From positions 1-64,000 of the forward strand of contig JAMPIU010000199.1 of assembly GCA_023667845.1 (NCBI GenBank): 64,000 nt of DNA, given 5' to 3'. The notes beneath the pieces were generated by a model. The model did not search any database, was not told where the DNA came from, and worked only from the letters and a program-made list of their open reading frames with translations. This document shows, in pieces, positions 1 to 64,000 of the stretch. The position numbers and the translations under genes were made by a program. The first letter of the stretch is position 1. Each line of letters opens with the position of its first letter. The stretch comes from Dehalobacter sp. Its GTDB lineage: Bacteria; Bacillota; Desulfitobacteriia; Desulfitobacteriales; Syntrophobotulaceae.

Positions 1-107
1 GCCCTGCTGCCGAACAATAAGATCTTCTCCGGGTCGTACTTATCAATGATAGCCGCTACGAAACTCTCTATCCAGCTTTTGACGTTTCGATCTGTGATCC
101 GATCCAT
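1..107 (-). CDS. Minimal nucleotidyltransferase, N-terminus only (cut by left edge)
   Basis: The start of a gene that runs off the left edge; 35 codons are visible. The ATG at 107-105 follows a good ribosome site (GAGGTGAT, about 5 nt away). The visible protein reads as a helix followed by DKYDPEKILLFGSRA, and the FGSR motif is the N-terminal signature of MNT/KNTase-fold nucleotidyltransferases (the Gly-Ser that binds the NTP). Such proteins are often the antitoxin-like partner of a HEPN protein, but no HEPN gene is visible and the partner could be outside the window. Family call from motif only; substrate unknown. Confidence 0.6.
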   Translation of the reverse strand, partial: MDRITDRNVKSWIESFVAAIIDKYDPEKILLFGSR

Positions 108-173
108 TGTATCACCTCGCGGCTCTTATCCAGACTATGTTACGCTAACAACGTTCAACAGTATGCCGGCGAT

Positions 174-431
174 CTATCGTTCACGCTTAAAACGCGCTCT
201 CCATCGCTTGCGGAGATTAAGCTGCTCCCCGTTCTTCGGCAGGTTAATCGAGATCAAATCTTTATATGGCACTCCATCGATATACTCGACGATGCCGTGG
301 TCTTTGTAGATCATATACGCTACCATAGAAATCCATAATAGCACGATTGCTAACAGGGAGACCAGTAAAAGTTCCACTTCGACACCGACCTGACCAGTTC
401 TATACGTATGTTTCGTCGGGTATAAAGTCAT
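174..431 (-). CDS. Small single-pass membrane protein, unknown function
   Basis: An 85-residue frame with one clear hydrophobic helix at about residues 19-41 and a charged tail rich in Lys/Arg at the C-terminus (KRWRARFKRER), so a short N-terminal segment, one membrane span and a basic cytoplasmic-like tail. It lies 66 bp upstream of the nucleotidyltransferase on the same strand. The ATG at 431 has no convincing ribosome site; a GTG about 19 codons in, just before the helix, is a possible alternative. No family recognised. It could be spurious, but the helix and the basic tail look like a real protein. Confidence 0.4.
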   Translation of the reverse strand: MTLYPTKHTYRTGQVGVEVELLLVSLLAIVLLWISMVAYMIYKDHGIVEYIDGVPYKDLISINLPKNGEQLNLRKRWRARFKRER

Positions 432-570
432 ATAGGCACTTAACTACAAGAAAACAGTTCACTATGAAAGTATTACTTCCTGCGAGTGGCAGCGGAACGC
501 GCGAAGGTCAGGAAGAAGCGGGTGATTTCTTTTGCTATCGACGTTCTCTATGTTTCTTCTTAATTCATAA

Positions 571-590
571 TAGGGCAAAATAGGGCAAAA
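571..590. repeat. Two tandem copies of a 10-bp unit
   Basis: TAGGGCAAAA occurs twice back to back, about 100 bp upstream of the epimerase gene, in an otherwise AT-rich spacer (432-687) that holds no convincing gene. It could be an operator-like direct repeat or chance; nothing else supports a role. Confidence 0.3.
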
Positions 591-687
591 TCATCTATAG
601 ACGCATTTCAGTTCCGAAAGAATTATTTTTTTAACTATTAAGTTATTTATCTATTAAGTCATAATACCACGAATAACGAGTGATCGA

Positions 688-1758
688 ATGAAATTTTGCG
701 TCATCCTCGGGACACGGCCCGAAATCATCAAAATGAGCCCGATCATCCGCGAATGCGAGAAGCAGCGACTTGACTATTTTATCATTCACACCGGGCAGCA
801 CTACTCCTATGACATGGACCGGATCTTCTTCGAGGAGCTGAAGCTGCCGCTTCCGCGGTATCACCTGGACGTGGGTTCGGGCAGCCACGGCCACCAGACC
901 GGGAAGATGCTGGCCGGCATTGAGGATATTCTGGTCAAGGAGAAGCCGGATATCGTGTATGTGCAGGGGGATACCAACACCGTGCTGGCGGGGGCCCTGG
1001 CCGCGTCGAAGCTGCATGTGCGGATTGGGCACGTAGAGGCCGGCCTGCGGTCGTTCGACCGGAGCATGCCGGAGGAGATCAACCGGGTTGTTGCTGATCA
1101 TATCTCGGACCTGCTGTTTGCGCCGACGGAAAATGCAAAGGCGCTGTTGTTGAAAGAGGGAATACCGGAAAGTAAAATTTTCGTGACCGGGAACACGATT
1201 GTCGACGCTGTCAACGAGAACCTGAAGATCGCCCGGGACTCGGATATCCTGGAGAAGCTTGGGGTCGTTCCTAAGGGTTATTTGTTGTCTACGATACACC
1301 GGCAGGAGAATACCGATGATAAGCATCGGTTATCGGAGATTTTTAAGGGCCTGGGAATGGTTTCGGAAGAGGCGGGGATGCCTGTGATTTTGCCTGTGCA
1401 CCCTCGGACGCGGAAGATGCTGGCGACGTTTGACATTAAGATACCGGCAGGGGTAAGGCTTATTGATCCACTAGGGTTCATGGAGTTTCTGAAGGCGGAG
1501 TCTAATGCGAGGCTGGTGCTTACTGATTCTGGCGGGGTGCAGGAGGAGTGTTGTATCCTGGGGGTGCCTTGCGTGACGATAAGGGAGAATACGGAGCGGC
1601 CGGAGACCGTCGAGGTTGGAGCTAATGTTATTGCCGGCTTTGAGCATGATGATATCATCAGGGCATCGAGGGCTATGTCATGCATGGATAAAAAGTGGAC
1701 AAATCCATTCGGAGATGGAAAATCCGGGAAAATGATTATTGATATCTCGCACCAGTAA
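688..1758 (+). CDS. wecB: UDP-N-acetylglucosamine 2-epimerase (non-hydrolysing)
   Basis: Interconverts UDP-GlcNAc and UDP-ManNAc, feeding UDP-ManNAcA made by the next gene. The 356-residue length is usual for the family. Motifs run in the expected order: TRPEIIKMSP at the N-terminus, HTGQHYSYDM, VQGDTNT, GHVEAGLRS, PEEINR, TIHRQENTD, HPRTRK and LTDSGGVQEE near the C-terminus, which covers the UDP-sugar and allosteric sites of this GT-B-like fold. ATG at 688 with a GTGATC ribosome site. A 291-bp AT-rich spacer separates it from the dehydrogenase, so the two may be transcribed separately. The gene is markedly GC-richer than the flippase downstream. A diacetamido (WbpI-like) substrate is possible given the genes at 13.4-16.2 kb. 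Confidence 0.93.
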   Translation: MKFCVILGTRPEIIKMSPIIRECEKQRLDYFIIHTGQHYSYDMDRIFFEELKLPLPRYHLDVGSGSHGHQTGKMLAGIEDILVKEKPDIVYVQGDTNTVLAGALAASKLHVRIGHVEAGLRSFDRSMPEEINRVVADHISDLLFAPTENAKALLLKEGIPESKIFVTGNTIVDAVNENLKIARDSDILEKLGVVPKGYLLSTIHRQENTDDKHRLSEIFKGLGMVSEEAGMPVILPVHPRTRKMLATFDIKIPAGVRLIDPLGFMEFLKAESNARLVLTDSGGVQEECCILGVPCVTIRENTERPETVEVGANVIAGFEHDDIIRASRAMSCMDKKWTNPFGDGKSGKMIIDISHQ

Positions 1759-2049
1759 TAGCCAAAACACTGGTCATTGATAGCCATATTACTACATTCG
1801 CAAGAAAACGTATAATAAATGCATTATACAGTACATACCCTATGTGAACTTTATCTATTTTATCATTAAGAGCTTATAACCTACATTTTTGACTAAAAGT
1901 AGCAAAGTAAATTAGAATAAAAATGGTATACGATATTAGCACAAACAGGAAAAAACTTATTTCGTGTTGCGTTCTAAGCAATTGATAAATTGAACCATAG
2001 ATAAAAAACGTACTGCCTTTAATGGCACTGATCTTTTGGGTTTGAGATT

Positions 2050-3561
2050 ATGAGCGGGAAATTAAAACAAATGCTTCAGATAAAAGGGCCTATAAAAAAA
2101 ATCGGTGTCATTGGCATGGGCTATGTAGGTATACCAGCAGCAATGTTATTTGCCGATTCCCCGAAATTCGATTTTGTTTATGGCTTCCAGAGAGCTTCCA
2201 GGACTTCCGGGTATAAGATCGATATGCTTAACCGTGGCGAGAGCCCGTTAAAGGGTGAAGAGCCCGGACTTGAGGACCTTATCAAGAAAGTCGTTACAGC
2301 TAATAAGTTCAAATGCACCTGTGACTTTTCCCGCATTTCTGAATTAGATGCCGTTACTCTGTCGATCCAAACCCCTTTTAAAGATCCTAAGGATTTAATA
2401 CCCGATTTTAGTGCACTAACCGAGGGTTTACGGTTGGTGGGGCAAAATATGGTTGCCGGCACACTGGTTGTCCTGGAGTCTACAATTACGCCCGGCACGA
2501 CCGCAGGAATGGCCCGTAAGATACTGGAAGAAGAGTCGGGCATGACCGCGGGCGAGGACTTTGCGTTGGCACATGCGCCGGAACGGGTGATGGTCGGAAG
2601 ACTTCTTCAAAACATTCGGGAGCACGATCGCATTGTCGGTGGCATCGACAATGTCAGCACCAGCCGGGCTATTGAATTATACTCTCCGGTGCTAACGAAG
2701 GGAAAAATCATTCCCATGACCGCTACGGCCGCCGAGGTCACCAAGACCGCAGAGAATACGTTCCGGGACCTGCAGATTGCTGCGGCCAACGAGCTGGCGC
2801 TGTACTGCGAAGCTATGGGTATCAACTTCTATGACGTTAGAGCAGGCATCGACAGTCTTAAAGGCGATGGCATTACTCGGGCAATTTTATATCCTGGCGC
2901 TGGCGTAGGTGGTCACTGCCTCACTAAGGATACGTATCACCTCGAGAGAGGTGTGAAAATCTTAAATGGTAAGCTTGACTATCCTGAAGGCAAGGATTCG
3001 ATATTCGTATTAGCCAGGAACGTAAACGACTTTATGCCCAGGCATATGTTTAACCTGACTGTTGATGCACTGGCCAGGGTCGAAAAGAAACCGGCCGGAT
3101 CTAAGGTGGCTTTGCTCGGATGGGCCTTTTTAAAGAACTCGGATGATGCGAGAAATACTCCAGCAGAGTTGTTTAGGGACTTAATGTTAGAAGCCGGTGC
3201 GCTGGTCGATGTACATGATCCATATGTAATGGATTATCCCGGAGTCGAAATTGGTCACGATATAAACTTGACTTTGAAGGATGCAGATGCAATAGCAATA
3301 TTCGCCGGGCATGATTTGTATAAATCATATAGCCCAGAGTTCATAAAGAAACAATCCTATCAAAACAATCCAATTATTGTGGATGGAAGAAATATTGTTG
3401 ACCCAGAGGCATTCATTAGTCATGGGTTTGTTTATAAAGGAATTGGAAGAGGAGATAAAAACAGTCATGATATAAATCTTGGAATGGGAATCCAGTATGA
3501 AGGCTGGCGAAGAGTGTGCACACGCACTAGAGCAAGTGGTGGTCTGAAGACTTATAAATAG
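2050..3561 (+). CDS. wecC: UDP-N-acetyl-D-mannosaminuronate dehydrogenase (UDP-glucose/GDP-mannose DH family)
   Basis: NAD-dependent four-electron oxidation of a UDP-HexNAc (expected UDP-ManNAc) to the uronate. Visible features are the Rossmann motif GVIGMGYVGIPAAML at about residue 18, ESTITPGTT, HAPERVMVG, the helix motif ENTFRDLQIAAANELALYCE and the catalytic-Cys segment GAGVGGHCLTKDTYHL, then the C-terminal UDP-binding domain (LGWAFLKNSDDARNTP). At 503 residues it is longer than the usual 420-440, with an extended N-terminus and a C-terminal extension ending in GLKTYK. Its place after the epimerase supports the ManNAcA assignment. UDP-glucose is less likely as substrate. Confidence 0.88.
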   Translation: MSGKLKQMLQIKGPIKKIGVIGMGYVGIPAAMLFADSPKFDFVYGFQRASRTSGYKIDMLNRGESPLKGEEPGLEDLIKKVVTANKFKCTCDFSRISELDAVTLSIQTPFKDPKDLIPDFSALTEGLRLVGQNMVAGTLVVLESTITPGTTAGMARKILEEESGMTAGEDFALAHAPERVMVGRLLQNIREHDRIVGGIDNVSTSRAIELYSPVLTKGKIIPMTATAAEVTKTAENTFRDLQIAAANELALYCEAMGINFYDVRAGIDSLKGDGITRAILYPGAGVGGHCLTKDTYHLERGVKILNGKLDYPEGKDSIFVLARNVNDFMPRHMFNLTVDALARVEKKPAGSKVALLGWAFLKNSDDARNTPAELFRDLMLEAGALVDVHDPYVMDYPGVEIGHDINLTLKDADAIAIFAGHDLYKSYSPEFIKKQSYQNNPIIVDGRNIVDPEAFISHGFVYKGIGRGDKNSHDINLGMGIQYEGWRRVCTRTRASGGLKTYK

Positions 3562-3593
3562 TGTTATTAGCGATAAAACGTATTTGGTTCTAA

Positions 3594-4823
3594 ATGATGC
3601 ATTTTGTGGAACGATATCACCAGCATATATATCTGAATTCAATAGCAATTTATCTTAATTATGCATCAAATGCTATCTTCGGACTACTATTCTGGATAGT
3701 AGCAGCCAGAACCATGCAGTCTTCTGATATTGGACTGGCCATAGCTGCAACTTCCGCTGCATCATTAATCATAACGATTTCTAAATTCGGCTTAGACTCA
3801 GGAATCGTACGGTACATCCCTACAGCAGAAAAAAGGAACATACTGTATAGCTTTGTTACGGTAATCGTTTTAATGTTTTCACTTATTTGTGCAACCGTAT
3901 TTTTATTTATTATATACTTTACATCCGATGATTTACAATTTTTACTTGGTCAGTGGATATCAATATTCTATATATTGTATATTATTGTCAGCGTGATTTA
4001 TTCAATTCAAAACATTACACTGATAGCTTTGCGAAAACCCTACCTGTCATTTTTACAAAATATTTCATTAATTATAAGAGTACCTTTATTGCTAGTATTT
4101 TCTTCGCTTGGTGTACTGGGCATTTTTATAATCTATGATGTTACATTTTTACTTTCTGTCATCGTGGGAAAGTACTTGTTAAAAAGTATCGATATACACT
4201 ATTGTAATGATATTAAATTACAAGAAAAAAATGATATTATTAAATATTCGCTTGGAACGTTTACCTATTCCATATTAGATATATTACCGACCAGTATTGT
4301 TCCCTTAATCATCATATCGTTAGCTGGAGCCTCGGAATCTGCCTATTTCTACATAGCGTACTCAATATACGTACCGCTCTTTATGATCTCTTCCTCCATC
4401 TCTATGTCATTATTTGTTGAAGGGTCGCATGAGGTACCGATTAAAAAGAATGCGAAAAAGGCGATTGTCTTTTCGCTACTTCTTCTGATTCCGGCAATTA
4501 TCGTAATATACTTATTTGGGGATACAATACTATTAATTTTCAACAAAGAATTTTCCGAACAATCCTTTACCATTCTGAAAATTCTGGCAATATCGAGTTT
4601 GTTTGAATTGCCTATCTATATCTATCTATCGATAAATAAGATTATTAAAAATGTTAAGCAGATAAACCTAATAAAAGGCGTCTCTTGCTTGCTAATCGTA
4701 TCTCTATCACTGATATTAATTAATATTTTTGGGGTAATTGGTGTTGCGATTGCTTGGTTAATATCTGAGGTCTTTTTAGGCATATGCGTAACGATTGTAT
4801 TGATCTGGAAAAATATGATTTAA
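3594..4823 (+). CDS. Oligosaccharide flippase (Wzx/MATE-like polysaccharide transporter)
   Basis: A 409-residue very hydrophobic protein with about 12 predicted membrane spans. The N-terminal pattern (NYASNAIFGLLFWIVAARTM, then DIGLAIAATSAASLI and a GLDSGIVRYIP segment) is typical of the polysaccharide-biosynthesis flippase family in the MOP/MATE superfamily, which moves lipid-linked glycans across the membrane. It lies 32 bp after the dehydrogenase and probably shares its transcript. It is much AT-richer than the two upstream genes, suggesting a different origin. It ends the plus-strand unit; the next genes converge on it. Confidence 0.8.
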   Translation: MMHFVERYHQHIYLNSIAIYLNYASNAIFGLLFWIVAARTMQSSDIGLAIAATSAASLIITISKFGLDSGIVRYIPTAEKRNILYSFVTVIVLMFSLICATVFLFIIYFTSDDLQFLLGQWISIFYILYIIVSVIYSIQNITLIALRKPYLSFLQNISLIIRVPLLLVFSSLGVLGIFIIYDVTFLLSVIVGKYLLKSIDIHYCNDIKLQEKNDIIKYSLGTFTYSILDILPTSIVPLIIISLAGASESAYFYIAYSIYVPLFMISSSISMSLFVEGSHEVPIKKNAKKAIVFSLLLLIPAIIVIYLFGDTILLIFNKEFSEQSFTILKILAISSLFELPIYIYLSINKIIKNVKQINLIKGVSCLLIVSLSLILINIFGVIGVAIAWLISEVFLGICVTIVLIWKNMI

Positions 4824-4996
4824 ATAGGACTAATCCTACTTCGCGTGTAAACATTAAGAAATAAGATTTTTCTTTATCAGGCCTCAAAAATATCACTTAA
4901 TGTTCAAGTTCATCGGTCATATATGTGATCGCTACGTGTCTCTATCTACCGATACATGTTAGTGAAAAAACGAAAATTATAGGCTTGGATATGAGT

Positions 4997-6748
4997 TTAT
5001 GACTGTGATGCGGTGATATAGTTTATTTTAACTTCTCCATTATTGTATATTTTATTGATATTTATGCAATTATCAATTTTTCGGAAATCATCTTCATTAA
5101 ATCTGTTTATATCTTTATAAATTACTGCATATGCAATATAATCAAATCTTGAAATTATAAGATATTTATTACTCTCTGAAGGGTATATGTCGGTTGATTG
5201 ATTTATTCCAAAATGATCTGATATGATGAAATCTTTTTGTAAATCTTTTCTGTGTAATCCATAATCAGTACCGTATAAGTAATCTGAAAATCTAATTACA
5301 GGAGTATCAATGTCAATTACTTTATAATTAATTTCTTTATTACCTATTAACCATGACATACTATTAATCTCACACTTAGTTACTTGCTGATTTGGGCGAA
5401 TTTCCATAGTGGAAGGGTACAACGAAAAAATAGTAGTTAATATAGCAGATGTTACTAATATTATGAGTATCACATTTATTATATATTTTTTGTTATTAAA
5501 TGTATAATATAGTATATATCCGACCAATGGTGATGCTAACATCATATTTATGTTTAAGTTAATTAAACGATCTGCAGTATGAATACGTGTTAAAAAGAAT
5601 GTAAGGCCTAGAAATATGGTGCCAGAAATGAAACATACCAATAATAATTTATATCTATGTGATAAAATTATTTTTTTGCTTATTACCATACAATATATTA
5701 ATGATATGATAATTACACAGTATATGATTTCATCATATGCCATAAATAAAAACGATTTTCCTGCATTAAATAATCCCAGTTTTGTAAGATAATACATTGC
5801 ACTTGTTGAAGTTGATACGGTTGTCGAGTTTGTGAAAAATCCAAGTAATATATCTATAATTATATTTAATGGGCGTATTAATATTTTATTTTCAAAAATC
5901 CATATAATAAATGTTATTGACATAGTCATAATAAGTAATAATGAAAAATTAGAATATTTACATTTATTTATATTATTGTAAATATATCCTATAATCATAT
6001 ATAATAGTACAAAAAAGAATGTAATTGGATGAAAAAACGTATACAAAATGCAATATGTAATACATAATATTACATACCTAATATCATGTGAATTTTGTAA
6101 TAAAAATATAAACATGGGTATTGTAAGCACAGATAGCAATTCATAATAAGGTGACGTAAAAAACCATGCAAAAAAAAGCGGTAATGCGGCTAATCCAGTA
6201 AATATAATGTTAATCCTATTGTTATATAACGATTTTGCAACACATACAATTGATAAAAAATATATAAAATAATATATAGAAGAAATATAATTACAAACTA
6301 TAGTAAGATTGATATTAGAAATAATGTTAATTTGAGATATGAAAATCGTTGAAATCGGATAAAAGTTATAATAAAGAATATGTCCATGAGTTAAAATATC
6401 TTTTGAGAAACCAATATATGAAAGGGTATCGCCTCTTCCCAAATATGTAACATAGCCTTTTAGAGAATATAGCATTATCATAATTAGCATACTAAGCAAT
6501 ATTTGAAAAAAACCAATTAACCAAAATTTTTCTATTTTATAATATAACTTTGATATTATTAATATTGTCCCATTTAATATTGCAATAATTATCGCAATAA
6601 ATACAATTATATTTGTTGATGCGTATATTGATAACTCGTAACCATTAGTTGGATTATAATAAATGGATAGTAGAGATATACTGATTAAGAGGAATGAAAT
6701 CGCCGTAGTAACCTTTAATATACTGTTTTTTTTAAATAGCTTAATCAT
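4997..6748 (-). CDS. Large multi-pass membrane protein, GT-C or polymerase-like, function unknown
   Basis: 583 residues with 12 or more hydrophobic segments and a soluble C-terminal tail of about 120 residues. The N-terminus has the motif GYELSIY after the first helix, and the tail ends with an IYNNGEVKINY segment. The same two signatures occur in the 584-residue protein at 46404-48158, so the two are paralogues, each followed by GT4 glycosyltransferases. The general form (many helices, a short DTLSYIGF loop, a final soluble part) fits GT-C glycosyltransferases or Wzy-like polymerases, but I see no decisive catalytic motif. Very AT-rich. Located 10 bp after a GT4 gene, as the last gene of the minus-strand glycan operon. 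Confidence 0.65.
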   Translation of the reverse strand: MIKLFKKNSILKVTTAISFLLISISLLSIYYNPTNGYELSIYASTNIIVFIAIIIAILNGTILIISKLYYKIEKFWLIGFFQILLSMLIMIMLYSLKGYVTYLGRGDTLSYIGFSKDILTHGHILYYNFYPISTIFISQINIISNINLTIVCNYISSIYYFIYFLSIVCVAKSLYNNRINIIFTGLAALPLFFAWFFTSPYYELLSVLTIPMFIFLLQNSHDIRYVILCITYCILYTFFHPITFFFVLLYMIIGYIYNNINKCKYSNFSLLLIMTMSITFIIWIFENKILIRPLNIIIDILLGFFTNSTTVSTSTSAMYYLTKLGLFNAGKSFLFMAYDEIIYCVIIISLIYCMVISKKIILSHRYKLLLVCFISGTIFLGLTFFLTRIHTADRLINLNINMMLASPLVGYILYYTFNNKKYIINVILIILVTSAILTTIFSLYPSTMEIRPNQQVTKCEINSMSWLIGNKEINYKVIDIDTPVIRFSDYLYGTDYGLHRKDLQKDFIISDHFGINQSTDIYPSESNKYLIISRFDYIAYAVIYKDINRFNEDDFRKIDNCININKIYNNGEVKINYITASQS

Positions 6749-6758
6749 ATTATCAAAA

Positions 6759-7919
6759 TTATATTTTGCTATTTATTAAATATTCATAGGACTTTAAACT
6801 ATTTTTCATGTTGTAGTCTTGTGACCTCTTTAGTGCCATACCTTTATAATACATTTTATAATTTTCATCATTTAAAAACTGTATGATAACATCTGCAAGT
6901 CTTTCTTCTTCAATTGTTAGTGGTTCTAAATAGTTATATAATTTATTGTCAAATCTGCCAATTAATACACCATATTTATTATCACCAAGTATTTCCCTGG
7001 GCCCGTATTTACAATCTGTTGAAACAATTGGGCATCCACATGCCATTGATTCAATTATTGCGTAAGGTAATGCTTCCCATAATGATGGAAATACAAACAA
7101 CGCTGATTGGGCTATATATTTATAAGGGTTCTCTTTCCACCCTAAAAACTTAACACTATCGCTTAAATTAAGATCCCTAATAAGTGATTCTAAATATGTT
7201 TTTAGATGGCCATCTCCACGTATAACTAATATACAATCACAACTTTTTCTAACCTTTGAGAAAGCTCTAATTAAATGCCACTGACCTTTTTGCTCAGTTA
7301 ATCTACCCATATTAAAAACGATAATATTTTTACCATTAAACAATTCATCATCAATAATTAGTTCTTTTGAGAGTTTATCAATATTTATTATATCAATCGG
7401 GTTATATATCACAACAATTTTATTTTGATCAATTCCATACTCTGTTATCAATTCTTCTTTAACACCATCTGATACTGCTACGATAGAATCAGCATTTCCA
7501 TAAATATGCCGTATTATATATTTTGTAAAACTATATGTATATCTATTACTGAACTTTTCTGAAAGGGCAATATGTACAGATATTATCTTTTTTACATTCT
7601 TATTTCCAATATTAGATATTATATTAATAAAATTATCTAAAACCAAAAAACTCATTGAAACATTAGCTTGACTTTCTTTCATAATTCTTCGATATTTAAA
7701 GATGCCAAAAATGAAAGCTACAAGCACGTAAAATACTTTAGGAGATCCAATCTTCATGTTCATAGAAATAATAGGGTCTTTCACTGGGTAACTATTATTA
7801 TTGAGTATCGTAATGATTTCCCTTTCAATTGACGGGTCTAAGTTCAAACTTAGTTCCGAGACACACCTCTCAGCTCCACCGACAGATAAAGAAGTGATCA
7901 GCATATTTAGTTTTACCAT
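6759..7919 (-). CDS. Glycosyltransferase family 4
   Basis: 386 residues, GT-B fold, expected to transfer a sugar from a nucleotide sugar with retention. The N-terminal domain begins MLITSLSVGGAERCVSELS, whose GGAE loop is typical of GT4. The C-terminal domain has FNMGRLTEQKGQWHLIRAF and the donor-binding EX7E segment SLWEALPYAIIESMACGCP. The ATG follows a GGAGAT site. It overlaps or abuts its neighbours by a few bases, so it belongs to the same operon. The acceptor cannot be read from sequence. AT-rich like the membrane protein downstream. Confidence 0.85.
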   Translation of the reverse strand: MVKLNMLITSLSVGGAERCVSELSLNLDPSIEREIITILNNNSYPVKDPIISMNMKIGSPKVFYVLVAFIFGIFKYRRIMKESQANVSMSFLVLDNFINIISNIGNKNVKKIISVHIALSEKFSNRYTYSFTKYIIRHIYGNADSIVAVSDGVKEELITEYGIDQNKIVVIYNPIDIINIDKLSKELIIDDELFNGKNIIVFNMGRLTEQKGQWHLIRAFSKVRKSCDCILVIRGDGHLKTYLESLIRDLNLSDSVKFLGWKENPYKYIAQSALFVFPSLWEALPYAIIESMACGCPIVSTDCKYGPREILGDNKYGVLIGRFDNKLYNYLEPLTIEEERLADVIIQFLNDENYKMYYKGMALKRSQDYNMKNSLKSYEYLINSKI

Positions 7920-7920
7920 G

Positions 7921-9168
7921 TTAATTATCTCCTAAAACGGATTCTAATGTTTTCATATACTGGCCAGATATGTTATCCCATCCAAATTTATTAGAATACT
8001 CTAAAGCATTCACTGAAAGTTTGGATCTTAACTCAGAATCTTTTATGACATTATCAATTTCTTCAGCTATCTGTGGACCATTTTTTTGTTCGACGATGAT
8101 GCCGTTATACCCATTTTCTATGACTTCTAATACCCCTTTGGTGTTTGTGGCGATGACTGGTTTGCCGGCAGATAAGGCTTCAATAAGGACTACGGGTAAT
8201 CCTTCCTGAAACCCCGAGGAATCCACTATCGAAGGGAATACGACAATATCCGATAAGCCAAAATAGTCGGCAATCCTGTCATGATCGACATACCCTTTAA
8301 ATATAATATTTTTATTAATTCCTAGCTCGATAGCCATGTTTTTTAATGAATCTTCCAGGGGGCCGTTTCCAACAATCACTAGCTGTATATCTTTATCCCG
8401 TTCCTCGACGACAGATTTAAAGGCACGTATTAAATACTCACAACCTTTTACTTCTACTAACCTTCCAACGAATAATATAACATATTTCGAGTTAATGCCA
8501 TAGGTACTTTTAAAAGATTCAGAATCAGTATTATTACAAATTTTTTTTATCTGAACTCCCATTGGGATAATACTCACTTTTTTACAGACGTTGTCAGCTA
8601 CCTTCGGCGAAATAAAATTTAATAATTCATCTATTCTATGGGAGCTGACCGAGATTATGGCATCAGAATTATTTAATATAAATTCAGTAATTTTTTTACC
8701 AAGGGGTATCTTTTTAACTAAGGTTACTTCAGATGAGTGGATAGTAACAATATGTTGTACACCGAGTGCCTTTTTACAGATACAACCGACCAGTCCCTGA
8801 GGTAGCAACCAATGCGAGTGAATTGCATCAAATCGATATTTTATTGTGATATATATGGTACTTATCGTCTGCATAACGAAAAATAGCGGGACTTGAACTT
8901 TGGCTAAGAAAGATTTTTTCAAGTTAAAAGCAATACCTGAACCGTAGGTTAGTTTTTGTAAAGATAGTGGAATAAAATACGGAAACCTGTACACTGTAAT
9001 ACCATCCAACTTGTCGGTAAACTTTGCCGATTTCGTATGGGGAGCTAGTACCTTTATTTCCATACCTTTATAGGATAGCCTTCTATTTAGTTCGTGAACA
9101 AACCACCCATAGCTATCTTTATCGAATCTTGGATAATTACTCGTGATCACCAATATTTTTTTTTTCAT
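7921..9168 (-). CDS. Glycosyltransferase family 4
   Basis: 415 residues. The N-terminal half begins ILVITSNYPRFDKDSYGWF and has the acceptor-side segment AIHSHWLLPQGLVG; the C-terminal half has LFVGRLVEVKGCEYLIRAFK and the EX7E donor site EGLPVVLIEALSAGKPV. This is the standard GT4 (GT-B) layout for a cytoplasmic, membrane-associated enzyme adding a sugar to a lipid-linked chain. It ends 1 bp before the next GT4 gene, so translation may be coupled. Donor and acceptor unknown. Confidence 0.86.
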   Translation of the reverse strand: MKKKILVITSNYPRFDKDSYGWFVHELNRRLSYKGMEIKVLAPHTKSAKFTDKLDGITVYRFPYFIPLSLQKLTYGSGIAFNLKKSFLAKVQVPLFFVMQTISTIYITIKYRFDAIHSHWLLPQGLVGCICKKALGVQHIVTIHSSEVTLVKKIPLGKKITEFILNNSDAIISVSSHRIDELLNFISPKVADNVCKKVSIIPMGVQIKKICNNTDSESFKSTYGINSKYVILFVGRLVEVKGCEYLIRAFKSVVEERDKDIQLVIVGNGPLEDSLKNMAIELGINKNIIFKGYVDHDRIADYFGLSDIVVFPSIVDSSGFQEGLPVVLIEALSAGKPVIATNTKGVLEVIENGYNGIIVEQKNGPQIAEEIDNVIKDSELRSKLSVNALEYSNKFGWDNISGQYMKTLESVLGDN

Positions 9169-9184
9169 AAATTAGCCTTCATGC

Positions 9185-10321
9185 TCATGTTTTTAAGGAC
9201 TTAATACCGGTATATACGTAATTTATGACCGGAAGAGGATCCTGTAACGATAGTATATCATCATCGTAATACTTTACAAATTCTTTACACAGTGAGTAGT
9301 TTTTACTTTTTCCTATAGTTTTAATCAGAGACATCGAATCGTCAAAGTAATTTCTAGTAATGACCCCTAGCTTATAGTTTAGTACCGGTTTTACATCGCC
9401 ATCAACAGCCATCTGGTACAGTAAATACGGAAAATGCACGCCAGATCTAACTGCCTGGTTAATCGATCCCCAGATTCGGGGATTAACTTCCATAAGGACT
9501 GGTTTTTTTGATCTGCTATCCAGCTTAAATTCCACCATTGCCAGACCATGCCATTTGAAGTGTTCCAGTATTTTGGCTGCGTATTTCTCCATTTCGTGGT
9601 GTTCCACACTTATCCTGCAGGTACTGGGGCCTCCAGTTATGGGGTATTCCCTGATGCGCCTATGGGAAAATTTCGCTCGCAAATCTCCGTTATTTAATAA
9701 CATTGAAACACCATAGCCCTCTCCGGGGATGTATTCTTGAATAATGGGGTAGTTATCAGGAGTTAAGTCGTATTTAACTATAGTCTGCTTATATGCGCTA
9801 ATCAAATCTTCTTTATTGTTGATATACGATAACCCTTTACTGCTGCTTGTCTCTCTTAATTTTATGACCACGGGGTATTCCAGTTTATCTGCAGTACCGT
9901 TTAGCACCTCTAAATCCTGTATCAGTATTGTCTTTGGAGCGGGGATGCCTAGTTCTTCGGCAATTAGCGCCATTGAAGCTTTATTATCCATTCTCTTCAT
10001 TATGTCGTAATCGTGTAAGGGTAATTTGATAAATTTATCAAATTTATACTTGTACTTCGATAAAACATACGTATCTTCAGAGTGTGTTGGTATGAGTACA
10101 CTATGTTTATTGTTCTCGACATATTTAGCGAGGATGTTGATAAATTCGATAGTGTCAAGTTTTGGGCTTGGGTATCTGAAAAACTGATTAGAGTATCTAG
10201 ATAGCGATGACAGGGCATACGGACGGTGGTCAGCTGTCGTTACCTTAACATGGTGCTGGCCAAGGTCTCTAGTAACAACCAATGCTTTCGAGCTGTTTGC
10301 TGTTGTGATTATTGCTGACAT
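9185..10321 (-). CDS. ATP-grasp carboxylate-amine ligase-like protein
   Basis: 378 residues related to the carbamoyl-phosphate-synthase/PylC type of ATP-grasp enzyme. It shows a short N-terminal Rossmann-like part (ALVVTRDLGQHHVKVTTADH), the ATP-binding segments YPVVIKLRETSSSKGLSY and IIQEYIPGEGYGVSMLL, and the metal-binding MEVNPRIWGSI near residue 300. Such enzymes form an amide or similar bond from a carboxylate with ATP. Placed between PHP and GT4 genes, it most likely adds an amino acid or other acyl group to a sugar or precursor; that role is inference. Confidence 0.78.
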   Translation of the reverse strand: MSAIITTANSSKALVVTRDLGQHHVKVTTADHRPYALSSLSRYSNQFFRYPSPKLDTIEFINILAKYVENNKHSVLIPTHSEDTYVLSKYKYKFDKFIKLPLHDYDIMKRMDNKASMALIAEELGIPAPKTILIQDLEVLNGTADKLEYPVVIKLRETSSSKGLSYINNKEDLISAYKQTIVKYDLTPDNYPIIQEYIPGEGYGVSMLLNNGDLRAKFSHRRIREYPITGGPSTCRISVEHHEMEKYAAKILEHFKWHGLAMVEFKLDSRSKKPVLMEVNPRIWGSINQAVRSGVHFPYLLYQMAVDGDVKPVLNYKLGVITRNYFDDSMSLIKTIGKSKNYSLCKEFVKYYDDDILSLQDPLPVINYVYTGIKSLKT

Positions 10322-10328
10322 GGGATAC

Positions 10329-10970
10329 TCATTTTATGACCCTTTTAATAGCTTCACCCGTGATCGTATTGTATACTCTAAAAATTTTTACGAGTGGTGT
10401 ACCATGAACTTGGATATTCATATTTGACAAATTTTTTCTCAAGTCTTCTTCGGATGAAGTATAACTAATACTGTTATATACTCTTCCAATTTCGTAGCTA
10501 TAATGTGAGTCACTGCCTGCTATTGTTCTTTTTTGGATACTTTTAGCTAACACTAATCCCTGGTGATTTAGCTCATTACTTGTTCTACCGTTTATACCTT
10601 CGAATAGATCAACTTTTTTTAACATATCTGTTGTAGGCATTACTTTTCGTTTTAACGGGTGGGGAAGTATCGCTATGCCATCTTGCTTCCTGATCTCTTC
10701 AATCACATCTAAAAAGCCATAATTTGTGATATCATCATTTAAATATAACCCAATTAAATCTCCACAATCCGTTTTAATTTCCGAACCTATAATTATAGTA
10801 ATATTTTTATCTTTAATATTTTTTGCTTTGATACCGCCTTTTATAGAATTATGATCGGTAATCGCTATGGCGTTAAGCCCGCGTTTAACGGCTATTTTTA
10901 TTATCAATGCCGGGGATAACATTGAATCATATGAATATAAGCTATGTATGTGTAGATCGAATCTATACAC
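10329..10970 (-). CDS. PHP-domain metal-dependent phosphoesterase
   Basis: 213 residues. The metal ligands of the PHP fold appear in order: DLHIHSLYSYD at the N-terminus, AITDHNSIKG, IIGSEIKTDCGDLIGLYL, ILPHPLKRK and AGSDSHYSYEIG. Family members hydrolyse phosphoesters using three metal ions; the substrate here is unknown, and a nucleotide or sugar phosphate from the surrounding pathway is likely. It starts at GTG 10970, with GAGGT about 6 nt upstream. It sits 8 bp before the ATP-grasp gene, in the same operon. Confidence 0.8.
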   Translation of the reverse strand: MYRFDLHIHSLYSYDSMLSPALIIKIAVKRGLNAIAITDHNSIKGGIKAKNIKDKNITIIIGSEIKTDCGDLIGLYLNDDITNYGFLDVIEEIRKQDGIAILPHPLKRKVMPTTDMLKKVDLFEGINGRTSNELNHQGLVLAKSIQKRTIAGSDSHYSYEIGRVYNSISYTSSEEDLRKNLSNMNIQVHGTPLVKIFRVYNTITGEAIKRVIK

Positions 10971-10991
10971 TTTTGTACCTCATATCTAACG

Positions 10992-11777
10992 TTACCCGAA
11001 CAATTCTCTAAATAATATAATATTTTTTTTGCCAAAATTTAATATTGAATCCTTAATATATCCTTTGACCCATTCAGAGTCATTGATTGCCCATCTTTCC
11101 GGGTGTGTGGTAATATACTCATTACTCACATCGCCCTTTTCGATAAGAGATATAAGATCGGCTGTAGAGTGGATGATATTAGTATTTGCCTTCTTCTGCC
11201 CCATATGATCACGGAGGTTATTTTTGCTGTTCCAACTTCTGCCTGTGTCCGAGAAATAGTTCATCACGCTTTTTCCGGATAAGTATGCTTCTCCGATTAT
11301 TCCGTATTGTTTATAACTGTACTTTTTCCAGAGGTCTCTGTTGTCATACTTTGAGAGTGGGCTGCCATGCATACAGATAGTATCAACTTTGACATACTCC
11401 CTAAATCGGTTCAGCTCTTGTTTGAAGAGATAAATAGCTCTCTCAAAGTTCCCATTAGCCTTACTCAGGGTTTCATAATGGTATCCTATTTCGTGTCCCA
11501 TGTCCTCGATCTTTTTCATGATCATGGGCTGAAAAGCCTCTTTGGTCGTCCTGAAATAATAAGTCGATCTAACGTCGCACTCGTGCTCTAACTCTGCCAT
11601 CAGGAGAGCATTGTAAGGTTTTCTATCAACATCGTGTCTAAGGATGATGAAATCTTTCGGTGTTTCCGATGAGAGATACTCTCTAAAGGTTAAGGCAGGA
11701 TATTTCGAGGATACGATGGCTTTGCAGAACTCCCGGTACATATCCATTGTGAAGTCCTGGCTGATGATTTTCTTCAT
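10992..11777 (-). CDS. Polysaccharide deacetylase-like (NodB-fold) protein
   Basis: 261 residues from the preferred ATG at 11777; the ATG four codons upstream is less likely because the GGTGGG ribosome site lies between the two. The NodB-like motifs are visible: FIILRHDVDRKP (the Asp-Asp-type motif 1 appears as HDVD) and GHEIGYHYET (His-rich motif 2), plus a later CMHGSPLSKYDNRDLW segment. Family members remove N- or O-acetyl groups from sugars with a bound metal. The acetylated target would be a sugar made by this operon. The C-terminal part is less typical, so activity is not certain. Confidence 0.7.
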   Translation of the reverse strand: MKKIISQDFTMDMYREFCKAIVSSKYPALTFREYLSSETPKDFIILRHDVDRKPYNALLMAELEHECDVRSTYYFRTTKEAFQPMIMKKIEDMGHEIGYHYETLSKANGNFERAIYLFKQELNRFREYVKVDTICMHGSPLSKYDNRDLWKKYSYKQYGIIGEAYLSGKSVMNYFSDTGRSWNSKNNLRDHMGQKKANTNIIHSTADLISLIEKGDVSNEYITTHPERWAINDSEWVKGYIKDSILNFGKKNIILFRELFG

Positions 11778-11805
11778 TTTCCCACCCATCTACTATAGTA
11801 AATTA

Positions 11806-13368
11806 TTATAGTTGTGTTTTGCTCTTATCCGCCTGCATATCGAACAGCATCGCAAACATGAGGAATTGTAGTCCCATCAGTGTTATGAACGCTGCCAGCA
11901 GCGGGAAGTTCTGAGATACCGGCTGATGCAGAATTTTCTCAATTACTATGTAAGCGCTGAATATGATCCCGAAAGGCACCATTAGCATGCTTGCCGCGTA
12001 GAATAATACCAGCGGGTTAAAATCCAGCAATATGTACTTGGTCTTGAGCCTCCAGAGAAACCCCCTGAACAGCATCGGAGAGACTTTTCGGATATACCTG
12101 CTGTACTTGATCTTGGACTTTTCCCGCCCGTACCTTGATGGCATGGGTATGTCGATGGTTCTCATGCCATACGTGTTCAGCTTTACAAGCATGTCGTTGC
12201 AATAGCCGTAGTACGTATAAATTGCGTCGAGGTCCAGGGCTTCGAGGGCCTGCCTGGAGATCGCCGTGTAACCGTTTTGTGGGTCTGTGACGCCCCAGTA
12301 GCCGCTGGCGATCTTGGTCAGCATAGTCAGGATGAAATTGCCGAAGGACCTCCATTTGCTCATGCCTTTGCGGAAGTCTTTGCTGATGAGCCGGTTGCCT
12401 TTTGTGTAGTCTGCTTTGCCCTCGATGATCGGGATTAAAAGCCTGGGCAACTGGTCCGGATCCATCTGGTTATCGCCCGCCATGATGGCGACGATATCCA
12501 TCTCATCTTCCAGTGCCCGCTTATAACCCGTAACTATGGCCGCACCTACTCCCTTGTTTACTTCGTGCCTGATGTTAACGATCCTGGGATCGGTCATCTC
12601 TTCTATGATTTTTGGAGTCTTGTCCTTGCTACAATCATCGATTATGAAAATTTTATCCACGTAATTGGGAATGCCTCTGATTGTTTCTCCAATAAGAAGC
12701 TCTTCGTTATAAGAAGGCACGACTATCCCTATCTTATACATGTTAAAGATACCGAAGTTCTTCTCATCAAAATACAGGTTTTTAATTTTTTTACCATTAT
12801 TCTTGGAATGTGTTATTACCGCTTCAGTAAAATCCTTGCCATGGTCTATCTTCAGCGCATCGAAGTTCAGCCCATCGAAATAGTTGTATGTACATGCGAT
12901 GAAGCCTTTCTGGTAGTTCTTAGGCTTCTTATTATTAAGGAACATAATGATCTCATTAGCCCTTGAATTGTAGTCGATATTGGATGAGCCAATAACAATG
13001 TCGTAGCCTTCTTCGATGTTTTTCAAGAGCTCAGAAATTTTCCCGGGATCATGCGTGCCATCTCCATAAAGCGTTATTATAACGGGGGCATCGTTCTCTG
13101 CCTTGATCCGGTTTAGTACCGTGGCATAGTTGGTCTTGCCTGCATTGATTACTTCCGCTCCGAGTGGATTAGTTATCCCATAAATTCGCTCATCGTAATT
13201 ATCGAGTATTACATAGACCTTATCAACGTATTTTTTAGTTATCGTGATAATGCTGCCAATTGTAAGGTAGTTCACCCTGTGGTGGATTATTGCGATACAA
13301 TTGACTGGCGTATTATGCCTGAACGTGCTAGTACTCATTAAATATTCAGGATTTATTTCCGAACTCAT
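11806..13368 (-). CDS. Double GT2 glycosyltransferase with C-terminal membrane helices
   Basis: 520 residues with two GT-A-like halves. Residues about 20-200 resemble a GT2 domain with LYGDGTHDP in the place of the DxD region. Residues about 210-440 are a full GT2 domain of the dolichyl-phosphate-sugar synthase type (IGIVVPSYNEELLIGETI, IIDDCSKDKTPKIIEE, NKGVGAAIVTGYKRAL, GDNQMDPDQLPRLL, DPQNGYTAIS). Two membrane helices end the protein at about 455-510. Expected to charge a polyprenyl or dolichyl phosphate at the membrane. The fusion of a second, probably degenerate GT2 domain at the N-terminus is unusual. Confidence 0.8.
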   Translation of the reverse strand: MSSEINPEYLMSTSTFRHNTPVNCIAIIHHRVNYLTIGSIITITKKYVDKVYVILDNYDERIYGITNPLGAEVINAGKTNYATVLNRIKAENDAPVIITLYGDGTHDPGKISELLKNIEEGYDIVIGSSNIDYNSRANEIIMFLNNKKPKNYQKGFIACTYNYFDGLNFDALKIDHGKDFTEAVITHSKNNGKKIKNLYFDEKNFGIFNMYKIGIVVPSYNEELLIGETIRGIPNYVDKIFIIDDCSKDKTPKIIEEMTDPRIVNIRHEVNKGVGAAIVTGYKRALEDEMDIVAIMAGDNQMDPDQLPRLLIPIIEGKADYTKGNRLISKDFRKGMSKWRSFGNFILTMLTKIASGYWGVTDPQNGYTAISRQALEALDLDAIYTYYGYCNDMLVKLNTYGMRTIDIPMPSRYGREKSKIKYSRYIRKVSPMLFRGFLWRLKTKYILLDFNPLVLFYAASMLMVPFGIIFSAYIVIEKILHQPVSQNFPLLAAFITLMGLQFLMFAMLFDMQADKSKTQL

Positions 13369-13388
13369 GGTAATAGCACTCCGGGTTA

Positions 13389-14369
13389 CTACGCCAGAAC
13401 CCTGTCTCCCTTGCTTATCCCGTGGGACCCCAGGACTGATTCGACCTTCTGGGGCATCCTGGTCTTATAGGACTCGATGGATGCCAGAGCGACCTCAAGA
13501 GCATGCTTCCCATCCTCGCCTTGAGTTACAGGGGCTCCCCCTGTTCTGCAGACTTTCAAGAAGCTCTCGAGCTCGTTCAGGAGCGGCTCCTTCTTGTCGA
13601 CCTTAGCCTCTTTGATCCAGTCCTTTTCGTGGATAACGACTTTCTGCTCTATGTAATCGCCATAAGCAACGCCTTCGGTGCCAATAACGGTAAAGTTCCT
13701 GGTCTTATGAGGGGTAAGCCAGTTCGTCTCTACCACGCCTACCCTGTCATCGTCGAAGCGTATCAAGATAGACGCATGGTCTTCGAAGGCGTGGATTTCT
13801 CTTCCGGCGACGGCGTAAACCTCTATAGCCGGCAAGTTGTACAAATAAGATATGATATCTATATCGTGAACACCGATGTCCAGTATAACTCCGACATCCC
13901 TGATCCTGGGATTAAACGGGCCTACCCTGCGCGTCGAGATGGATACAATTTTACCGAGCCCACCGCTGTCGATTATCTCCTTCATTTTAATGACAGCAGG
14001 ATTAAACCGCTCAATATGTCCGACCATTAGGGTCAATTTTTCCATTTTCGCGGCCACAATGATGTCATCCGCATTTTCCAGTGTATCTGCAATGGGTTTC
14101 TCGACCAGTAAGCTTGTACCAGAATTGATGACATCCAGTGCCACTTTTTTATGCATAGTCGTCGGAACGACAATACTGACAGCATCAAGATCATGCTTTA
14201 ACAGTTCTTTATAGTCAGTGAAACCTTCCGTTTCATATTCTGTAGAAAGTTTATCTACGCGCTTTTTATCGATGTCAGATATACCGACAAGTTCCGTTCC
14301 TGGCATCTGTCCATAAATGCGGATATGGTTCTGGCCCATTGCACCTGCACCAATAACCCCAACTCTCAT
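13389..14369 (-). CDS. Gfo/Idh/MocA-family sugar dehydrogenase (WlbA/WbpB-like)
   Basis: 326 residues. It has a Rossmann motif at the very N-terminus (GVIGAGAMGQNHIRIY), the EKP motif (VEKPIADTLENAD) at about residue 95 and the DIGVHDIDIISYL segment with the catalytic-site His at about 175. With the aminotransferase and acetyltransferase directly downstream this makes the three-enzyme set that turns the C3 hydroxyl of a UDP-GlcNAc(A) into a 3-acetamido group (3-dehydrogenase, then aminotransferase, then acetyltransferase). The exact UDP-sugar is inference from this context. Confidence 0.84.
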   Translation of the reverse strand: MRVGVIGAGAMGQNHIRIYGQMPGTELVGISDIDKKRVDKLSTEYETEGFTDYKELLKHDLDAVSIVVPTTMHKKVALDVINSGTSLLVEKPIADTLENADDIIVAAKMEKLTLMVGHIERFNPAVIKMKEIIDSGGLGKIVSISTRRVGPFNPRIRDVGVILDIGVHDIDIISYLYNLPAIEVYAVAGREIHAFEDHASILIRFDDDRVGVVETNWLTPHKTRNFTVIGTEGVAYGDYIEQKVVIHEKDWIKEAKVDKKEPLLNELESFLKVCRTGGAPVTQGEDGKHALEVALASIESYKTRMPQKVESVLGSHGISKGDRVLA

Positions 14370-14370
14370 G

Positions 14371-15456
14371 TTAAACGCTCCTTAATGTCTCTGCGATAAA
14401 ATCAATATCTTCGGTAGTCACTGAAGGATGGACCGGCAGCGATACGACTTCGCCAGCCGCTTGCTCTGAGATCGGATAGGACTCGTCATAGCCATTATTT
14501 TCATAAAGAGTTTGCATGTGTACAGGCAAAGGATAATAAATACCTGTACCAATGCCCGCCTTATTTAATTTCGTAACGACTTCATCTCTACCGTTGTTAA
14601 ATTCTTTGGTTATCCTGATTGTATACTGGTGAAATACATGCTTGCACCCCTGTTTTATAACTGGGGTTTTAATACCCCGTATACCCTCTAATCGCCTGGT
14701 AAGGTATTTTGAGTTTTCAATTCTCTTTTCATTGAACGCTGTTACCTTTTTTAACTGAGCTAATCCTATTGCAGCGCTTATATCTGTCATCCTCAGGTTA
14801 TACCCGAGTATATCGTGATAATACCGAACCTTGGAGCCGTGCGACTTAATCATTCTAGCTCTCTCATCGAATTCGGGATCGTTAGAAGTTATTATGCCCC
14901 CTTCGCTGGTGGTCATATTTTTTGTTGGATAAAAGCTAAAACAGCCAGTCTGGAAGGAGCCACATTTTTTACCATCATATTCCGCTCCGTGAGCCTGACA
15001 AGCATCCTCAATAACCGAGAGACCATAGTCTTCAGCAATATCCACGATCGGTTTCATATCGGCAGGGTGGCCATATAAGTCAACCGGGATAATCGCTTTT
15101 GTGTTTTTAGTAATTTTTCTTTTTATATCCTCGGGATCGATATTATACGTATCCGGATCTATGTCAGCAAAAACCGGTTTTGCATTTGCGTATATAATGC
15201 AGTTCGCTGTAGCAATAAAAGTAAATGGCGTTGTTATAACCTCGTCTCCTTTACCTATACCCCGGGCTAAAAGTGCTACGTGGAGTGCAGCGGTTCCCGA
15301 ATTTACTGCTACTGCGTGCTCGACTCCGATGTATCTGGCGAATGCCTCTTCGAATTCTTTTACCTTCTGACCTTCCGCAATAGTCCCTGATTTTAATACT
15401 TCAATGACACCATCAATTTCTTCCTGGCCTATTAACGGCTTAGCAATTGGTATCAT
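14371..15456 (-). CDS. DegT/DnrJ/EryC1 PLP-dependent sugar aminotransferase (WlbC/WbpE-like)
   Basis: 361 residues from the ATG at 15456; a TTG three codons upstream is the other possible start, but AGGA lies at the right distance for the ATG. The family pattern is clear: [18 protein letters not shown] at the N-terminus, [44 protein letters not shown] and the PLP-lysine segment [15 protein letters not shown]. It transfers an amino group, usually from glutamate, to a 3-keto (or 4-keto) nucleotide sugar. It lies 1 bp from the dehydrogenase and overlaps no other gene; one operon. Confidence 0.88.
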
Positions 15457-15461
15457 TTTTT

Positions 15462-16184
15462 TCAAATCCTATTGAGCGTTTTTAACATTTCGGGCAAGTC
15501 GATAATTTTTGCTGGGCAACCAATAGCGAGTTTCCATGGCGGGACATCTTTAGTAACAACTGCACCTGCTGCCACCATTGCGCCCTCACCGATCTCAATA
15601 CCCGGCAGAAGAGTTGAATTTGCGCCCAACGAAGCGCCTTTTCTTAAAACAGGTCCTTTAAGATTGTATTTTACCCTAATGGGGTATTTATCGTTAGATA
15701 ATACTGAGCAAGGTCCAAGAAATACATTATCTTCGATCGTCGTATTAGTGGGGATATATACGTTGCTCTGAATACTCACATTATTTCCGATCTCAGAATA
15801 GCCATCTATTACGACATTGGTGCCGATAAGAGCGTTGTTCCCGACGGTTGTTTCCTCTCTTACCATAATATTATGGCCGGTCCGAAGATCGTTACCGATA
15901 ATTACATCACAATAGATGGTTGAATTTGGACGAATAATAGCATTATCGCCTATTTTAGTTCCATTAAATCGATAGCTGTCAGTTATCGCCTTTTTTAATG
16001 CAATTTTTTTAAAAATTTTATTGCTTGGATATCCCAGCTTGACGTTTTCTAATATAGTACAATTCTGGCCGATTTCACAGATACCGTAAATATTACAGGT
16101 TTCATGTATATTACAGTTAACAAATTTTGTATGTTCATGTTTATATTTTATTATCTCATCGCTTTTTATCACGCTGGATACCAT
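15462..16184 (-). CDS. Left-handed beta-helix N-acetyltransferase (WlbB/WbpD-like)
   Basis: 240 residues made mostly of hexapeptide repeats of the left-handed beta-helix fold ([40 protein letters not shown], and late [14 protein letters not shown]). The ending [11 protein letters not shown] is typical of sugar O/N-acetyltransferases. It probably acetylates the amine placed by the aminotransferase. The N-terminal 60 residues carry an extra, Cys-rich strand region ([19 protein letters not shown]), four Cys in 20 residues. First gene of the minus-strand glycan operon. Confidence 0.82.
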
Positions 16185-16618
16185 TGTTTACATTCTCCGT
16201 TTTATAAATTGAAAGATAAAAAGTCCAGTATTTTCGGCATCCATATTCCTAGATGATTTTAAAATTTTTAGAACTGAAACTCTGCTGATGTTGATCAGTA
16301 GCTTCCCGCTCACCGTCGGGGCAATCTCAGACACCATTTTTCCAACCTCACAATCCTGGACCTTGTTTCCACTGCGTGTAACTGTAAACGCACAATTTTT
16401 CGATAAGGCCTGCGGATTAAATCCGTAGCATTTTTATCGAAAGTTTCCGCCCCACTACTTAAAGATGATATAAATACTAAAGGCTTAAGCTTTATGGCCT
16501 AAACTATGAATTACAAAAATGAAAACTGCGTTTTAGCTGATGCTTTTCTAATAATTATTTTGGGTTATGTGAATGGTCCGTAATCTGGAATCGCTGTCCA
16601 ATCACTAAAAGTCATCCA
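16185..16618. other. 434-bp intergenic region holding a stem-loop
   Basis: No convincing open frame in either direction. It lies downstream of the ParB-like gene and upstream of the acetyltransferase gene, both on the minus strand. The only clear structure is the long inverted repeat at 16398-16442. The part next to 16200 is AT-rich and probably holds the promoter of the glycan operon, but I cannot choose a TATA box. Confidence 0.5.
16398..16442. repeat. Two-tier inverted repeat (stem-loop)
   Basis: Outer arms TTTCGATAA (16398-16406) and TTATCGAAA (16434-16442) are perfect complements. Inner arms CTGCGGATT (16410-16418) and AATCCGTAG (16420-16428) pair with one mismatch that becomes G-U in RNA. 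The two tiers make a hairpin of about 45 nt. It may terminate the ParB transcript or be a small mobile palindrome; no T-run of the bacterial kind is needed in archaea. Confidence 0.5.
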
Positions 16619-17602
16619 TCAATACGCCTGGTTCGGGCCCGTTTCCGCCCCGGCCGCATCCCCGCCGTTCGTCCTCGCGCGCAACGCGTTGAGCCGCTCG
16701 ATAAGCTCATCGATTTTCGCGTCGATCTCCGGCTCCATCGGGGCCTGTCCCTGCATCGATTCCGCCAGTCGCTGGATATCCCGGTCTATCTTGAGGATAT
16801 ATTTCCGGACGGTTTTTTCCAGGCCTTTGTCTGCCGGAACTGTCTCCGTCACGCCGATGTCCTGCGAAAGCGACGCGGCCTCATCCGTACCGGGCTTCAG
16901 GTTGCGCAAGTAAGCCATTGCCGTTTCTTTATCCATCCGGTGCTCCCTGATTTCGCGATATGCGGCCAGCTGGCTTTCCCCCGGTACCCGGGCAATGTCC
17001 TCGAGGATGTTCACGTTCATGACGTAGCAGCTCGCCGGTTCCTCTCTATTCGTGTCCTCCTCGGCCCCTGAGGAAAATGTACTCTGAATACATTTTTCGG
17101 CAGACAGGTCCGCGAGGTACAGGCGCTGCACTTCCGGATCGAGCCTCCGGACCAGTCCGACTTTCGCTGCCACATAATGCGGCGTCTTGCCGATGATGTC
17201 CGCGACCTCGTTGTACCGGTATCCGAACTCTTCCTTCAGCGTCACGAACGCCTGCCCGAGCTCGATGGCGTTCAGGTCCTCGCGCTGGACGTTCGCGATG
17301 ATCTGCTTGAACCGCTTGTCCGCCGCGGTCTCATCGACGTCGATGACGATGTCCCGGCCGACGATGAGCTCCTGCACGCCGAGTTCCCGCAGCGCCATGA
17401 GGCGGCGGGCGCCGTCGACCACGACGAAGCTATCTCTGTCCCGGCAGGCCAGGATCGGCTGGAGCAGCCCGGCATCGGCTATCGTGTCTCGCAGATGCTC
17501 AGTAGAAAAGCCCGACTTGCGAATATGGTCGTCGTCACAGCGCACGAGCCCTATCGGGATCGTCAGCGGATTGTCTGCCGTAGTACCCTGTTTGCCCCCC
17601 AT
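16619..17602 (-). CDS. ParB/Spo0J-like nuclease-fold and HTH protein (orphan)
   Basis: 327 residues. The N-terminal ParB-like part has IPIGLVRCDDDHIRKSG and the motif VVVDGARRLMALRELG (a GxRRL box) at about residue 55-70; the middle has ANVQREDLNAIELGQAF (a QREDLN box) and an HTH in RYNEVADIIGKTPHYVAAKVGLV at about 130-155. It therefore looks like a ParB-type DNA-binding CTPase rather than a nucleotide-sugar enzyme. No ParA is near. Residues about 168-177 are encoded by a palindromic repeat also found at 44463-44489. The C-terminal 80 residues are low-complexity and Glu/Arg-rich. Target DNA unknown; it may regulate nearby genes. Confidence 0.75.
   Translation of the reverse strand: MGGKQGTTADNPLTIPIGLVRCDDDHIRKSGFSTEHLRDTIADAGLLQPILACRDRDSFVVVDGARRLMALRELGVQELIVGRDIVIDVDETAADKRFKQIIANVQREDLNAIELGQAFVTLKEEFGYRYNEVADIIGKTPHYVAAKVGLVRRLDPEVQRLYLADLSAEKCIQSTFSSGAEEDTNREEPASCYVMNVNILEDIARVPGESQLAAYREIREHRMDKETAMAYLRNLKPGTDEAASLSQDIGVTETVPADKGLEKTVRKYILKIDRDIQRLAESMQGQAPMEPEIDAKIDELIERLNALRARTNGGDAAGAETGPNQAY
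17073..17098. repeat. Palindromic element copy 1, inside the ParB-like gene
   Basis: GAAAATGTACTC, one T, then GAATACATTTTTC. This is the same palindrome as the perfect copy at 44463-44489 with one arm mismatch and one extra T. Here it lies in the coding frame, at the joint between the HTH region and the C-terminal part of the ParB-like protein. Confidence 0.6.
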
Positions 17603-17701
17603 AATACCATATCCCGTAAAGGCTTACCAATCGTTGCCCTTACCTCAGAAGATCACGACGCGACCGGCGATAAACTTTCTGATAAATATATAAAGGGTCG
17701 A

Positions 17702-18253
17702 TCAGGTGGCGGTTGCCTTTTCTGTCTTCGCGGTCCGGCCTGTATGCAGGAACGCTTTGATCATGTCGAGCCGGTACAGCCTGAACCGGTAAATGAACCC
17801 GGCAATGATGATCAGACCGGCAATCTCGGGGACGTAGGCGTCAGGCTCGTTCAGCAGTACATAAAAGATGTATCCTGCGTAGTCGTGCAGGCTAAGGGCC
17901 GGGAACTGCCAGCCCATTGTCGGCCAGAGCGACGTACCCGGGGACATCCAGATCTGATCTTCGACCTGATGCATCAGCGCGCCCAGCGCGAGGACGCTGA
18001 TGCCAAGGAAGTGATATTTCCTCTCAACATAGATGGCGACCATAGAGAGCAGGAGTACAAACAGCACTGTGTGCCCGAAAATCCGGCCGTTATGGAACGT
18101 GTCCACGAAGATATAGTGGCCGATCGGCTTATCGATCAGGTCCGGCAGTATTGCGCCTACTATGAGGAAACGATAGTCGATCTTCTCCCTGAGTATGCTA
18201 AAGATAATGAAGGCGAAAAGGAGCGTTACGCCGATATGCCCGAAGAAGATCAT
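17702..18253 (-). CDS. Membrane-bound metal-dependent hydrolase (YdjM/DUF457 family)
   Basis: 183 residues with about five membrane helices. The family signature is present: FFGHIGVTLLFAF at the N-terminus, VGAILPDLIDKPIGHY with the Asp pair and His, then NGRIFGHTVLFVLLL and LMHQVEDQIWM. These His/Asp residues in membrane helices are taken as a metal site; the substrate of the family is not established. It lies about 100 bp from the ParB-like gene and 45 bp from rfbA, on the same strand. Possibly part of the rhamnose operon transcript but not obviously part of the pathway. Confidence 0.78.
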   Translation of the reverse strand: MIFFGHIGVTLLFAFIIFSILREKIDYRFLIVGAILPDLIDKPIGHYIFVDTFHNGRIFGHTVLFVLLLSMVAIYVERKYHFLGISVLALGALMHQVEDQIWMSPGTSLWPTMGWQFPALSLHDYAGYIFYVLLNEPDAYVPEIAGLIIIAGFIYRFRLYRLDMIKAFLHTGRTAKTEKATAT

Positions 18254-18298
18254 ACGGACGTAATGCTTATGTCAGTAGTTTAATACTTTCTCCTGCGA

Positions 18299-19024
18299 CT
18301 ATTCCCGCTCCTTCGTTTTCTTCAGCCGGACCAGCTCGCTGGCCCTGAACAACGACTCAAAGGTGCCCGCGTCGCTCCAGTACCCGTCGAGGACCGAGAA
18401 CGACAGCGTGCCCTGCCTGACGTAGTAGTTGTTGACGTCGGTGATCTCCAGCTCGCCCCGGCCCGATGGCTTGAGGGTGCTGATCACGTCGAAAACGGTT
18501 TTATCATAGATGTACAGTCCCGTCACGGCGTAGTTCGATCTGGGCTGTTTGGGCTTCTCCTCGATGCCGAGGACCCGGTTCTCTTTCTCGTCGACCTCGG
18601 CCACGCCGAACCGGTGTGCGTCGGGCACCGGCTTGAGGAAGATGCGGGCGCCTGATCGGAACGTCCTGACGTGTGCCTTTACGTTATCCTCGTAGATGTT
18701 ATCGCCGAGTATGACAGTAACACTGTCGCCGTCTACGAAGTCCTTCGCCAGGCTCAGGGCCTGGGCGATGCCTCCCGCCTCCTTCTGGATTTCGTAGGAA
18801 AACCTTACCCCGAACTCGGAGCCGGAGCCCAGCAATTCCAGGAAGTGACCGACGTGGCCCTTTCCGGAGACGATCATTATATCCCGGATGCCCGCATTGA
18901 TGAGCGTTTTCAGCGGGTAATAGATCATTGGCTCGTCATAGACGGGCAATAAGTGCTTATTGGTAACCTTGGTAAGCGGAAATAGGCGCGACCCCGTGCC
19001 TCCCGCGAGTATGACACCCTTCAT
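18299..19024 (-). CDS. rfbA: Glucose-1-phosphate thymidylyltransferase
   Basis: Makes dTDP-glucose from dTTP and glucose 1-phosphate, first step of dTDP-L-rhamnose synthesis. 241 residues, close to the short archaeal form (the bacterial form is about 290). Visible motifs are GVILAGGTGSRLFPLT, LLPVYDEPMIYYPL, the GDNIYED metal/nucleotide segment and GVAEVDEKENRVLGIEEKP. Its ATG follows the rfbD stop (TGAATG), so translation is coupled. Last gene of the rfbC-B-D-A run. Confidence 0.92.
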   Translation of the reverse strand: MKGVILAGGTGSRLFPLTKVTNKHLLPVYDEPMIYYPLKTLINAGIRDIMIVSGKGHVGHFLELLGSGSEFGVRFSYEIQKEAGGIAQALSLAKDFVDGDSVTVILGDNIYEDNVKAHVRTFRSGARIFLKPVPDAHRFGVAEVDEKENRVLGIEEKPKQPRSNYAVTGLYIYDKTVFDVISTLKPSGRGELEITDVNNYYVRQGTLSFSVLDGYWSDAGTFESLFRASELVRLKKTKERE

Positions 19025-19831
19025 TCAGTCCACCTTCTTACTCAAATAATCGGCAAGCGCCTCGCGCCAGTGACGCATCGGCGATGTTTTCGTGTTCACC
19101 AGCACCGAATACTTCGGGCGCTTCGCCTTCCTCGGGAACTCCTCGCTGGTGCAGGGAGTCGTGTTAGGGATGATCGCGCTGGCGAACTCGTACCACGTGC
19201 ATACGCCCTCGTTGGTGAGGTGGTAGATGCCCGGCGGCATCCCGAGGACCTCTCCGGTCTTCGCCGCGAGATCGACCGTATAGGTGGGCTTTCCCGCCTG
19301 GTTGTTCACCACTTTCACCTTATCCATTTGCTTCGAGAGTGATAGCATCGTATCGACAAAGTTTTTCCCGTGCCGGCCGAAGAGCCAGGACGTCCTTATA
19401 ATCCGGTAGTCCTGCATGGCCCGGGCGATGTGCTGTTCGCCCATGAGCTTGGACTTCCCGTAGGTGTTGATCGGATTAGTGGCGTCCGACTCGCGGTATT
19501 CCTTCTTCGCGCCGTCGAACACGTAATCGGTGCTGTAATGGACCAGCCTGGCCCCCGTGGCCGCACACGCCTCGGCGATATAACCCGGTGCCCGGCCGTT
19601 CACGTCAAAGGCCAGCTCCTGCTCGTCCTCGCAGCCGTCCACGTTGGTGTAGGCGGCGGCATTGATGACTGCGCCAGGCATCAGGTCTTTGATCACTTGA
19701 AGGACCTGTTCCCGGTCGGTGATATCCACGTCGTGATGGGTTAGCGCCATGGCATCAGGGAATGCCTTTCGCATGTCAGTCCCCAACATGCCCCCGGCAC
19801 CCAGGATCAACGTTTTAATTTCTCCCACCAC
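19025..19831 (-). CDS. rfbD: dTDP-4-dehydrorhamnose reductase
   Basis: Final NAD(P)H-dependent step to dTDP-L-rhamnose. It has the Rossmann GAGGMLG, NAAAYTNVDGCE, the STDYVFDG segment and the catalytic YGKSK (Tyr-xxx-Lys) of the extended SDR family. The frame as given starts at GTG 19831 and overlaps the end of rfbB by 25 nt; a TTG seven codons later (overlapping the rfbB TGA as TTGA) is a credible alternative and would put the Rossmann strand at the very N-terminus. 268 residues, somewhat short of the bacterial 285-300. Confidence 0.9.
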   Translation of the reverse strand: MVGEIKTLILGAGGMLGTDMRKAFPDAMALTHHDVDITDREQVLQVIKDLMPGAVINAAAYTNVDGCEDEQELAFDVNGRAPGYIAEACAATGARLVHYSTDYVFDGAKKEYRESDATNPINTYGKSKLMGEQHIARAMQDYRIIRTSWLFGRHGKNFVDTMLSLSKQMDKVKVVNNQAGKPTYTVDLAAKTGEVLGMPPGIYHLTNEGVCTWYEFASAIIPNTTPCTSEEFPRKAKRPKYSVLVNTKTSPMRHWREALADYLSKKVD

Positions 19832-20766
19832 CAGGCGTTATCCGTGTACCACTTCACGGTAAGCTCCAGGGCCTCTTCGAAATGATGCTCCGGCTGCCAG
19901 CCCATGGCTTTCAGCTTCGAGCAGTCCAGCGAATAGCGCAGGTCATGTCCGGGCCGGTCGCGCACGTACTCGATCATGTGCTCGTCCTTGCCGAGCAGCT
20001 TAAGGATAGCGCGGGTGATCTCCATGTTCGTCTTCTCCGCGCCGCCGCCGATATTGTAGACCTCGCCGTCGGCGCCGTGCTGCAGGACGAAATCGATCGC
20101 CTTGCAGTGGTCCAGGACGTAGATCCAGTCGCGGACGTTCCGGCCGTCGCCGTAGACCGGGACGCGCTTTCCTTTGAGCAGGTTGGTGACGAAGAGCGGG
20201 ATGAGCTTCTCCGGGAACTGGTAGGGCCCGTAATTGTTGGTGCACCGGGTGACCACGACCGGGAGCTTATGGGTGGTATGATAGGACAGCGCCAGCAGGT
20301 CAGAGCCCGCCTTGCTGGCCGAGTACGGGCTGGACGGGGTCAGGATGTCCGTCTCGACGAACGAGCCTTTACTGATGCTGCCATAGACCTCGTCGGTCGA
20401 GACGTGGAGAAACCTTTTCACGCCAAGCTCATGGGCGGCCTGCAGCAGCGTGTTCGTGCCCAGCACGTTGGTCCGCACGAAGACCGAGCCGTCCTCGATT
20501 GAACGGTCGACGTGGCTCTCTGCAGCGAAATGCACGACTGCATCGGCCTTCTTCATGGCCGCGCACACGACGGCCGGATCACAGATGTCTCCCTTGATAA
20601 ATCCGTAGTTCGGGTCGTCCTCGATATCCTTCAGGTTGTCCGGGTTGCCGGCATAGGTGAGCTTGTCGAGGTTGATAATGCGGAGGTCCGGGTACTTCTC
20701 CAGCATCATCCGTATAAAGTTGCTGCCGATGAAGCCGCAGCCGCCGGTGACGAGCAGGTTTTTCAA
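19807..20766 (-). CDS. rfbB: dTDP-glucose 4,6-dehydratase
   Basis: Second step of the dTDP-rhamnose pathway. Extended SDR with GGCGFIGSNF at the N-terminus, HFAAESHVDRSIED, the VSTDEVYGS segment and YSASKAGSD (catalytic Tyr and Lys). 319 residues, as usual for archaeal members. It starts at TTG 20766, 4 bp after the rfbC stop, with GGGTGATG as ribosome site overlapping that stop. The gene is GC-rich like the rest of the rfb set. Confidence 0.93.
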   Translation of the reverse strand: MKNLLVTGGCGFIGSNFIRMMLEKYPDLRIINLDKLTYAGNPDNLKDIEDDPNYGFIKGDICDPAVVCAAMKKADAVVHFAAESHVDRSIEDGSVFVRTNVLGTNTLLQAAHELGVKRFLHVSTDEVYGSISKGSFVETDILTPSSPYSASKAGSDLLALSYHTTHKLPVVVTRCTNNYGPYQFPEKLIPLFVTNLLKGKRVPVYGDGRNVRDWIYVLDHCKAIDFVLQHGADGEVYNIGGGAEKTNMEITRAILKLLGKDEHMIEYVRDRPGHDLRYSLDCSKLKAMGWQPEHHFEEALELTVKWYTDNAWWWEKLKR

Positions 20767-20770
20767 GGCA

Positions 20771-21250
20771 TCACCCGTGCTTCAGGCCCGGCGCCAGGCC
20801 CCAGTCGTAGGGGATTTCCTTTGTGTCCGCAGGCAGGCGGTACTCGTCAGGCTCGGCGTAGTTATAGGTCTCGGTGGGGACGTTAACGATGATGGCCTCT
20901 TCGGTGCCGATGCATTTGAATCCGTGGTACACGAACGGCGGTATCTTCACCATGACCGGGTTCCGCTCCCCGATGATGAACTCGTTGACGATGCCTTTTG
21001 TCGGCGAGCCGTCACGGCTGTCGTACAGGGCGACCTTCATCATTCCCTTGATACAGGTGAAGTGGTCCCACTGCTTCTTGTGATAGTGCCACGCTTTCAC
21101 CACGCCCGGATAGGCGGATGTCGCGTACACCTGGCCGAACTTCTGGAAAACGTCCCAGTCCGGCCGCATGATCTCCATGAGAAAGCCGCGCTCGTCGGCG
21201 TTGAGACGCTGCTGTTTTACATGTACTCCGTCGATTAGTGTCTGAGGCAT
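20771..21250 (-). CDS. rfbC: dTDP-4-dehydrorhamnose 3,5-epimerase
   Basis: Cupin-fold epimerase, third step of the dTDP-rhamnose pathway, first gene of the operon. 159 residues from the ATG at 21250, chosen because CAGGTGGG lies 4-5 nt upstream; the GTG three codons earlier is inside that site. The active-site region is present: AWHYHKKQWDHFTCIKG (catalytic-type His) and PPFVYHGFKC. Its N-terminus begins PQTLIDGVHVKQQRLNADER. Confidence 0.88.
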   Translation of the reverse strand: MPQTLIDGVHVKQQRLNADERGFLMEIMRPDWDVFQKFGQVYATSAYPGVVKAWHYHKKQWDHFTCIKGMMKVALYDSRDGSPTKGIVNEFIIGERNPVMVKIPPFVYHGFKCIGTEEAIIVNVPTETYNYAEPDEYRLPADTKEIPYDWGLAPGLKHG

Positions 21251-21290
21251 AGAACCCACCTGTAACGCTACATAATGTCAAAACTTTAAA

Positions 21291-21299
21291 CTTATATTT
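21291..21299 (-). promoter_or_regulatory. TATA-like box of the rfb operon
   Basis: On the minus strand this reads AAATATAAG, about 45 bp upstream of the rfbC ATG. A start about 26 bp downstream, near 21268, would leave a short leader that still holds the CAGGTGGG ribosome site. Judged by eye only. Confidence 0.4.
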
Positions 21300-21462
21300 A
21301 TTGTCATATGGGCGGATAAATAATCTGCTTTATGGTAATTCTAAAAATGACTAGCGATAATCTACTTTCTCTCACAATTATACAGATCAACGACTTGTGC
21401 CAGCGTCTTTTCACGGTTGATCTTCACGCGCATCTGATTTTATTATTCTTAACTTTCAGCGT

Positions 21463-21650
21463 GTGTCGCGGCACCTTGTATGCCCACTTCGTCACGATCA
21501 CCATGCCATCATCATCCCCGATCACCCAGTCGACCGGCCGAAAGTCTGTCCATCGCAGATAACTTCAACATTGATCTCCCTGAAGCCCTTCGGTTCTCCT
21601 GTACTCGGCACAATAGCTTACGCGAACCCCGGGAACCTTCTCCGCCGGAT
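21463..21650 (-). pseudogene. Decayed C-terminal fragment of an RraA/Hps-type protein
   Basis: Reading the minus strand across two frames gives AIVPSTGEPKGF then REINVEVICDGQT and, after a frame change, RPVDWVIGDDDGMVIV. This matches the conserved end of RraA-like / archaeal 3-hexulose-6-phosphate-synthase-type proteins (GEPKG, PGDW, GDDDGVVV). The fragment has at least one frameshift, lacks the N-terminal part and has no start, so it is a remnant. It lies in the 486-bp spacer between rfbC and the next gene; I see nothing else there apart from the rfb promoter. Confidence 0.5.
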
Positions 21651-21736
21651 CTCGTTCAAGCCCTTGGTCATAATCGAGAAAGCTATCGAATGTATTTATA
21701 GGATAAACCCTTACTAACTAAAAAATGGGGAGCAAA

Positions 21737-22321
21737 ATGAAAAGTAAAACGATTATATTTTCGGTTGCCATAATAGCGGTAATTGTACTGGTATGCGGTT
21801 ATATAGGTACCATGGAGATGTCTGCGACTCCCTCGCCTACGGTAACACCGTCCGCGCAAGTTGAACATCCTGATCCAGCACCAATCGTTACGTTAGCTCC
21901 GACAATTTTACCTACTCCCACTATTACACCAACTATCAGCCCTTCTGCGACTTTAACCTCGACACAAACTCCGCCACAATGCACCACAACGCCACCCACA
22001 CCCGTTCCCACACCTTCACCTACCACGGCGCCAGCTCCGACAACTGCGCCAAGCCCTGTAGCGCCAACACCGGTAATAACTCCTGGCCCGGCGGACTATG
22101 TGTGGAACTTTGGCGATAATACTCCGAATGTCTTTGAAGAAAGCCCAACCCATCGATACGAAAAAATCGGGACATACGAGATTAGGTTGTGGCATGATGG
22201 CTGGTGTTACATAAGAAATAGTGTTTACGTGGCCGAAAATGGAACGGTCCTTAAAGTTCAATTTGAAAAAGAAAATATCTGGCTTACTGTGATATCTGGC
22301 CGAATTGGGAACTGCCACTAA
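21737..22321 (+). CDS. Surface protein: membrane anchor, Pro/Thr stalk, PKD-like domain
   Basis: 194 residues from the second ATG (21737), preferred because GGGGAG lies just upstream of it; the ATG at 21725 overlaps that site. An N-terminal membrane helix (about residues 6-26) is followed by about 85 residues of Pro/Thr/Ser repeats (PTPTITPTISPS and similar), a typical extended and probably O-glycosylated stalk, then a PKD-like beta domain with VWNFGDNTP and THRYEKIGTYEIRL. It is therefore expected on the outer cell face. No sorting motif is seen at the C-terminus. Function not known. Confidence 0.72.
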   Translation: MKSKTIIFSVAIIAVIVLVCGYIGTMEMSATPSPTVTPSAQVEHPDPAPIVTLAPTILPTPTITPTISPSATLTSTQTPPQCTTTPPTPVPTPSPTTAPAPTTAPSPVAPTPVITPGPADYVWNFGDNTPNVFEESPTHRYEKIGTYEIRLWHDGWCYIRNSVYVAENGTVLKVQFEKENIWLTVISGRIGNCH

Positions 22322-22604
22322 AGGCTCCGAAAAAATTTATTATTTTCAATCACCTGGAAAGTGAAAATCCTGAAGCATATGTAAATTCACCGCATCATAC
22401 TATAGTTGTTGAATTTTGGATATATATATGGATGAATTTAAACAATGAAAATTTATAATTGTATGTTAGACCCAAGCGGTATGTATATATAATAAATGCT
22501 ATTGACGTTATTTATTAGGCAATAGTAGTTTAATTGGTTATGATGATCTAAATAAACGTATAATATTCCAAAATAAATAATAAGGGGGTATTTATATAGC
22601 GATC
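22322..22604. other. AT-rich spacer upstream of the left RiPP arm
   Basis: No open frame with coding character. Several TATA-like stretches occur (for example around 22480-22492 and 22558-22566), one of which is probably the promoter of the PqqD-like gene; I cannot choose between them. Confidence 0.4.
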
Positions 22605-22880
22605 GTGAATGAAAAGCTATTTTCTAATCCATCGATCTTACTAAGAGAAGAGTTCGACGATTGGGCTCTGCTTTATGATCCCGGGTCTGGGTATGCATTT
22701 GGGATAAACCCGATAGGGGCATTCATCTGGAAGAGATTGGACGGCCAACATACTATTGATGACCTTGTTGCAGAGGTTAATGCGTCTTTTACGGATGTTC
22801 CGTCTGATGTCAGAGATCGGGTATTAAAATTTGTAGATACATTAATTACCAAAGGACTTGCTGGAACTAAGGCTTCTTAG
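22605..22880 (+). CDS. scmD: PqqD-like RiPP recognition protein (SynChlorMet ScmD-like), left arm
   Basis: 91 residues, size and pattern of stand-alone PqqD proteins, which bind a precursor leader and bring it to a radical SAM enzyme. The core reads REEFDDWALLYDPGSG, FGINPIGAFIWKRLDG and IDDLVAEVNASF. It is strongly similar to the protein at 41977-42249 along its whole length. It starts at GTG 22605; GGGGGTAT upstream is conserved between the two genes although here it is about 16 nt from the start. Directly upstream of a radical SAM gene. The scm name is from memory of the cassette; the PqqD family call is firm. Confidence 0.82.
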   Translation: MNEKLFSNPSILLREEFDDWALLYDPGSGYAFGINPIGAFIWKRLDGQHTIDDLVAEVNASFTDVPSDVRDRVLKFVDTLITKGLAGTKAS

Positions 22881-22961
22881 AGCAGGCGTGGTATAAAATA
22901 CAATTATTTTTAAATTTGAACAGACAAATTTAAAAAAATACTCAAAGCCGCAAGATAAATT

Positions 22962-24071
22962 ATGCATACCAAAGAAAATATAGTAAACATTGTAGGAGAT
23001 AATTATCCTCTAAAAACTGTTTATTTTTACCTGACGGAAGGCTGTAATTTAAGATGCTGTCATTGCTGGATAAAACCTAAGTACCAGACGGGTAGCCATA
23101 TATACCCATATCTCCCCTTGGATCTCTTTCACTCGATTATTAAGCAAGCTATACCAATAGGCCTTGTATCGGTTAAGCTCACGGGCGGCGAACCGCTTCT
23201 TCACCCCAATATTGATAAAATTTTAGAATTTATTCGTTTGAAAAATGTTAAACTAGGTGTAGAAACCAATGCGGTCCTTTGTACCCCCGAGATTGCCCGG
23301 CTAATGGCATCATGCAGAAATCCATCGGTGTCAGTAAGCCTTGATGGCGCAATTAAAGAAACGCATGAATGGGTTAGGGGGGTGGAAGGCTGTTTTAATA
23401 ATGCGATACAGGGCATTAAGAACCTGACAGACGCCGGGATAAAGCCGCACATTACCATGAGCATCATGAGACATAATAAAAACGAGATCGAGGATGTCGT
23501 CAGGCTTGCAGAATCGTTAGGGGCTTCATCGGTTAAATTTAACATTGTACAGCCCCTGGAAAGAGGGAAAGTAATGCATGAAAGGAACCAGGCTTTGACT
23601 ATCGAAGAATACATTAACCTGGGAGAATGGGTAGAACTTACATTAGCTAAATCGACAAAAATAAAACTTATCTATAGCCATCCAGTCGCGTTCAAGCCCC
23701 TCGGCAAGATGTTGTGCCGGAACGGGGATGGATGCCACGTGTGTGGCATCAAGGGAACAATAGGCGTCCTGGCCGATGGATCATACTCATTATGTGGTAT
23801 GGGGGAGAAAGTGCCAGAACTCGTACTCGGAAATGCGAGAGAGGGCCGTCTTGAAGACGTCTGGAAACACTCGCAGATCCTGGGTCAGGTCCGTGAAGGG
23901 ATACCGGATAGTTTAGAAGGCATATGTGGAGAATGCATAGTCAAGAGACTATGTGGCGGCGGATGCGTCGCTCAAAACTATTATCGTAATAAAAACCTGT
24001 GGGCGCCTTACTGGTACTGTGATGAAGCGTTAAAGGCCGGACTCTTTCCAAAAAGCAGGCGATTCCAGTAA
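22962..24071 (+). CDS. Radical SAM/SPASM maturase (ScmE/ScmF type), left arm
   Basis: 369 residues. The radical SAM cluster motif CxxxCxxC is C28-C32-C35 (CNLRCCHC), followed by KLTGGEPLLHP, GVETNAVLC and VSLDGAIKETHEWVRG. The C-terminal SPASM domain has many cysteines (CHVCGIKG, YSLCGMG, CGECIVKRLCGGGC) and ends YYRNKNLWAPYWYC. Expected to bind two or three 4Fe-4S clusters and to install a carbon-centred crosslink in a peptide. It closely matches the enzyme at 39745-40860, including the ends of both domains. It lies 81 bp after the PqqD gene and 60 bp before the small precursor. Confidence 0.88.
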   Translation: MHTKENIVNIVGDNYPLKTVYFYLTEGCNLRCCHCWIKPKYQTGSHIYPYLPLDLFHSIIKQAIPIGLVSVKLTGGEPLLHPNIDKILEFIRLKNVKLGVETNAVLCTPEIARLMASCRNPSVSVSLDGAIKETHEWVRGVEGCFNNAIQGIKNLTDAGIKPHITMSIMRHNKNEIEDVVRLAESLGASSVKFNIVQPLERGKVMHERNQALTIEEYINLGEWVELTLAKSTKIKLIYSHPVAFKPLGKMLCRNGDGCHVCGIKGTIGVLADGSYSLCGMGEKVPELVLGNAREGRLEDVWKHSQILGQVREGIPDSLEGICGECIVKRLCGGGCVAQNYYRNKNLWAPYWYCDEALKAGLFPKSRRFQ

Positions 24072-24131
24072 GATATATTAAGGAGTAATGCCTACTTTCA
24101 AATTAGTAATAAAATAAAGGGGGTAACTTAT

Positions 24132-24239
24132 TTGGAGTATGAAGATCCAGTAATAATCGAGATGGATTCAGCCATCGGCGTGACTGCAATATGCACTTCT
24201 ATGGGCGGAACTGAGCCACCCATACGACCACTTGTATAA
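24132..24239 (+). CDS. Candidate RiPP precursor peptide, 35 residues, TTG start
   Basis: A short frame read directly: it starts at TTG 24132 after the ribosome site AAGGGGGT (about 8 nt away) and ends TAA at 24237-24239. The N-terminus, EYEDPVIIEMDSA, matches the leader of the two Cys-rich precursors at 38576 and 39150 (QYEAPKLIAMDEV): the same YE-x-P spacing, then hydrophobics, then MD. The rest, GVTAICTSMGGTEPPIRPLV, has a single Cys and would be the core. Placed directly after the PqqD and radical SAM genes, where a substrate is expected. The leader match and ribosome site make it credible; no core chemistry can be deduced. Confidence 0.68.
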   Translation: MEYEDPVIIEMDSAIGVTAICTSMGGTEPPIRPLV

Positions 24240-24264
24240 GAGTGGTAGCCGATTTCTATTTTTT
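24227..24264 (+). terminator. Hairpin and T-rich stretch after the small precursor
   Basis: ACCACT (24227-24232) pairs with AGTGGT (24241-24246) across an 8-nt loop, followed by TTCTATTTTTT. The left arm is the last three coding codons of the precursor, so the stop codon lies in the loop. Likely ends the PqqD-radical SAM-precursor transcript. Confidence 0.45.
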
Positions 24265-24564
24265 AATGTATGTTTCTGTTATTAATTATGGGTTTAAAAA
24301 TTATATTTTATAATCACTTTTGTATTATAATCTAATCCATATAATAACGAACAGGACTCTATATTTTCAGTTTATCGAATAGTTATTTTGTCGATCTCTT
24401 AAGTTAACAACATACAATTTAATCAATTCAATTCGTAAAAAGTCAAATAAATTATATTATTCAAATAATTAAATGCTTCCTGCCATAGCCTTTAGTTAAC
24501 AATATATAGTATAGTAATTACATAATTGTAAGCAGGGTAAAACCTCAATTTGGGGGGACTTTAA
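24265..24564. other. AT-rich spacer with a TATA-like promoter
   Basis: No coding frame seen. AATATATAG at 24501-24509 lies about 60 bp before the next gene and would give a leader of about 33 nt holding the GGGGGGA ribosome site at about 24553-24559. Confidence 0.4.
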
Positions 24565-25764
24565 ATGAAAGGTATAATTAAAATATTGATAATAAGCTTA
24601 GTGATTGCAATATTGCTTGTACCATTATTAACTGTACCGTCAATGGCGGCAAAACCGGTAAAAAAGAATGTGCCAGTCATTTCTGTACAGTCCGTGCAGG
24701 CTTCAATTGCTGGATCGCCTGAACAGCGGTTCGATTTAGTCGCAGGCGGCGGAAGCTTGAATGGTGCCATGGACGTTGGAGATGTATACATAACGAGCGA
24801 TGGCACTAATATACATGTAAAATTCCAGATTACTGATTATAGGTTCTATCTGGCGACTACTCAGGTCAAAGTATCGATGGAAAGCCTGGCCGGTACAAGT
24901 TCTGCCCCAGGCCAGTTCCCTTATAAGTACCCGCATGGATATGTGAAGGAGTATGAATATGTTATTCCAATCCCGGCCGGCGCTAACAATGGCGATACAA
25001 TTTACATCGCTGCGCATGCAGATGCAGTGATTCCAGGGGCCGAAGAGTACATAGCAGGTAACGTATTACCAAGCCGGGCCGAGTTAAGCGTATGGCGTTC
25101 TTCAGACCCGTATTATCCTGTATATTTACTGGCAGGGATTCATGAATGGGTTGGGAGTGGAAGTGTATTAGATGGAACATATAATCCTCCTTTATACTAT
25201 GGTGCCTGGTGTATTGATGCAGACTCATTAATAAATACCTACCCGGCAAGATATTGGGCTAACGTTTACTCGAGCTATGACGTTGCGAATGTAGACCCTC
25301 TCGTCGAATACTATGAGAATATGGATCTGGTAAACTGGATCATCAACCAGCCTTCATTCGTCAACACGGATGCCACAGATAGCTCAGGTAGTTCTCTCGG
25401 GAAGTATACCTATGGTGATGTCCAGGTGGCAATCTGGATGTTACTCGATGATCAGCTCCCTGCTGACTTAAGAAGCGTACCGGGATACTCGATAGACAGA
25501 GCCAACAGAATTGTTGAACTTGCACAAGCTGGTGAGGGTTTCGTCCCTGTGGCAGGTCAAAAGCTCGCGGTCGTCCTTGATCCATACGACCCGGAGGGAC
25601 AGCCATGCATTATCTGGTTAACTCTGCCAAAAGGCCAGGATGAAACCGCCTGGGGTGCAGAGGCGACATGGGACCCTGTAACTGGTAAATGCACATCATT
25701 GAACTACCCATTCAATGCTGGTAAAACCGGAAACTGGGCTACATTCATGGAGTATACCCTGTAA
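24565..25764 (+). CDS. Secreted protein with thioester-domain (TED)-like segment
   Basis: 399 residues. An N-terminal signal peptide (hydrophobic residues about 5-27, cleavage likely after SMA-A) is followed by a beta-rich region and then a segment like the thioester domains of surface adhesins: YYGAWCIDADS with Cys216, VYSSYD, and YTYGDVQVAIWMLLDD with Gln287. In TED proteins such a Cys and Gln form an intramolecular thioester that reacts with host amines; here that is inference from motif spacing. No membrane anchor or sorting signal is visible at the C-terminus. It has its own promoter and a strong terminator, so it is a single-gene unit inside the left RiPP arm. Probably an exported or surface protein. 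Confidence 0.68.
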   Translation: MKGIIKILIISLVIAILLVPLLTVPSMAAKPVKKNVPVISVQSVQASIAGSPEQRFDLVAGGGSLNGAMDVGDVYITSDGTNIHVKFQITDYRFYLATTQVKVSMESLAGTSSAPGQFPYKYPHGYVKEYEYVIPIPAGANNGDTIYIAAHADAVIPGAEEYIAGNVLPSRAELSVWRSSDPYYPVYLLAGIHEWVGSGSVLDGTYNPPLYYGAWCIDADSLINTYPARYWANVYSSYDVANVDPLVEYYENMDLVNWIINQPSFVNTDATDSSGSSLGKYTYGDVQVAIWMLLDDQLPADLRSVPGYSIDRANRIVELAQAGEGFVPVAGQKLAVVLDPYDPEGQPCIIWLTLPKGQDETAWGAEATWDPVTGKCTSLNYPFNAGKTGNWATFMEYTL

Positions 25765-25799
25765 ACACCGGTTTAAACCGGTGTTTTCTTTCTTTTTTA
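25763..25799 (+). terminator. Perfect hairpin terminator
   Basis: AAACACCGGTTT (25763-25774) and AAACCGGTGTTT (25775-25786) form a perfect 12-bp inverted repeat with no extra loop bases, followed by TTCTTTCTTTTTT. It overlaps the stop codon of the TED-like gene. Confidence 0.75.
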
Positions 25800-25810
25800 T
25801 CACCAGCAAG

Positions 25811-25820
25811 GTTATTTAAT
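25811..25820 (+). promoter_or_regulatory. TATA-like box of a probably leaderless transcript
   Basis: GTTATTTAAT is centred about 27 bp before the ATG of the kinase-like gene at 25844, and no ribosome site lies before that ATG. In archaea this spacing implies that transcription starts at or next to the A of the ATG. Confidence 0.5.
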
Positions 25821-25843
25821 ACAGTTCCATATTCTTTCATAAC

Positions 25844-26740
25844 ATGAGAGAACACGACAGCGGGGAGTATTATTTACGCTTGTATAACGGCCACTGTTGG
25901 CGGCTTACTGCTCCTGGCGATGCTGCCCGCTGGTTAAAAAAAATGGCAAATATTATGCGTTTGGAGACGACCGGTCAGGTCGATTGCCACGGGCTATCTT
26001 TTATCGTGTGTGACCCGGACAATGCCGATTTCCGGGCATACATTCCCGGTGATCTCCCCAAAGAGAATTGGGCCGTTAGAAAATTGAGGCCTGTGCATTT
26101 ACTGTATCATAACGAGGCCCCCGATATAGTCTGTTGTATCGGTACGAAACTAAGCCGGTTCAGGGAATACGAGAGCATGGCCTGTTCTCTGGCACCAATA
26201 GTCGAACGGGTGATCCAGACAGGAGGAGCGCCATTCCACTCGGGACTGATCGTGCGAGATGGTTATGGCGTTTTACTGATGGGGCACCCTAAAATCGGTA
26301 AATCTACCTGCTGCAGGCGCGTGCCCGCACCCTGGGAAGCCTGGTGCGACGATAATACACTGTTGATAGGCGATGACGATGGTAACTATCACGCGCACCC
26401 GTTGCCTACTTTCGGCGATTTTGTCAATGGCAACGTCGATACGACATGGGACGTGAAGGCCCATATTCCCGTAAAAGCCATTTTTTTGTTGGAGCAATCC
26501 GGAGCAGATAAGGCAATACCGATCAATAGAGCTCCGGCGGCCTTATCGATATATCATTCGGCGTTAAGGGGTTGTATGAACATCGTTCGTGAACCAGATT
26601 ACCAGCCCCTCGCTGTTAACCGGGATATGATCTTTAAAAACATCTGCAGTATGGCACAAAAGACACCGGCTTTCAAGCTCCTTGTCTCTAAAGAGGGTAA
26701 GTTCTGGGAAGAGATAGAAAGAGTAATGCGAGGAATTTAA
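25844..26740 (+). CDS. scmC: HPr-kinase-like protein (SynChlorMet ScmC-like), copy 1
   Basis: 298 residues. An N-terminal region (YYLRLYNGHCWRL, then LKKMANIMRL) precedes a C-terminal HPrK/P-loop domain: PFHSGLIVRDGYGVLLMG followed by the Walker A GHPKIGKSTC at residues 147-156 and the WCDDNTLLIGDDDG segment. In RiPP clusters, HPr-kinase homologues such as the paeninodin kinase phosphorylate a Ser of the precursor, so a peptide-kinase role is possible; with one-Cys or multi-Cys cores this is not established. It is preceded by a terminator and its own TATA box, so it is probably expressed separately and leaderless. Similar to 26889-27779 and 37431-38372. Confidence 0.72.
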   Translation: MREHDSGEYYLRLYNGHCWRLTAPGDAARWLKKMANIMRLETTGQVDCHGLSFIVCDPDNADFRAYIPGDLPKENWAVRKLRPVHLLYHNEAPDIVCCIGTKLSRFREYESMACSLAPIVERVIQTGGAPFHSGLIVRDGYGVLLMGHPKIGKSTCCRRVPAPWEAWCDDNTLLIGDDDGNYHAHPLPTFGDFVNGNVDTTWDVKAHIPVKAIFLLEQSGADKAIPINRAPAALSIYHSALRGCMNIVREPDYQPLAVNRDMIFKNICSMAQKTPAFKLLVSKEGKFWEEIERVMRGI

Positions 26741-26888
26741 GACTGTATCATCAAGTAATTAAACGTTAAGTATTAATCTTTAATTGCTATTCTTCCGGAT
26801 CTCTATCGATAAGGTAGTATAAGCGATAAGAAAAGGGGATGTACGACGGTTAATTTAAATATTCACGCGGTTCCAGACGGTGATATAG

Positions 26889-27779
26889 TTGGATAAAGAC
26901 GATCACTTCAACGGGTATAACATAAAACTATCGAGCGGCCAATGCTGGCAACTTTTTGCATCTGGCGAAGCGCAGCCCTGGCTGGAAGATCTTGCCCGAA
27001 TCATGGGGCTCGGGAAATCCCCGGGGAACTATTGCCAGAAGATAATTTTTACTCCCGATGATAACAGTGTTGAGCCCTTAATGCAAGAAGAATCACCTGC
27101 TATTAAATGGTCGTCTTTTTTTGAAGATGATAATTTTTCCTTACATAAAAACGATCGAACGGATGATATTTGGTGTAACATCGGACGTACTAAGAACAAT
27201 AAAAATAATTATCTTAAAATGTTCTATTCCCTCAGCCCTATCTATATTAAGATAATTAAAAGCGGAGGATTCCCGTTCCATACCGCGCTTGTGGAGCGCA
27301 ATGGAAAGGGCGCATTATTATCCGCGCCGGGCGGCACCGGTAAGTCTACCTGCTGCAGGCGAATACCCTCTCCATGGCGAGCCCTGTGCGATGATGAGGC
27401 ACTCATATGCAGACTCGACGATGGGCATTACGAAGCTCATCCGTTCCCTACGTGGAGCGATTATATGATGGACCGCGAAAAGAAGACGTGGAACGTACAG
27501 GAACATGTCGAAGTCAAGGCCGTCTTTTTCCTCAAGCAATCCCCGCAAGAACGGATCGAGCCCATTGTATCCGGAAAAGCTGCACTGTTGATGTATGATG
27601 CTGCGATTGCGGCCTGTAATCGAATATTTTCTTACCTGGATAAAGAAGAACAGCTGAAAATATTTAAAAAGGTCTTTAACAATGCCTTAGAGATGTCAAA
27701 AAAGGTACCAGCGTATGAGCTTAAAGTTTCTATTGATGGCAAATTTTGGGAATTGATAGATGCGTTGCCGACGGAATAA
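26889..27779 (+). CDS. scmC: HPr-kinase-like protein (ScmC-like), copy 2
   Basis: 296 residues, start TTG 26889: a stop codon lies directly before it in frame, and GGTGAT lies about 5 nt upstream. Same layout as copy 1: GYNIKLSSGQCWQLF at the N-terminus, then GGFPFHTALVERNGKGALL and the Walker A APGGTGKSTC at about 147-155, then LCDDEALICRLDDG. The two copies are separated by 148 bp with no gene and clearly arose by duplication, though they have diverged well beyond synonymous changes. In the 148 bp the only notable sequence is AAAAGGGGATG, which does not lead to a long frame. Confidence 0.72.
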   Translation: MDKDDHFNGYNIKLSSGQCWQLFASGEAQPWLEDLARIMGLGKSPGNYCQKIIFTPDDNSVEPLMQEESPAIKWSSFFEDDNFSLHKNDRTDDIWCNIGRTKNNKNNYLKMFYSLSPIYIKIIKSGGFPFHTALVERNGKGALLSAPGGTGKSTCCRRIPSPWRALCDDEALICRLDDGHYEAHPFPTWSDYMMDREKKTWNVQEHVEVKAVFFLKQSPQERIEPIVSGKAALLMYDAAIAACNRIFSYLDKEEQLKIFKKVFNNALEMSKKVPAYELKVSIDGKFWELIDALPTE

Positions 27780-27838
27780 TCGAGTTACAAGGCCATGAGG
27801 TCATCAGCTGCGAACCATTGAGCGAAATAGCCAAGCGT

Positions 27839-28507
27839 TCATTTTTCTCTGCAACTGCTTGCTTCGGTAGGCGGTGCTTTGCAGGATAACCGGATTTTTT
27901 CCAGATATTCCTCGTCTATAAACAAGCGGTAAGGAGTTTTTATTATCCATCTGTCTGTAGACGGATGATATTGGCCAATGATCGTCCTGCCCATGATCAA
28001 CTGTAGCTCAACTCCTTCCGGGCGTTTGAACGATAAAACCTCAGGCTTCATGATTTTTGGTAAACAGGCCTTGATAATGCCCGATAGAGAGAATGCCCTG
28101 TTTATACGATAGATAAGACGTTTGGCATAATATAAAATGAAATTTACTACAAACAGTGTCCATGCAATCAATTGGCCGACAATACCATTGTAAATATGTA
28201 GCCGTCGGCCTCCTCGTCGGGCATATCCGACTTTGCCAATCACGTCCCCGGGATTGACCGTCCAGGTATCAATAAATATACTATTATCGCCGCGCGTCAT
28301 TATTCCTTGCGCGGTTATCGATGTCACCCTATGTATGACCTTTTGTGCGTTTTTCGGGGACGGAAAGACAATAATATCTCCGGGGCAGATATCTCGCGTG
28401 TTTGTTGAAATTGTGACGACATCGAGGGCCTGCAGGGTGGGGCTCATGCTATTGCCTACAACGACAATTGTCTTATCTTGAGGTGTATTTTCTATTGTAT
28501 CAATCAT
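27839..28507 (-). CDS. Signal peptidase I-like (S26) protein with conserved C-terminal extension
   Basis: 222 residues. The N-terminal S26 domain has the nucleophile segment VVGNSMSPTL (Ser20) and VIHRVTSI (His59) with TRGDN, so it is the archaeal/ER Ser-His type, not the bacterial Ser-Lys type. A membrane helix follows (about 107-125), then a C-terminal domain of about 75 residues: VLSFKRPEGVELQLIMG, IIGQY, RWIIKTPYRLFIDEEYL. The protein at 36694-37383 has the same extension. Expected to cut leaders or signal peptides on the outer face. It is the last gene of the minus-strand MoxR-DUF58 operon and converges on the kinase genes. Confidence 0.78.
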   Translation of the reverse strand: MIDTIENTPQDKTIVVVGNSMSPTLQALDVVTISTNTRDICPGDIIVFPSPKNAQKVIHRVTSITAQGIMTRGDNSIFIDTWTVNPGDVIGKVGYARRGGRRLHIYNGIVGQLIAWTLFVVNFILYYAKRLIYRINRAFSLSGIIKACLPKIMKPEVLSFKRPEGVELQLIMGRTIIGQYHPSTDRWIIKTPYRLFIDEEYLEKIRLSCKAPPTEASSCREK

Positions 28508-28589
28508 AAATCACACATATTTCAATGACCACCATAATCTTCAGCAGGAGTAAGTGAGGATGTTAACTCTATGAATTCTTCAGGGAGCC

Positions 28590-29534
28590 CTATATAAGCT
28601 TTGTAACGTTTACCCATAGGTGAAGGTCCCGGTAGGTCTCATTTATGTTACCATCCCGGTATAACAGGAAGTCCAGCCTCAGGCCGGTGCCGGTCAGACT
28701 CGGCGTCAGGTTAATCGATTGTTCCCAGCGCTGTTCCGCCGCAAGCCTTACCACACTTCGGGGATACAATATTTCACTATTCGTACCATCGCCTAACTTT
28801 ACCTCGACGTCATATGTAACGTTCGCATATTCGTGATTGACGATGCCCAGTGTAATCGGTTTCGTATCATTGAGGTAGAACTCCAGGGGGTAGTTTTCCG
28901 TCATGCCCGTCGGACCGAGCACATAAAACTCTGTGAATTTTTCACCCTGCTTTGGCACTGCCAGAACGAATACCGTCAACCCGACAGATAGTAATACGAC
29001 CGCGATCAGTATCAGGTTCAGAGCGCGGTCCAGGCGACGAGCCGAGGCAGGCAATATCTCTTCGCCAATAGCCGTTCTAACGCTCTTTAAGCTAACCGAG
29101 AGCCTTTCGTCCTCCGGGAGATCGTGCCGGCGCTTGTTGGCAATAGCCACGCCGATGACCGTAAACAAGGACAGACAGATTGCAAGCGGATCCAGCCTTA
29201 TGCCGAACGGGGTAAAGTTGAGCCCGAGGCCGATGAGGGAAGAAACTGCAATGCTGAGCCCCAGCGACAATGATGCGCGTTCCATCCGGCCCAGGTCGCG
29301 CTTGCCAGGGAACAGCGCGGCAATCAAGGCGTAGCCGGGAATGAAAAGGATCATCACGAGGCCGAGGGCCGACCTGACGGGAGTCTCGTTAAGGTATGGG
29401 AAGTAGATGAAAACCAGCATCACCAGTACAAATGCCCACGTCAACTTGAGGTCCAGGGCCATGTCCCGGAAGTATCGCCTGATGTCAACCTCAGGAGATT
29501 CTATTCGATCGATATTCGCATTTTTGGCCGCCAT
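28590..29534 (-). CDS. DUF1616-type membrane protein
   Basis: About 314 residues from the ATG at 29534 (the frame opens 6 bp upstream at a TTG). The N-terminal half is DUF1616: membrane helices and the segment LGLVMILFIPGYALIAALFPG, then SLSLGLSIAVSSLIGLGLN. The C-terminal part (after about residue 190) is an outside beta domain (FYVLGPTGMTENYPLEFYLN) of the kind found in this family. Function not known; probably part of the membrane assembly encoded by this operon. It overlaps the upstream gene by a few bases. Confidence 0.75.
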   Translation of the reverse strand: MAAKNANIDRIESPEVDIRRYFRDMALDLKLTWAFVLVMLVFIYFPYLNETPVRSALGLVMILFIPGYALIAALFPGKRDLGRMERASLSLGLSIAVSSLIGLGLNFTPFGIRLDPLAICLSLFTVIGVAIANKRRHDLPEDERLSVSLKSVRTAIGEEILPASARRLDRALNLILIAVVLLSVGLTVFVLAVPKQGEKFTEFYVLGPTGMTENYPLEFYLNDTKPITLGIVNHEYANVTYDVEVKLGDGTNSEILYPRSVVRLAAEQRWEQSINLTPSLTGTGLRLDFLLYRDGNINETYRDLHLWVNVTKLI

Positions 29535-29536
29535 TT

Positions 29537-30349
29537 TCAATCCCCGAGCAGGTCGAAAAACGCATCTATGCGGTTACCCTGCACATTAATACTTTTAGCC
29601 CTGACCTTTTCCCCGGTCCCATCCGCGATGATACACCCCAATAAGCTGCATATTGGACAGCCTATCTGCTCGCAGATAGCCGGGTTATCCTTGCGCAATT
29701 CAGCGCACATGCCCGCGTTGGCGATCCGCTTTATGCTGACGTGCACCTGATCATTCCCGATGACTACTTTAACGCCTGAGGCCAACTCCAGGCCGTTTTC
29801 GAGGAGATCTTTGATCTCCGAGTCCAGGCCTTCGAACGTATAGAGCGCGCCGATCTTCCGGGAGTACCGATAAAGGCCTTGCCCGGGGGGATCGATGACA
29901 ATCCCCTTTAAGCTCTTTCCCTCAACGTTGAAGATCAGGCTATTGCCAAGGGTAATCTTACCAATGTCTTCGTCACTGGCATTGATCGAAAGCGGGATGA
30001 ACAGTTTCATAGCCCCGGCCTGGCTGGGCGGGAGGTATATGCCCTTCGCGTTCACCAGGAGCGACGATAGTATATGGTAAACGTCTTCGGTGCTCGCAAT
30101 AGCCATCGCGTCGCAAACATCGCTGCGAATGTAGCGGGAAGGCGACAGGAAATAGAGAATAATCGCGATGGCGACCAGCGCAATGCCGGCCAGCAGCAGG
30201 AGCATCGACATATTGGTATTATCACGGGTGATGACCCAGGTGGCCAGCATAGCGACCCCTAAGAGGAAAATGCCTACAGCAGTCGGCTTGACACCCCATT
30301 TACTATAGCGCTCCAGCGTCTTTTTCAGCATGTCCCGCTGTACCTTCAA
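29537..30349 (-). CDS. Two-helix membrane protein with a Cys-cluster domain, unknown function
   Basis: 270 residues in the longest frame. Two membrane helices (about 20-38 and 47-65) are followed by a soluble domain. Near the C-terminus lies CEQIGCPICSLLGC, with a fifth Cys 11 residues before it (MCAELRKDNPAI), which looks like a metal or disulfide site. The start is uncertain: the first available codon is TTG 30349, the first ATG is 30331, and the frame stays open without a normal start codon back through the end of the DUF58 gene. Gene between DUF58 and DUF1616 in the same operon; family not recognised. Confidence 0.55.
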   Translation of the reverse strand: MKVQRDMLKKTLERYSKWGVKPTAVGIFLLGVAMLATWVITRDNTNMSMLLLLAGIALVAIAIILYFLSPSRYIRSDVCDAMAIASTEDVYHILSSLLVNAKGIYLPPSQAGAMKLFIPLSINASDEDIGKITLGNSLIFNVEGKSLKGIVIDPPGQGLYRYSRKIGALYTFEGLDSEIKDLLENGLELASGVKVVIGNDQVHVSIKRIANAGMCAELRKDNPAICEQIGCPICSLLGCIIADGTGEKVRAKSINVQGNRIDAFFDLLGD

Positions 30350-30380
30350 CTGGGTTGAGCTATCGTTGTCTGCCGTAAAA

Positions 30381-31817
30381 TCATCTCCTGATACCGACCT
30401 TTGGGCCGTATGATACGCTCGTATAAATGATCTCGTCTACCCGTTCGCCCGCGTACAGGTCGACGACCTTGACCTTGCTCATGCTCCCTATACGGGCGAT
30501 ATGCTTTTTAATTTCCCGATACTTTTCGTAGAACTTATCCACATCGATTTGCTCTTTATCCTCGTACCAGATGTGTGGCGTCAGGACAATCGAGGCGGTA
30601 TGTCCATAATATTCGGCAATACGTATGCCGTTCATCAGGTTCGCTATGCCCATGGACAGGTTCGTGATGACGACGATCTGGCAGGGAGAGCCTGTCGATT
30701 GCGACACTTTCGTCACTGCCCGGACGAATCCATCGGACCGGGCATTCAGGACATGCTCCTTTAGCGTCTCCTCCATGATCGAGCCCAGGACCTCACAGCC
30801 CTCAGTATCGCGCAGTATGCGGCTGACGTTATCCGCATGATAAAGGGGCACAGGGATAAAACGGCTGTAATCGGTCTTCGCAACCGGCTTCGCGTTCGAC
30901 AGGATGTTTTTCAGTGTCCCGAGATGTTCCCGCCCCATGCCCAGCGGCCGGAACGTGACGACATCAGCCCGGGAAAAGCCGATCAGCCCGTACATCGTGT
31001 TGTCCATCAGCAACTTATTGACCAGCTTCACGATCAGGCTGATAGCCGCGTCCAGCTCCGACATCTGGTCGCCGACGCCCATGGAGGCATCGAGGTCCAG
31101 CAGGAAGAACACTGGCAGCAGTCGTGTGTCCTCGTACTCTTTAACGATGAGCTTGCCGGTCCGGCTCGAGCGCGCCCAGTCGATGTTCTTGAGCTCGTCC
31201 CCGAGCACGTAGGGGCGGATGTTATAGAAGTCAGTGCCACCACGGGTGTCAGAAATTGCGTTTCTCAGGATATCCGTGTGCTTCCGTATCCGGGCGCGGG
31301 AGGGATTAATGAGGTTATGGGAGTGACCAAGGCCTGCCGTCACGTTAATTTTTTGTGTGACCCCGAAGCTGATGGATTTACGGAAAAGCCGCGATTCCAG
31401 GGTAACAATGAGCGGATTGATCGTCACCTCGCCCGTCGACAGGGGCTTGAACTCCATTTTAAGCAGATGTGACTGGCCGGGAGCGAACACGATTTCCGCG
31501 GGAGGAGCGCTCAGCACTTTCAGCGGACCGTCCACCTTCCTGGCGACCTTCGCCTTATACGTTATCCTGCCTTTGTAGTCGAGCCGCGTTGATACTGCGG
31601 CGTTCGAGACCATGTGCCATTCCATCCCGTGTGTATCGGTCTGGACCTTCGATTTTAGCCGGATGTCGAGCAGCGAGACCATCAGCTGGTAATAATCCAG
31701 GGCGGCGATTAGCAACATTGCCAGAAACGCCAGATAAAAAATAACGCCCGATGTGATGACGCCTGCAGCCAGCAGGGCGATTCCGACAATTACGATGGTC
31801 ACGTCTTTTAAGGCCAT
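30381..31817 (-). CDS. DUF58 (vWA-related) membrane protein
   Basis: 478 residues: two N-terminal membrane helices (about 7-45), a beta domain, then the DUF58 core RGGTDFYNIRPYVLGDELKNIDW and KLIVKEYED, followed by a von Willebrand A-like fold with a MIDAS-like LLDLDASMGVG. DUF58 proteins are the usual partners of MoxR ATPases and are thought to act with them in protein or enzyme-complex maturation at the membrane. It follows the MoxR gene by 11 bp, as expected. Confidence 0.85.
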   Translation of the reverse strand: MALKDVTIVIVGIALLAAGVITSGVIFYLAFLAMLLIAALDYYQLMVSLLDIRLKSKVQTDTHGMEWHMVSNAAVSTRLDYKGRITYKAKVARKVDGPLKVLSAPPAEIVFAPGQSHLLKMEFKPLSTGEVTINPLIVTLESRLFRKSISFGVTQKINVTAGLGHSHNLINPSRARIRKHTDILRNAISDTRGGTDFYNIRPYVLGDELKNIDWARSSRTGKLIVKEYEDTRLLPVFFLLDLDASMGVGDQMSELDAAISLIVKLVNKLLMDNTMYGLIGFSRADVVTFRPLGMGREHLGTLKNILSNAKPVAKTDYSRFIPVPLYHADNVSRILRDTEGCEVLGSIMEETLKEHVLNARSDGFVRAVTKVSQSTGSPCQIVVITNLSMGIANLMNGIRIAEYYGHTASIVLTPHIWYEDKEQIDVDKFYEKYREIKKHIARIGSMSKVKVVDLYAGERVDEIIYTSVSYGPKVGIRR

Positions 31818-31828
31818 TGGTGGACAGC

Positions 31829-32806
31829 TCAGGATGAGGAAGTTGGTACGTTCACGCTCGCCAGCAGCTCTTCAATGATCGACATAGTCGTCAGGTTCTC
31901 GTACTCATACTCGGGCTTGACGATCAGCCGGTGGTTCAGTACTTTTGGCGCCAGATACTTGATGTCGTCCGGTATGACGTAGTTCCGGCCTTCGATCGCC
32001 GCCAGCGCCTTCGAGGCCTTCAGGAGTGCGATCGACGCCCGGGGGCTGCCGCCCAGCAGGAGCTTTTCATGAGAACGCGATGCCATGATAAGGTCCCGGA
32101 TGTATTCTTTGACCTTGACGTCGACGTAAACACGCTTCACAGTATCGAGCAGGCTTAGAACATCATCCTTGGTCAGCACCTTTTCGACCACATGCTCATG
32201 TTCCGCATCCTTCATCGTGATCATCTCCAGCTCCTCGCTGGACGATAGATACTCGACGTTCAGCTTGAACATGAAACGATCGATCTGGGCTTCCGGCAGC
32301 GGGAACGTGCCCACGATATCAATGGGATTTTGGGTCGTAATGACCATGAACGGCTGAGGCAACCCATAGGTCATGCCTTCGATCGTGACCTGCTTCTCTT
32401 CCATGGCCTCCAGCAGAGAGGACTGTGTCTTAGGCGAGGCCCGGTTCACCTCGTCCACGAGGAGCAGGTTGGTAAAGATCGGGCCTTTGCGGAGCGTGAA
32501 GCTCTGGTCCTTCTGGTTGAATATGAACGTGCCGGTAATATCGGACGGCAATAGGTCGGGTACGAACTGCACGCGCTTGAAATCGAGATCCAGCGTAGCC
32601 GTGAAAGCTTTGACGATGGACGTCTTCGCCAGCCCCGGGACACCGTCGAGGATAATATTACCCCCCGAGAACAGGGCGATCAACATGTCTCTGGCCAGGG
32701 CATCTTTGCCGACAATCACTTTCCTGATCTCGTCGAGCACGCGGTCGGACATAGCCTTGAAACGGGCTGTATCGGCACTTTCCGGGGTAAAATGATCGGA
32801 TTCCAT
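31829..32806 (-). CDS. MoxR-family AAA ATPase
   Basis: 325 residues, the standard length. Walker A is GVPGLAKTS (about 55-63), Walker B LLLVDEVNRA (about 114-123), sensor-1 is the TTQNP segment, and a C-terminal lid begins with GGSPRASIALLKASKAL. MoxR AAA proteins act as chaperone-like motors with vWA partners; here DUF58 is the partner encoded directly downstream. It is GC-rich compared with the glycan genes. Gene order MoxR then DUF58 is the classic one. Confidence 0.92.
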   Translation of the reverse strand: MESDHFTPESADTARFKAMSDRVLDEIRKVIVGKDALARDMLIALFSGGNIILDGVPGLAKTSIVKAFTATLDLDFKRVQFVPDLLPSDITGTFIFNQKDQSFTLRKGPIFTNLLLVDEVNRASPKTQSSLLEAMEEKQVTIEGMTYGLPQPFMVITTQNPIDIVGTFPLPEAQIDRFMFKLNVEYLSSSEELEMITMKDAEHEHVVEKVLTKDDVLSLLDTVKRVYVDVKVKEYIRDLIMASRSHEKLLLGGSPRASIALLKASKALAAIEGRNYVIPDDIKYLAPKVLNHRLIVKPEYEYENLTTMSIIEELLASVNVPTSSS

Positions 32807-32814
32807 GGTATCCC

Positions 32815-33804
32815 CTACAATTTCTTTTCAAACTCGTTTAGCTCGTTCTCCTTTATTGGGAGCTTAGACTTCATATAGCTAATTATAGATTCCTTCTTAT
32901 CCATATATACCTCCTCGTCCTTCGGCTGGGGCCGTAAAAGAGCGATGATACCGGCCCGTCGATAGAAGACATAGCCAAACATGAGAATAATGATTAGGCA
33001 CACAACTTGTGCCGCCAGGTCATACCGGATGATCTCGAGGAGCCGGGCCAGCGGTGGCACCTCATGGCCATGAGTCATGTCAATATAGACAGCGTTGCTC
33101 TTCAGCAGCGCTGCGATGAACATGCGATTATCGCCCCTGATGATCATCCCGTTAGTGATGATATCGGCGTCGCTTATGACAGTCAATGTACCTTTCCCAT
33201 AGGTCGCGCTGGCCATCAGTGGATACGCATTAAAAGGCTCGCTTGTCCAGATGAGACCATCAAAGTCGGTATCGATCCAGCCCTGGCGGGACGTTGTAGC
33301 CAGCACAATCGCGTCGCCAGAAACGTTGAGCGATACCGGGTGATTGAGTATAAGCGAGTTCACCCGGTATATCGAGCCCGGGCTCGTGAAGTTCTTTATT
33401 ATCGGAAAATTTGGATTTATATGATAGCTGTCGTACTGGCATACCGGTAACTGATAAATTGAGATGGGGGAAGTAATGCTTTCGAGTAATGTGTTGGCGG
33501 TACCATAATCGTCCATAACGATGACATTACCGCCCTGTTCCATGTAGGCTTCGATAAGCAAAGACTCGTCAGTCGTGAAATTTTTTGTCGGATACACAAT
33601 TAATAGCGCAGTGTCTTGATCCATGACCTCGAGGTCCGACAGATCATAAAGGTTATTAGTCTTATAAAACGAGGAAAATTGGCTAATACCGTTCCATAAT
33701 ATATTGGTAGTACTATGGCTCTCTTCGGAAAAATAGAGCCGGGAAGATATTAACACAATGACCAGTATAAGAAATAAAGTGATAAGCAATACATTGAGCT
33801 TCAT
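32815..33804 (-). CDS. DUF4350-type membrane protein
   Basis: 329 residues. An N-terminal membrane helix (about 5-23), an extracellular domain of about 230 residues with the GATase-like fold of DUF4350 (NVIVMDDYGTANTLLESI, then YGKGTLTVISDADIITNGM) and a second helix at about 268-285 before a cytoplasmic tail. DUF4350 commonly occurs with MoxR and DUF58. It overlaps nothing and lies 9 bp from MoxR. Function not established. Confidence 0.75.
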   Translation of the reverse strand: MKLNVLLITLFLILVIVLISSRLYFSEESHSTTNILWNGISQFSSFYKTNNLYDLSDLEVMDQDTALLIVYPTKNFTTDESLLIEAYMEQGGNVIVMDDYGTANTLLESITSPISIYQLPVCQYDSYHINPNFPIIKNFTSPGSIYRVNSLILNHPVSLNVSGDAIVLATTSRQGWIDTDFDGLIWTSEPFNAYPLMASATYGKGTLTVISDADIITNGMIIRGDNRMFIAALLKSNAVYIDMTHGHEVPPLARLLEIIRYDLAAQVVCLIIILMFGYVFYRRAGIIALLRPQPKDEEVYMDKKESIISYMKSKLPIKENELNEFEKKL

Positions 33805-33809
33805 GGCAC

Positions 33810-36203
33810 CTACTCCTCCCCGGTCTGGGATGATACGCCCTTGTATATATCGCTCAAGCTTTCTATCGAGCGAACCATCTCATTCCTGTCGGGTTCCACG
33901 TTGCCATAGTTCACGATCTCGTATTCGCCGATGAACGCACGCAGGGGCCGGGAGATCGCCACGTATCTCGATGACACCATGCGACAAATTTCCCGGTGCG
34001 TCATCGAGTCCTTAACGTCGATGCCCCTGTACGCCGCAATTTTCTTGATGACCAGGAAAATATGCGATAGTGCATTTTTTATATCCCCCGACTCCACCAG
34101 CCGATTGATCGTTGCCATCTCAGCGTCTAAGTTCACTGCTTCAACCTTTGGCAACTGCTCAAGGACCGGAGTATTAATGATTCCGGCCTTCGAAACCCGT
34201 TTCTTCTTTAATGTGGCAGCCTGATTCCGTCTCATCCTCACAAGAATCAGGCGGTTCAGGCCGGTAAGCTTCAGGAATACGTATACGATGAAGGGGAGAA
34301 CTATGATAATAATAAGCGCCAGGGCGATCACATTAAAGGGGATGACCAGGGTAGTTCCGGCGTAATGGGTAGAACCGGGTATAGAAATTTCGACCGGATG
34401 CAGCCCGAGGGAATCCCGCATCGTGATCTTTTTCATATAATTATAATGACCATCGGAGTCGGTCGTCACCTGAACTATGGTCTCGTTGGACATCTTAATA
34501 GATACTTGCTGCCCTGCCAATGGATTACCGTTACTGTTACGCACCGATCCGCGGACGTAAAAAACATCATTGACGAACAACACCGCCGACATGTTATTGG
34601 CCGTGATCACGGGCCCTGTCTCACCAAACGAGACCATAATTCTGCTGCTGGATGCACTGTTAAGCGATTTATTCTGCGCTGAAAAAGATGCGTAAAGCGA
34701 ATGATTGCGATTTGTACCATCGAAGTAGTCAACGGGCACAACCCAGCCGACCCGATACATGCCATCGCTATCCGTCGTATTCGTTATTAACTGACGGTTA
34801 CCATCGAAGATGCTGATGATCGCGTCCTTGACGGGCACACCACCCCTGGTCATCAGTTGGCCATAAAATTCGCTGCTATCTCCGCCTATCAGGCTATTAT
34901 GGGAGGATGTGAACGTTAACAATGTATCTTGCGTCAGGACCGTCACCGGGTAAACGGAGGAACGAGAGCCCAAGAATATATCACCGCCAACCGTGTCCTG
35001 GGTATAAGTGGCACGGATATTACAAATACCACCCGGGGTCTGCGAGGTTACCGGATAGAGGTAGCGATATGACCCATCGTCCATCGTAGTCGCATTGCCC
35101 ACGTTTTGATCATTAACGGTAAAAATAATCTTTCTATGTGGGACCGCATCACCCTCGATCGTCTGCAGCCGGCCCTTGATCTCTATCTGGTCTCCATAAG
35201 AAGCCGCATCGGGCTGTACATGCATGGTAATATAGGTATTTTTCTCGTCGACCAGCAGCTCCAGCCGGCTGCTGTTCACAGGCACCAGCCACCTGTCTTC
35301 CGGTCGGAACTCGGCGAGCACTTTCAGGCGATTAACAGTATCTTCCGGGACTACATAGAAAATGGTGCAAGCACCGTTAAAATCAAGGGGTTTCGTTGCT
35401 ACTATCCGATCGTTGACGTACAGGTTGACGTTTTCACCCTCAACCGGGACGCTTCCATCCGTCTTCAACAAAATCGTAAAGTTGATCGTCTCCCCGTTAC
35501 GGACGGCATATCTGTCGGCGGCCAGGCTGAGGCTCGTCCGGTCAAGCAGATCGTCCACGGCCTTTTCTTTTTCACTCAAATTTTTTAAATGTCTATCCAT
35601 TAACGAGGAACTCATGTTGAGGTAACTCGTATTTAACTGGTTATCAAGCAATTGCGTGACGAGCATCGTGTTGTTCGAAAAAGAGCTACGTGCAATGCTG
35701 AGATTATGGTACGAATCCCGTAGCAGGAGCGCATAGGGAGTGGCACTCTTGATATCTTCCGCAGCGATGAAATATTCAAAATTTCGATAATTGTTCGCAT
35801 AACTCTCCGAATCCTTTATCCATATCTCGAGGTCTTTTTGACAATCTGCCATTATCGGATTAAGGACATAATATTTGGAACTGGATAATTTCGCACCTGG
35901 TATAAGCTCCTTATAATTATCATAGGAATTTTTATAAATACCCAGTTGCGATTTTGATAAATTAAAATCAGAATCGTAACTACATTTAACTGTACTATAA
36001 GAGGTCTGAATCATTACGATAAGCTGTACCTGCAATTCAATCTCGGTTTTATAGGTAATGATAGGCTCAACGGTATCCGGATTCTCGTGGTTTATCGGCC
36101 GGGCTGCCTGGGCAAAGCAAGGGATTATCGTCAATTGTGATGCGTAAAGCAAAAGGATTATAACGATAAAAAAAATGTTTGATTTTAATTTTTGCCCGGA
36201 CAT
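33810..36203 (-). CDS. Large Ig-repeat membrane protein with cytoplasmic tail (DUF4129-like end)
   Basis: 797 residues. A signal peptide or anchor (about 9-30) is followed by a helical region (about 40-235) and three or four Ig-like repeats (about 236-620; for instance VSDGTYRY-like segments such as DDGSYRYLYPV, DSDGMYRVGW, DSDGHYNYMK). One membrane helix at about 625-650 leads to a cytoplasmic domain ending HREICRMVSSRY and GEYEIVNYGNVEPDRNEM, which resembles the DUF4129/transglutaminase-associated tail found with MoxR-DUF58 systems. It probably forms the outer part of this membrane complex. Confidence 0.7.
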   Translation of the reverse strand: MSGQKLKSNIFFIVIILLLYASQLTIIPCFAQAARPINHENPDTVEPIITYKTEIELQVQLIVMIQTSYSTVKCSYDSDFNLSKSQLGIYKNSYDNYKELIPGAKLSSSKYYVLNPIMADCQKDLEIWIKDSESYANNYRNFEYFIAAEDIKSATPYALLLRDSYHNLSIARSSFSNNTMLVTQLLDNQLNTSYLNMSSSLMDRHLKNLSEKEKAVDDLLDRTSLSLAADRYAVRNGETINFTILLKTDGSVPVEGENVNLYVNDRIVATKPLDFNGACTIFYVVPEDTVNRLKVLAEFRPEDRWLVPVNSSRLELLVDEKNTYITMHVQPDAASYGDQIEIKGRLQTIEGDAVPHRKIIFTVNDQNVGNATTMDDGSYRYLYPVTSQTPGGICNIRATYTQDTVGGDIFLGSRSSVYPVTVLTQDTLLTFTSSHNSLIGGDSSEFYGQLMTRGGVPVKDAIISIFDGNRQLITNTTDSDGMYRVGWVVPVDYFDGTNRNHSLYASFSAQNKSLNSASSSRIMVSFGETGPVITANNMSAVLFVNDVFYVRGSVRNSNGNPLAGQQVSIKMSNETIVQVTTDSDGHYNYMKKITMRDSLGLHPVEISIPGSTHYAGTTLVIPFNVIALALIIIIVLPFIVYVFLKLTGLNRLILVRMRRNQAATLKKKRVSKAGIINTPVLEQLPKVEAVNLDAEMATINRLVESGDIKNALSHIFLVIKKIAAYRGIDVKDSMTHREICRMVSSRYVAISRPLRAFIGEYEIVNYGNVEPDRNEMVRSIESLSDIYKGVSSQTGEE

Positions 36204-36251
36204 TTTTTACACACCCATCAAATTTTATAGTATCCCGCTTCAAGCATCGGA

Positions 36252-36524
36252 TCACAGAAATCTCGGTAAGATCAATTCTATCATCTTTTGAGCTGCGATT
36301 ACTACAAATATTCCAATACCGACCGCTGTAAGTATCCACACTCGAGACTTCCACTTAGGCCTGACCGTATACGGCCCGGTGATGTCGAAAATGATCAAAA
36401 ACCCTAACAGGCATAAGATGAAGAACATCGTCGGGTCCAGGTTTCCCAATAAAGCCATGGCTATCAGCGTAATAAATATCCATATACTAAATAGGATCAC
36501 CAGGCCCTGAATTTTTGTCCACAT
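36252..36524 (-). CDS. Small membrane protein, unknown function
   Basis: 90 residues from the ATG at 36524. Longer frames upstream are possible, but the extra 48 residues look non-coding. It holds three hydrophobic segments (about 6-25, 31-46 and 60-80) separated by short loops, one of them containing TGPYTVRPKWKSR. First gene of the minus-strand MoxR-DUF58 operon as I read it. No family recognised. Confidence 0.5.
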   Translation of the reverse strand: MWTKIQGLVILFSIWIFITLIAMALLGNLDPTMFFILCLLGFLIIFDITGPYTVRPKWKSRVWILTAVGIGIFVVIAAQKMIELILPRFL

Positions 36525-36693
36525 ATAAATTTGCCTTAAATTGTAGTGATGCGTTGATATATAGCTTTTCCGAGGATAACCATCTATTAAACAAGCTATA
36601 TATTTATAACATCGATAGAAAAGAGGAGATGTCATCGTACACACAGGATATCCATGGCAAAGAACCACAAGAAAATAATGCCATTATTTTGAA

Positions 36694-37383
36694 TTAATGA
36701 CTATCAACATTATTACCAATGTTTTGCGTCGTATAGTAATCCGGGTCTTGAGGCAGTGGTGGCAGCAACGATTCATCAACAAACAACAGGAACGGTTTCT
36801 TGATAATCCATTTTTTAGAGAAAGGAGTGCATATACCGATCATACGCTTTCCCATTAACAGCCTCATTTCGATACCATTTGGCTTGCTAAAAGTCATGAG
36901 CCGGGGTTTCCATGGCCCCGGGATCCATATCCTGAATATGCCCGATTTACTCAAAAATCGATAAATAAAAACAAACGGCGGACTGATCGGGACGAAAATC
37001 CTTTCCCGGGTAAAGAGTTTACACAGAATTTTAATATGGTGAACAAGTCCGATTAACTCTCCTGCCACCCCATTCTTTACTTTAATCAGCTTTTGGTTAC
37101 GCCGCGCAGATTCGACCTTACCAATGACATCAAAATCCTGTAAAACCCACGCATCGTTCTCCTTGCTATGATCGCCACGGGTGATTATTCCGTTTGAATT
37201 AATTGCTACTACCCGGTGCGCAACCTTTAAATTGCTAACTTTAGGCGAAATAAATACTATAATATCGCCACGCCGTACCTTCTGCCCGTTATAAGGCGTG
37301 ACTGTGATGACGTCGAGGCTCCTCAGCGTCGGATACATGCTTTCACCGACGATGACCACAGGCAATTGTTTCTCATTTTCCAT
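36694..37383 (-). CDS. Signal peptidase I-like (S26) protein with conserved C-terminal extension, right arm
   Basis: 229 residues. S26 nucleophile segment VIVGESMYPTL (Ser15) and KVAHRVVAI (His56), then TRGDHS, so again the Ser-His type. The C-terminal extension (MTFSKPNGIEMRLLMG, MIGIC, KWIIKKPFLLFVDESLL) matches that at 27839-28507 along its whole length, showing that the extension is a real domain. It lies 47 bp after the HPr-kinase-like gene of the right arm and is probably in the RiPP operon. A role in removing the precursor leader or in export is inference. Confidence 0.8.
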   Translation of the reverse strand: MENEKQLPVVIVGESMYPTLRSLDVITVTPYNGQKVRRGDIIVFISPKVSNLKVAHRVVAINSNGIITRGDHSKENDAWVLQDFDVIGKVESARRNQKLIKVKNGVAGELIGLVHHIKILCKLFTRERIFVPISPPFVFIYRFLSKSGIFRIWIPGPWKPRLMTFSKPNGIEMRLLMGKRMIGICTPFSKKWIIKKPFLLFVDESLLPPLPQDPDYYTTQNIGNNVDSH

Positions 37384-37430
37384 AGTCGAAACACTCGTAT
37401 TTACACTAATGACCGATGGGATACACTGAT

Positions 37431-38372
37431 CTATTTATCCGAAAGGGCCTTTTCCATCTCTTCCCAGAACCGACCCGTCAGCGTGGCCTGCAACGTATAC
37501 GCGGGAACGCTTGCGGCAATATTACACGCATTATCCAGCAACTTTTTCCTGAAGGCTGCTGCCTCGGGCATGCTCATAAACAACCAGTACTTGCCCAACA
37601 ACTGAATCGATGACTGATAAATCAATAAAGCCGCCTTTCCTTTACCGACCGGGAACGCCCGATCTTTCTCGCCCCGCTCCAGGAAAAATATAGCGTGAAG
37701 GGGTATCTGTTGCTGTACATTGCTCGCCTCCTTCATCCCCAGCTCGTAATAGTTTTTCCAGGTGGGCATCGGATGCATGATATAGCGATCGCCCACTTTT
37801 ACGACCAGCGCCTCCTCGTCCGTCACTGCACGCCAGGGCTTTTCTATCCGGCGATAACAGGTCGATTTGCCCGTCCCCGATTCCGCGGCCAGCACAACGC
37901 CCTTTCCACCTAACTCCATCATAGCCGAGTGCATAATGATCCCACCGCGATCTATAACACGCTGGTAAATAGGATACAGTGTACCCACCATGTATTGAAA
38001 ATCAAGATATTCCAGGTTCTCGATATGGAGCTTCTCTTTATCATAATCCATTAGCTCACAGACCATATCCGGTATATCGGGATGATGCCATATCCTGACC
38101 GGATCCTGTCTGACCATTAGCCATCCGTCACGGGGGTAATCTTTAAACCGCGAGTATGACCGGGAATCGTTGACAATGTCGCCTTCAGCACCAAAGCACC
38201 TCTTGGCGACGATGATTTTTGTCGAGCCATTACCGTTATCGGCTTTCAGGCCAAATATGGATACCAATCGCTTAACAATCGGCTCTGAAGCCTCATCTTC
38301 ATGTATGATACACCATTGCTGGCCATCCGCAAGCGTTAAAGAGTATCCTTCCGGGCCAATGGTTTCGCTCAT
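37431..38372 (-). CDS. scmC: HPr-kinase-like protein (ScmC-like), right arm
   Basis: 313 residues from the ATG at 38372, chosen because AGGGACC lies about 8 nt upstream and because it aligns the N-terminus with the other two copies (GYSLTLADGQQWCII). The kinase-like part has GGIIMHSAMMELGGKGVVLA followed by the Walker A AESGTGKST at about 164-171 and VTDEEALVVKVGD. Third copy of the family in the window; its catalytic part is nearer the usual HPrK sequence. It lies 185 bp after the second precursor and just before an S26 gene. Confidence 0.74.
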   Translation of the reverse strand: MSETIGPEGYSLTLADGQQWCIIHEDEASEPIVKRLVSIFGLKADNGNGSTKIIVAKRCFGAEGDIVNDSRSYSRFKDYPRDGWLMVRQDPVRIWHHPDIPDMVCELMDYDKEKLHIENLEYLDFQYMVGTLYPIYQRVIDRGGIIMHSAMMELGGKGVVLAAESGTGKSTCYRRIEKPWRAVTDEEALVVKVGDRYIMHPMPTWKNYYELGMKEASNVQQQIPLHAIFFLERGEKDRAFPVGKGKAALLIYQSSIQLLGKYWLFMSMPEAAAFRKKLLDNACNIAASVPAYTLQATLTGRFWEEMEKALSDK

Positions 38373-38575
38373 AATAAGGTCCCTAATCATTTTATTATGG
38401 TTAATATGTAATGGATTTCTTTACATATAAATTAATTGTTAATGCCATATTGAATATTCAATACAGAGAAAATTACTATACTTAAATAAACATAATTCAG
38501 GTTGATAAAGCTAAATAATAAGCAGAAATAAGAATACAGTTATAGAAAAATTAAAAAATTGTTTTTGAGATTATT

Positions 38576-38761
38576 TTACTTAAGCTGGAAATCGAAGTTC
38601 CCGCTGTATTTCGTTAAAGCCTGGCAACCAAAGGCACATGTTCCTGCGGTTGCACAGTAACCGGAAGAACAGTTGCTGTCAGCGGCCCTGATGCCTTCCG
38701 CACATTCACTAGTGTGAACGACTTCGTCCATCGCTATGAGTTTCGGCGCTTCATATTGCAT
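38576..38761 (-). CDS. Cys-rich RiPP precursor candidate A
   Basis: 61 residues. Leader: MQYEAPKLIAMDEV, identical in 13 of 14 positions to precursor B. Core: five cysteines (20, 31, 36, 42, 46) with YCATAGTCAFGCQA near the C-terminus; precursor B shares YCAT, then GTC-x-FGCQA. The ATG follows GGAGATGATGATGA with a GGAG ribosome site about 10 nt away. Placed downstream of PqqD and two radical SAM/SPASM genes; thioether (sactipeptide/ranthipeptide-like) crosslinks are the natural expectation but not proven. Fits the small-protein ScmA position of the cassette as I remember it. Confidence 0.75.
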   Translation of the reverse strand: MQYEAPKLIAMDEVVHTSECAEGIRAADSNCSSGYCATAGTCAFGCQALTKYSGNFDFQLK

Positions 38762-39081
38762 TCATCATCATCTCCTATACGATATTCAATGCTTGCACAT
38801 ACCGCAGGAATTTTTTCCGTAATTCCTAAGATATATACCCCCCAATACAAGCAACATCACGGTCGGGAGAATCATTCCCCTCAAACGCATGTGACGAATG
38901 CCCATCATTATGGTACATATCCAAGACCCCATCGAATAGCCTCTTAAGAGACCATCAGACGAGATCTCGATTACTGTCCAAACGGTAATTATGCTTTAAT
39001 AATTCCTTTTAGGTTAAATAATTATCGGGTAAAAAAATAGATACAATTTCCCTATGCCGTTTAACAATATATAAAGCGTTA
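38762..39081. repeat. Tandem duplication unit 1: upstream region of precursor A
   Basis: Matches 39360-39676. The about 55 bp next to the gene are the same in both copies (CATCATCATCTCCTATACG and onward), then similarity drops to roughly three-quarters. The small frame seen in unit 2 is broken here by a TGA. A TATA-like box (minus strand TTTATATATT, 39066-39075) is kept. The duplication also covers the leader part of the precursor gene. The 388 bp 38762-39149 contain no intact gene. Confidence 0.7.
39066..39075 (-). promoter_or_regulatory. TATA-like box before precursor A
   Basis: Reads TTTATATATT on the minus strand; a start near 39040 would give a leader of about 280 nt before the precursor. 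The matching box in unit 2 is at 39661-39670. Confidence 0.35.
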
Positions 39082-39149
39082 GCATAGTAAATATTTATTA
39101 AATAATATAATGAAAAATTAAAAAACCGTGGGGACTTTTTAACCCGAAC

Positions 39150-39359
39150 TTAACGTTGACCTATGCTATTAGTCGGGCCGCTGATCTGGACCGTTGCCTG
39201 GCAGCCAAACCTGCAGGTACCAGTATTAGCAACGTAGCCAGTTGCACAATAATAGTCCTTCCCCCAGTTCGCGTCATAACCATTTGTACAGTTGTGACAG
39301 GTGGCAACAGGGTCGGATACCTCGTCCATTGCTACCAGTTTCGGCGCTTCATATTGCAT
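39150..39359 (-). CDS. Cys-rich RiPP precursor candidate B
   Basis: 69 residues. Same leader as precursor A (QYEAPKLVAMDEV) and the same C-terminal motif (YCATGYVANTGTCRFGCQA). Five cysteines (21, 24, 38, 49, 53). Between leader and motif the two precursors differ in length and sequence, as expected for variable core regions, and both end in unrelated tails. Same GGAG ribosome site. The gene lies 95 bp after a small frame (39454-39648) and just downstream of the radical SAM genes. Confidence 0.76.
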   Translation of the reverse strand: MQYEAPKLVAMDEVSDPVATCHNCTNGYDANWGKDYYCATGYVANTGTCRFGCQATVQISGPTNSIGQR

Positions 39360-39676
39360 TCATCATCATCTCCTATACGATATTCAATGCTTGCACATAC
39401 CGCAGGAATTTTTTGAGTAATTCCTAAGATAGTACCCCCCAATACAAGCAACATCACAGCCGAGACAATGATGCCCCAAACGCACGTGATGAACGCTCAT
39501 CATTATGGTACATATCCAAGAACTCATCCAACAGCCTCTCGAGAGACCGCCAGACAAGATCTCGATTACTGTCCATACGGTAATTGATATAATAGTCTCT
39601 TTTATCAGGATAAATAATTAACGCGCAAAGTTGAGATGGATTTTCCATTTGCCGTTTATCAGTATAAAAAGCGAAT
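39360..39676. repeat. Tandem duplication unit 2: upstream region of precursor B
   Basis: Partner of 38762-39081. Both copies keep the 55 bp before the gene, an inverted repeat around AGATCTCGATTACTGTCC and a TATA-like box (minus strand TTTTTATACT at 39661-39670). Conservation outside any intact frame suggests a leader RNA or regulatory region. Confidence 0.7.
39454..39648 (-). CDS. Small frame inside the repeat, doubtful gene
   Basis: 64 residues (MENPSQLCALIIYPDKRDYY at the start, SNRDLVWRSLERLLDEFLDM in the middle). It has no clear ribosome site, and its ATG lies slightly upstream of the transcript start implied by the TATA-like box at 39661-39670. The equivalent frame in unit 1 is interrupted by a TGA, though the C-terminal part stays similar in sequence. 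It may be a real short protein, a decayed one, or only conserved leader RNA. Confidence 0.25.
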   Translation of the reverse strand: MENPSQLCALIIYPDKRDYYINYRMDSNRDLVWRSLERLLDEFLDMYHNDERSSRAFGASLSRL

Positions 39677-39744
39677 GAATTAGTAATTATATAATTAATA
39701 TAATATTAGAAAAAATTAAAAAGAAAAAGTACCTGGATCAGGCA

Positions 39745-40860
39745 TTAAGATGTGAATGATTTGAGGAGCCTGCTCGCCGGGAACAAACCCTTTTTCATGG
39801 CCTCGTCACAATACCAGTAAGGCGCCCACAAGCTCTTACTCCGGTAGTAGTTCTGGGCGATGCACCCGCCGAAGCACGTCTTTTTATTGATACATTCGCC
39901 GCAGACGCCTTCGAGGCGATCTGGTAAGCCCTTACGCAACTCACAGAGGAACGACGCATTTTCCCAGGCATCCTTGAGGCTGACATTCGCCGCGTTACCA
40001 CAGGTCAGCTCCGGAACATTTTCACCGATACCGCATAAAGCGTAAGTGCCGTCAGCGAGGACACCGATAATGCCGAGGATATTACATATCCCGCAACCAT
40101 ACGATCGACCTATCATATTGCCCAGGGAACGGAACGCGATCGGATGAGAATAATGCAGGGGAATACTCGACGATTTCGAGAGCGTGTGCTCTACCCAATG
40201 GCCTAGCTTAACGAAATCCTCAATGCCCATAGCTTCACCGGCCTCGTACAGCTGTTCGGCCCGTTCGGTGGGGACCACAACGTTGAACTTGACCGAGTTG
40301 GCACCGAGCGATTCTGCCAGCCGGACCATCGGTTCCATCTGGTCGCGGTTCTTCCGCATGACACTCATGATGATCTGGGGGCGAATTCCTACCGAGACAA
40401 GATTGCGAATGCCTGCCAGGGCATCTTCGAAACAGCCGTCTACCCCGCGCACCCATTCGTGGGTTTCCGCATCGACACCATCGAGGCTTATCGAGACATA
40501 AACGTTGCCACAGGCGGCAATAGCCCGGGCGACTTCCGGCGTGCACAGGACGCCATTCGTCTCAACACCTAACGATAGCCCCTCCTCGCGAATAAACGTG
40601 AGTATCTCAAGGATCCGGGGATGAAGCAAAGGTTCGCCGCCGGTCAATTTCACGTTAGAGAGGCCCAGCGGTTTCCCTTCCTTCACGATCTTTTTAAAGA
40701 GATCGACCGGTATATATGAGTTCGACACCGTGCTGGACTGGAACGCCGGGGCTATCCAGCAATGGCGGCAGCGGAGGTTGCAGTCTGCGGTGAGATAGAA
40801 GTATATCTGGTTTAAAGGATATTTCCTTTCTGCCTTTTCACATAAATCATCAGAAACCAT
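39745..40860 (-). CDS. Radical SAM/SPASM maturase (ScmE/ScmF type), right arm
   Basis: 371 residues. Cluster motif C27-C31-C34 (CNLRCRHC) after YFYLTADC, then KLTGGEPLLHP, GVETNGVLC and SLDGVDAETHEWVRG. The SPASM domain has GCGICNILGIIG, YALCGIG, CGECINKKTCFGGC and the ending YYRSKSLWAPYWYC. It is the counterpart of 22962-24071, with which it shares length and most motifs. Expected to bind several iron-sulfur clusters and to crosslink the Cys-rich precursor. GC-richer than its left-arm relative. Confidence 0.88.
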   Translation of the reverse strand: MVSDDLCEKAERKYPLNQIYFYLTADCNLRCRHCWIAPAFQSSTVSNSYIPVDLFKKIVKEGKPLGLSNVKLTGGEPLLHPRILEILTFIREEGLSLGVETNGVLCTPEVARAIAACGNVYVSISLDGVDAETHEWVRGVDGCFEDALAGIRNLVSVGIRPQIIMSVMRKNRDQMEPMVRLAESLGANSVKFNVVVPTERAEQLYEAGEAMGIEDFVKLGHWVEHTLSKSSSIPLHYSHPIAFRSLGNMIGRSYGCGICNILGIIGVLADGTYALCGIGENVPELTCGNAANVSLKDAWENASFLCELRKGLPDRLEGVCGECINKKTCFGGCIAQNYYRSKSLWAPYWYCDEAMKKGLFPASRLLKSFTS

Positions 40861-40874
40861 ATCATCACATCTTT

Positions 40875-41975
40875 TTATGTAGGAAGCTTTCCACCCTGCT
40901 GCAGGAACAGTCGCAAGCAGGCATCCATGCTCGGACTGTACATGTCACCTTGCACCGAATACGATAGCGCAGGACAGTTGCCCGTGCAATATTTCATATA
41001 TTTGCAGTCCCGGCAAAACTCAAAGTCACTCAGGGGAATCGAACGCCGGGCTCTCATTCGCTTAAGCTCGGGATGGTTTTGCCACACTTCTTTCAGATCA
41101 TCTTTGTTAATCCTGCCCAGCTCGATGTGACTGAGATAAGAGCAAGGTATAAGGACACCATCCGATCTTACCGCGAGATCTTTGAATATACAGCCACAGC
41201 CAATCAGGTAGCCTCCGGAGTGACTGCAAGCGGTCCCTTCTTTACTTGCCTTAACCATTTCCCGCCACATTCTGACTTCGGCCAGAGGCCCGGCCTGGGC
41301 GACGACACGCCCGGGATATTCGTTACTTAGCTTGAGGAGCGTCTCCATCGCGATCGTGCGGTCCTGGACACTCAGCTGAATCTGGTTGTTTTCCTGGCAC
41401 GTCCCCAGGTATGAAGCCGCATTTGTGGAGAAAGACGGTATTTTAATATCATCTAACAAAAACCGGGCGATTTTTTCCAGGTCATTGACATTATTTTTAT
41501 TTACAGTTACTCTAACAGTAGCCGGCACATTATTATTTATCAGACTTTTTAAGCCTCTGACCGCCTTCTGGAAACTGCCCTTCCCACGGCAGGCATCGTG
41601 ACCCGCCGCATCAAAGCTGTCGATGGACACCTGGACATAAGAGCAGCGGCCCGTTGAAGCCAGATATGCTGCCATGTCATCGGTAATTAAAGTGCCATTA
41701 CTCAATATGGAATATCTCATCCGGTTCTGGACGATGCCATCGATAATATCTTTAATATCTTTTCTTACGAAGACTTCTCCGCCCGTGAGGGTAAGGTCCA
41801 TTACTGCACATTTGTTCAACTCGCCGAAGAACTGGAGCCATTCCTCTTTCGGGAGATCTGCCGTCTCGCCCGGGCTGGAAAAATGAGAACAATACAGGCA
41901 TCTCAGATTGCAATTGCTGGTAATCTCGATAGTCAACGAACGGGGCGTTTTCATTACCGGCGGAACAGGCGCCAT
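40875..41975 (-). CDS. Second radical SAM/SPASM enzyme (ScmE/ScmF type), right arm
   Basis: 366 residues. Cluster motif C22-C26-C29 (CNLRCLYC) right at the start of the domain, then LTLTGGEVFVRKD and ILSNGTLITDDM, VQVSIDSFDAAGHD. The SPASM part has GCGCIFKDLAVRSDGVLIPCSYLS and FCRDCKYMKYCTGNCPALSY. It belongs to a different branch from the other two radical SAM proteins and has no counterpart in the left arm. It starts 1 bp after the PqqD stop, so translation is coupled. A GAGGT ribosome site precedes its ATG. Confidence 0.87.
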   Translation of the reverse strand: MAPVPPVMKTPRSLTIEITSNCNLRCLYCSHFSSPGETADLPKEEWLQFFGELNKCAVMDLTLTGGEVFVRKDIKDIIDGIVQNRMRYSILSNGTLITDDMAAYLASTGRCSYVQVSIDSFDAAGHDACRGKGSFQKAVRGLKSLINNNVPATVRVTVNKNNVNDLEKIARFLLDDIKIPSFSTNAASYLGTCQENNQIQLSVQDRTIAMETLLKLSNEYPGRVVAQAGPLAEVRMWREMVKASKEGTACSHSGGYLIGCGCIFKDLAVRSDGVLIPCSYLSHIELGRINKDDLKEVWQNHPELKRMRARRSIPLSDFEFCRDCKYMKYCTGNCPALSYSVQGDMYSPSMDACLRLFLQQGGKLPT

Positions 41976-41976
41976 A

Positions 41977-42249
41977 CTATACCTCAGATCCGGCTAAACC
42001 CTTCTTTTTGAGGTCTTGAACGAAACTTTCCACTTCACCCCTTGCCTGTTCGGGCAAGTCGTTACAGTTTTTACGCAACTCGTTAATGATATCTTCTATC
42101 GAATGCTTTCCATCCAGAAGTTTCCAGACGAAAACGCCCACTGGATTAATACCAAAAACCTGTCCGCTCCGGGGGTCATAAAGCAATGCCCAGTCGTCGA
42201 ACTCTTCTCTCAGTACCACCGCAGGGTTTATGATCGGTTTCTCTAACAT
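41977..42249 (-). CDS. scmD: PqqD-like RiPP recognition protein (ScmD-like), right arm
   Basis: 90 residues, strongly similar to 22605-22880 (REEFDDWALLYDPRSG, FGINPVGVFVWKLLDG). First gene of the right-arm operon; the ATG at 42249 is preceded by GGGGGTATCTGATAAA. PqqD homologues bind the leader peptide and deliver it to radical SAM partners, both of which are encoded directly downstream. The whole right arm reads PqqD, radical SAM, radical SAM, precursor, precursor, HPr-kinase-like, S26 peptidase. Confidence 0.84.
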   Translation of the reverse strand: MLEKPIINPAVVLREEFDDWALLYDPRSGQVFGINPVGVFVWKLLDGKHSIEDIINELRKNCNDLPEQARGEVESFVQDLKKKGLAGSEV

Positions 42250-42280
42250 TTTATCAGATACCCCCTGCTATATTAAAGCT

Positions 42281-42293
42281 TAAAGTATAAATA
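42281..42293 (-). promoter_or_regulatory. TATA-like box of the right-arm operon
   Basis: TATTTATACTTTA on the minus strand, about 35-40 bp before the PqqD ATG. The rest of the 296-bp region to 42545 is very AT-rich and must also hold the promoter of the divergent ABC gene. Confidence 0.4.
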
Positions 42294-42545
42294 GGTTATA
42301 TTTGGTTATTAATTTGGATATTAATTGATATTTATACAACTTAAAGGCCAACTTATTAATAAATAATAAATATATAGTAAATTTTAATTTGTAATTATAT
42401 TTTTAAAATTAGAGTTAAAATTTAAGTAGCAAGTTTATTAATTACTTAGAATAAATGAACGATAAACTTGAATATAAATCGTTACCTATTATTAACGCTG
42501 GCAATTCATTATCACATCCTATGCCTGACCATATCGAGGCTCCCT

Positions 42546-44465
42546 ATGAGTAAAAAAAACTTTAAGCGATTATTCATCGATACCATCAAACCGATCAATC
42601 ATTACTTTGATCTGGTGAAGGAATCCCTTAAACGTCCGGAGCCGAAAGAAAATAAGTTCAGAGCAAGGGACATTACCTTTTTCCTTCAGTTTTTCAAGCC
42701 AGTCTGGAAGATCGCGATCTTGAGCTTTGCTATGGCCATCCTGCTTTCTCTGATCAGGTCCGTCGTGCCCTTATGCTCAAAAATTTTTATCGACTTTGTC
42801 ATTTTAAAGCAAGCCTATAACCAGGTATATTCAATACTATCCTTCGCGGGGATGCAGTCGTTTACCCCCACGGTGGTCAATATACTGCAGACGGTCGAAT
42901 ACGTCATCCTTATCATGATCGCCGTCGGCATCATTTACGCTTTTTTTGAGGCAATCAGGAATTATATAACGATGCGATACGAGCAACAGCTCACGTACAA
43001 CCTGCAGCTCGGGCTGTTCGATCACGTCCTGAGGTTTCCTCTCTCGTACCTGAAAAGCAAGCAGACGGGCTACCTGGTATCGCGGATATCCAGCGACGTA
43101 TACGTCCTGCAATACCTGATGTCCAGTATGATCACTGGAACGATCTCAAACTTTTTCTTCATGCTCTTCAGCGTCCTGATCCTGATGGCCCTCAACGTCA
43201 ATATCGCCATTATCGTCGCCTGTACAGTCCCCGCTTATCTCGTCGTCAACTATTTCTTTTCCGGCCGGATCCGGGCGATCGGCTACATCGAGCAGGAGTC
43301 CTACGCCCAGGTCGGGAAGGACATGCAGGAGATCCTCTCCGGGGTCGAAGTGGTCAAGTCCCATACCACGGAAGACCGGGAAGTCGAGAAGGTCTCTAAC
43401 AGGCTGAAGACCCTGATGAACACCCGTATCAAGTCCATGATAGTCTCGTCGGCCTCGCGATCGATGACCCGGGCCATCCAGTACGGCGTGCTGATCATCG
43501 TGCTATGGTTCGGGGCCCACGAGGTCGAGCGGGGCAACATGACGGTCGGAGACTATGTCGCCTTCCTCTCATACATGTTGATGCTGTCGGGCTCAGTCAG
43601 CAACCTTTTCAACACCTACCTGATGATGCAGCCCGTGCTGTCGTCGCTCGACCGCCTGATGGAGCTGTTCAAGACGGATCCCGAGTACGAAAGGGACGAG
43701 CAAAAGCGGAAAGGGCTCAAGCCCGAGAAGCTGGCCGGGGATATCAGATATCGCGACGTCACGTTCTCCTACGAGGTCAACAAGCCGGTGCTGAGCAACG
43801 TCAGCTTTGACATAAAATCCGGGGAGGCCGTCGCACTGGTCGGCCTGAGCGGAGCCGGAAAGACTACACTGGTCAATTTGCTGCTCAAGTTCTACACGCC
43901 GCAAAACGGCGCCATCTACCTGGACAGTAGCGACCTGAAGGACCTCAACACGACCTGGCTCCGGAAACAGATCGGCATCGTGTCGCAGGACATCTTCCTC
44001 TTCGACGACACGATCGAGAACAATATAAAATATGGCAGGCCTACCGCCCGCAAGGAAGAGGTGATCGAAGCCGCGAAGATCGCCCATATCCACGACGAGA
44101 TCATGCAGCTCCCAGGCGGGTACGGCACCGTGGTCGGCGAGCGGGGCATCAAGCTCTCCACCGGCCAGCGGCAGCGCGTCTCGATCGCCCGGGCCTTCCT
44201 GAAAAACCCGCCGCTGCTCATCCTGGACGAGCCCACGTCCGCCCTCGACGTCGAGACGGAGAAACACCTGAAAGAATCGCTGAAGACGTTGATCAAGGGC
44301 ACGACGACGATCATCATCTCGCACCATATGATGCTCACCGATATCGCGGACAAGATACTGGTGATCAGCGAAGGCGGGATCGCCTATATGGGCACCCATG
44401 AAGAGCTTAAAAAGAAAGAAGGACTGTATCAACGATTGATCGCAACACCTGAAGAATCGGGCTGA
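42546..44465 (+). CDS. ABC exporter, fused membrane and ATPase domains
   Basis: 639 residues from the ATG at 42546, chosen for the GAGG ribosome site 6 nt upstream; longer frames start 78 bp earlier without one. Six membrane helices (about 40-330) precede the ATP-binding domain: Walker A GLSGAGKTT at about 432, Q-loop GIVSQDIFLFDDTI, the signature as LSTGQRQRVSIARA (Thr in place of the usual Gly in LSGGQ) and Walker B LLILDEPTSALD at about 556, then the H-loop IIISHHM. Type IV exporters of this kind export peptides or lipids. It starts divergently from the PqqD gene and is the likely transporter of the mature RiPP. No peptidase (C39) domain is fused. Confidence 0.86.
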   Translation: MSKKNFKRLFIDTIKPINHYFDLVKESLKRPEPKENKFRARDITFFLQFFKPVWKIAILSFAMAILLSLIRSVVPLCSKIFIDFVILKQAYNQVYSILSFAGMQSFTPTVVNILQTVEYVILIMIAVGIIYAFFEAIRNYITMRYEQQLTYNLQLGLFDHVLRFPLSYLKSKQTGYLVSRISSDVYVLQYLMSSMITGTISNFFFMLFSVLILMALNVNIAIIVACTVPAYLVVNYFFSGRIRAIGYIEQESYAQVGKDMQEILSGVEVVKSHTTEDREVEKVSNRLKTLMNTRIKSMIVSSASRSMTRAIQYGVLIIVLWFGAHEVERGNMTVGDYVAFLSYMLMLSGSVSNLFNTYLMMQPVLSSLDRLMELFKTDPEYERDEQKRKGLKPEKLAGDIRYRDVTFSYEVNKPVLSNVSFDIKSGEAVALVGLSGAGKTTLVNLLLKFYTPQNGAIYLDSSDLKDLNTTWLRKQIGIVSQDIFLFDDTIENNIKYGRPTARKEEVIEAAKIAHIHDEIMQLPGGYGTVVGERGIKLSTGQRQRVSIARAFLKNPPLLILDEPTSALDVETEKHLKESLKTLIKGTTTIIISHHMMLTDIADKILVISEGGIAYMGTHEELKKKEGLYQRLIATPEESG

Positions 44466-44489
44466 AAATGTATTCCGAATACATTTTCA
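44463..44489. repeat. Palindromic element copy 2, after the ABC gene
   Basis: TGAAAATGTATTC, one C, then GAATACATTTTCA: a perfect 13-bp inverted repeat. It overlaps the ABC stop codon (the TGA is its first three bases). A variant sits inside the ParB-like gene at 17073-17098. Confidence 0.65.
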
Positions 44490-44584
44490 AGTGGTCGCCG
44501 AGGAAAAAGAATACAATTGATTAGCGTATATAACATTACAAATCGGGCTAACGCTCATCGAATCATCCTGAAGTCGTGGTCGTG

Positions 44585-44871
44585 ATGTATTGGGAAGACG
44601 TAATCTATTATGGAGGCCAACACTTTATTTTTGGGGGCTTGTGTTCCTTGCTGGCGGGCTATGCGGTGTGGCGGTTGATCTCGACCACCTCATCCCGTAC
44701 GAATACCGGATCAGGCTCTACTGGCACTACTCCATCCGCACGATCGACTTTCTGGTTTTTAAATCGGGACGCCCTCTTCATCCTGTTATGCTCATTATAT
44801 GCCTCGGTATTCTTGCACTTGCTGGAGGATGGATTATTGGGATGGTTTTAAGAAAAAGGCTAAAAAAATGA
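44585..44871 (+). pseudogene. Membrane protein with a frameshift at a G run (YdjM/DUF457-like)
   Basis: Frame 1 from ATG 44585 gives WEDVIYYGGQHFIFGG; a second frame gives FLAGGLCGVAVDLDHLIPYEY and a C-terminal helix ILALAGGWIIGMV. They join smoothly if one base is added in the TTTTTGGGGG run at about 44627-44636. The joined protein would be about 96 residues with an Asp-Leu-Asp-His motif like the metal-dependent hydrolase family at 17702. Either a sequence error or a true frameshift; it lies between the ABC and nucleotidyltransferase genes. Confidence 0.45.
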
Positions 44872-44920
44872 TGATTTGAAAATTTACTAATAAATTTGTA
44901 TATTATTGATTTTAGTTGTT

Positions 44921-46159
44921 TTATTTATGCGTTAACCAGTAAACCCAGTGCCGGAAATACGAAACGAGAAGTGGCCATCGTTTTAATTCGGGATATCGTT
45001 TTCTCATGAACTCTGAAGAAGGAAATGCATGCTTTAACATACGGCTAACGATGCTGCCATTTTTCCCGTCTCCGGATAATGCTAACCGGAATCCGCTTAT
45101 CGGATTGCGCGTCTTCTGATAGGCGTAAAAATGAGTCTCCCTCTTCAAAGCCTTCGGCCACCTGGAGAAATCGTCGACATCTTCAGGTATCCGCAGATCG
45201 GTCCAGAGCCTGGCCATCTGAATTGACTTTTCCAGCGCGACCCTCGACAGGTTTTCCACGCTGAGCTTTTTTGCTAACTCCCAATCACGAGGCGACTCGA
45301 GGTGCTCGCAGAGCAGGGCAATGTCAAGAATCCATATAAGCCGGAGCCCTTTATCGTGCTGGTATATCAGATGCGAAGCGGCGAAGCATAGCGCATCGGC
45401 CGGGTGCATCGTCTTAAACGAGACGTCGGCCATTTTAACCGTGATGGCCCGTTCAAAGACCGGTTTCATGTCCGCCTGCTCGTTCATCATGCTGAACGGC
45501 TGATAGTTCCAGTGGAGCTCGATACAGGGCCCGCTGCGGGAATCGCCCGGGATGAACGCTTCCTGGTTGATCCTTTTTTCTTCCAGCGAGCAGGCAATCG
45601 TCTCCGAATACAAGTAGCCAAGGCCCTTTAATACCTCGCAGGACCGGGGCACGTCTTCCGGATAGACCAGCAGGTCAATATCACTATATGGCCTCACGCC
45701 AGGATTGTTGTATAAATATACGGCGAATGCAGGACCTTTTAGCAATAGTACATCGATGCCCTCCTTCTTAAAAGCCGACATGACGTTTTTCACGACCTTT
45801 TCGACCACGACCGATTTACTAGCGGTCTGGAGGTAATTTCTCCTCATACTACCCATAGCTTCAGGCGGAGGGAGCATCAAGGGAGTCGGCCGGGCTGTCA
45901 GCTGCTTATAGAAATACGGCAAAATCCCGTGAATATCGAGGAAATATAGCAGGTCCTTCCATTCATCGGCCGAGAGCGTCGGGAGCTTTACCGGCTCTTT
46001 TCTCAAGACCGAAAGAATAAACAGCAGCTTGTCACCGGTGATATCGACAGTATCGCTTGAAACGGCGCACAGCACATTATCGGCATGCAAAACATTTACA
46101 TCATCAATTAACCTCAAATCCGAGGGATCGTGGTAATTGGAATTAACGGAGATTTCCAT
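44921..46159 (-). CDS. NTP_transf_5-type nucleotidyltransferase of RiPP clusters
   Basis: About 412 residues from the ATG at 46159; a GTG four codons upstream (46171) is the other choice, but GGTGG is placed better for the ATG. The family motif is clear: VLLLKGPAFAVYLYNNPG and RPYSDIDLLVYPEDV (the Asp-x-Asp of a nucleotidyltransferase at about 185), then ALCFAASHLIYQH. NTP_transf_5 proteins repeatedly occur in lasso-peptide and other PqqD-linked clusters; their reaction is not established. Its place next to the ABC exporter fits a RiPP role. Convergent with the exporter. Confidence 0.74.
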   Translation of the reverse strand: MEISVNSNYHDPSDLRLIDDVNVLHADNVLCAVSSDTVDITGDKLLFILSVLRKEPVKLPTLSADEWKDLLYFLDIHGILPYFYKQLTARPTPLMLPPPEAMGSMRRNYLQTASKSVVVEKVVKNVMSAFKKEGIDVLLLKGPAFAVYLYNNPGVRPYSDIDLLVYPEDVPRSCEVLKGLGYLYSETIACSLEEKRINQEAFIPGDSRSGPCIELHWNYQPFSMMNEQADMKPVFERAITVKMADVSFKTMHPADALCFAASHLIYQHDKGLRLIWILDIALLCEHLESPRDWELAKKLSVENLSRVALEKSIQMARLWTDLRIPEDVDDFSRWPKALKRETHFYAYQKTRNPISGFRLALSGDGKNGSIVSRMLKHAFPSSEFMRKRYPELKRWPLLVSYFRHWVYWLTHK

Positions 46160-46403
46160 TTTGCATGCCACCCGGGCGCACTGAGTTACCGGAATAATCA
46201 GATTGCGCTACATCTATTTGTAATTAGTTATTGATATATTTTCATTGTTCTGTTTCCATTGTATAATATTATCAATTAGCCAATTGCCATTACAGGTGTC
46301 ATTTATTTCTGCTTAATTACTATAGCTAATAACGTTAAATACTATAAACGATTTATATAAGGAAGCTATAAATAGCATCGCTAGCGACCTTCGGGATGAA
46401 TTT

Positions 46404-48158
46404 ATGGAAAATAAAAATGCTCAGCCGCTGTCGAAAGTGAAAATCGCGACAATAATAGCGTATTTGGCTATCATCCTGGCATTGGTTTTCCTTTACACTA
46501 ACTCGCCTGTGACTGGCTACGAGTTATCGATCTATAGTTCTATCCCTTTATTCTGGGGGTCAATTTTTGTTGCTATATCAATAGCTACTATGTTATTAGT
46601 ATACCAAGTTTATAAAAAGGATTATACCAATTTTTTTTATATATTATTTATCTTATTGTTATCTTTCTTTGTAATTTTAACACTACCTATCTCTAGAGAA
46701 TATTTTTTATATGGAAGTAGCGATCTGATGGGCCATTATAATAGGATAATAGATATATTAAATTCAGGAAGCATTGGAGATAATTACTATCCAATAGTAC
46801 ATATCCTTGGGGCAGTAATATTATTATTTTGTAAGAGCGACAATCCCTCGATCGTTGTTCAAATTATACCACCAATATTTTCTATAATTTATGTTCTGTT
46901 TTCTTATTATCTAGCAAAAGTTGTTTTTAAGAAAGAGGATTACTCAGTAATGGCTGCAGTATTAAGTCTAATTCCCTTATATTCATATTATCATGTTGTA
47001 TTGTATCCTCATGCAATAGCAATTTTATTGCTTCCATTAATATTCTACCTATATTTTAATTCAAAAAGTCCTAATTATAAAATTTTACTTACTATTATGT
47101 TAGTTTTACAGGCGTTTGTTCATGTCATTCCAACCTTGATAATTTTCGGATGTTTATGTGGTGCGGAAATAATAAAAATTATCATTAATAGAATCAAACC
47201 TAGCATAAAATTTAATATATCATTCAATTCTGCAGCAATATCTTTGATTGTTTTTTTTATATGGTGGTCTTCCTACTCTGTCTTTGGTGAGATGAGCAAA
47301 GCATATATTTGGCTTGTCGGAGAATCGGAAGCTATTCCCCGGGCCCATGAGGTTGCGAATGCAGTCAATCTTGGCCAGCAAAATTTTATTGAATTATTTT
47401 TAAAAATGTATGGGAACCAATTCGTATTAACGATTATCACACTTATATCAATTGCAGTAATGGTCGCATATTACCGTAAAAGAAAAGAAGACATTAGCTA
47501 CGGCTTAGTTCTTTCGGCAATCCTGTTAATAAGCGCTTTAATATATATATTATATTTTTTAACTTCAGGAAAGGCTACGATAGGTAGGTTTTTTGGTGCC
47601 AATTATGGTGTTTGGGCTATGCCCGTAATTTCAACTTTTATATTCACAATAAAAGATAGAAATAAAATTAAATTATCTATTGTATCTATTGTTATTATTA
47701 TTATATTGTTATTAAGTATGATGAATATTTATAGATCTGATTGGATCTACCAACCCAACTGGCATGTCACTAAACATGATATTTTTGCTAAAAATTGGCA
47801 AAGTATGCATAAATCTGGTTCTATTGTGGTAGGAATCATCGCTTCACCTTGGGGTAGAGTAATAACCCCATTAGATATACAATATGGTCCATATATACCT
47901 CCACACTTTGGTTATGATACAAATCACCAATTAGGGGATTTTTTATATGAAGACAGTTTAATCTATTATGGAGAAACAAGACAAAAATTGGTTAACAAAA
48001 ACCAAATATTAAATAGTTCAACTTTGAATAATAATTGGGCTTTGCCAGGCTTTTATAATGAGGATTATATTAAGCTGGGAAATGATAGAAGTGTAAACTT
48101 CATATATACAAATGGTGAAGTTAGAATGTTACTTGTCAAGTCTATGAAAGAATCTTAA
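46404..48158 (+). CDS. Large multi-pass membrane protein, paralogue of 4997-6748
   Basis: 584 residues with about 12 hydrophobic segments and a soluble C-terminal part. It shares the early motif GYELSIY and the end (NEDYIKLGNDRSVNFIYTNG, EVRMLLVKS) with the protein at 4997-6748. Between them lies a SSDLMGHYNRIIDIL loop after the third helix. GT-C glycosyltransferase or polymerase-like in form; catalytic residues cannot be picked. It begins a plus-strand unit that includes the GT4 gene 12 bp downstream. Very AT-rich. Confidence 0.62.
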   Translation: MENKNAQPLSKVKIATIIAYLAIILALVFLYTNSPVTGYELSIYSSIPLFWGSIFVAISIATMLLVYQVYKKDYTNFFYILFILLLSFFVILTLPISREYFLYGSSDLMGHYNRIIDILNSGSIGDNYYPIVHILGAVILLFCKSDNPSIVVQIIPPIFSIIYVLFSYYLAKVVFKKEDYSVMAAVLSLIPLYSYYHVVLYPHAIAILLLPLIFYLYFNSKSPNYKILLTIMLVLQAFVHVIPTLIIFGCLCGAEIIKIIINRIKPSIKFNISFNSAAISLIVFFIWWSSYSVFGEMSKAYIWLVGESEAIPRAHEVANAVNLGQQNFIELFLKMYGNQFVLTIITLISIAVMVAYYRKRKEDISYGLVLSAILLISALIYILYFLTSGKATIGRFFGANYGVWAMPVISTFIFTIKDRNKIKLSIVSIVIIIILLLSMMNIYRSDWIYQPNWHVTKHDIFAKNWQSMHKSGSIVVGIIASPWGRVITPLDIQYGPYIPPHFGYDTNHQLGDFLYEDSLIYYGETRQKLVNKNQILNSSTLNNNWALPGFYNEDYIKLGNDRSVNFIYTNGEVRMLLVKSMKES

Positions 48159-48170
48159 GGTGTCACGATT

Positions 48171-49220
48171 ATGAAAATTGGATTTCTTGTAGACACGCTT
48201 TCAATAGAAAAAGGCACGGGAATTGCTAGGTACTCTAACAATTTAATCAGTAGGTTACAGAAATCTGGATTCGATGTTGATTGTATTTTTCCTAATCGTC
48301 CTGAAGATCCTGTAGCGGGTATGTTTGGCCATACGGTTAAGCTTCCATATAAAATATTTATAAACAGGTCTCACTATGATATCTTTCACGCCAATTCTCC
48401 GATCACTGGTATAGGATTGCCATTAACAAATAAACCAAAAATTATTACATATCATGATTTAGCATCAATTTTATACCAACCTGAAGCTAAACAACATGTA
48501 AGAACCCTAGCACCATATTTTTATAAAATAGGAAAATATTGTGATACAGTAATTAGCAACTCAACTCAAACAAAAGAAGAGCTGGTAAGATATTTAAATT
48601 TCCCTCAAGATAAAATCGTTGTAATTAACCTTGGAGTCGATGATAAATTTTTCCCAATTCAAAAAAATCAAAAAAATCATAAAAATGATTTTATTATAGG
48701 ATATGTCGGTGCTATATCTCCAAGGAAGAGGGTAGATTATTTAATAAAAGTATTGAAAATATTTAAAAAACGTTATGAAAAATTAAATATAAGATTAGTG
48801 ATTTGCGGAAAAAAAACATCATATCATGAACAGATAATTAAAATGGCGCGTGATTTAGATGTTATAAAATTTATAGAATTTAGGAGTTTTGTACCTGACG
48901 ATTGTCTAAATGAGACATATAATTCGTTTGATGTCCTAATTATTCCAAGCGAATGGGAGGGATTTGGTATTCCAATCCTCGAAGCACAAAAATGTGGCAT
49001 TCCAACAATAATAAGAGAAAATGTCCATATTCCTGCAGAGGTATCAGAATGTTGCCTAAAATGTAAAGATGAAAAAGAGATTGCAAATCAAGTTTACGAA
49101 CTATTAACTGATAATGAAAAATATCATAACATTTCGAAAATGGGTATTGAATATAGTAATCGGTTCACTTGGGATAAAATGGTGAATGAAACAATAGACG
49201 TCTATAATAAAATTTTATAA
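48171..49220 (+). CDS. Glycosyltransferase family 4
   Basis: 349 residues. The N-terminus MKIGFLVDTLSIEKGTGIARY is typical of mannosyl/GT4 enzymes; the C-terminal domain has GYVGAISPRKRVDYLIKVL and the donor site SEWEGFGIPILEAQKCGIP. The ATG lies 12 bp after the membrane protein gene, with AAGGTG as ribosome site. The end overlaps by a few bases the convergent GT4 gene. Very AT-rich. Acceptor unknown. Confidence 0.85.
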   Translation: MKIGFLVDTLSIEKGTGIARYSNNLISRLQKSGFDVDCIFPNRPEDPVAGMFGHTVKLPYKIFINRSHYDIFHANSPITGIGLPLTNKPKIITYHDLASILYQPEAKQHVRTLAPYFYKIGKYCDTVISNSTQTKEELVRYLNFPQDKIVVINLGVDDKFFPIQKNQKNHKNDFIIGYVGAISPRKRVDYLIKVLKIFKKRYEKLNIRLVICGKKTSYHEQIIKMARDLDVIKFIEFRSFVPDDCLNETYNSFDVLIIPSEWEGFGIPILEAQKCGIPTIIRENVHIPAEVSECCLKCKDEKEIANQVYELLTDNEKYHNISKMGIEYSNRFTWDKMVNETIDVYNKIL

Positions 49221-50318
49221 TATTTCTTTATAATATTCTATAACCTTGTCAGCCATCGTATTCATGGTATATCGTTCATATACCCAAGAGATACCTTTTT
49301 TCCCCATTTCTTCACGAATATTGGGATATATTAATAAATGAACAACTGCATTTGCAAAAGTTACTGGATCATTAGCAGGCACTAATAAACCAGTTTCATT
49401 ATTTTTTACTACTTCAGGTATAGCACCTACATTAGTAGAAACAACAGGCAAGCCGAGAGACATTGCCTCTGCTAGTACTATGCCGAAACTTTCTCGTCGT
49501 GATGGCAACACAAAGAGATCCGAATCCAAATATTCATGTATTAAACTATCTCCTCGCTTAATACCCAAAAATTTTATGTGCTCCCGTAAATTTAACCTAT
49601 CGATTAGCGGATAGTATAAATCAGGCTTACCTGGCCCTATCACTCTCAGTTCAACATTTAACTCCTTGGTAATAAGAGAAAGTGCATTTATTAGTATATC
49701 AAGGCCTTTTTGTTGATTTTTATCTCCATAACGTCCTACAAAAAGTAGCTTGTATTTGTTACTGAAAGAATAATCACTCTTTTTGGAATGGCTAAGATAT
49801 AAATCGTCTACACCCGTATAGGTGACTTTTATCTTATGATCTGGGATTCCATAATTTTTACACATAGATTTTTTTGAATATTGAGAAAGAGAAAAAACCT
49901 GATTTGAGAATCTAGAGAGGATTATGTTAAATAACTCAACTGATGACCTTGGGGGGACATATGTTTCAGGAGAATGTATACTTAAAACGATTTTCAAACG
50001 GGGCTTTTTTATTTTTTTTATGATTAATCCGATTAATATCCCTTGTAGTTCATTCGCACTGTGTATATGGATAATATTATATTCATCTAAGTTAGTTTTT
50101 AAAAAAGCTTTCAACTGCTTGTATGTTATAGAATTACTATTAATTACATTGTATGGTTTCAATAAATTATCATATTCTGAGTCAATTGCCAGATAGTCTA
50201 CATATATCCCCTGGTTGCGAAGTGATTTAAATAGGTTATAAGCAATTAATTGACCTCCACCAATAGCTATATGGGTTGGACCAAATCCGCCAATCATTAA
50301 TATTTTAGATTTATCCAT
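49215..50318 (-). CDS. Glycosyltransferase family 4
   Basis: 367 residues. N-terminus ILMIGGFGPTHIAIGGGQLIAYNLF (glycine-rich acceptor loop), C-terminal GRYGDKNQQKGLDILINAL and RRESFGIVLAEAMSLGLPVVSTN with the EX7E motif. It converges on the GT4 gene at 48171 with 6 bp overlap. It stands alone on the minus strand with no close upstream gene, so it needs its own promoter in the AT-rich 50319-50480 stretch. Confidence 0.85.
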   Translation of the reverse strand: MDKSKILMIGGFGPTHIAIGGGQLIAYNLFKSLRNQGIYVDYLAIDSEYDNLLKPYNVINSNSITYKQLKAFLKTNLDEYNIIHIHSANELQGILIGLIIKKIKKPRLKIVLSIHSPETYVPPRSSVELFNIILSRFSNQVFSLSQYSKKSMCKNYGIPDHKIKVTYTGVDDLYLSHSKKSDYSFSNKYKLLFVGRYGDKNQQKGLDILINALSLITKELNVELRVIGPGKPDLYYPLIDRLNLREHIKFLGIKRGDSLIHEYLDSDLFVLPSRRESFGIVLAEAMSLGLPVVSTNVGAIPEVVKNNETGLLVPANDPVTFANAVVHLLIYPNIREEMGKKGISWVYERYTMNTMADKVIEYYKEIL

Positions 50319-50479
50319 AATGCAGTAGTAGAATCATGCAGGATTCCTATATAGCGTTTAGCATGATTGAATAATATATATTGCAATGAATAATTATATT
50401 TTATTTTAGTTATTTATAATTTTGTTGGTAAACACTATTAAATAATTATTAAATCTTCGTTGCTGTGTTGATTATCGGC

Positions 50480-51345
50480 TGTTGCTTGGTTCTTTATAGC
50501 TTATGAGCCGGTTGTAGAAGTGCAGTTTCATGATGAGTTCGCGAAGCATTCCCTGCGAGCTTGTTGCTCTCAAAAATTCTCCGAAGATTCGTTTGAAAGA
50601 TGAGAAAAAGCCTTCTACCGCCCACCTGATATCATATTAGTCTTTTTGCCCCTTTTTTAAAGCTGTTTCGGCGTATTGCTTTTGCATCTCGTTTTCTTGT
50701 CAAAGGTTGATCAGTGTCAGGCTTGGCGTTAATCCTCGGCCGTATCTTATGTATGATCCCCTTTTTTCCGAGTAGTTATAGTTTGACTTACTATCAAAAC
50801 TACGATCACTAAGAGCCTTTTTAATGCGGCCAGGGCCGATCCTCGTGTCGATCTCTTTTAACAATGGTATGAACAGTTCACTGCCATGCGCATGCTCGTC
50901 GGTGATCTGGAAGGATAAGGTCTGTTGTCTTTTCATCGATGGTAACGTGGAGCTTGATCCAACAATGCCTCTTACTGCCATGTCAATCCTGGCTACATTC
51001 GCCACAATTAGAGACTTTGAATTAGCTTCCCCCATCTGCCAAAACAACCTTTTAATCATGACTTCCTGTCGAAGCTCAGGCTTTGATACGTATGAACAAC
51101 GTTATACTCAGACACTTTGATGTTGCTGGCCTATAATGCTGTTTAAGGTTGCCCTGTATCTGTCTGTAAGGCATGCCCAGGACTAAGTGCTGCATCGACG
51201 CCCAGTAGACAAGCTCGTCCAAAAATTGGAAAGCCCCCGGTATTTTCCAACGTTCATATGGTCAATACTCGTCTTCAATATATCGAAGATACTATGTCAA
51301 GTAAAAACGCTCCCCGTTCGACAAGCTTCTGGTTACCCGCTTCAA
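50480..51345 (-). pseudogene. Decayed IS5-like DDE transposase
   Basis: Pieces of a DDE transposase in several frames on the minus strand: MNVGKYRGLSNFW near the start, then a 119-codon open stretch with FQITDEHAHGSELFIPLLKE and KKALSDRSFDSKSNYNYSEK, and after a stop RWAVEGFFSSFKRIFGEFLR followed by LIMKLHFYNRL. The segment RWAVE with a following F-x-x-F is the C-terminal Glu region of IS4/IS5-type transposases. Internal stops and frameshifts mean it is dead. I could not find clear terminal inverted repeats or target duplications. Confidence 0.68.
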
Positions 51346-51787
51346 TCCTGGTTATCAACATACATTTTACCCCCCACCATTCAGATATCATCAAAAAACA
51401 TCATTCGCATTTAAATATCTCAATTTTGTTTACAAACATCCGCACTACAAGCCATTATAAAATTCAGCACAGCATTGATCAATTAAAGCCTTGTATGTTC
51501 TAATTCGAGCGTAAGTTTTCCATTACATCCAGTGATTACCATATTGTTGAATCGATTATAATGTATGACTCGGCGTTTATTATTATAAATAATGATTTGT
51601 TTTTTTTAAAAATCAAATATTTCATGTGAAAAAAAATTAACATGTGGAGCAATTAATAATACAGTTATTTGCAAGATATCTATTCATTAAATACGTTTTA
51701 AGTAACCATTTTCAATACAATTATTACAAGACCTTATAATATTTTACTTAATGAACTAAGCTAGCTCTATTGTCTATATTGGCAATG
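51346..51787. other. AT-rich region without a gene
   Basis: About 440 bp with strong AT bias, next to the decayed transposase. No frame has coding character, and no repeat or hairpin stands out. It is probably intergenic and may be the outer part of the decayed insertion. It lies downstream of the acyltransferase gene, which is on the minus strand. Confidence 0.4.
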
Positions 51788-52927
51788 CTATATATTATCA
51801 CGGTTACTCGACGTGTCATTGTAGACTTTATGCTTTGAAAACAATTTTATTGAATCATCCATTTTTTGAAGGAAATAACCAATAATAAAAGCCAATGGTA
51901 ATGCAATTACTAACATTAGTAAATCGGAATAATACCCATTAATCCCAAGTTTATTTAAGCTAACGATGAAGAATTCCCACCATACTATATGAAAAAGATA
52001 AGTGGAATAAGCGCCATAGGAAACTTGGTTAAATATTTGTATTTTTTTAGATTTTAATGCCGGTACTATTTGTTTTACAGACCAATAGGCAATTAAACAG
52101 ATAGATACTAAGAATATATAATTAATTAATATGAATAATAATCCATTCAATACATTAACAATAGTTATTGTATGAACTGTTTCAGGAGTGCCACCGTTGA
52201 AAAATTTGAACATAATTAATAAGGACAAAAATAAAGATATTGATATAATTGGGATATATTTTTCATATCTACTATCGTAAAAGAGACTTATTTTTCTTAC
52301 AATAATCCCTGTCATAAATATACCAAAGAATTCATACATTAAATTAAAATCTGCCCGGAAAATTGCATAAAGTATCATCATTAAAAATATTATAATAATG
52401 GTTAATATAACCAATATTTTAGTATTTTTTGATATATATAATATAATAGGGTACATTATATAAAATATAAGGATGACACTGATAAACCACATAATTGGCA
52501 AACCGGGCCTGAGTATCCCTTGTAGACCTAATAAATTAATAATAATGGTAGTAAAACTAAAGTTAGAATCGGGGGATATCCAGTAAAAATACTTGAGGTA
52601 TCCAAAAACTATGACATAAGATAAAATAGCAAGCCAATATAGAGGGAAAATTCTGATAACTCTCTTTCTATAAAATTTAATAATATCACTAATGCCATCA
52701 AATTTAGAATTATTATGATACAGAACATAGCCAGATACAAAGAAAAATAATCCAAGACCAACGGTTCTTAGATAGGGCTCAAAATTGAAAATAAAATAAT
52801 AAATAAAACTATTTTTATCTATAAGATAGTTGTATAGATGATGAAATAATATTATAACGATCGCGATCGCTCTTAATACATCAATCTCATGCAACCATAT
52901 TTTTTGTTTCGATGATAAATCCGCCAA
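51788..52927 (-). CDS. Acyltransferase family 3 membrane protein
   Basis: 379 residues, about 10 membrane helices. The N-terminus WLHEIDVLRAIAIVIILFHHLYNY has the Arg and His pair of the acyltransferase_3 family, followed by GLGLFFFVSGYVLY and FPLYWLAILSYVI. Family members O-acylate (usually O-acetylate) cell-surface sugars. Start TTG 52927 with AGAAGTG upstream. It lies 14 bp after the GT2 gene on the same strand and is the last gene of a long minus-strand glycan operon (61.0 to 51.8 kb). Confidence 0.83.
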   Translation of the reverse strand: MADLSSKQKIWLHEIDVLRAIAIVIILFHHLYNYLIDKNSFIYYFIFNFEPYLRTVGLGLFFFVSGYVLYHNNSKFDGISDIIKFYRKRVIRIFPLYWLAILSYVIVFGYLKYFYWISPDSNFSFTTIIINLLGLQGILRPGLPIMWFISVILIFYIMYPIILYISKNTKILVILTIIIIFLMMILYAIFRADFNLMYEFFGIFMTGIIVRKISLFYDSRYEKYIPIISISLFLSLLIMFKFFNGGTPETVHTITIVNVLNGLLFILINYIFLVSICLIAYWSVKQIVPALKSKKIQIFNQVSYGAYSTYLFHIVWWEFFIVSLNKLGINGYYSDLLMLVIALPLAFIIGYFLQKMDDSIKLFSKHKVYNDTSSNRDNI

Positions 52928-52941
52928 TTTAGCACTTCTAA

Positions 52942-53913
52942 TTAGTTGCCTATTATTCTATGTGAAAACGTACTTATATTAAATTTTTGTTCATCTATAA
53001 AGCAGAACATTGGATATGGCAGCAGTGATAGTAAATACCATTTAATTTTTAACTTTAAATTTGTTTTTGTTTTACAATTTTTTAAAATTATTCGGGCATC
53101 CCGCCCATTTCCATATTGAACATTCCTCGTTGCCCTCAAGATTTCTTTTTTAAAAATATATTCACTCAGGTGTTTGGCGAACTCTGGCGAAACAGATCCT
53201 GAGCCTAAGGCAGTTCGGGCTGTTATCACAAAAGGTTCTTCACGATCAATAACAGGCCTCATTTCACATAAACGATTCGTAGACTCTCGATGATAGATAG
53301 CACCCACTTTCCAACTGAAGGCAACTGGGTACTTCAACGCAATTTTTCCCCAGAGATCATGATCTTCTCCAAACGAGTATCCTCTGGGAAACCCCCCCGC
53401 TTCAAAAAATATTTTTTTAGGGACACCAACGGCTGAAGTAGAAATTGGAGTTGCCCCATACACAGAGGATTCGAAATAATTGGGGATAAGCCCTTCCCAT
53501 GGTGGGCCGGGGATGCGCTGGTAATCATTCATTTTCATTTTTCCGTCAGGCATTGACATCATCAGAACCGTCGAGTATAAACCGGCCTCAGGAAATTTCT
53601 CCCGTAATGTACAAATCGTTCCAAGATGTATGGGTGTCCATTCGTCATCGGCATCAAGAAATGTTATTAACTCGGTTATAGCTTCATTAACGCCTCTGTT
53701 CCTCGCAGCTGATACACCCTGATTATCTTGCCTAACCAAACGTATGCGAGGGTCGTCAAACTCCTCGACAATTTTGACACCATTATCGGTCGAGCCATCA
53801 TCCACAATTATTACTTCAAAATCCTGGAAAGACTGGGCTAAGACCGAGTCCAGTGTACGTTTGATATACGCGCCTTTGTTATATAGCGGAATAATAACAG
53901 AGACTTGTGGCAT
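52942..53913 (-). CDS. Glycosyltransferase family 2
   Basis: 323 residues from the ATG at 53913, which follows GCAGG; an upstream TTG frame adds eight residues. GT-A motifs: VSVIIPLYNKGAYIKRTLDS, VIIVDDGSTDNG, and FLDADDEW (the DxD). The whole N-terminal 130 residues closely match the protein at 55883-56830, so the two are duplicates; the C-terminal parts differ more. Probably adds a sugar to the lipid-linked chain of this cluster. Confidence 0.88.
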   Translation of the reverse strand: MPQVSVIIPLYNKGAYIKRTLDSVLAQSFQDFEVIIVDDGSTDNGVKIVEEFDDPRIRLVRQDNQGVSAARNRGVNEAITELITFLDADDEWTPIHLGTICTLREKFPEAGLYSTVLMMSMPDGKMKMNDYQRIPGPPWEGLIPNYFESSVYGATPISTSAVGVPKKIFFEAGGFPRGYSFGEDHDLWGKIALKYPVAFSWKVGAIYHRESTNRLCEMRPVIDREEPFVITARTALGSGSVSPEFAKHLSEYIFKKEILRATRNVQYGNGRDARIILKNCKTKTNLKLKIKWYLLSLLPYPMFCFIDEQKFNISTFSHRIIGN

Positions 53914-53979
53914 AATACCTGCTTCATTATATGTCAATTCGAGAAAATAATCATCGCTACATATTTAATTACTATGCAT

Positions 53980-54957
53980 TCAGGCTGGCTCTAACTTAAC
54001 GTTATCTACTAATCCAATATTCCAGAGGTTGTTACGACTCATGGCACTATACCATATTTTATATTTATCATCGACTTTAACAAACGAGGATTTGTATATT
54101 TTACCATTATCCCATCCGGATATTGATGGACTTAGTAATGGATCGGAAGAAGCGAGTGCCCAATTTAGCCCATCATTAGAGGATAGGAAAAACAGTTCAT
54201 AAAGATCCTGCGGGGTGTTAGCGGTCATTAACATTTGATAGATGCCATCGATCTTTTTTATTTCCGAATGCCAGAGACGATAGCCTTCGATATAACATGT
54301 TACAGTACCATCTTCTATCCAGTGAATGGCATCATCAGATGTGAAATGTAACATTTTCCCGGTTTTCATGTCATGTCCCCAACATTCCCATGTAAACTCA
54401 TTAAAGTGGAATGATGGTGATCGAATCCAGGGCAAATCAGTTAATATGGGCGTAGTCCAGGAATCCGGATGAGTCGATGTAATAAAATATATTCTATTAA
54501 TTAAAGTACGTGAAAATCTACGTGATGGCCGATCATTATATCGATAAAATAGGTATAAAGTTGAGCCAGCAAATGCAATATTAGGGTCCGAATGAAAACC
54601 GACAGAAGGTTGGGGTACTATAGGGTCTGGCTGGTCCGCCCATTGATACCATTCAACACCGTCATCGGACCCTCGTAATGAAGGATTCTCGAAGTGATCA
54701 TCGCCGTCTGGAAAGGGCGTATAAACCATAATATAACGATAGTCGTTCCAGAGGCTATCCACGCATATAACGCAAGGGTGTATGCATTGTCCACTACCGT
54801 CATAGGTCGAAATGTTGAGGTGATTAAAGGCATTGGACAGGCTGCCAGTTCTTTGTGTAATCGTTTGATCGACTGAAGCCATTTTATTGTTTTTATTTAT
54901 ATGACCCCGTTTAAGGTCGTTGATTTGCGATAGAATATTCTTTAAATAGCCTGACAT
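53980..54957 (-). CDS. Predicted glycosidase-like five-bladed propeller (GH43/GH32-like)
   Basis: 325 residues. Repeats of the pattern seen in propeller glycosidases: YTPFPDGDDHFENPSL, DPNIAFAGSTLYLFYRYN, WHSEIKKIDGIYQMLMTAN, LFFLSSNDGLNW and YKIWYSAMS, ending IGLVDNVKLEP. An Asp-Pro-Asn-like start of a blade and acidic residues are typical, but I cannot point to the catalytic triad. No signal peptide is seen, so it may act inside the cell or be part of synthesis. The family call is moderate; it could be a non-catalytic propeller. Confidence 0.5.
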   Translation of the reverse strand: MSGYLKNILSQINDLKRGHINKNNKMASVDQTITQRTGSLSNAFNHLNISTYDGSGQCIHPCVICVDSLWNDYRYIMVYTPFPDGDDHFENPSLRGSDDGVEWYQWADQPDPIVPQPSVGFHSDPNIAFAGSTLYLFYRYNDRPSRRFSRTLINRIYFITSTHPDSWTTPILTDLPWIRSPSFHFNEFTWECWGHDMKTGKMLHFTSDDAIHWIEDGTVTCYIEGYRLWHSEIKKIDGIYQMLMTANTPQDLYELFFLSSNDGLNWALASSDPLLSPSISGWDNGKIYKSSFVKVDDKYKIWYSAMSRNNLWNIGLVDNVKLEPA

Positions 54958-55013
54958 TTTATCGAATCCAGATAATTCTAATCATTACACTAAAGACAAT
55001 ATAATCTATCCCT

Positions 55014-55874
55014 TTATTTTCCATTATGAAATGGGCAAGACTCCAGAAGCATGTCCAGGTCAATATCAATCTTATAGTTATGGAACGAGTTAAGGATTGT
55101 ATCGATTGTAGTTTTATTTTTTATCAATAAAGGTTCTTCATCAGTTCTTCCTACAGATGCAAAATAATCCCAGAATTTAAAGTCATTGCCTCCTACACCT
55201 TCGGATAGTTTTATCCAAGTCGACGGAATTCCATAAGCATCAGCAGCGATTACCCCATGTAAAGAACTAGATGCAATATATTTACAACTACAAATCTGGT
55301 CAACAACATTGTTTATTGAACTCTCGATATCTATTATTTTTATCTCTGGATAGTTAACAGCATCGTTGATAAAATTGTTTCTTTTATCAACGTAGTGAGG
55401 TATGATCCCTAGTTTATGGGTGGATTTTATTTCTGGATTGTAGAATTTTGGGTACAGTAATGCCGGGTCACCATAAACCTCAGGGCAATTAATACCCTGA
55501 TTTAATAAAAGACTGCGGGTTAAAGGACCTCTGACAGCGTTAATCTTTTTTGGCGTTGCCGAAAGCTTGCTTGATTCGGAAATAAAGCCTGGTCCCCATA
55601 CAATAGTGTTTTTTATTAATCGGTTAGATGCGCCGATAATATCTAATATACTACCAATTACAGCATAAACTGGTCGTTGACGCAAATTAAAAGAACTTTC
55701 ATTCATCAATATTGGCTCTTTTCCTGACAATAGCCGGATAATTATTGGATTAAGCGCATCGCCCCAGTTTTTATTACTTTCCCACCAGAAAGCACAGATA
55801 GTATTGGAATCATCACTAAATGTAGCCTTTATACTATTAATTATTTGACTCCTGACATACCGGGTTTGAACCAT
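55014..55874 (-). CDS. Polysaccharide pyruvyl transferase family
   Basis: 286 residues, GT-B-like fold family that moves pyruvate from PEP to a sugar. Segments: WWESNKNWGDALNPIIIRLL (the usual N-terminal NxGDxLN-type motif), IVWGPGFISES, AVRGPLTRSLL, VYGDPALLYP, and a late SSSLHGVIAADAYGIPSTW with the conserved SxHG. The ATG at 55874 lies 8 bp after the GT2 stop. Pyruvyl groups give acidic surface sugars. One of two such genes; the other is at 56832. Confidence 0.82.
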   Translation of the reverse strand: MVQTRYVRSQIINSIKATFSDDSNTICAFWWESNKNWGDALNPIIIRLLSGKEPILMNESSFNLRQRPVYAVIGSILDIIGASNRLIKNTIVWGPGFISESSKLSATPKKINAVRGPLTRSLLLNQGINCPEVYGDPALLYPKFYNPEIKSTHKLGIIPHYVDKRNNFINDAVNYPEIKIIDIESSINNVVDQICSCKYIASSSLHGVIAADAYGIPSTWIKLSEGVGGNDFKFWDYFASVGRTDEEPLLIKNKTTIDTILNSFHNYKIDIDLDMLLESCPFHNGK

Positions 55875-55882
55875 GATTTAAC

Positions 55883-56830
55883 CTATTTTAGGAATCTGTT
55901 CTTTTGCTTTTGTAAGAATAATAGCCATGGATACGGTAATTTAGCTAGTATTAACCATTGCATCTTTAGTCGGTAAAATCGTTTTGTTTTACATTGGCGT
56001 AATATTGCCTCTGCAGTTTTACCATTTCCAGAAAGCACGTTTCTTATAGCTCTCCTGATTTCTCTTCCATAAATATACTCATTGAGGGGCTCGATGAATT
56101 CTGGTGAAACCTCACCTCTGTTCAAAGCACTACGGGCAGTCTTAACAAATGGCTCTTCGTAGTCTATCGGGCACCCTCTATAAGAAATATTATTTATAGC
56201 GTCCAGATGGTATATAGCCCCTAACTGCCAGCTAAAGGCAACTGGATGTTTTAACGCAATTCTCCCGAATAAATCAAGGTCTTCCGCCCACCAGTATCCC
56301 TGAGGAAACCCTCCGGCTTCAACAATCACTCTTTTAGGCATGCATACGCTAGAACAATTTACTGGGGTATATCCAATAGTTGATGATCTAAAATAGTTCG
56401 GGATTATCCCTTCCCAGGGTGGTTCGGGCATACATCTATATTTATTCAAATGTAGCTTACCATCGGATGTTAATATTCTAAAGGCTGTTGAATACATGCC
56501 TGCTTCAGGATGTTTTTCTCTTAGTCTCTGAATAGTTTCTAAATGAATAGGCGTCCACTCATCATCGGCATCTAGAAATGCAATAAACTCAGTAGCTGCT
56601 TCGTGGACTCCTTTATTTCTAGCCGCTGAGACTCCCTGATTCTCTTGCGCAATCAAACGTATCCGGGGATCACCGAATCTCCTGACAACCTCTACACCAT
56701 TATCGGTTGAACCATCATCCACAACCACCACTTCAAAGTCCTGAAATGATTGGGTGAGTACTGAGTTAATTGCTCGTGCAATATAGGAACCTTTGTTATA
56801 GAGCGGGATAACGACAGAGAGAGCCGGCAC
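55883..56830 (-). CDS. Glycosyltransferase family 2
   Basis: 315 residues from the GTG at 56830, two bases after the stop of the previous gene and with GGGGAGTG upstream; a TTG 15 bp earlier overlaps that gene. Motifs: SVVIPLYNKGSYIARAINS, VVVDDGSTDNG, FLDADDEW. Very similar to 52942-53913 over the first 130 residues, including DPRIRL and QGVSAARN. One of a duplicated pair embedded in the pyruvyl-transferase cluster. Confidence 0.87.
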   Translation of the reverse strand: MPALSVVIPLYNKGSYIARAINSVLTQSFQDFEVVVVDDGSTDNGVEVVRRFGDPRIRLIAQENQGVSAARNKGVHEAATEFIAFLDADDEWTPIHLETIQRLREKHPEAGMYSTAFRILTSDGKLHLNKYRCMPEPPWEGIIPNYFRSSTIGYTPVNCSSVCMPKRVIVEAGGFPQGYWWAEDLDLFGRIALKHPVAFSWQLGAIYHLDAINNISYRGCPIDYEEPFVKTARSALNRGEVSPEFIEPLNEYIYGREIRRAIRNVLSGNGKTAEAILRQCKTKRFYRLKMQWLILAKLPYPWLLFLQKQKNRFLK

Positions 56831-56831
56831 C

Positions 56832-58085
56832 TTAACACTCCCCAATAATTTGTTTCAGCATCATTCCGGCGTTCATTGCTTTTCTCTGAACCATCGGGAT
56901 CCGTTCCTCAAGTTCTTTTTTAATTGATGTATGCTGGTTCAGCATTGAAGTAACCAAGCTATATATTCCATTAACATTTATGTCTTTAGGATCTAGACAA
57001 TAGTCAGCATGGTTAAAAATATCTCTATTAATTCCTTGAGCTTTAATGCTATAGGCAAAACTCAAAGTGGGAACACACGATGATAAAGCAGCTATAGTTG
57101 AGTGAGTCCTGGCACCGGCAAAGATCGTCATCCTGCTAATAATCCATTTAGTCTCGGCCGCATTAAATATTGGTGGGATTAATACAATATTCTTATTTTC
57201 ATGAATTAGGGATAAAACCTTTTTCATAAAGATGTAGTCATTATTGTTTGTCCCTGTTTCAGTTACGTGTGGAATCAAATAAACAGGGATTTCGGTTTTT
57301 AATGCTATAGTTTGTATAATTTGTGATGAAAGTTTAATCCATTGCTCTTGATCTCCAGAAGTGATGTATTTTGCCATGAGTGGACTAAGATTAATGCCGA
57401 TTGCGTCTTTATTCATAGGAACTAAATCATCGATGCCATTGGGCTTTACCGGATCTAAAAGGAACGCAGGATCTGCAGAACTGTGAATATTTTTTTTGAC
57501 ACCAATATTATTGAGATAACTAATAGTGATCGATTCTCTTGCAAAGATTCCCGTTACTTTTCGTAAATGGTCACTCATATACTGCTCGTAACGAGGCATC
57601 GCTGTGAATGGACCAACCGATACCCCCCACAGGATAATTGGTTTACTTCGCTTATTGACAAAATCATCGAGGTCCGTGAAACGTTTTGGAACTCCATAAT
57701 CAAGGGAATAATTATCTCCACCAATTGAAAGAACAGCATTTGAATCTGATAAATAAGGTAACATATCGTGATATCCCCACGAGGTAGGGATTCCGCTATA
57801 TAAACGATGCAAAATTCCTGACCAAATCATTGGATTCCAAATATTTTTTATTGCTATTCTTTTGTCTAACCTATGATAAGCTATGTGAGTAATTGCATCA
57901 TCTGTCTCCCATAAGCACTGTTCATTAAATTGCTGTTCGGATATGAAATGACTAAGACAGATAAATTTTGGGTTTTTAAAATGTCCCCGCAAAGTTTTTA
58001 CTGTACCGCGGACTATTGCCTCACAGCCCCTGTTCTCATATGGACCATTTCCAGCAAGAATGAATAAAGGATTTTTTTCAATTAT
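56832..58085 (-). CDS. Polysaccharide pyruvyl transferase family, apparent ATA start
   Basis: The first normal start codon (TTG 57992) would remove the conserved N-terminus LFILAGNGPYENRGCEAI, which is the standard beginning of this family. The frame stays open to ATA 58085, which has GGGGGG 7 nt upstream and overlaps the stop of the previous gene; ATT 58082 is the next option. From ATA it is 417 residues. Further segments: PIILWGVSVGPFTA, IFARESITISYLNN, DPAFLLDP, and AGARTHSTIAALSSCVPTL near the C-terminus. It should add ketal pyruvate to a glycan. Either the start is a real ATA or this is a mutated ATG. Confidence 0.8.
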   Translation of the reverse strand: MIEKNPLFILAGNGPYENRGCEAIVRGTVKTLRGHFKNPKFICLSHFISEQQFNEQCLWETDDAITHIAYHRLDKRIAIKNIWNPMIWSGILHRLYSGIPTSWGYHDMLPYLSDSNAVLSIGGDNYSLDYGVPKRFTDLDDFVNKRSKPIILWGVSVGPFTAMPRYEQYMSDHLRKVTGIFARESITISYLNNIGVKKNIHSSADPAFLLDPVKPNGIDDLVPMNKDAIGINLSPLMAKYITSGDQEQWIKLSSQIIQTIALKTEIPVYLIPHVTETGTNNNDYIFMKKVLSLIHENKNIVLIPPIFNAAETKWIISRMTIFAGARTHSTIAALSSCVPTLSFAYSIKAQGINRDIFNHADYCLDPKDINVNGIYSLVTSMLNQHTSIKKELEERIPMVQRKAMNAGMMLKQIIGEC

Positions 58086-59460
58086 AGCGTGACCCCCCAG
58101 TTTTTTTCCTGATCATTCGAAGGATTAGAGCGATATTTCTTGAGATACATTCACAATTTTTTTTCTGTCTCAAATATGGTTGTAATCCTTCAGTGAATTG
58201 TTCCATGCTAGTATCTGCTGTATTCCACAGATTTCTGCTCAAGACTTGCATTCGCTCCATCAAAGCAATTTCTCGTCGTAGCAATGGATTTTTTAATTTT
58301 ACTGGTACCACACGTTTTCGTAGAGTTTTCCTTTTCAACCGTCGATCTTGGTAAAGCCTATGTGCCAAAAATCGACGTTTATTTTCAATGACACTTCTCT
58401 GACTCTGTATTATCTTTTCAATAGGGATAGAATTTAAGGATATACTATGTGAGCCAACGCCAGTATTTATCAGATTCGCTATTAAGGGTGAACGTACTAA
58501 TACAAGACTCGTCCCTTTACTATCATGAGAATATTCCATTAGCCATGCATCCATACAAACAATATCTGCACATTCAGCAAACACATCATCACAATAATTA
58601 CATGCTTTAGGCGTAAACCAACGATTTAACCATACATTCGATACACCGTCTTTCCAAAAAATTTTTTTCTCCTCGTAATTATCATCAGTGAAAGTAAAAT
58701 TAAAATTACTTGCAGGTTGATCTGGGCTTTTTTCTCTATAGCGCACAGACATTATTTTACCATTAACACCAGCTAGGGTAGCTATGTAATCTGTAAAATA
58801 CTTATTTTTCATTTGTCCACAGACTAGACCAATTGTTATTATTATTCGTTCATTCAATTTTTTATTTTTTAATTGTGCAAGTCTGATAGCTTTAACAAAG
58901 CATGGTAGACCAACAATTGCATACTTTCCTGGCGTACTTAGTACAAATCTAATAACGTCCGACATCTCAACTGGATAGTAGACTGACCCTGCACCCATAC
59001 GGGGTTTTTCTGGAGTATTAATAATTGAAAATGTGAAGAGCTTTTCTGGATCATCGTTTGGAGTAACACAAATCGCAAAATCTATGATTTTTTCTTCGAG
59101 TAATTTCTCTAAAAGCCAAGTTACTATCCCACCAGATGAACCTATTGAGCGGTGAATGTCGTCTGCATATCCTGCATAGGTAGATAGATAGTATCCAGTT
59201 TCATCACAGTGCAACATCTCTGGAACTGATCCATAGAAATTTTTTCCAATAATACTCTCGTCAAAATCCGAATCGATGAATGGGCAGACTTTTAGACATA
59301 TTCCACATTCTCTGTTACAGGGATCGGTCTCTACCGGTGTGTACTCGCCATTAGGATTCCACTTCATCACGATGTTTTTTGTGGGACAAAGGGCCGCACA
59401 TATACCGCACCCAATACAGAGTTCCTTTTTTACAACCTCTGTGATGACCGTAGACTTTAT
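58078..59460 (-). CDS. FrhB-like iron-sulfur protein (F420 hydrogenase beta-subunit family), apparent ATA start
   Basis: 460 residues from ATA 59460. A normal start appears only at GTG 59370, which would cut off the first ferredoxin motif. With the ATA start the N-terminus holds CIGCGICAALCPTKN and later CNRECGICLKVCPF, two 4Fe-4S motifs, followed by the FrhB/coenzyme F420-binding domain with GSSGGIVTWLLE, GLPCFVKAIRLAQLKN, and YCDDVFAECADIV. AGGAGGG lies 7 nt before the ATA and the ATA overlaps the flippase stop (ATATAA). In surface-polysaccharide clusters such proteins accompany pyruvyl transferases; a redox role is inference. Confidence 0.78.
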   Translation of the reverse strand: MKSTVITEVVKKELCIGCGICAALCPTKNIVMKWNPNGEYTPVETDPCNRECGICLKVCPFIDSDFDESIIGKNFYGSVPEMLHCDETGYYLSTYAGYADDIHRSIGSSGGIVTWLLEKLLEEKIIDFAICVTPNDDPEKLFTFSIINTPEKPRMGAGSVYYPVEMSDVIRFVLSTPGKYAIVGLPCFVKAIRLAQLKNKKLNERIIITIGLVCGQMKNKYFTDYIATLAGVNGKIMSVRYREKSPDQPASNFNFTFTDDNYEEKKIFWKDGVSNVWLNRWFTPKACNYCDDVFAECADIVCMDAWLMEYSHDSKGTSLVLVRSPLIANLINTGVGSHSISLNSIPIEKIIQSQRSVIENKRRFLAHRLYQDRRLKRKTLRKRVVPVKLKNPLLRREIALMERMQVLSRNLWNTADTSMEQFTEGLQPYLRQKKNCECISRNIALILRMIRKKTGGSRYN

Positions 59461-61016
59461 ATGATTACCCTCCTGAGACGCTCTGGCACATAGGTACTAA
59501 ATAGTCCACGCTCAAACATAGATAAGCTAAATTTCCATATAAAAATCAAGTATACAATCCCCAAGATACTCCCTATTAATAATAGTGCCATAAAAGAGGT
59601 AATTGGGACAAAGATACCAATTAAGTAACATAACATAGCTAGAACAATGGTAACAATTATTCCAGGTAAAACTGGTTCTATAAAGGTTAATGCATTAATA
59701 CCCATTACCTTAGAAGCATACCATGGCGTAAAAATGGCGTTTTTCAGTGTGAGTACGATCGCTCCTGCAGCGGCTACTCCATAGAAGCCCCATCCAGCAA
59801 CAAGAGGAAGCGAAATCGCAAGAACAACATTTAGACCTCCCATCAAGAATGTCACCATCCCTGGTAACCGGATTTTATTATAAGCAACGTTAATTGAGAA
59901 AAGAGGGATTACAGCAAGATTAATTGTAAGGTGTAATGTCATAAGAATAACTAGAGGAGCAAGGGAGACATACTGACTTCCTACCCATACCGTCAGGATT
60001 TGAGGGGCAAACCCACACAAGAGCCCGATTGGAAAAGCTATTAAAAGCCCAACTAATTTTACAGCGCTTTTCATCATTTTAATTAGTGAATTAACCTGAC
60101 CTTTAGCGTAATAAGTAAAGGTCATTGGGGTAAGCACCCCTGAAATTGTATTAACTACACTTCGTAAGAGTACTGCTACCTGGAGAGCAACTGCATATTG
60201 TCCAGTAGGTGTAGCTCCAAATAACAAATTCACAACTACAAGATCAATCTGTAGGAATAGAACAGTACCAATGTTATTTACCAACGACCACCAACTCATA
60301 GTACTGAGGTCCTTTAGTCGAGACTTATCAATTGAATGAATTGAAATTTTAAGGTGAGGACACACTCTCTTTGATAAAATCAAGGCCACAAATGAAGCAG
60401 AAATTGCACCAACCATTATCGCTATTCCTACAAAAGCAAGGCTAGGGCCATAAAGTTTGAACAATAGAATGATTAACCCTGTCTGTACAAGGATGCTTAT
60501 AATATTGACGATGTTTTGATAGTCAAGCCGGTTATAAGCAAATAGTTGTACTGTAAAATTACCATACCATGAGCGAATCATGAATGCTGCAAAAACGCCA
60601 AGAAAGAGCAGAATGGCATCGTTCTCCTGTCCGACGGGGATGTTAAAGATTCTTGGGATAAAATAAGAAATTATTATCGTCACCGGTGTCATTAAAAGAA
60701 TGACAGCAGAAAGCCCAAATACCGCAGTGTTAAATGTTCGGTTTGCCGCTACGTAATCTTCCTTATGGAGATCCACCGTTAGGTATCGGGAGACAGCAGA
60801 GTTTATTGATCCGATAACATAACCAACATAGCCCGTAATTGACGTAGCAAGAGGAATAATACCATAAGCAGCAATGCCTAGAGTTGAGATAAAATAAGGC
60901 ACAAGGAGTATTCCAATAATCATATTAATAATAAAATAAGCTGCATTTGCTATGAAATTTTTAGGAAATTGAGCAATGAATGCCTTATTTGTCTCGGATT
61001 CAGCATAAGATGGCAT
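59457..61016 (-). CDS. Oligosaccharide flippase (Wzx-like)
   Basis: 519 residues with about 14 membrane helices. Segments FIANAAYFIINMIIGILLVP and YGIIPLATSITGYVGYVIGS at the N-terminus and AVLLRSVVNTISGVL in the middle fit the polysaccharide-biosynthesis flippase family. It is the first gene of the minus-strand operon from 61.0 to 51.8 kb; the ATG at 61016 follows GAGGGT. Second flippase in the window, matching the idea of two separate glycan units. The C-terminal tail is short. Confidence 0.83.
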   Translation of the reverse strand: MPSYAESETNKAFIAQFPKNFIANAAYFIINMIIGILLVPYFISTLGIAAYGIIPLATSITGYVGYVIGSINSAVSRYLTVDLHKEDYVAANRTFNTAVFGLSAVILLMTPVTIIISYFIPRIFNIPVGQENDAILLFLGVFAAFMIRSWYGNFTVQLFAYNRLDYQNIVNIISILVQTGLIILLFKLYGPSLAFVGIAIMVGAISASFVALILSKRVCPHLKISIHSIDKSRLKDLSTMSWWSLVNNIGTVLFLQIDLVVVNLLFGATPTGQYAVALQVAVLLRSVVNTISGVLTPMTFTYYAKGQVNSLIKMMKSAVKLVGLLIAFPIGLLCGFAPQILTVWVGSQYVSLAPLVILMTLHLTINLAVIPLFSINVAYNKIRLPGMVTFLMGGLNVVLAISLPLVAGWGFYGVAAAGAIVLTLKNAIFTPWYASKVMGINALTFIEPVLPGIIVTIVLAMLCYLIGIFVPITSFMALLLIGSILGIVYLIFIWKFSLSMFERGLFSTYVPERLRRVII

Positions 61017-61293
61017 TACTTACCCTCAAAAGGTGTTATTATAATTCCACTACCCCTTACTATGTTTTTGATATAGACGTCACGCTATATTTTAATTGTG
61101 TTGAACTATGGTTATATGAGTTTAGTCTAGTTATGGGTATATTTATCTTTGCTAAGTTCAATTTATATTAAAAATAATAAATCTAATTCTTATTATAACA
61201 ATAATATGTGAAAGCTATGCCTATATATCTATTTTATAAAAGTACAAGAGGAAATATTTTAAATAATTAAGGTTTAATCTGCTGTGATAGTTC

Positions 61294-61833
61294 ATGTTTG
61301 AGAATCTTCGAGTAGATTTACCTCGGTACCATAGAGGTCTATTGGAACAAGGAATATGGCCCGTCATTGTGTTTAGATATGGTATGTGGATATACGATAA
61401 TATAAAATTCAAACCGCTAAGAAATTTATTATTATTATCATATTATATAATAAGGGTTCCTGTAGAAATTGCTACTGGTGTACAAATTGGACTTGGAGCA
61501 AGAATCGGTCCAGGGATATGTGTTCACCACTGTGGAGATGTTATTATTGGACACCGTTGTGTTATTGGAAAATATTTTACTATTAACAATGGTGTGACCT
61601 TAATATCTAAGGGCCCCAAAGATAAATGGAGTTTTCCTACGATTGGCGATCGTGTATATGTGGCATCTGGTGCTAAAATTATGGGCGGTGTTAAAATAGG
61701 AAATAACGTTGTAATAGGCGCTAATGCTGTAGTAGTCAAGGATACACCATCTAATGTAATAGTTGGAGGTATACCTGCTCAAGTCATAGGTTCGTCTGAG
61801 TCATGGACAAATGTTTTTGGGCCTAAAAATTAA
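61294..61833 (+). CDS. Serine-O-acetyltransferase-like (left-handed beta-helix) acetyltransferase
   Basis: 179 residues. It has an N-terminal helical part (ENLRVDLPRYHRGLLEQGIW) and then the hexapeptide helix with IGLGARIGPGICVHHCGDVIIG and IGNNVVIGANAVVVKDTPSN, ending GGIPAQVIG. It resembles CysE-type serine acetyltransferases (WaaH/CysE) but in this context may acetylate a sugar. It is alone on the plus strand, with a 277-bp AT-rich spacer before it. Confidence 0.8.
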   Translation: MFENLRVDLPRYHRGLLEQGIWPVIVFRYGMWIYDNIKFKPLRNLLLLSYYIIRVPVEIATGVQIGLGARIGPGICVHHCGDVIIGHRCVIGKYFTINNGVTLISKGPKDKWSFPTIGDRVYVASGAKIMGGVKIGNNVVIGANAVVVKDTPSNVIVGGIPAQVIGSSESWTNVFGPKN

Positions 61834-61894
61834 ATATAAAATAACTTGCGAGATAGTACAATATATAAAAGTGAAATGATTAAAAATATTACTA

Positions 61895-63400
61895 TTATTG
61901 TAAAAAGATAGAACCATTGCGGTTAGATTGTATTAGATTTCCATCAAGTATATCTAATATTGTAGGCGCCGTATCAACAATGCTTAGTTCTTTCTTCACA
62001 ATATCCTTTTTAATATTACGCATTAACAAAACGGCATCTTCTCCATGACCGCCTGAAGCGACCTTATGGTCATAGGATTTACCGTAAAGTTGTGAATGAA
62101 CATCCCAGCCAACTCCGTAATCCTTTCTCATCTCAAAGACGATGTCCGGGTAAATGATATCTGTATAAGTTCCCGGGAGCTCATCCCTGCGTTTTATCCA
62201 TTCGATTAATGGCAACCCATCGGCAGTCTTGATATCTAAAAGTGATTTCATGACCTCGCTTACTATACGATCATATTCTTGACTGGAGAGCGAAGATCGG
62301 TTGATCTCAATTCCGCCATGGGGGTATGACTTAATGCCTGCGAAGTGTGACGCATAAGCAATACTTTTACTTTTGTCGATGGAACCAGCCGAGGAGTAAA
62401 TCGACTTGCTGGCTTTCGTGGCGCTTTTACTTTTCACGACCAGCTTGATCAGCAGTGGTTCAATGTTCAGCGTGGTGGCAACATCGAGGAGAACGCCCTT
62501 GATTACGTTTATCACCCTTTTATCGTTGCCTTTTGTTGTCAGGTAATTGTTCTGCCTCAAATATTCATTAATATTAAAGGTTTTAACAGGTCTGGATCTA
62601 TGACCGTGATCGCTCAGTACGATCATTTGCATTTCCGGATCGATCGCAATAAATTCGCCGATAGTATAGTCGAGATATTTGTAATAATCAAGTATAACGG
62701 GCCTAAGCCCATCTTTATTACCAAACATGGGGTCCTTTTCGTCGAAGTACCTCCATAGCCTGTGCTGAATAATATCTAACAATGAAAAGTAAATGAAGAA
62801 CAGGTCCCACTTTTCGTTCTTGTACAGTTTGAGCCCGACTTGTTTCTCCACATCCAGGGCCGATTTCCCGAGCTCCGCCCACTTCACCAGGTTCTTTTCG
62901 CCTGGGAAGCCGCCCCACAAGCTGGCGAATTTGTCTGGTATTGAGTACTGGTCCTTTAAACTCTTAGGGTATGTGTCGACATCAATTTCCGTCGAGAGCC
63001 AGTCCACCCTCCTGTCAAAGGGAGATTTGCTGACCATGAATCCATTGATCTCCCAGGGGGGATAGATGAATGTTGGATAAACTACTCCGCATCTGTAGCC
63101 CGCCTGCCCTGCATAGTCCCAGAAGGTCTTACCCTTAATCATCGTGGTCTTGACCTTATTCAGGTCGCTGAGATGCGGGTCGAAGACGTCGTAGACGTAG
63201 AAAATGCCATGGTTTTCCGGGTTTAAGCCCGTGTAGATGCTGGCCCATGCCGGGATCGTGTCCACGGGAAAGATGGATTTTGACTTGAGCGTGGGACTGC
63301 CTTTCATCAACATGTCGAAGACAGGCAGCTGGTCCCGGTACTGCATTAGAACGTAAGGGTCCAGGGAATCGATGCCTATGATGGCCAGCTTATTCTTCAT
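61895..63400 (-). CDS. Alkaline-phosphatase-superfamily phosphodiesterase/nucleotide pyrophosphatase
   Basis: About 501 residues from the ATG at 63400 (AGAAGGTG upstream). N-terminus KLAIIGIDSLDPYVL (first metal Asp), a catalytic-Thr region FPVDTIPAWASIYTG, LSDHGH (second metal site) and VASGGHGEDAVLL (third metal site). These are the classic metal-binding motifs of the superfamily. It cleaves phosphodiesters or phosphate monoesters; the target here, possibly a lipid-linked sugar, is not known. The start overlaps the end of the kinase-like gene (ends 63390). Confidence 0.83.
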   Translation of the reverse strand: MKNKLAIIGIDSLDPYVLMQYRDQLPVFDMLMKGSPTLKSKSIFPVDTIPAWASIYTGLNPENHGIFYVYDVFDPHLSDLNKVKTTMIKGKTFWDYAGQAGYRCGVVYPTFIYPPWEINGFMVSKSPFDRRVDWLSTEIDVDTYPKSLKDQYSIPDKFASLWGGFPGEKNLVKWAELGKSALDVEKQVGLKLYKNEKWDLFFIYFSLLDIIQHRLWRYFDEKDPMFGNKDGLRPVILDYYKYLDYTIGEFIAIDPEMQMIVLSDHGHRSRPVKTFNINEYLRQNNYLTTKGNDKRVINVIKGVLLDVATTLNIEPLLIKLVVKSKSATKASKSIYSSAGSIDKSKSIAYASHFAGIKSYPHGGIEINRSSLSSQEYDRIVSEVMKSLLDIKTADGLPLIEWIKRRDELPGTYTDIIYPDIVFEMRKDYGVGWDVHSQLYGKSYDHKVASGGHGEDAVLLMRNIKKDIVKKELSIVDTAPTILDILDGNLIQSNRNGSIFLQ

Positions 63401-64000
63401 GAGCACCTTCTAATAAAGCTAAGGCTTTATTTAAAATGTCTCGCTTGACAATTTCCAGCTCCCGGGTGTTATCGATCCTGATCGCTTTTCCGGGGTTCAA
63501 CGAGTCAATAATCTTGTACAGATCCTGGTAGTTCGAATAAGTCGCCCTGGCCGCATCTATCGATAGAATCTCATGTCTCTTCCGCTCAAATGTAACTTCC
63601 GGGGGGACATCGATTAATAAGATAATATCAGGCTTGGGCAGCAGGAAATGATAAATCCGGAATAAAACGTCTCTTCGACGCGCAGACATATTGAACTCTT
63701 TGTATAAGGAAAAGATGACATCGTACATATACCGGTCCAGGATCTGTACCCTGCTTTTTGTCGTCATCCGGGGCAGCCATAGTTTAGTGATGCCGAATAA
63801 GAGATAATCGAAAAGGACGATTCGCTGGTAGATACTCCATTTTATGGTTTTGGTAACCGACTTCTTCTTATCGCCGGCTTTTTGCTCGTAGGCGGGGCCG
63901 GCCTTGCTGTGCCGGGGGCGGATAAGCTTTCTGATGAATGTATTTTCACCTTCCAGCCACCAGGTGTAGGTAACGTTATATTGCCTGCTCTTTAGCTCAT
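63390..64000 (-). CDS. Thymidylate-kinase-like protein (runs off the right edge)
   Basis: About 203 codons visible, start outside the window. From 64000 inward the frame is open (LKSRQYNVTYTWWLEGENTF) and ends at 63390. The N-terminal P-loop is off the edge; seen here is ILDRYMYDVIFSL, the DRY-type segment of dTMP kinases, and LLIDVPPEVTFERKRH, the Asp/Arg region near the lid. An ATG at 63767 in the same frame is internal to the protein. Nucleotide kinases of this fold also act on sugars or lipids; the role here is unknown. It overlaps the downstream phosphodiesterase start, so the pair is co-translated. Confidence 0.74.
   Translation of the reverse strand, partial: ELKSRQYNVTYTWWLEGENTFIRKLIRPRHSKAGPAYEQKAGDKKKSVTKTIKWSIYQRIVLFDYLLFGITKLWLPRMTTKSRVQILDRYMYDVIFSLYKEFNMSARRRDVLFRIYHFLLPKPDIILLIDVPPEVTFERKRHEILSIDAARATYSNYQDLYKIIDSLNPGKAIRIDNTRELEIVKRDILNKALALLEGAHEE

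Follow-up and report, generated by a model that had tools for sequence, protein, structure and literature searches.

What do two small cysteine-rich reading frames, lying one behind the other on the (-) strand, encode, and what might the enzymes beside them do to their products? We addressed this question in a 64,000-base stretch of DNA (the window), which comprises bases 1-64000 of contig C199 (72,205 bases). Precursor 1 (38576..38761, (-) strand) has 61 amino acids and precursor 2 (39150..39359, (-) strand) has 69, with five Cys each, at positions 20, 31, 36, 42 and 46 in the former and 21, 24, 38, 49 and 53 in the latter. Both open with MQYEAPKL[I/V]AMDEV, which holds the leader motif YEAPKL, and the near-identity of the leaders reported by the first-pass annotation was borne out, MQYEAPKLIAMDEV and MQYEAPKLVAMDEV agreeing at 13/14 positions. 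The cores contain CAEG, CSSG and CAFG in precursor 1, and CTNG, CATG and CRFG in precursor 2. YCAT is found in both precursors, as had been noted, and so is GTC-x-FGCQA (GTCAFGCQA and GTCRFGCQA); the latter had been placed at the C-terminal end of the proteins, a position that it does not occupy, for a variable tail of 13-14 residues comes after it. Alignment of the codons of YCAT and GTC-x-FGCQA showed several synonymous differences between the copies and a protein change only at x, which suggests that selection at the protein level maintains these residues. Gly stands three residues after 6/10 Cys of the two precursors, against 1.1 expected from shuffles (P = 7.5e-5), and the other 4/10 Cys have no Gly at that place. 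The CxFG within GTC-x-FGCQA is itself one C-x-x-G unit.

The neighbouring genes give these ORFs a context. On the (-) strand lie two SPASM radical SAM enzymes, ScmF (39745..40860; TIGR04251, 554 bits, cut-off 400) and ScmE (40875..41975; TIGR04250, 556 bits, cut-off 400), together with ScmD, a PqqD-like RiPP recognition element (RRE) (41977..42249; TIGR04248, 130 bits, cut-off 100), and ScmC, an HprK-like kinase with similarity to HPr kinase (37431..38390; TIGR04249, 255 bits, cut-off 125). The same strand carries an archaeal-type, SEC11-like S26 signal peptidase, the probable leader peptidase (36694..37383; TIGR02228, 64.7 bits, cut-off 51.85), and an NTP_transf_5 protein that may be a tailoring enzyme (44921..46171; PF14907, 142.8 bits). 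Family models also identified an MsbA-like ABC exporter, lacking a peptidase domain, on the (+) strand (42468..44465), and polysaccharide genes (wecB, rmlA, rmlD and others) surround the whole. ScmC, ScmD, ScmE and ScmF all exceed the curated NCBIfam cut-offs for SynChlorMet (SCM), a name derived from Syntrophobacter, Chlorobium and Methanocella. Judged by these four enzyme models, the locus is a complete SCM cassette, whose precursors are ScmA-like but fall outside the ScmA model.

Several cluster and catalytic residues of these enzymes are conserved. In full-length alignments, the CxxxCxxC and seven SPASM Cys of ScmF are invariant in 17 homologues, and the radical SAM and SPASM cluster Cys of ScmE in 20. 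Ser15, His56 and Asp71/77 of the S26 peptidase are invariant among the homologues aligned, as are the HprK His and P-loop of ScmC, in which the acidic pair of the kinase is DE.

We then built a search profile from 18 bacterial SCM precursors, with no window sequence in it, and searched the 633 ORFs of the window. Precursor 1 ranked first (E = 7.7e-7) and precursor 2 second (E = 3.9e-5), and both were still at the top with a profile of the cores only (E = 2.9e-4 and 7.5e-4). As a control we took 323 kb of other sequence with 3292 small ORFs; the best E among them with the relatives' profile was 1.7, and 0/3292 combined a YxxP leader with three C-x-x-G. Together with the two adjoining SPASM radical SAM maturases and the PqqD-type recognition protein, these rankings uphold the earlier reading of the ORFs as RiPP precursors with a leader and a diversified core. 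The NCBIfam model of the SCM precursor ScmA, TIGR04252 (cut-off 35 bits), matched neither window precursor at E up to 10; among the relatives, the precursor of L058 matches it at 69 bits, and the other matching precursors score from 8 bits upward, below the cut-off.

The relatives also indicate which part of the core is conserved. Bacterial genomes whose titles name, among others, Candidatus Aminicenantes, Deltaproteobacteria and Candidatus Aerophobetes encode homologues of ScmE with 56-64% identity, and further relatives were taken from the order and phylum around two initial genomes with ScmE homologues. Beside the SCM cassettes of these bacterial relatives we collected 18 precursor ORFs. 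The gene order ScmD-ScmE-ScmF-precursor-ScmC-S26-NTP-transferase-ABC is seen again in L012, and other genomes show portions of it. All 18 precursors have [YW]-x-x-P in the leader, and the first Cys follows that Y/W at a distance of 17-22 residues in all but one relative (32). Their cores are made up of C-x-x-G units at a spacing of mostly 10-11 residues, with Gly at +3 of 88/101 Cys (0.87), a frequency that is somewhat flattering because the relatives were picked partly by these patterns; at other positions around Cys, Gly, Ser/Thr and Ala all stay below 0.5. The suggestion of FGCQA as a fixed site of crosslinking is not supported: the motif is absent from 18/18 of these precursors and is ruled out as a family motif (0/18), and C-x-x-G is conserved there instead. 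As far as the sequences compared indicate, the conserved target across the family is a repeated Cys-x-x-Gly unit, accompanied by a YxxP leader. Two diverged cassettes, L063 and L064, have ScmE only ~42-43% identical and a further ScmD-like domain close to ScmE/ScmF, and their precursors mix C-x-x-G and C-x-x-x-G.

How the leader might be recognised is suggested by ScmD, which by structure prediction has an RRE fold. Its predicted structure (mean pLDDT 90.6) matches the lasso RRE-leader complexes of TbiB1 and TfuB1. The best match of the ScmD family profile is PDB 9x8z (E = 2e-9), the complex of LppB with the LppA leader from the linear polyphosphorylated peptides (LPP), whose gene set and roles were described in 2026 (PMC13381572). 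With an inferred residue offset of 18, the Asn of LppB that contacts the leader Pro, N33, appears to correspond to N35 of ScmD, which is conserved in 16/18, and under the same offset the Tyr-contacting Asp of LppB is not conserved in ScmD homologues.

Taking these findings together, we consider it fairly probable that both ORFs are ScmA-type RiPP precursors of the SynChlorMet cassette and are processed as follows. ScmD would bind the YxxPxL leader motif and present the peptide. ScmE and ScmF would then take the alpha hydrogen from a Gly at +3 of a Cys and form a C-alpha thioether, giving an unnested chain of four-residue (C-x-x-G) rings with 2 Da lost for each. In streptosactin (GggA/GggB) unnested alpha-thioethers link Cys31 with Gly34 and Cys25 with Ser28 (PMC8172795), and repeated four-residue Cys-Gly rings are predicted here because its Cys-Gly(+3) thioether has the same spacing; thioether crosslinking of the window precursors is plausible. 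The HprK-like ScmC may phosphorylate a Ser or a Thr, giving a phosphate that the NTP-transferase may extend, as PsmN does in pseudomycoidin (PMC9266682). From the spacing in LPP and lasso leaders, the S26 peptidase would be expected to cut off the leader a little ahead of the first Cys, at about residues 18-20, and the ABC exporter would release the product. The SCM pathway thus outlined looks like the LPP pathway plus two radical SAM enzymes. More tentatively, and as a possibility that we rate below even chances, SCM products may form a hybrid class, in which an unnested chain of four-residue Cys-Gly alpha-thioethers also bears phosphate and perhaps other decoration, made on an LPP chassis in several phyla, the cores diversifying more quickly than the surrounding DNA.

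The chemistry assigned to ScmE and ScmF is where another explanation carries most weight. These enzymes might instead make beta- or gamma-carbon crosslinks, carbon-carbon bonds or epimers, with the Cys serving in disulfides or metal binding. SPASM enzymes as a group have a wide range of reactions (reviewed in PMC8326336), and ScmE has similarity also to PapB, WgkB, NirJ-type and heme enzymes. Both proteins score well under the cut-offs of characterised maturase families, and they are not members of StsB, for example (cut-off 625 bits; ScmE ~108 and ScmF ~87), so the bond type is not derivable from homology. However, no other pattern in the precursors comes close in strength to Gly at +3 of Cys, and a beta-thioether cannot take Gly as its acceptor because Gly has no beta carbon. 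We therefore regard a change of this other kind as unlikely, if worth keeping in mind, and retain C-alpha thioethers as the preferred reading.

It is very unlikely that the peptide is essentially an LPP-like phosphopeptide, with ScmE and ScmF acting elsewhere or on few residues. The gene set minus ScmE/ScmF does equal the LPP core set, but all of the precursor-bearing SCM loci examined keep at least one of ScmE/ScmF nearby, and SCM cores have Cys repeats, which are not mentioned in the description of the LPP leader and core.

The history of the two copies can be read from the DNA around them. The upstream region of precursor 1 (38762..39063, (-) strand) folds well as RNA and is 84% identical to that of precursor 2 (39360..39660, (-) strand), the second copy of the duplicated unit. 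Over ~300 bp the upstream DNA of the two precursors is 84-86% identical (211/246 over 250 bp in a side-by-side alignment), and the 14 leader codons are identical at 37/42 bases, so that the identity of the leaders is weaker evidence of selection, the upstream DNA being about equally conserved. The first six codons and ~80 bases 5' of the start codon are unchanged between the copies, and in the remainder of the ORF after the leader 69/133 bases are identical (52%), with 34 gap positions. This comparison indicates that the promoter region and the leader are a duplicated unit, tandem and recent, or have been homogenised by recombination, and that the cores have diverged. In our scheme the precursors would have arisen by tandem duplication of the promoter region plus leader, with divergence of the cores since then. 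We detected no convincing further copy of the precursor or its upstream region elsewhere in the assembly. That both ORFs are decaying duplicates, no longer functional as precursors and sharing a leader through recent duplication only, is highly improbable: the similarity of upstream DNA and leader, the drift of the cores and the failure of the curated TIGR04252 to find either ORF would fit it, but the frames are open, the maturases intact, the differences inside YCAT and GTC-x-FGCQA synonymous, and the core-only profile finds both ORFs.

The upstream regions also showed unusually strong RNA folding (38762-39040 and 39360-39640, (-) strand; z = -4.0 and -3.8). In the structure that they share, about ten pairs differ between the copies on one side, a single pair differs on both, and none is broken; with two copies only, this covariation is no more than suggestive of a conserved RNA structure upstream of the precursors. 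A search for known RNA elements in Rfam gave no match at the gathering score.

A second SCM module, without ScmE, lies on the (+) strand about 10-15 kb from the first. It contains ScmD2 (22605..22880, (+); TIGR04248, 121 bits) and ScmF2 (22962..24071, (+); TIGR04251, 556 bits), directly followed by a possible precursor of 35 residues with a single Cys (24132..24239, (+); rank 3/633 ORFs, E = 0.034), whose leader is MEYEDPVIIEMD (YEDPVI). With a profile of the leaders only, this ORF and the two precursors rank first to third, without significance. Further along are ScmC2 (25844..26740, (+); TIGR04249, 246 bits), ScmC3 (26889..27779, (+); TIGR04249, 296 bits) and a second S26 peptidase (27839..28507, (-)), 40% identical to the first and with the catalytic residues kept. 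The interval from the small precursor to the ScmC genes contains 24565-25764 (+), which encodes a secreted-looking protein of 399 residues with no Pfam or NCBIfam match. The acidic pair of the kinase, Asp-Glu in the first ScmC (37431-38390), is Asp-Asp in ScmC2, ScmC3 and most relatives. In L012 there is likewise an extra ScmD-ScmF pair, then a precursor of its own, and no second ScmE.

The host of the cassette is uncertain, as the composition of the contig is unlike that of the rest of the assembly. The genes on the other contigs include those of a spore-former. Tetranucleotide distances between the window and these contigs are 0.21-0.42, versus 0.04-0.28 among the contigs themselves; Shine-Dalgarno-like sites precede 16% of long ORFs in the window versus 45% in the other contigs, and the fraction of Ile encoded by ATA is 0.32 versus 0.17. 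From these measures, contig C199 is probably mis-binned. An archaeal (methanogen) host that acquired the genes from bacteria was considered and set aside: mcrA is absent from the assembly, spore genes are on the other contigs and the composition of C199 stands apart, and a mis-binned contig is the likelier account. DUF1616 was rejected as proof of archaeal origin, being present also in a complete genome of the assembly's own family. Samples of the phylum and of the class to which the assembly belongs lack the SCM cassette, and since mis-binning is likelier we do not use this absence as evidence of transfer.

SCM cassettes are already named in NCBIfam. In the literature searched, we found no paper on SynChlorMet by name, none on ScmE/ScmF together with radical SAM in the SCM sense, and nothing relevant on Methanocella RiPPs. 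The comparison made here makes a specific and inexpensive test out of what was only a list of genes, as it yields one leader motif, one RRE, one repeated unit (C-x-x-G) and, by analogy with LPP, a likely peptidase and kinase. If the proposal is true, radical SAM thioether peptides would be linked to the line of phosphorylated lasso peptides and LPP, and a single leader-recognition chassis would carry quite different core chemistry.

How the window cassette stands among known systems can now be stated. It resembles SynChlorMet/ScmA in that ScmC, ScmD, ScmE and ScmF score above cut-off and the relatives' precursors match TIGR04252. It differs in that its own precursors lie outside that model, with C-x-x-G units that are fewer and irregular and an extra Cys after the last, and in the second, ScmE-less module close by.

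With LPP the cassette shares a discrete RRE, an HprK-like kinase, an archaeal-type signal peptidase, an NTP-transferase and an MsbA-like exporter, a gene-set match made by family models, with direct comparison to an LPP protein for LppB only. A YxxP leader, a variable core and a polysaccharide gene region are also common to both. The LPP peptidase LppS uses S29, H68 and D93 and needs its RRE for cutting (PMC13381572), and Ser15, His56 and Asp71/77 of the S26 peptidase are in line with these residues. LppN, the proposed counterpart of the NTP-transferase, had no activity when tested, and its deletion changed nothing in the LPP test system. Unlike LPP, the window cassette includes a pair of radical SAM enzymes, and its precursor cores carry Cys-x-x-Gly; the term radical SAM is not in the main text of the LPP paper, whose authors describe LPP as restricted to Bacillota (PMC13381572). 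The longer LPP leader consensus, YxxPxVLxHQxIxFETxxS, is missing from the window precursors, which have only its YxxPx[L/V] part, and so they are not filed as LPP.

The phosphorylated lasso peptides paeninodin, pseudomycoidin and BsfA likewise have a YxxPxL-type leader, a discrete RRE, an HprK-like kinase and a nucleotidyltransferase (PMC9266682, PMC10368454). The window cassette has radical SAM enzymes instead of the cyclase and B2; neither a lasso cyclase nor a B2 leader peptidase was among the cassette proteins scanned, and the ORF lists show no further candidate gene between them. With sactipeptides, in which Cys sulfur is joined to a C-alpha by a thioether, the window precursors agree in the C-x-x-G spacing only. 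Streptosactin differs in having one maturase and a different leader and protease, and it shares with the window cassette a SPASM radical SAM enzyme and the three-residue spacing, from Cys to acceptor there and from Cys to Gly in C-x-x-G here.
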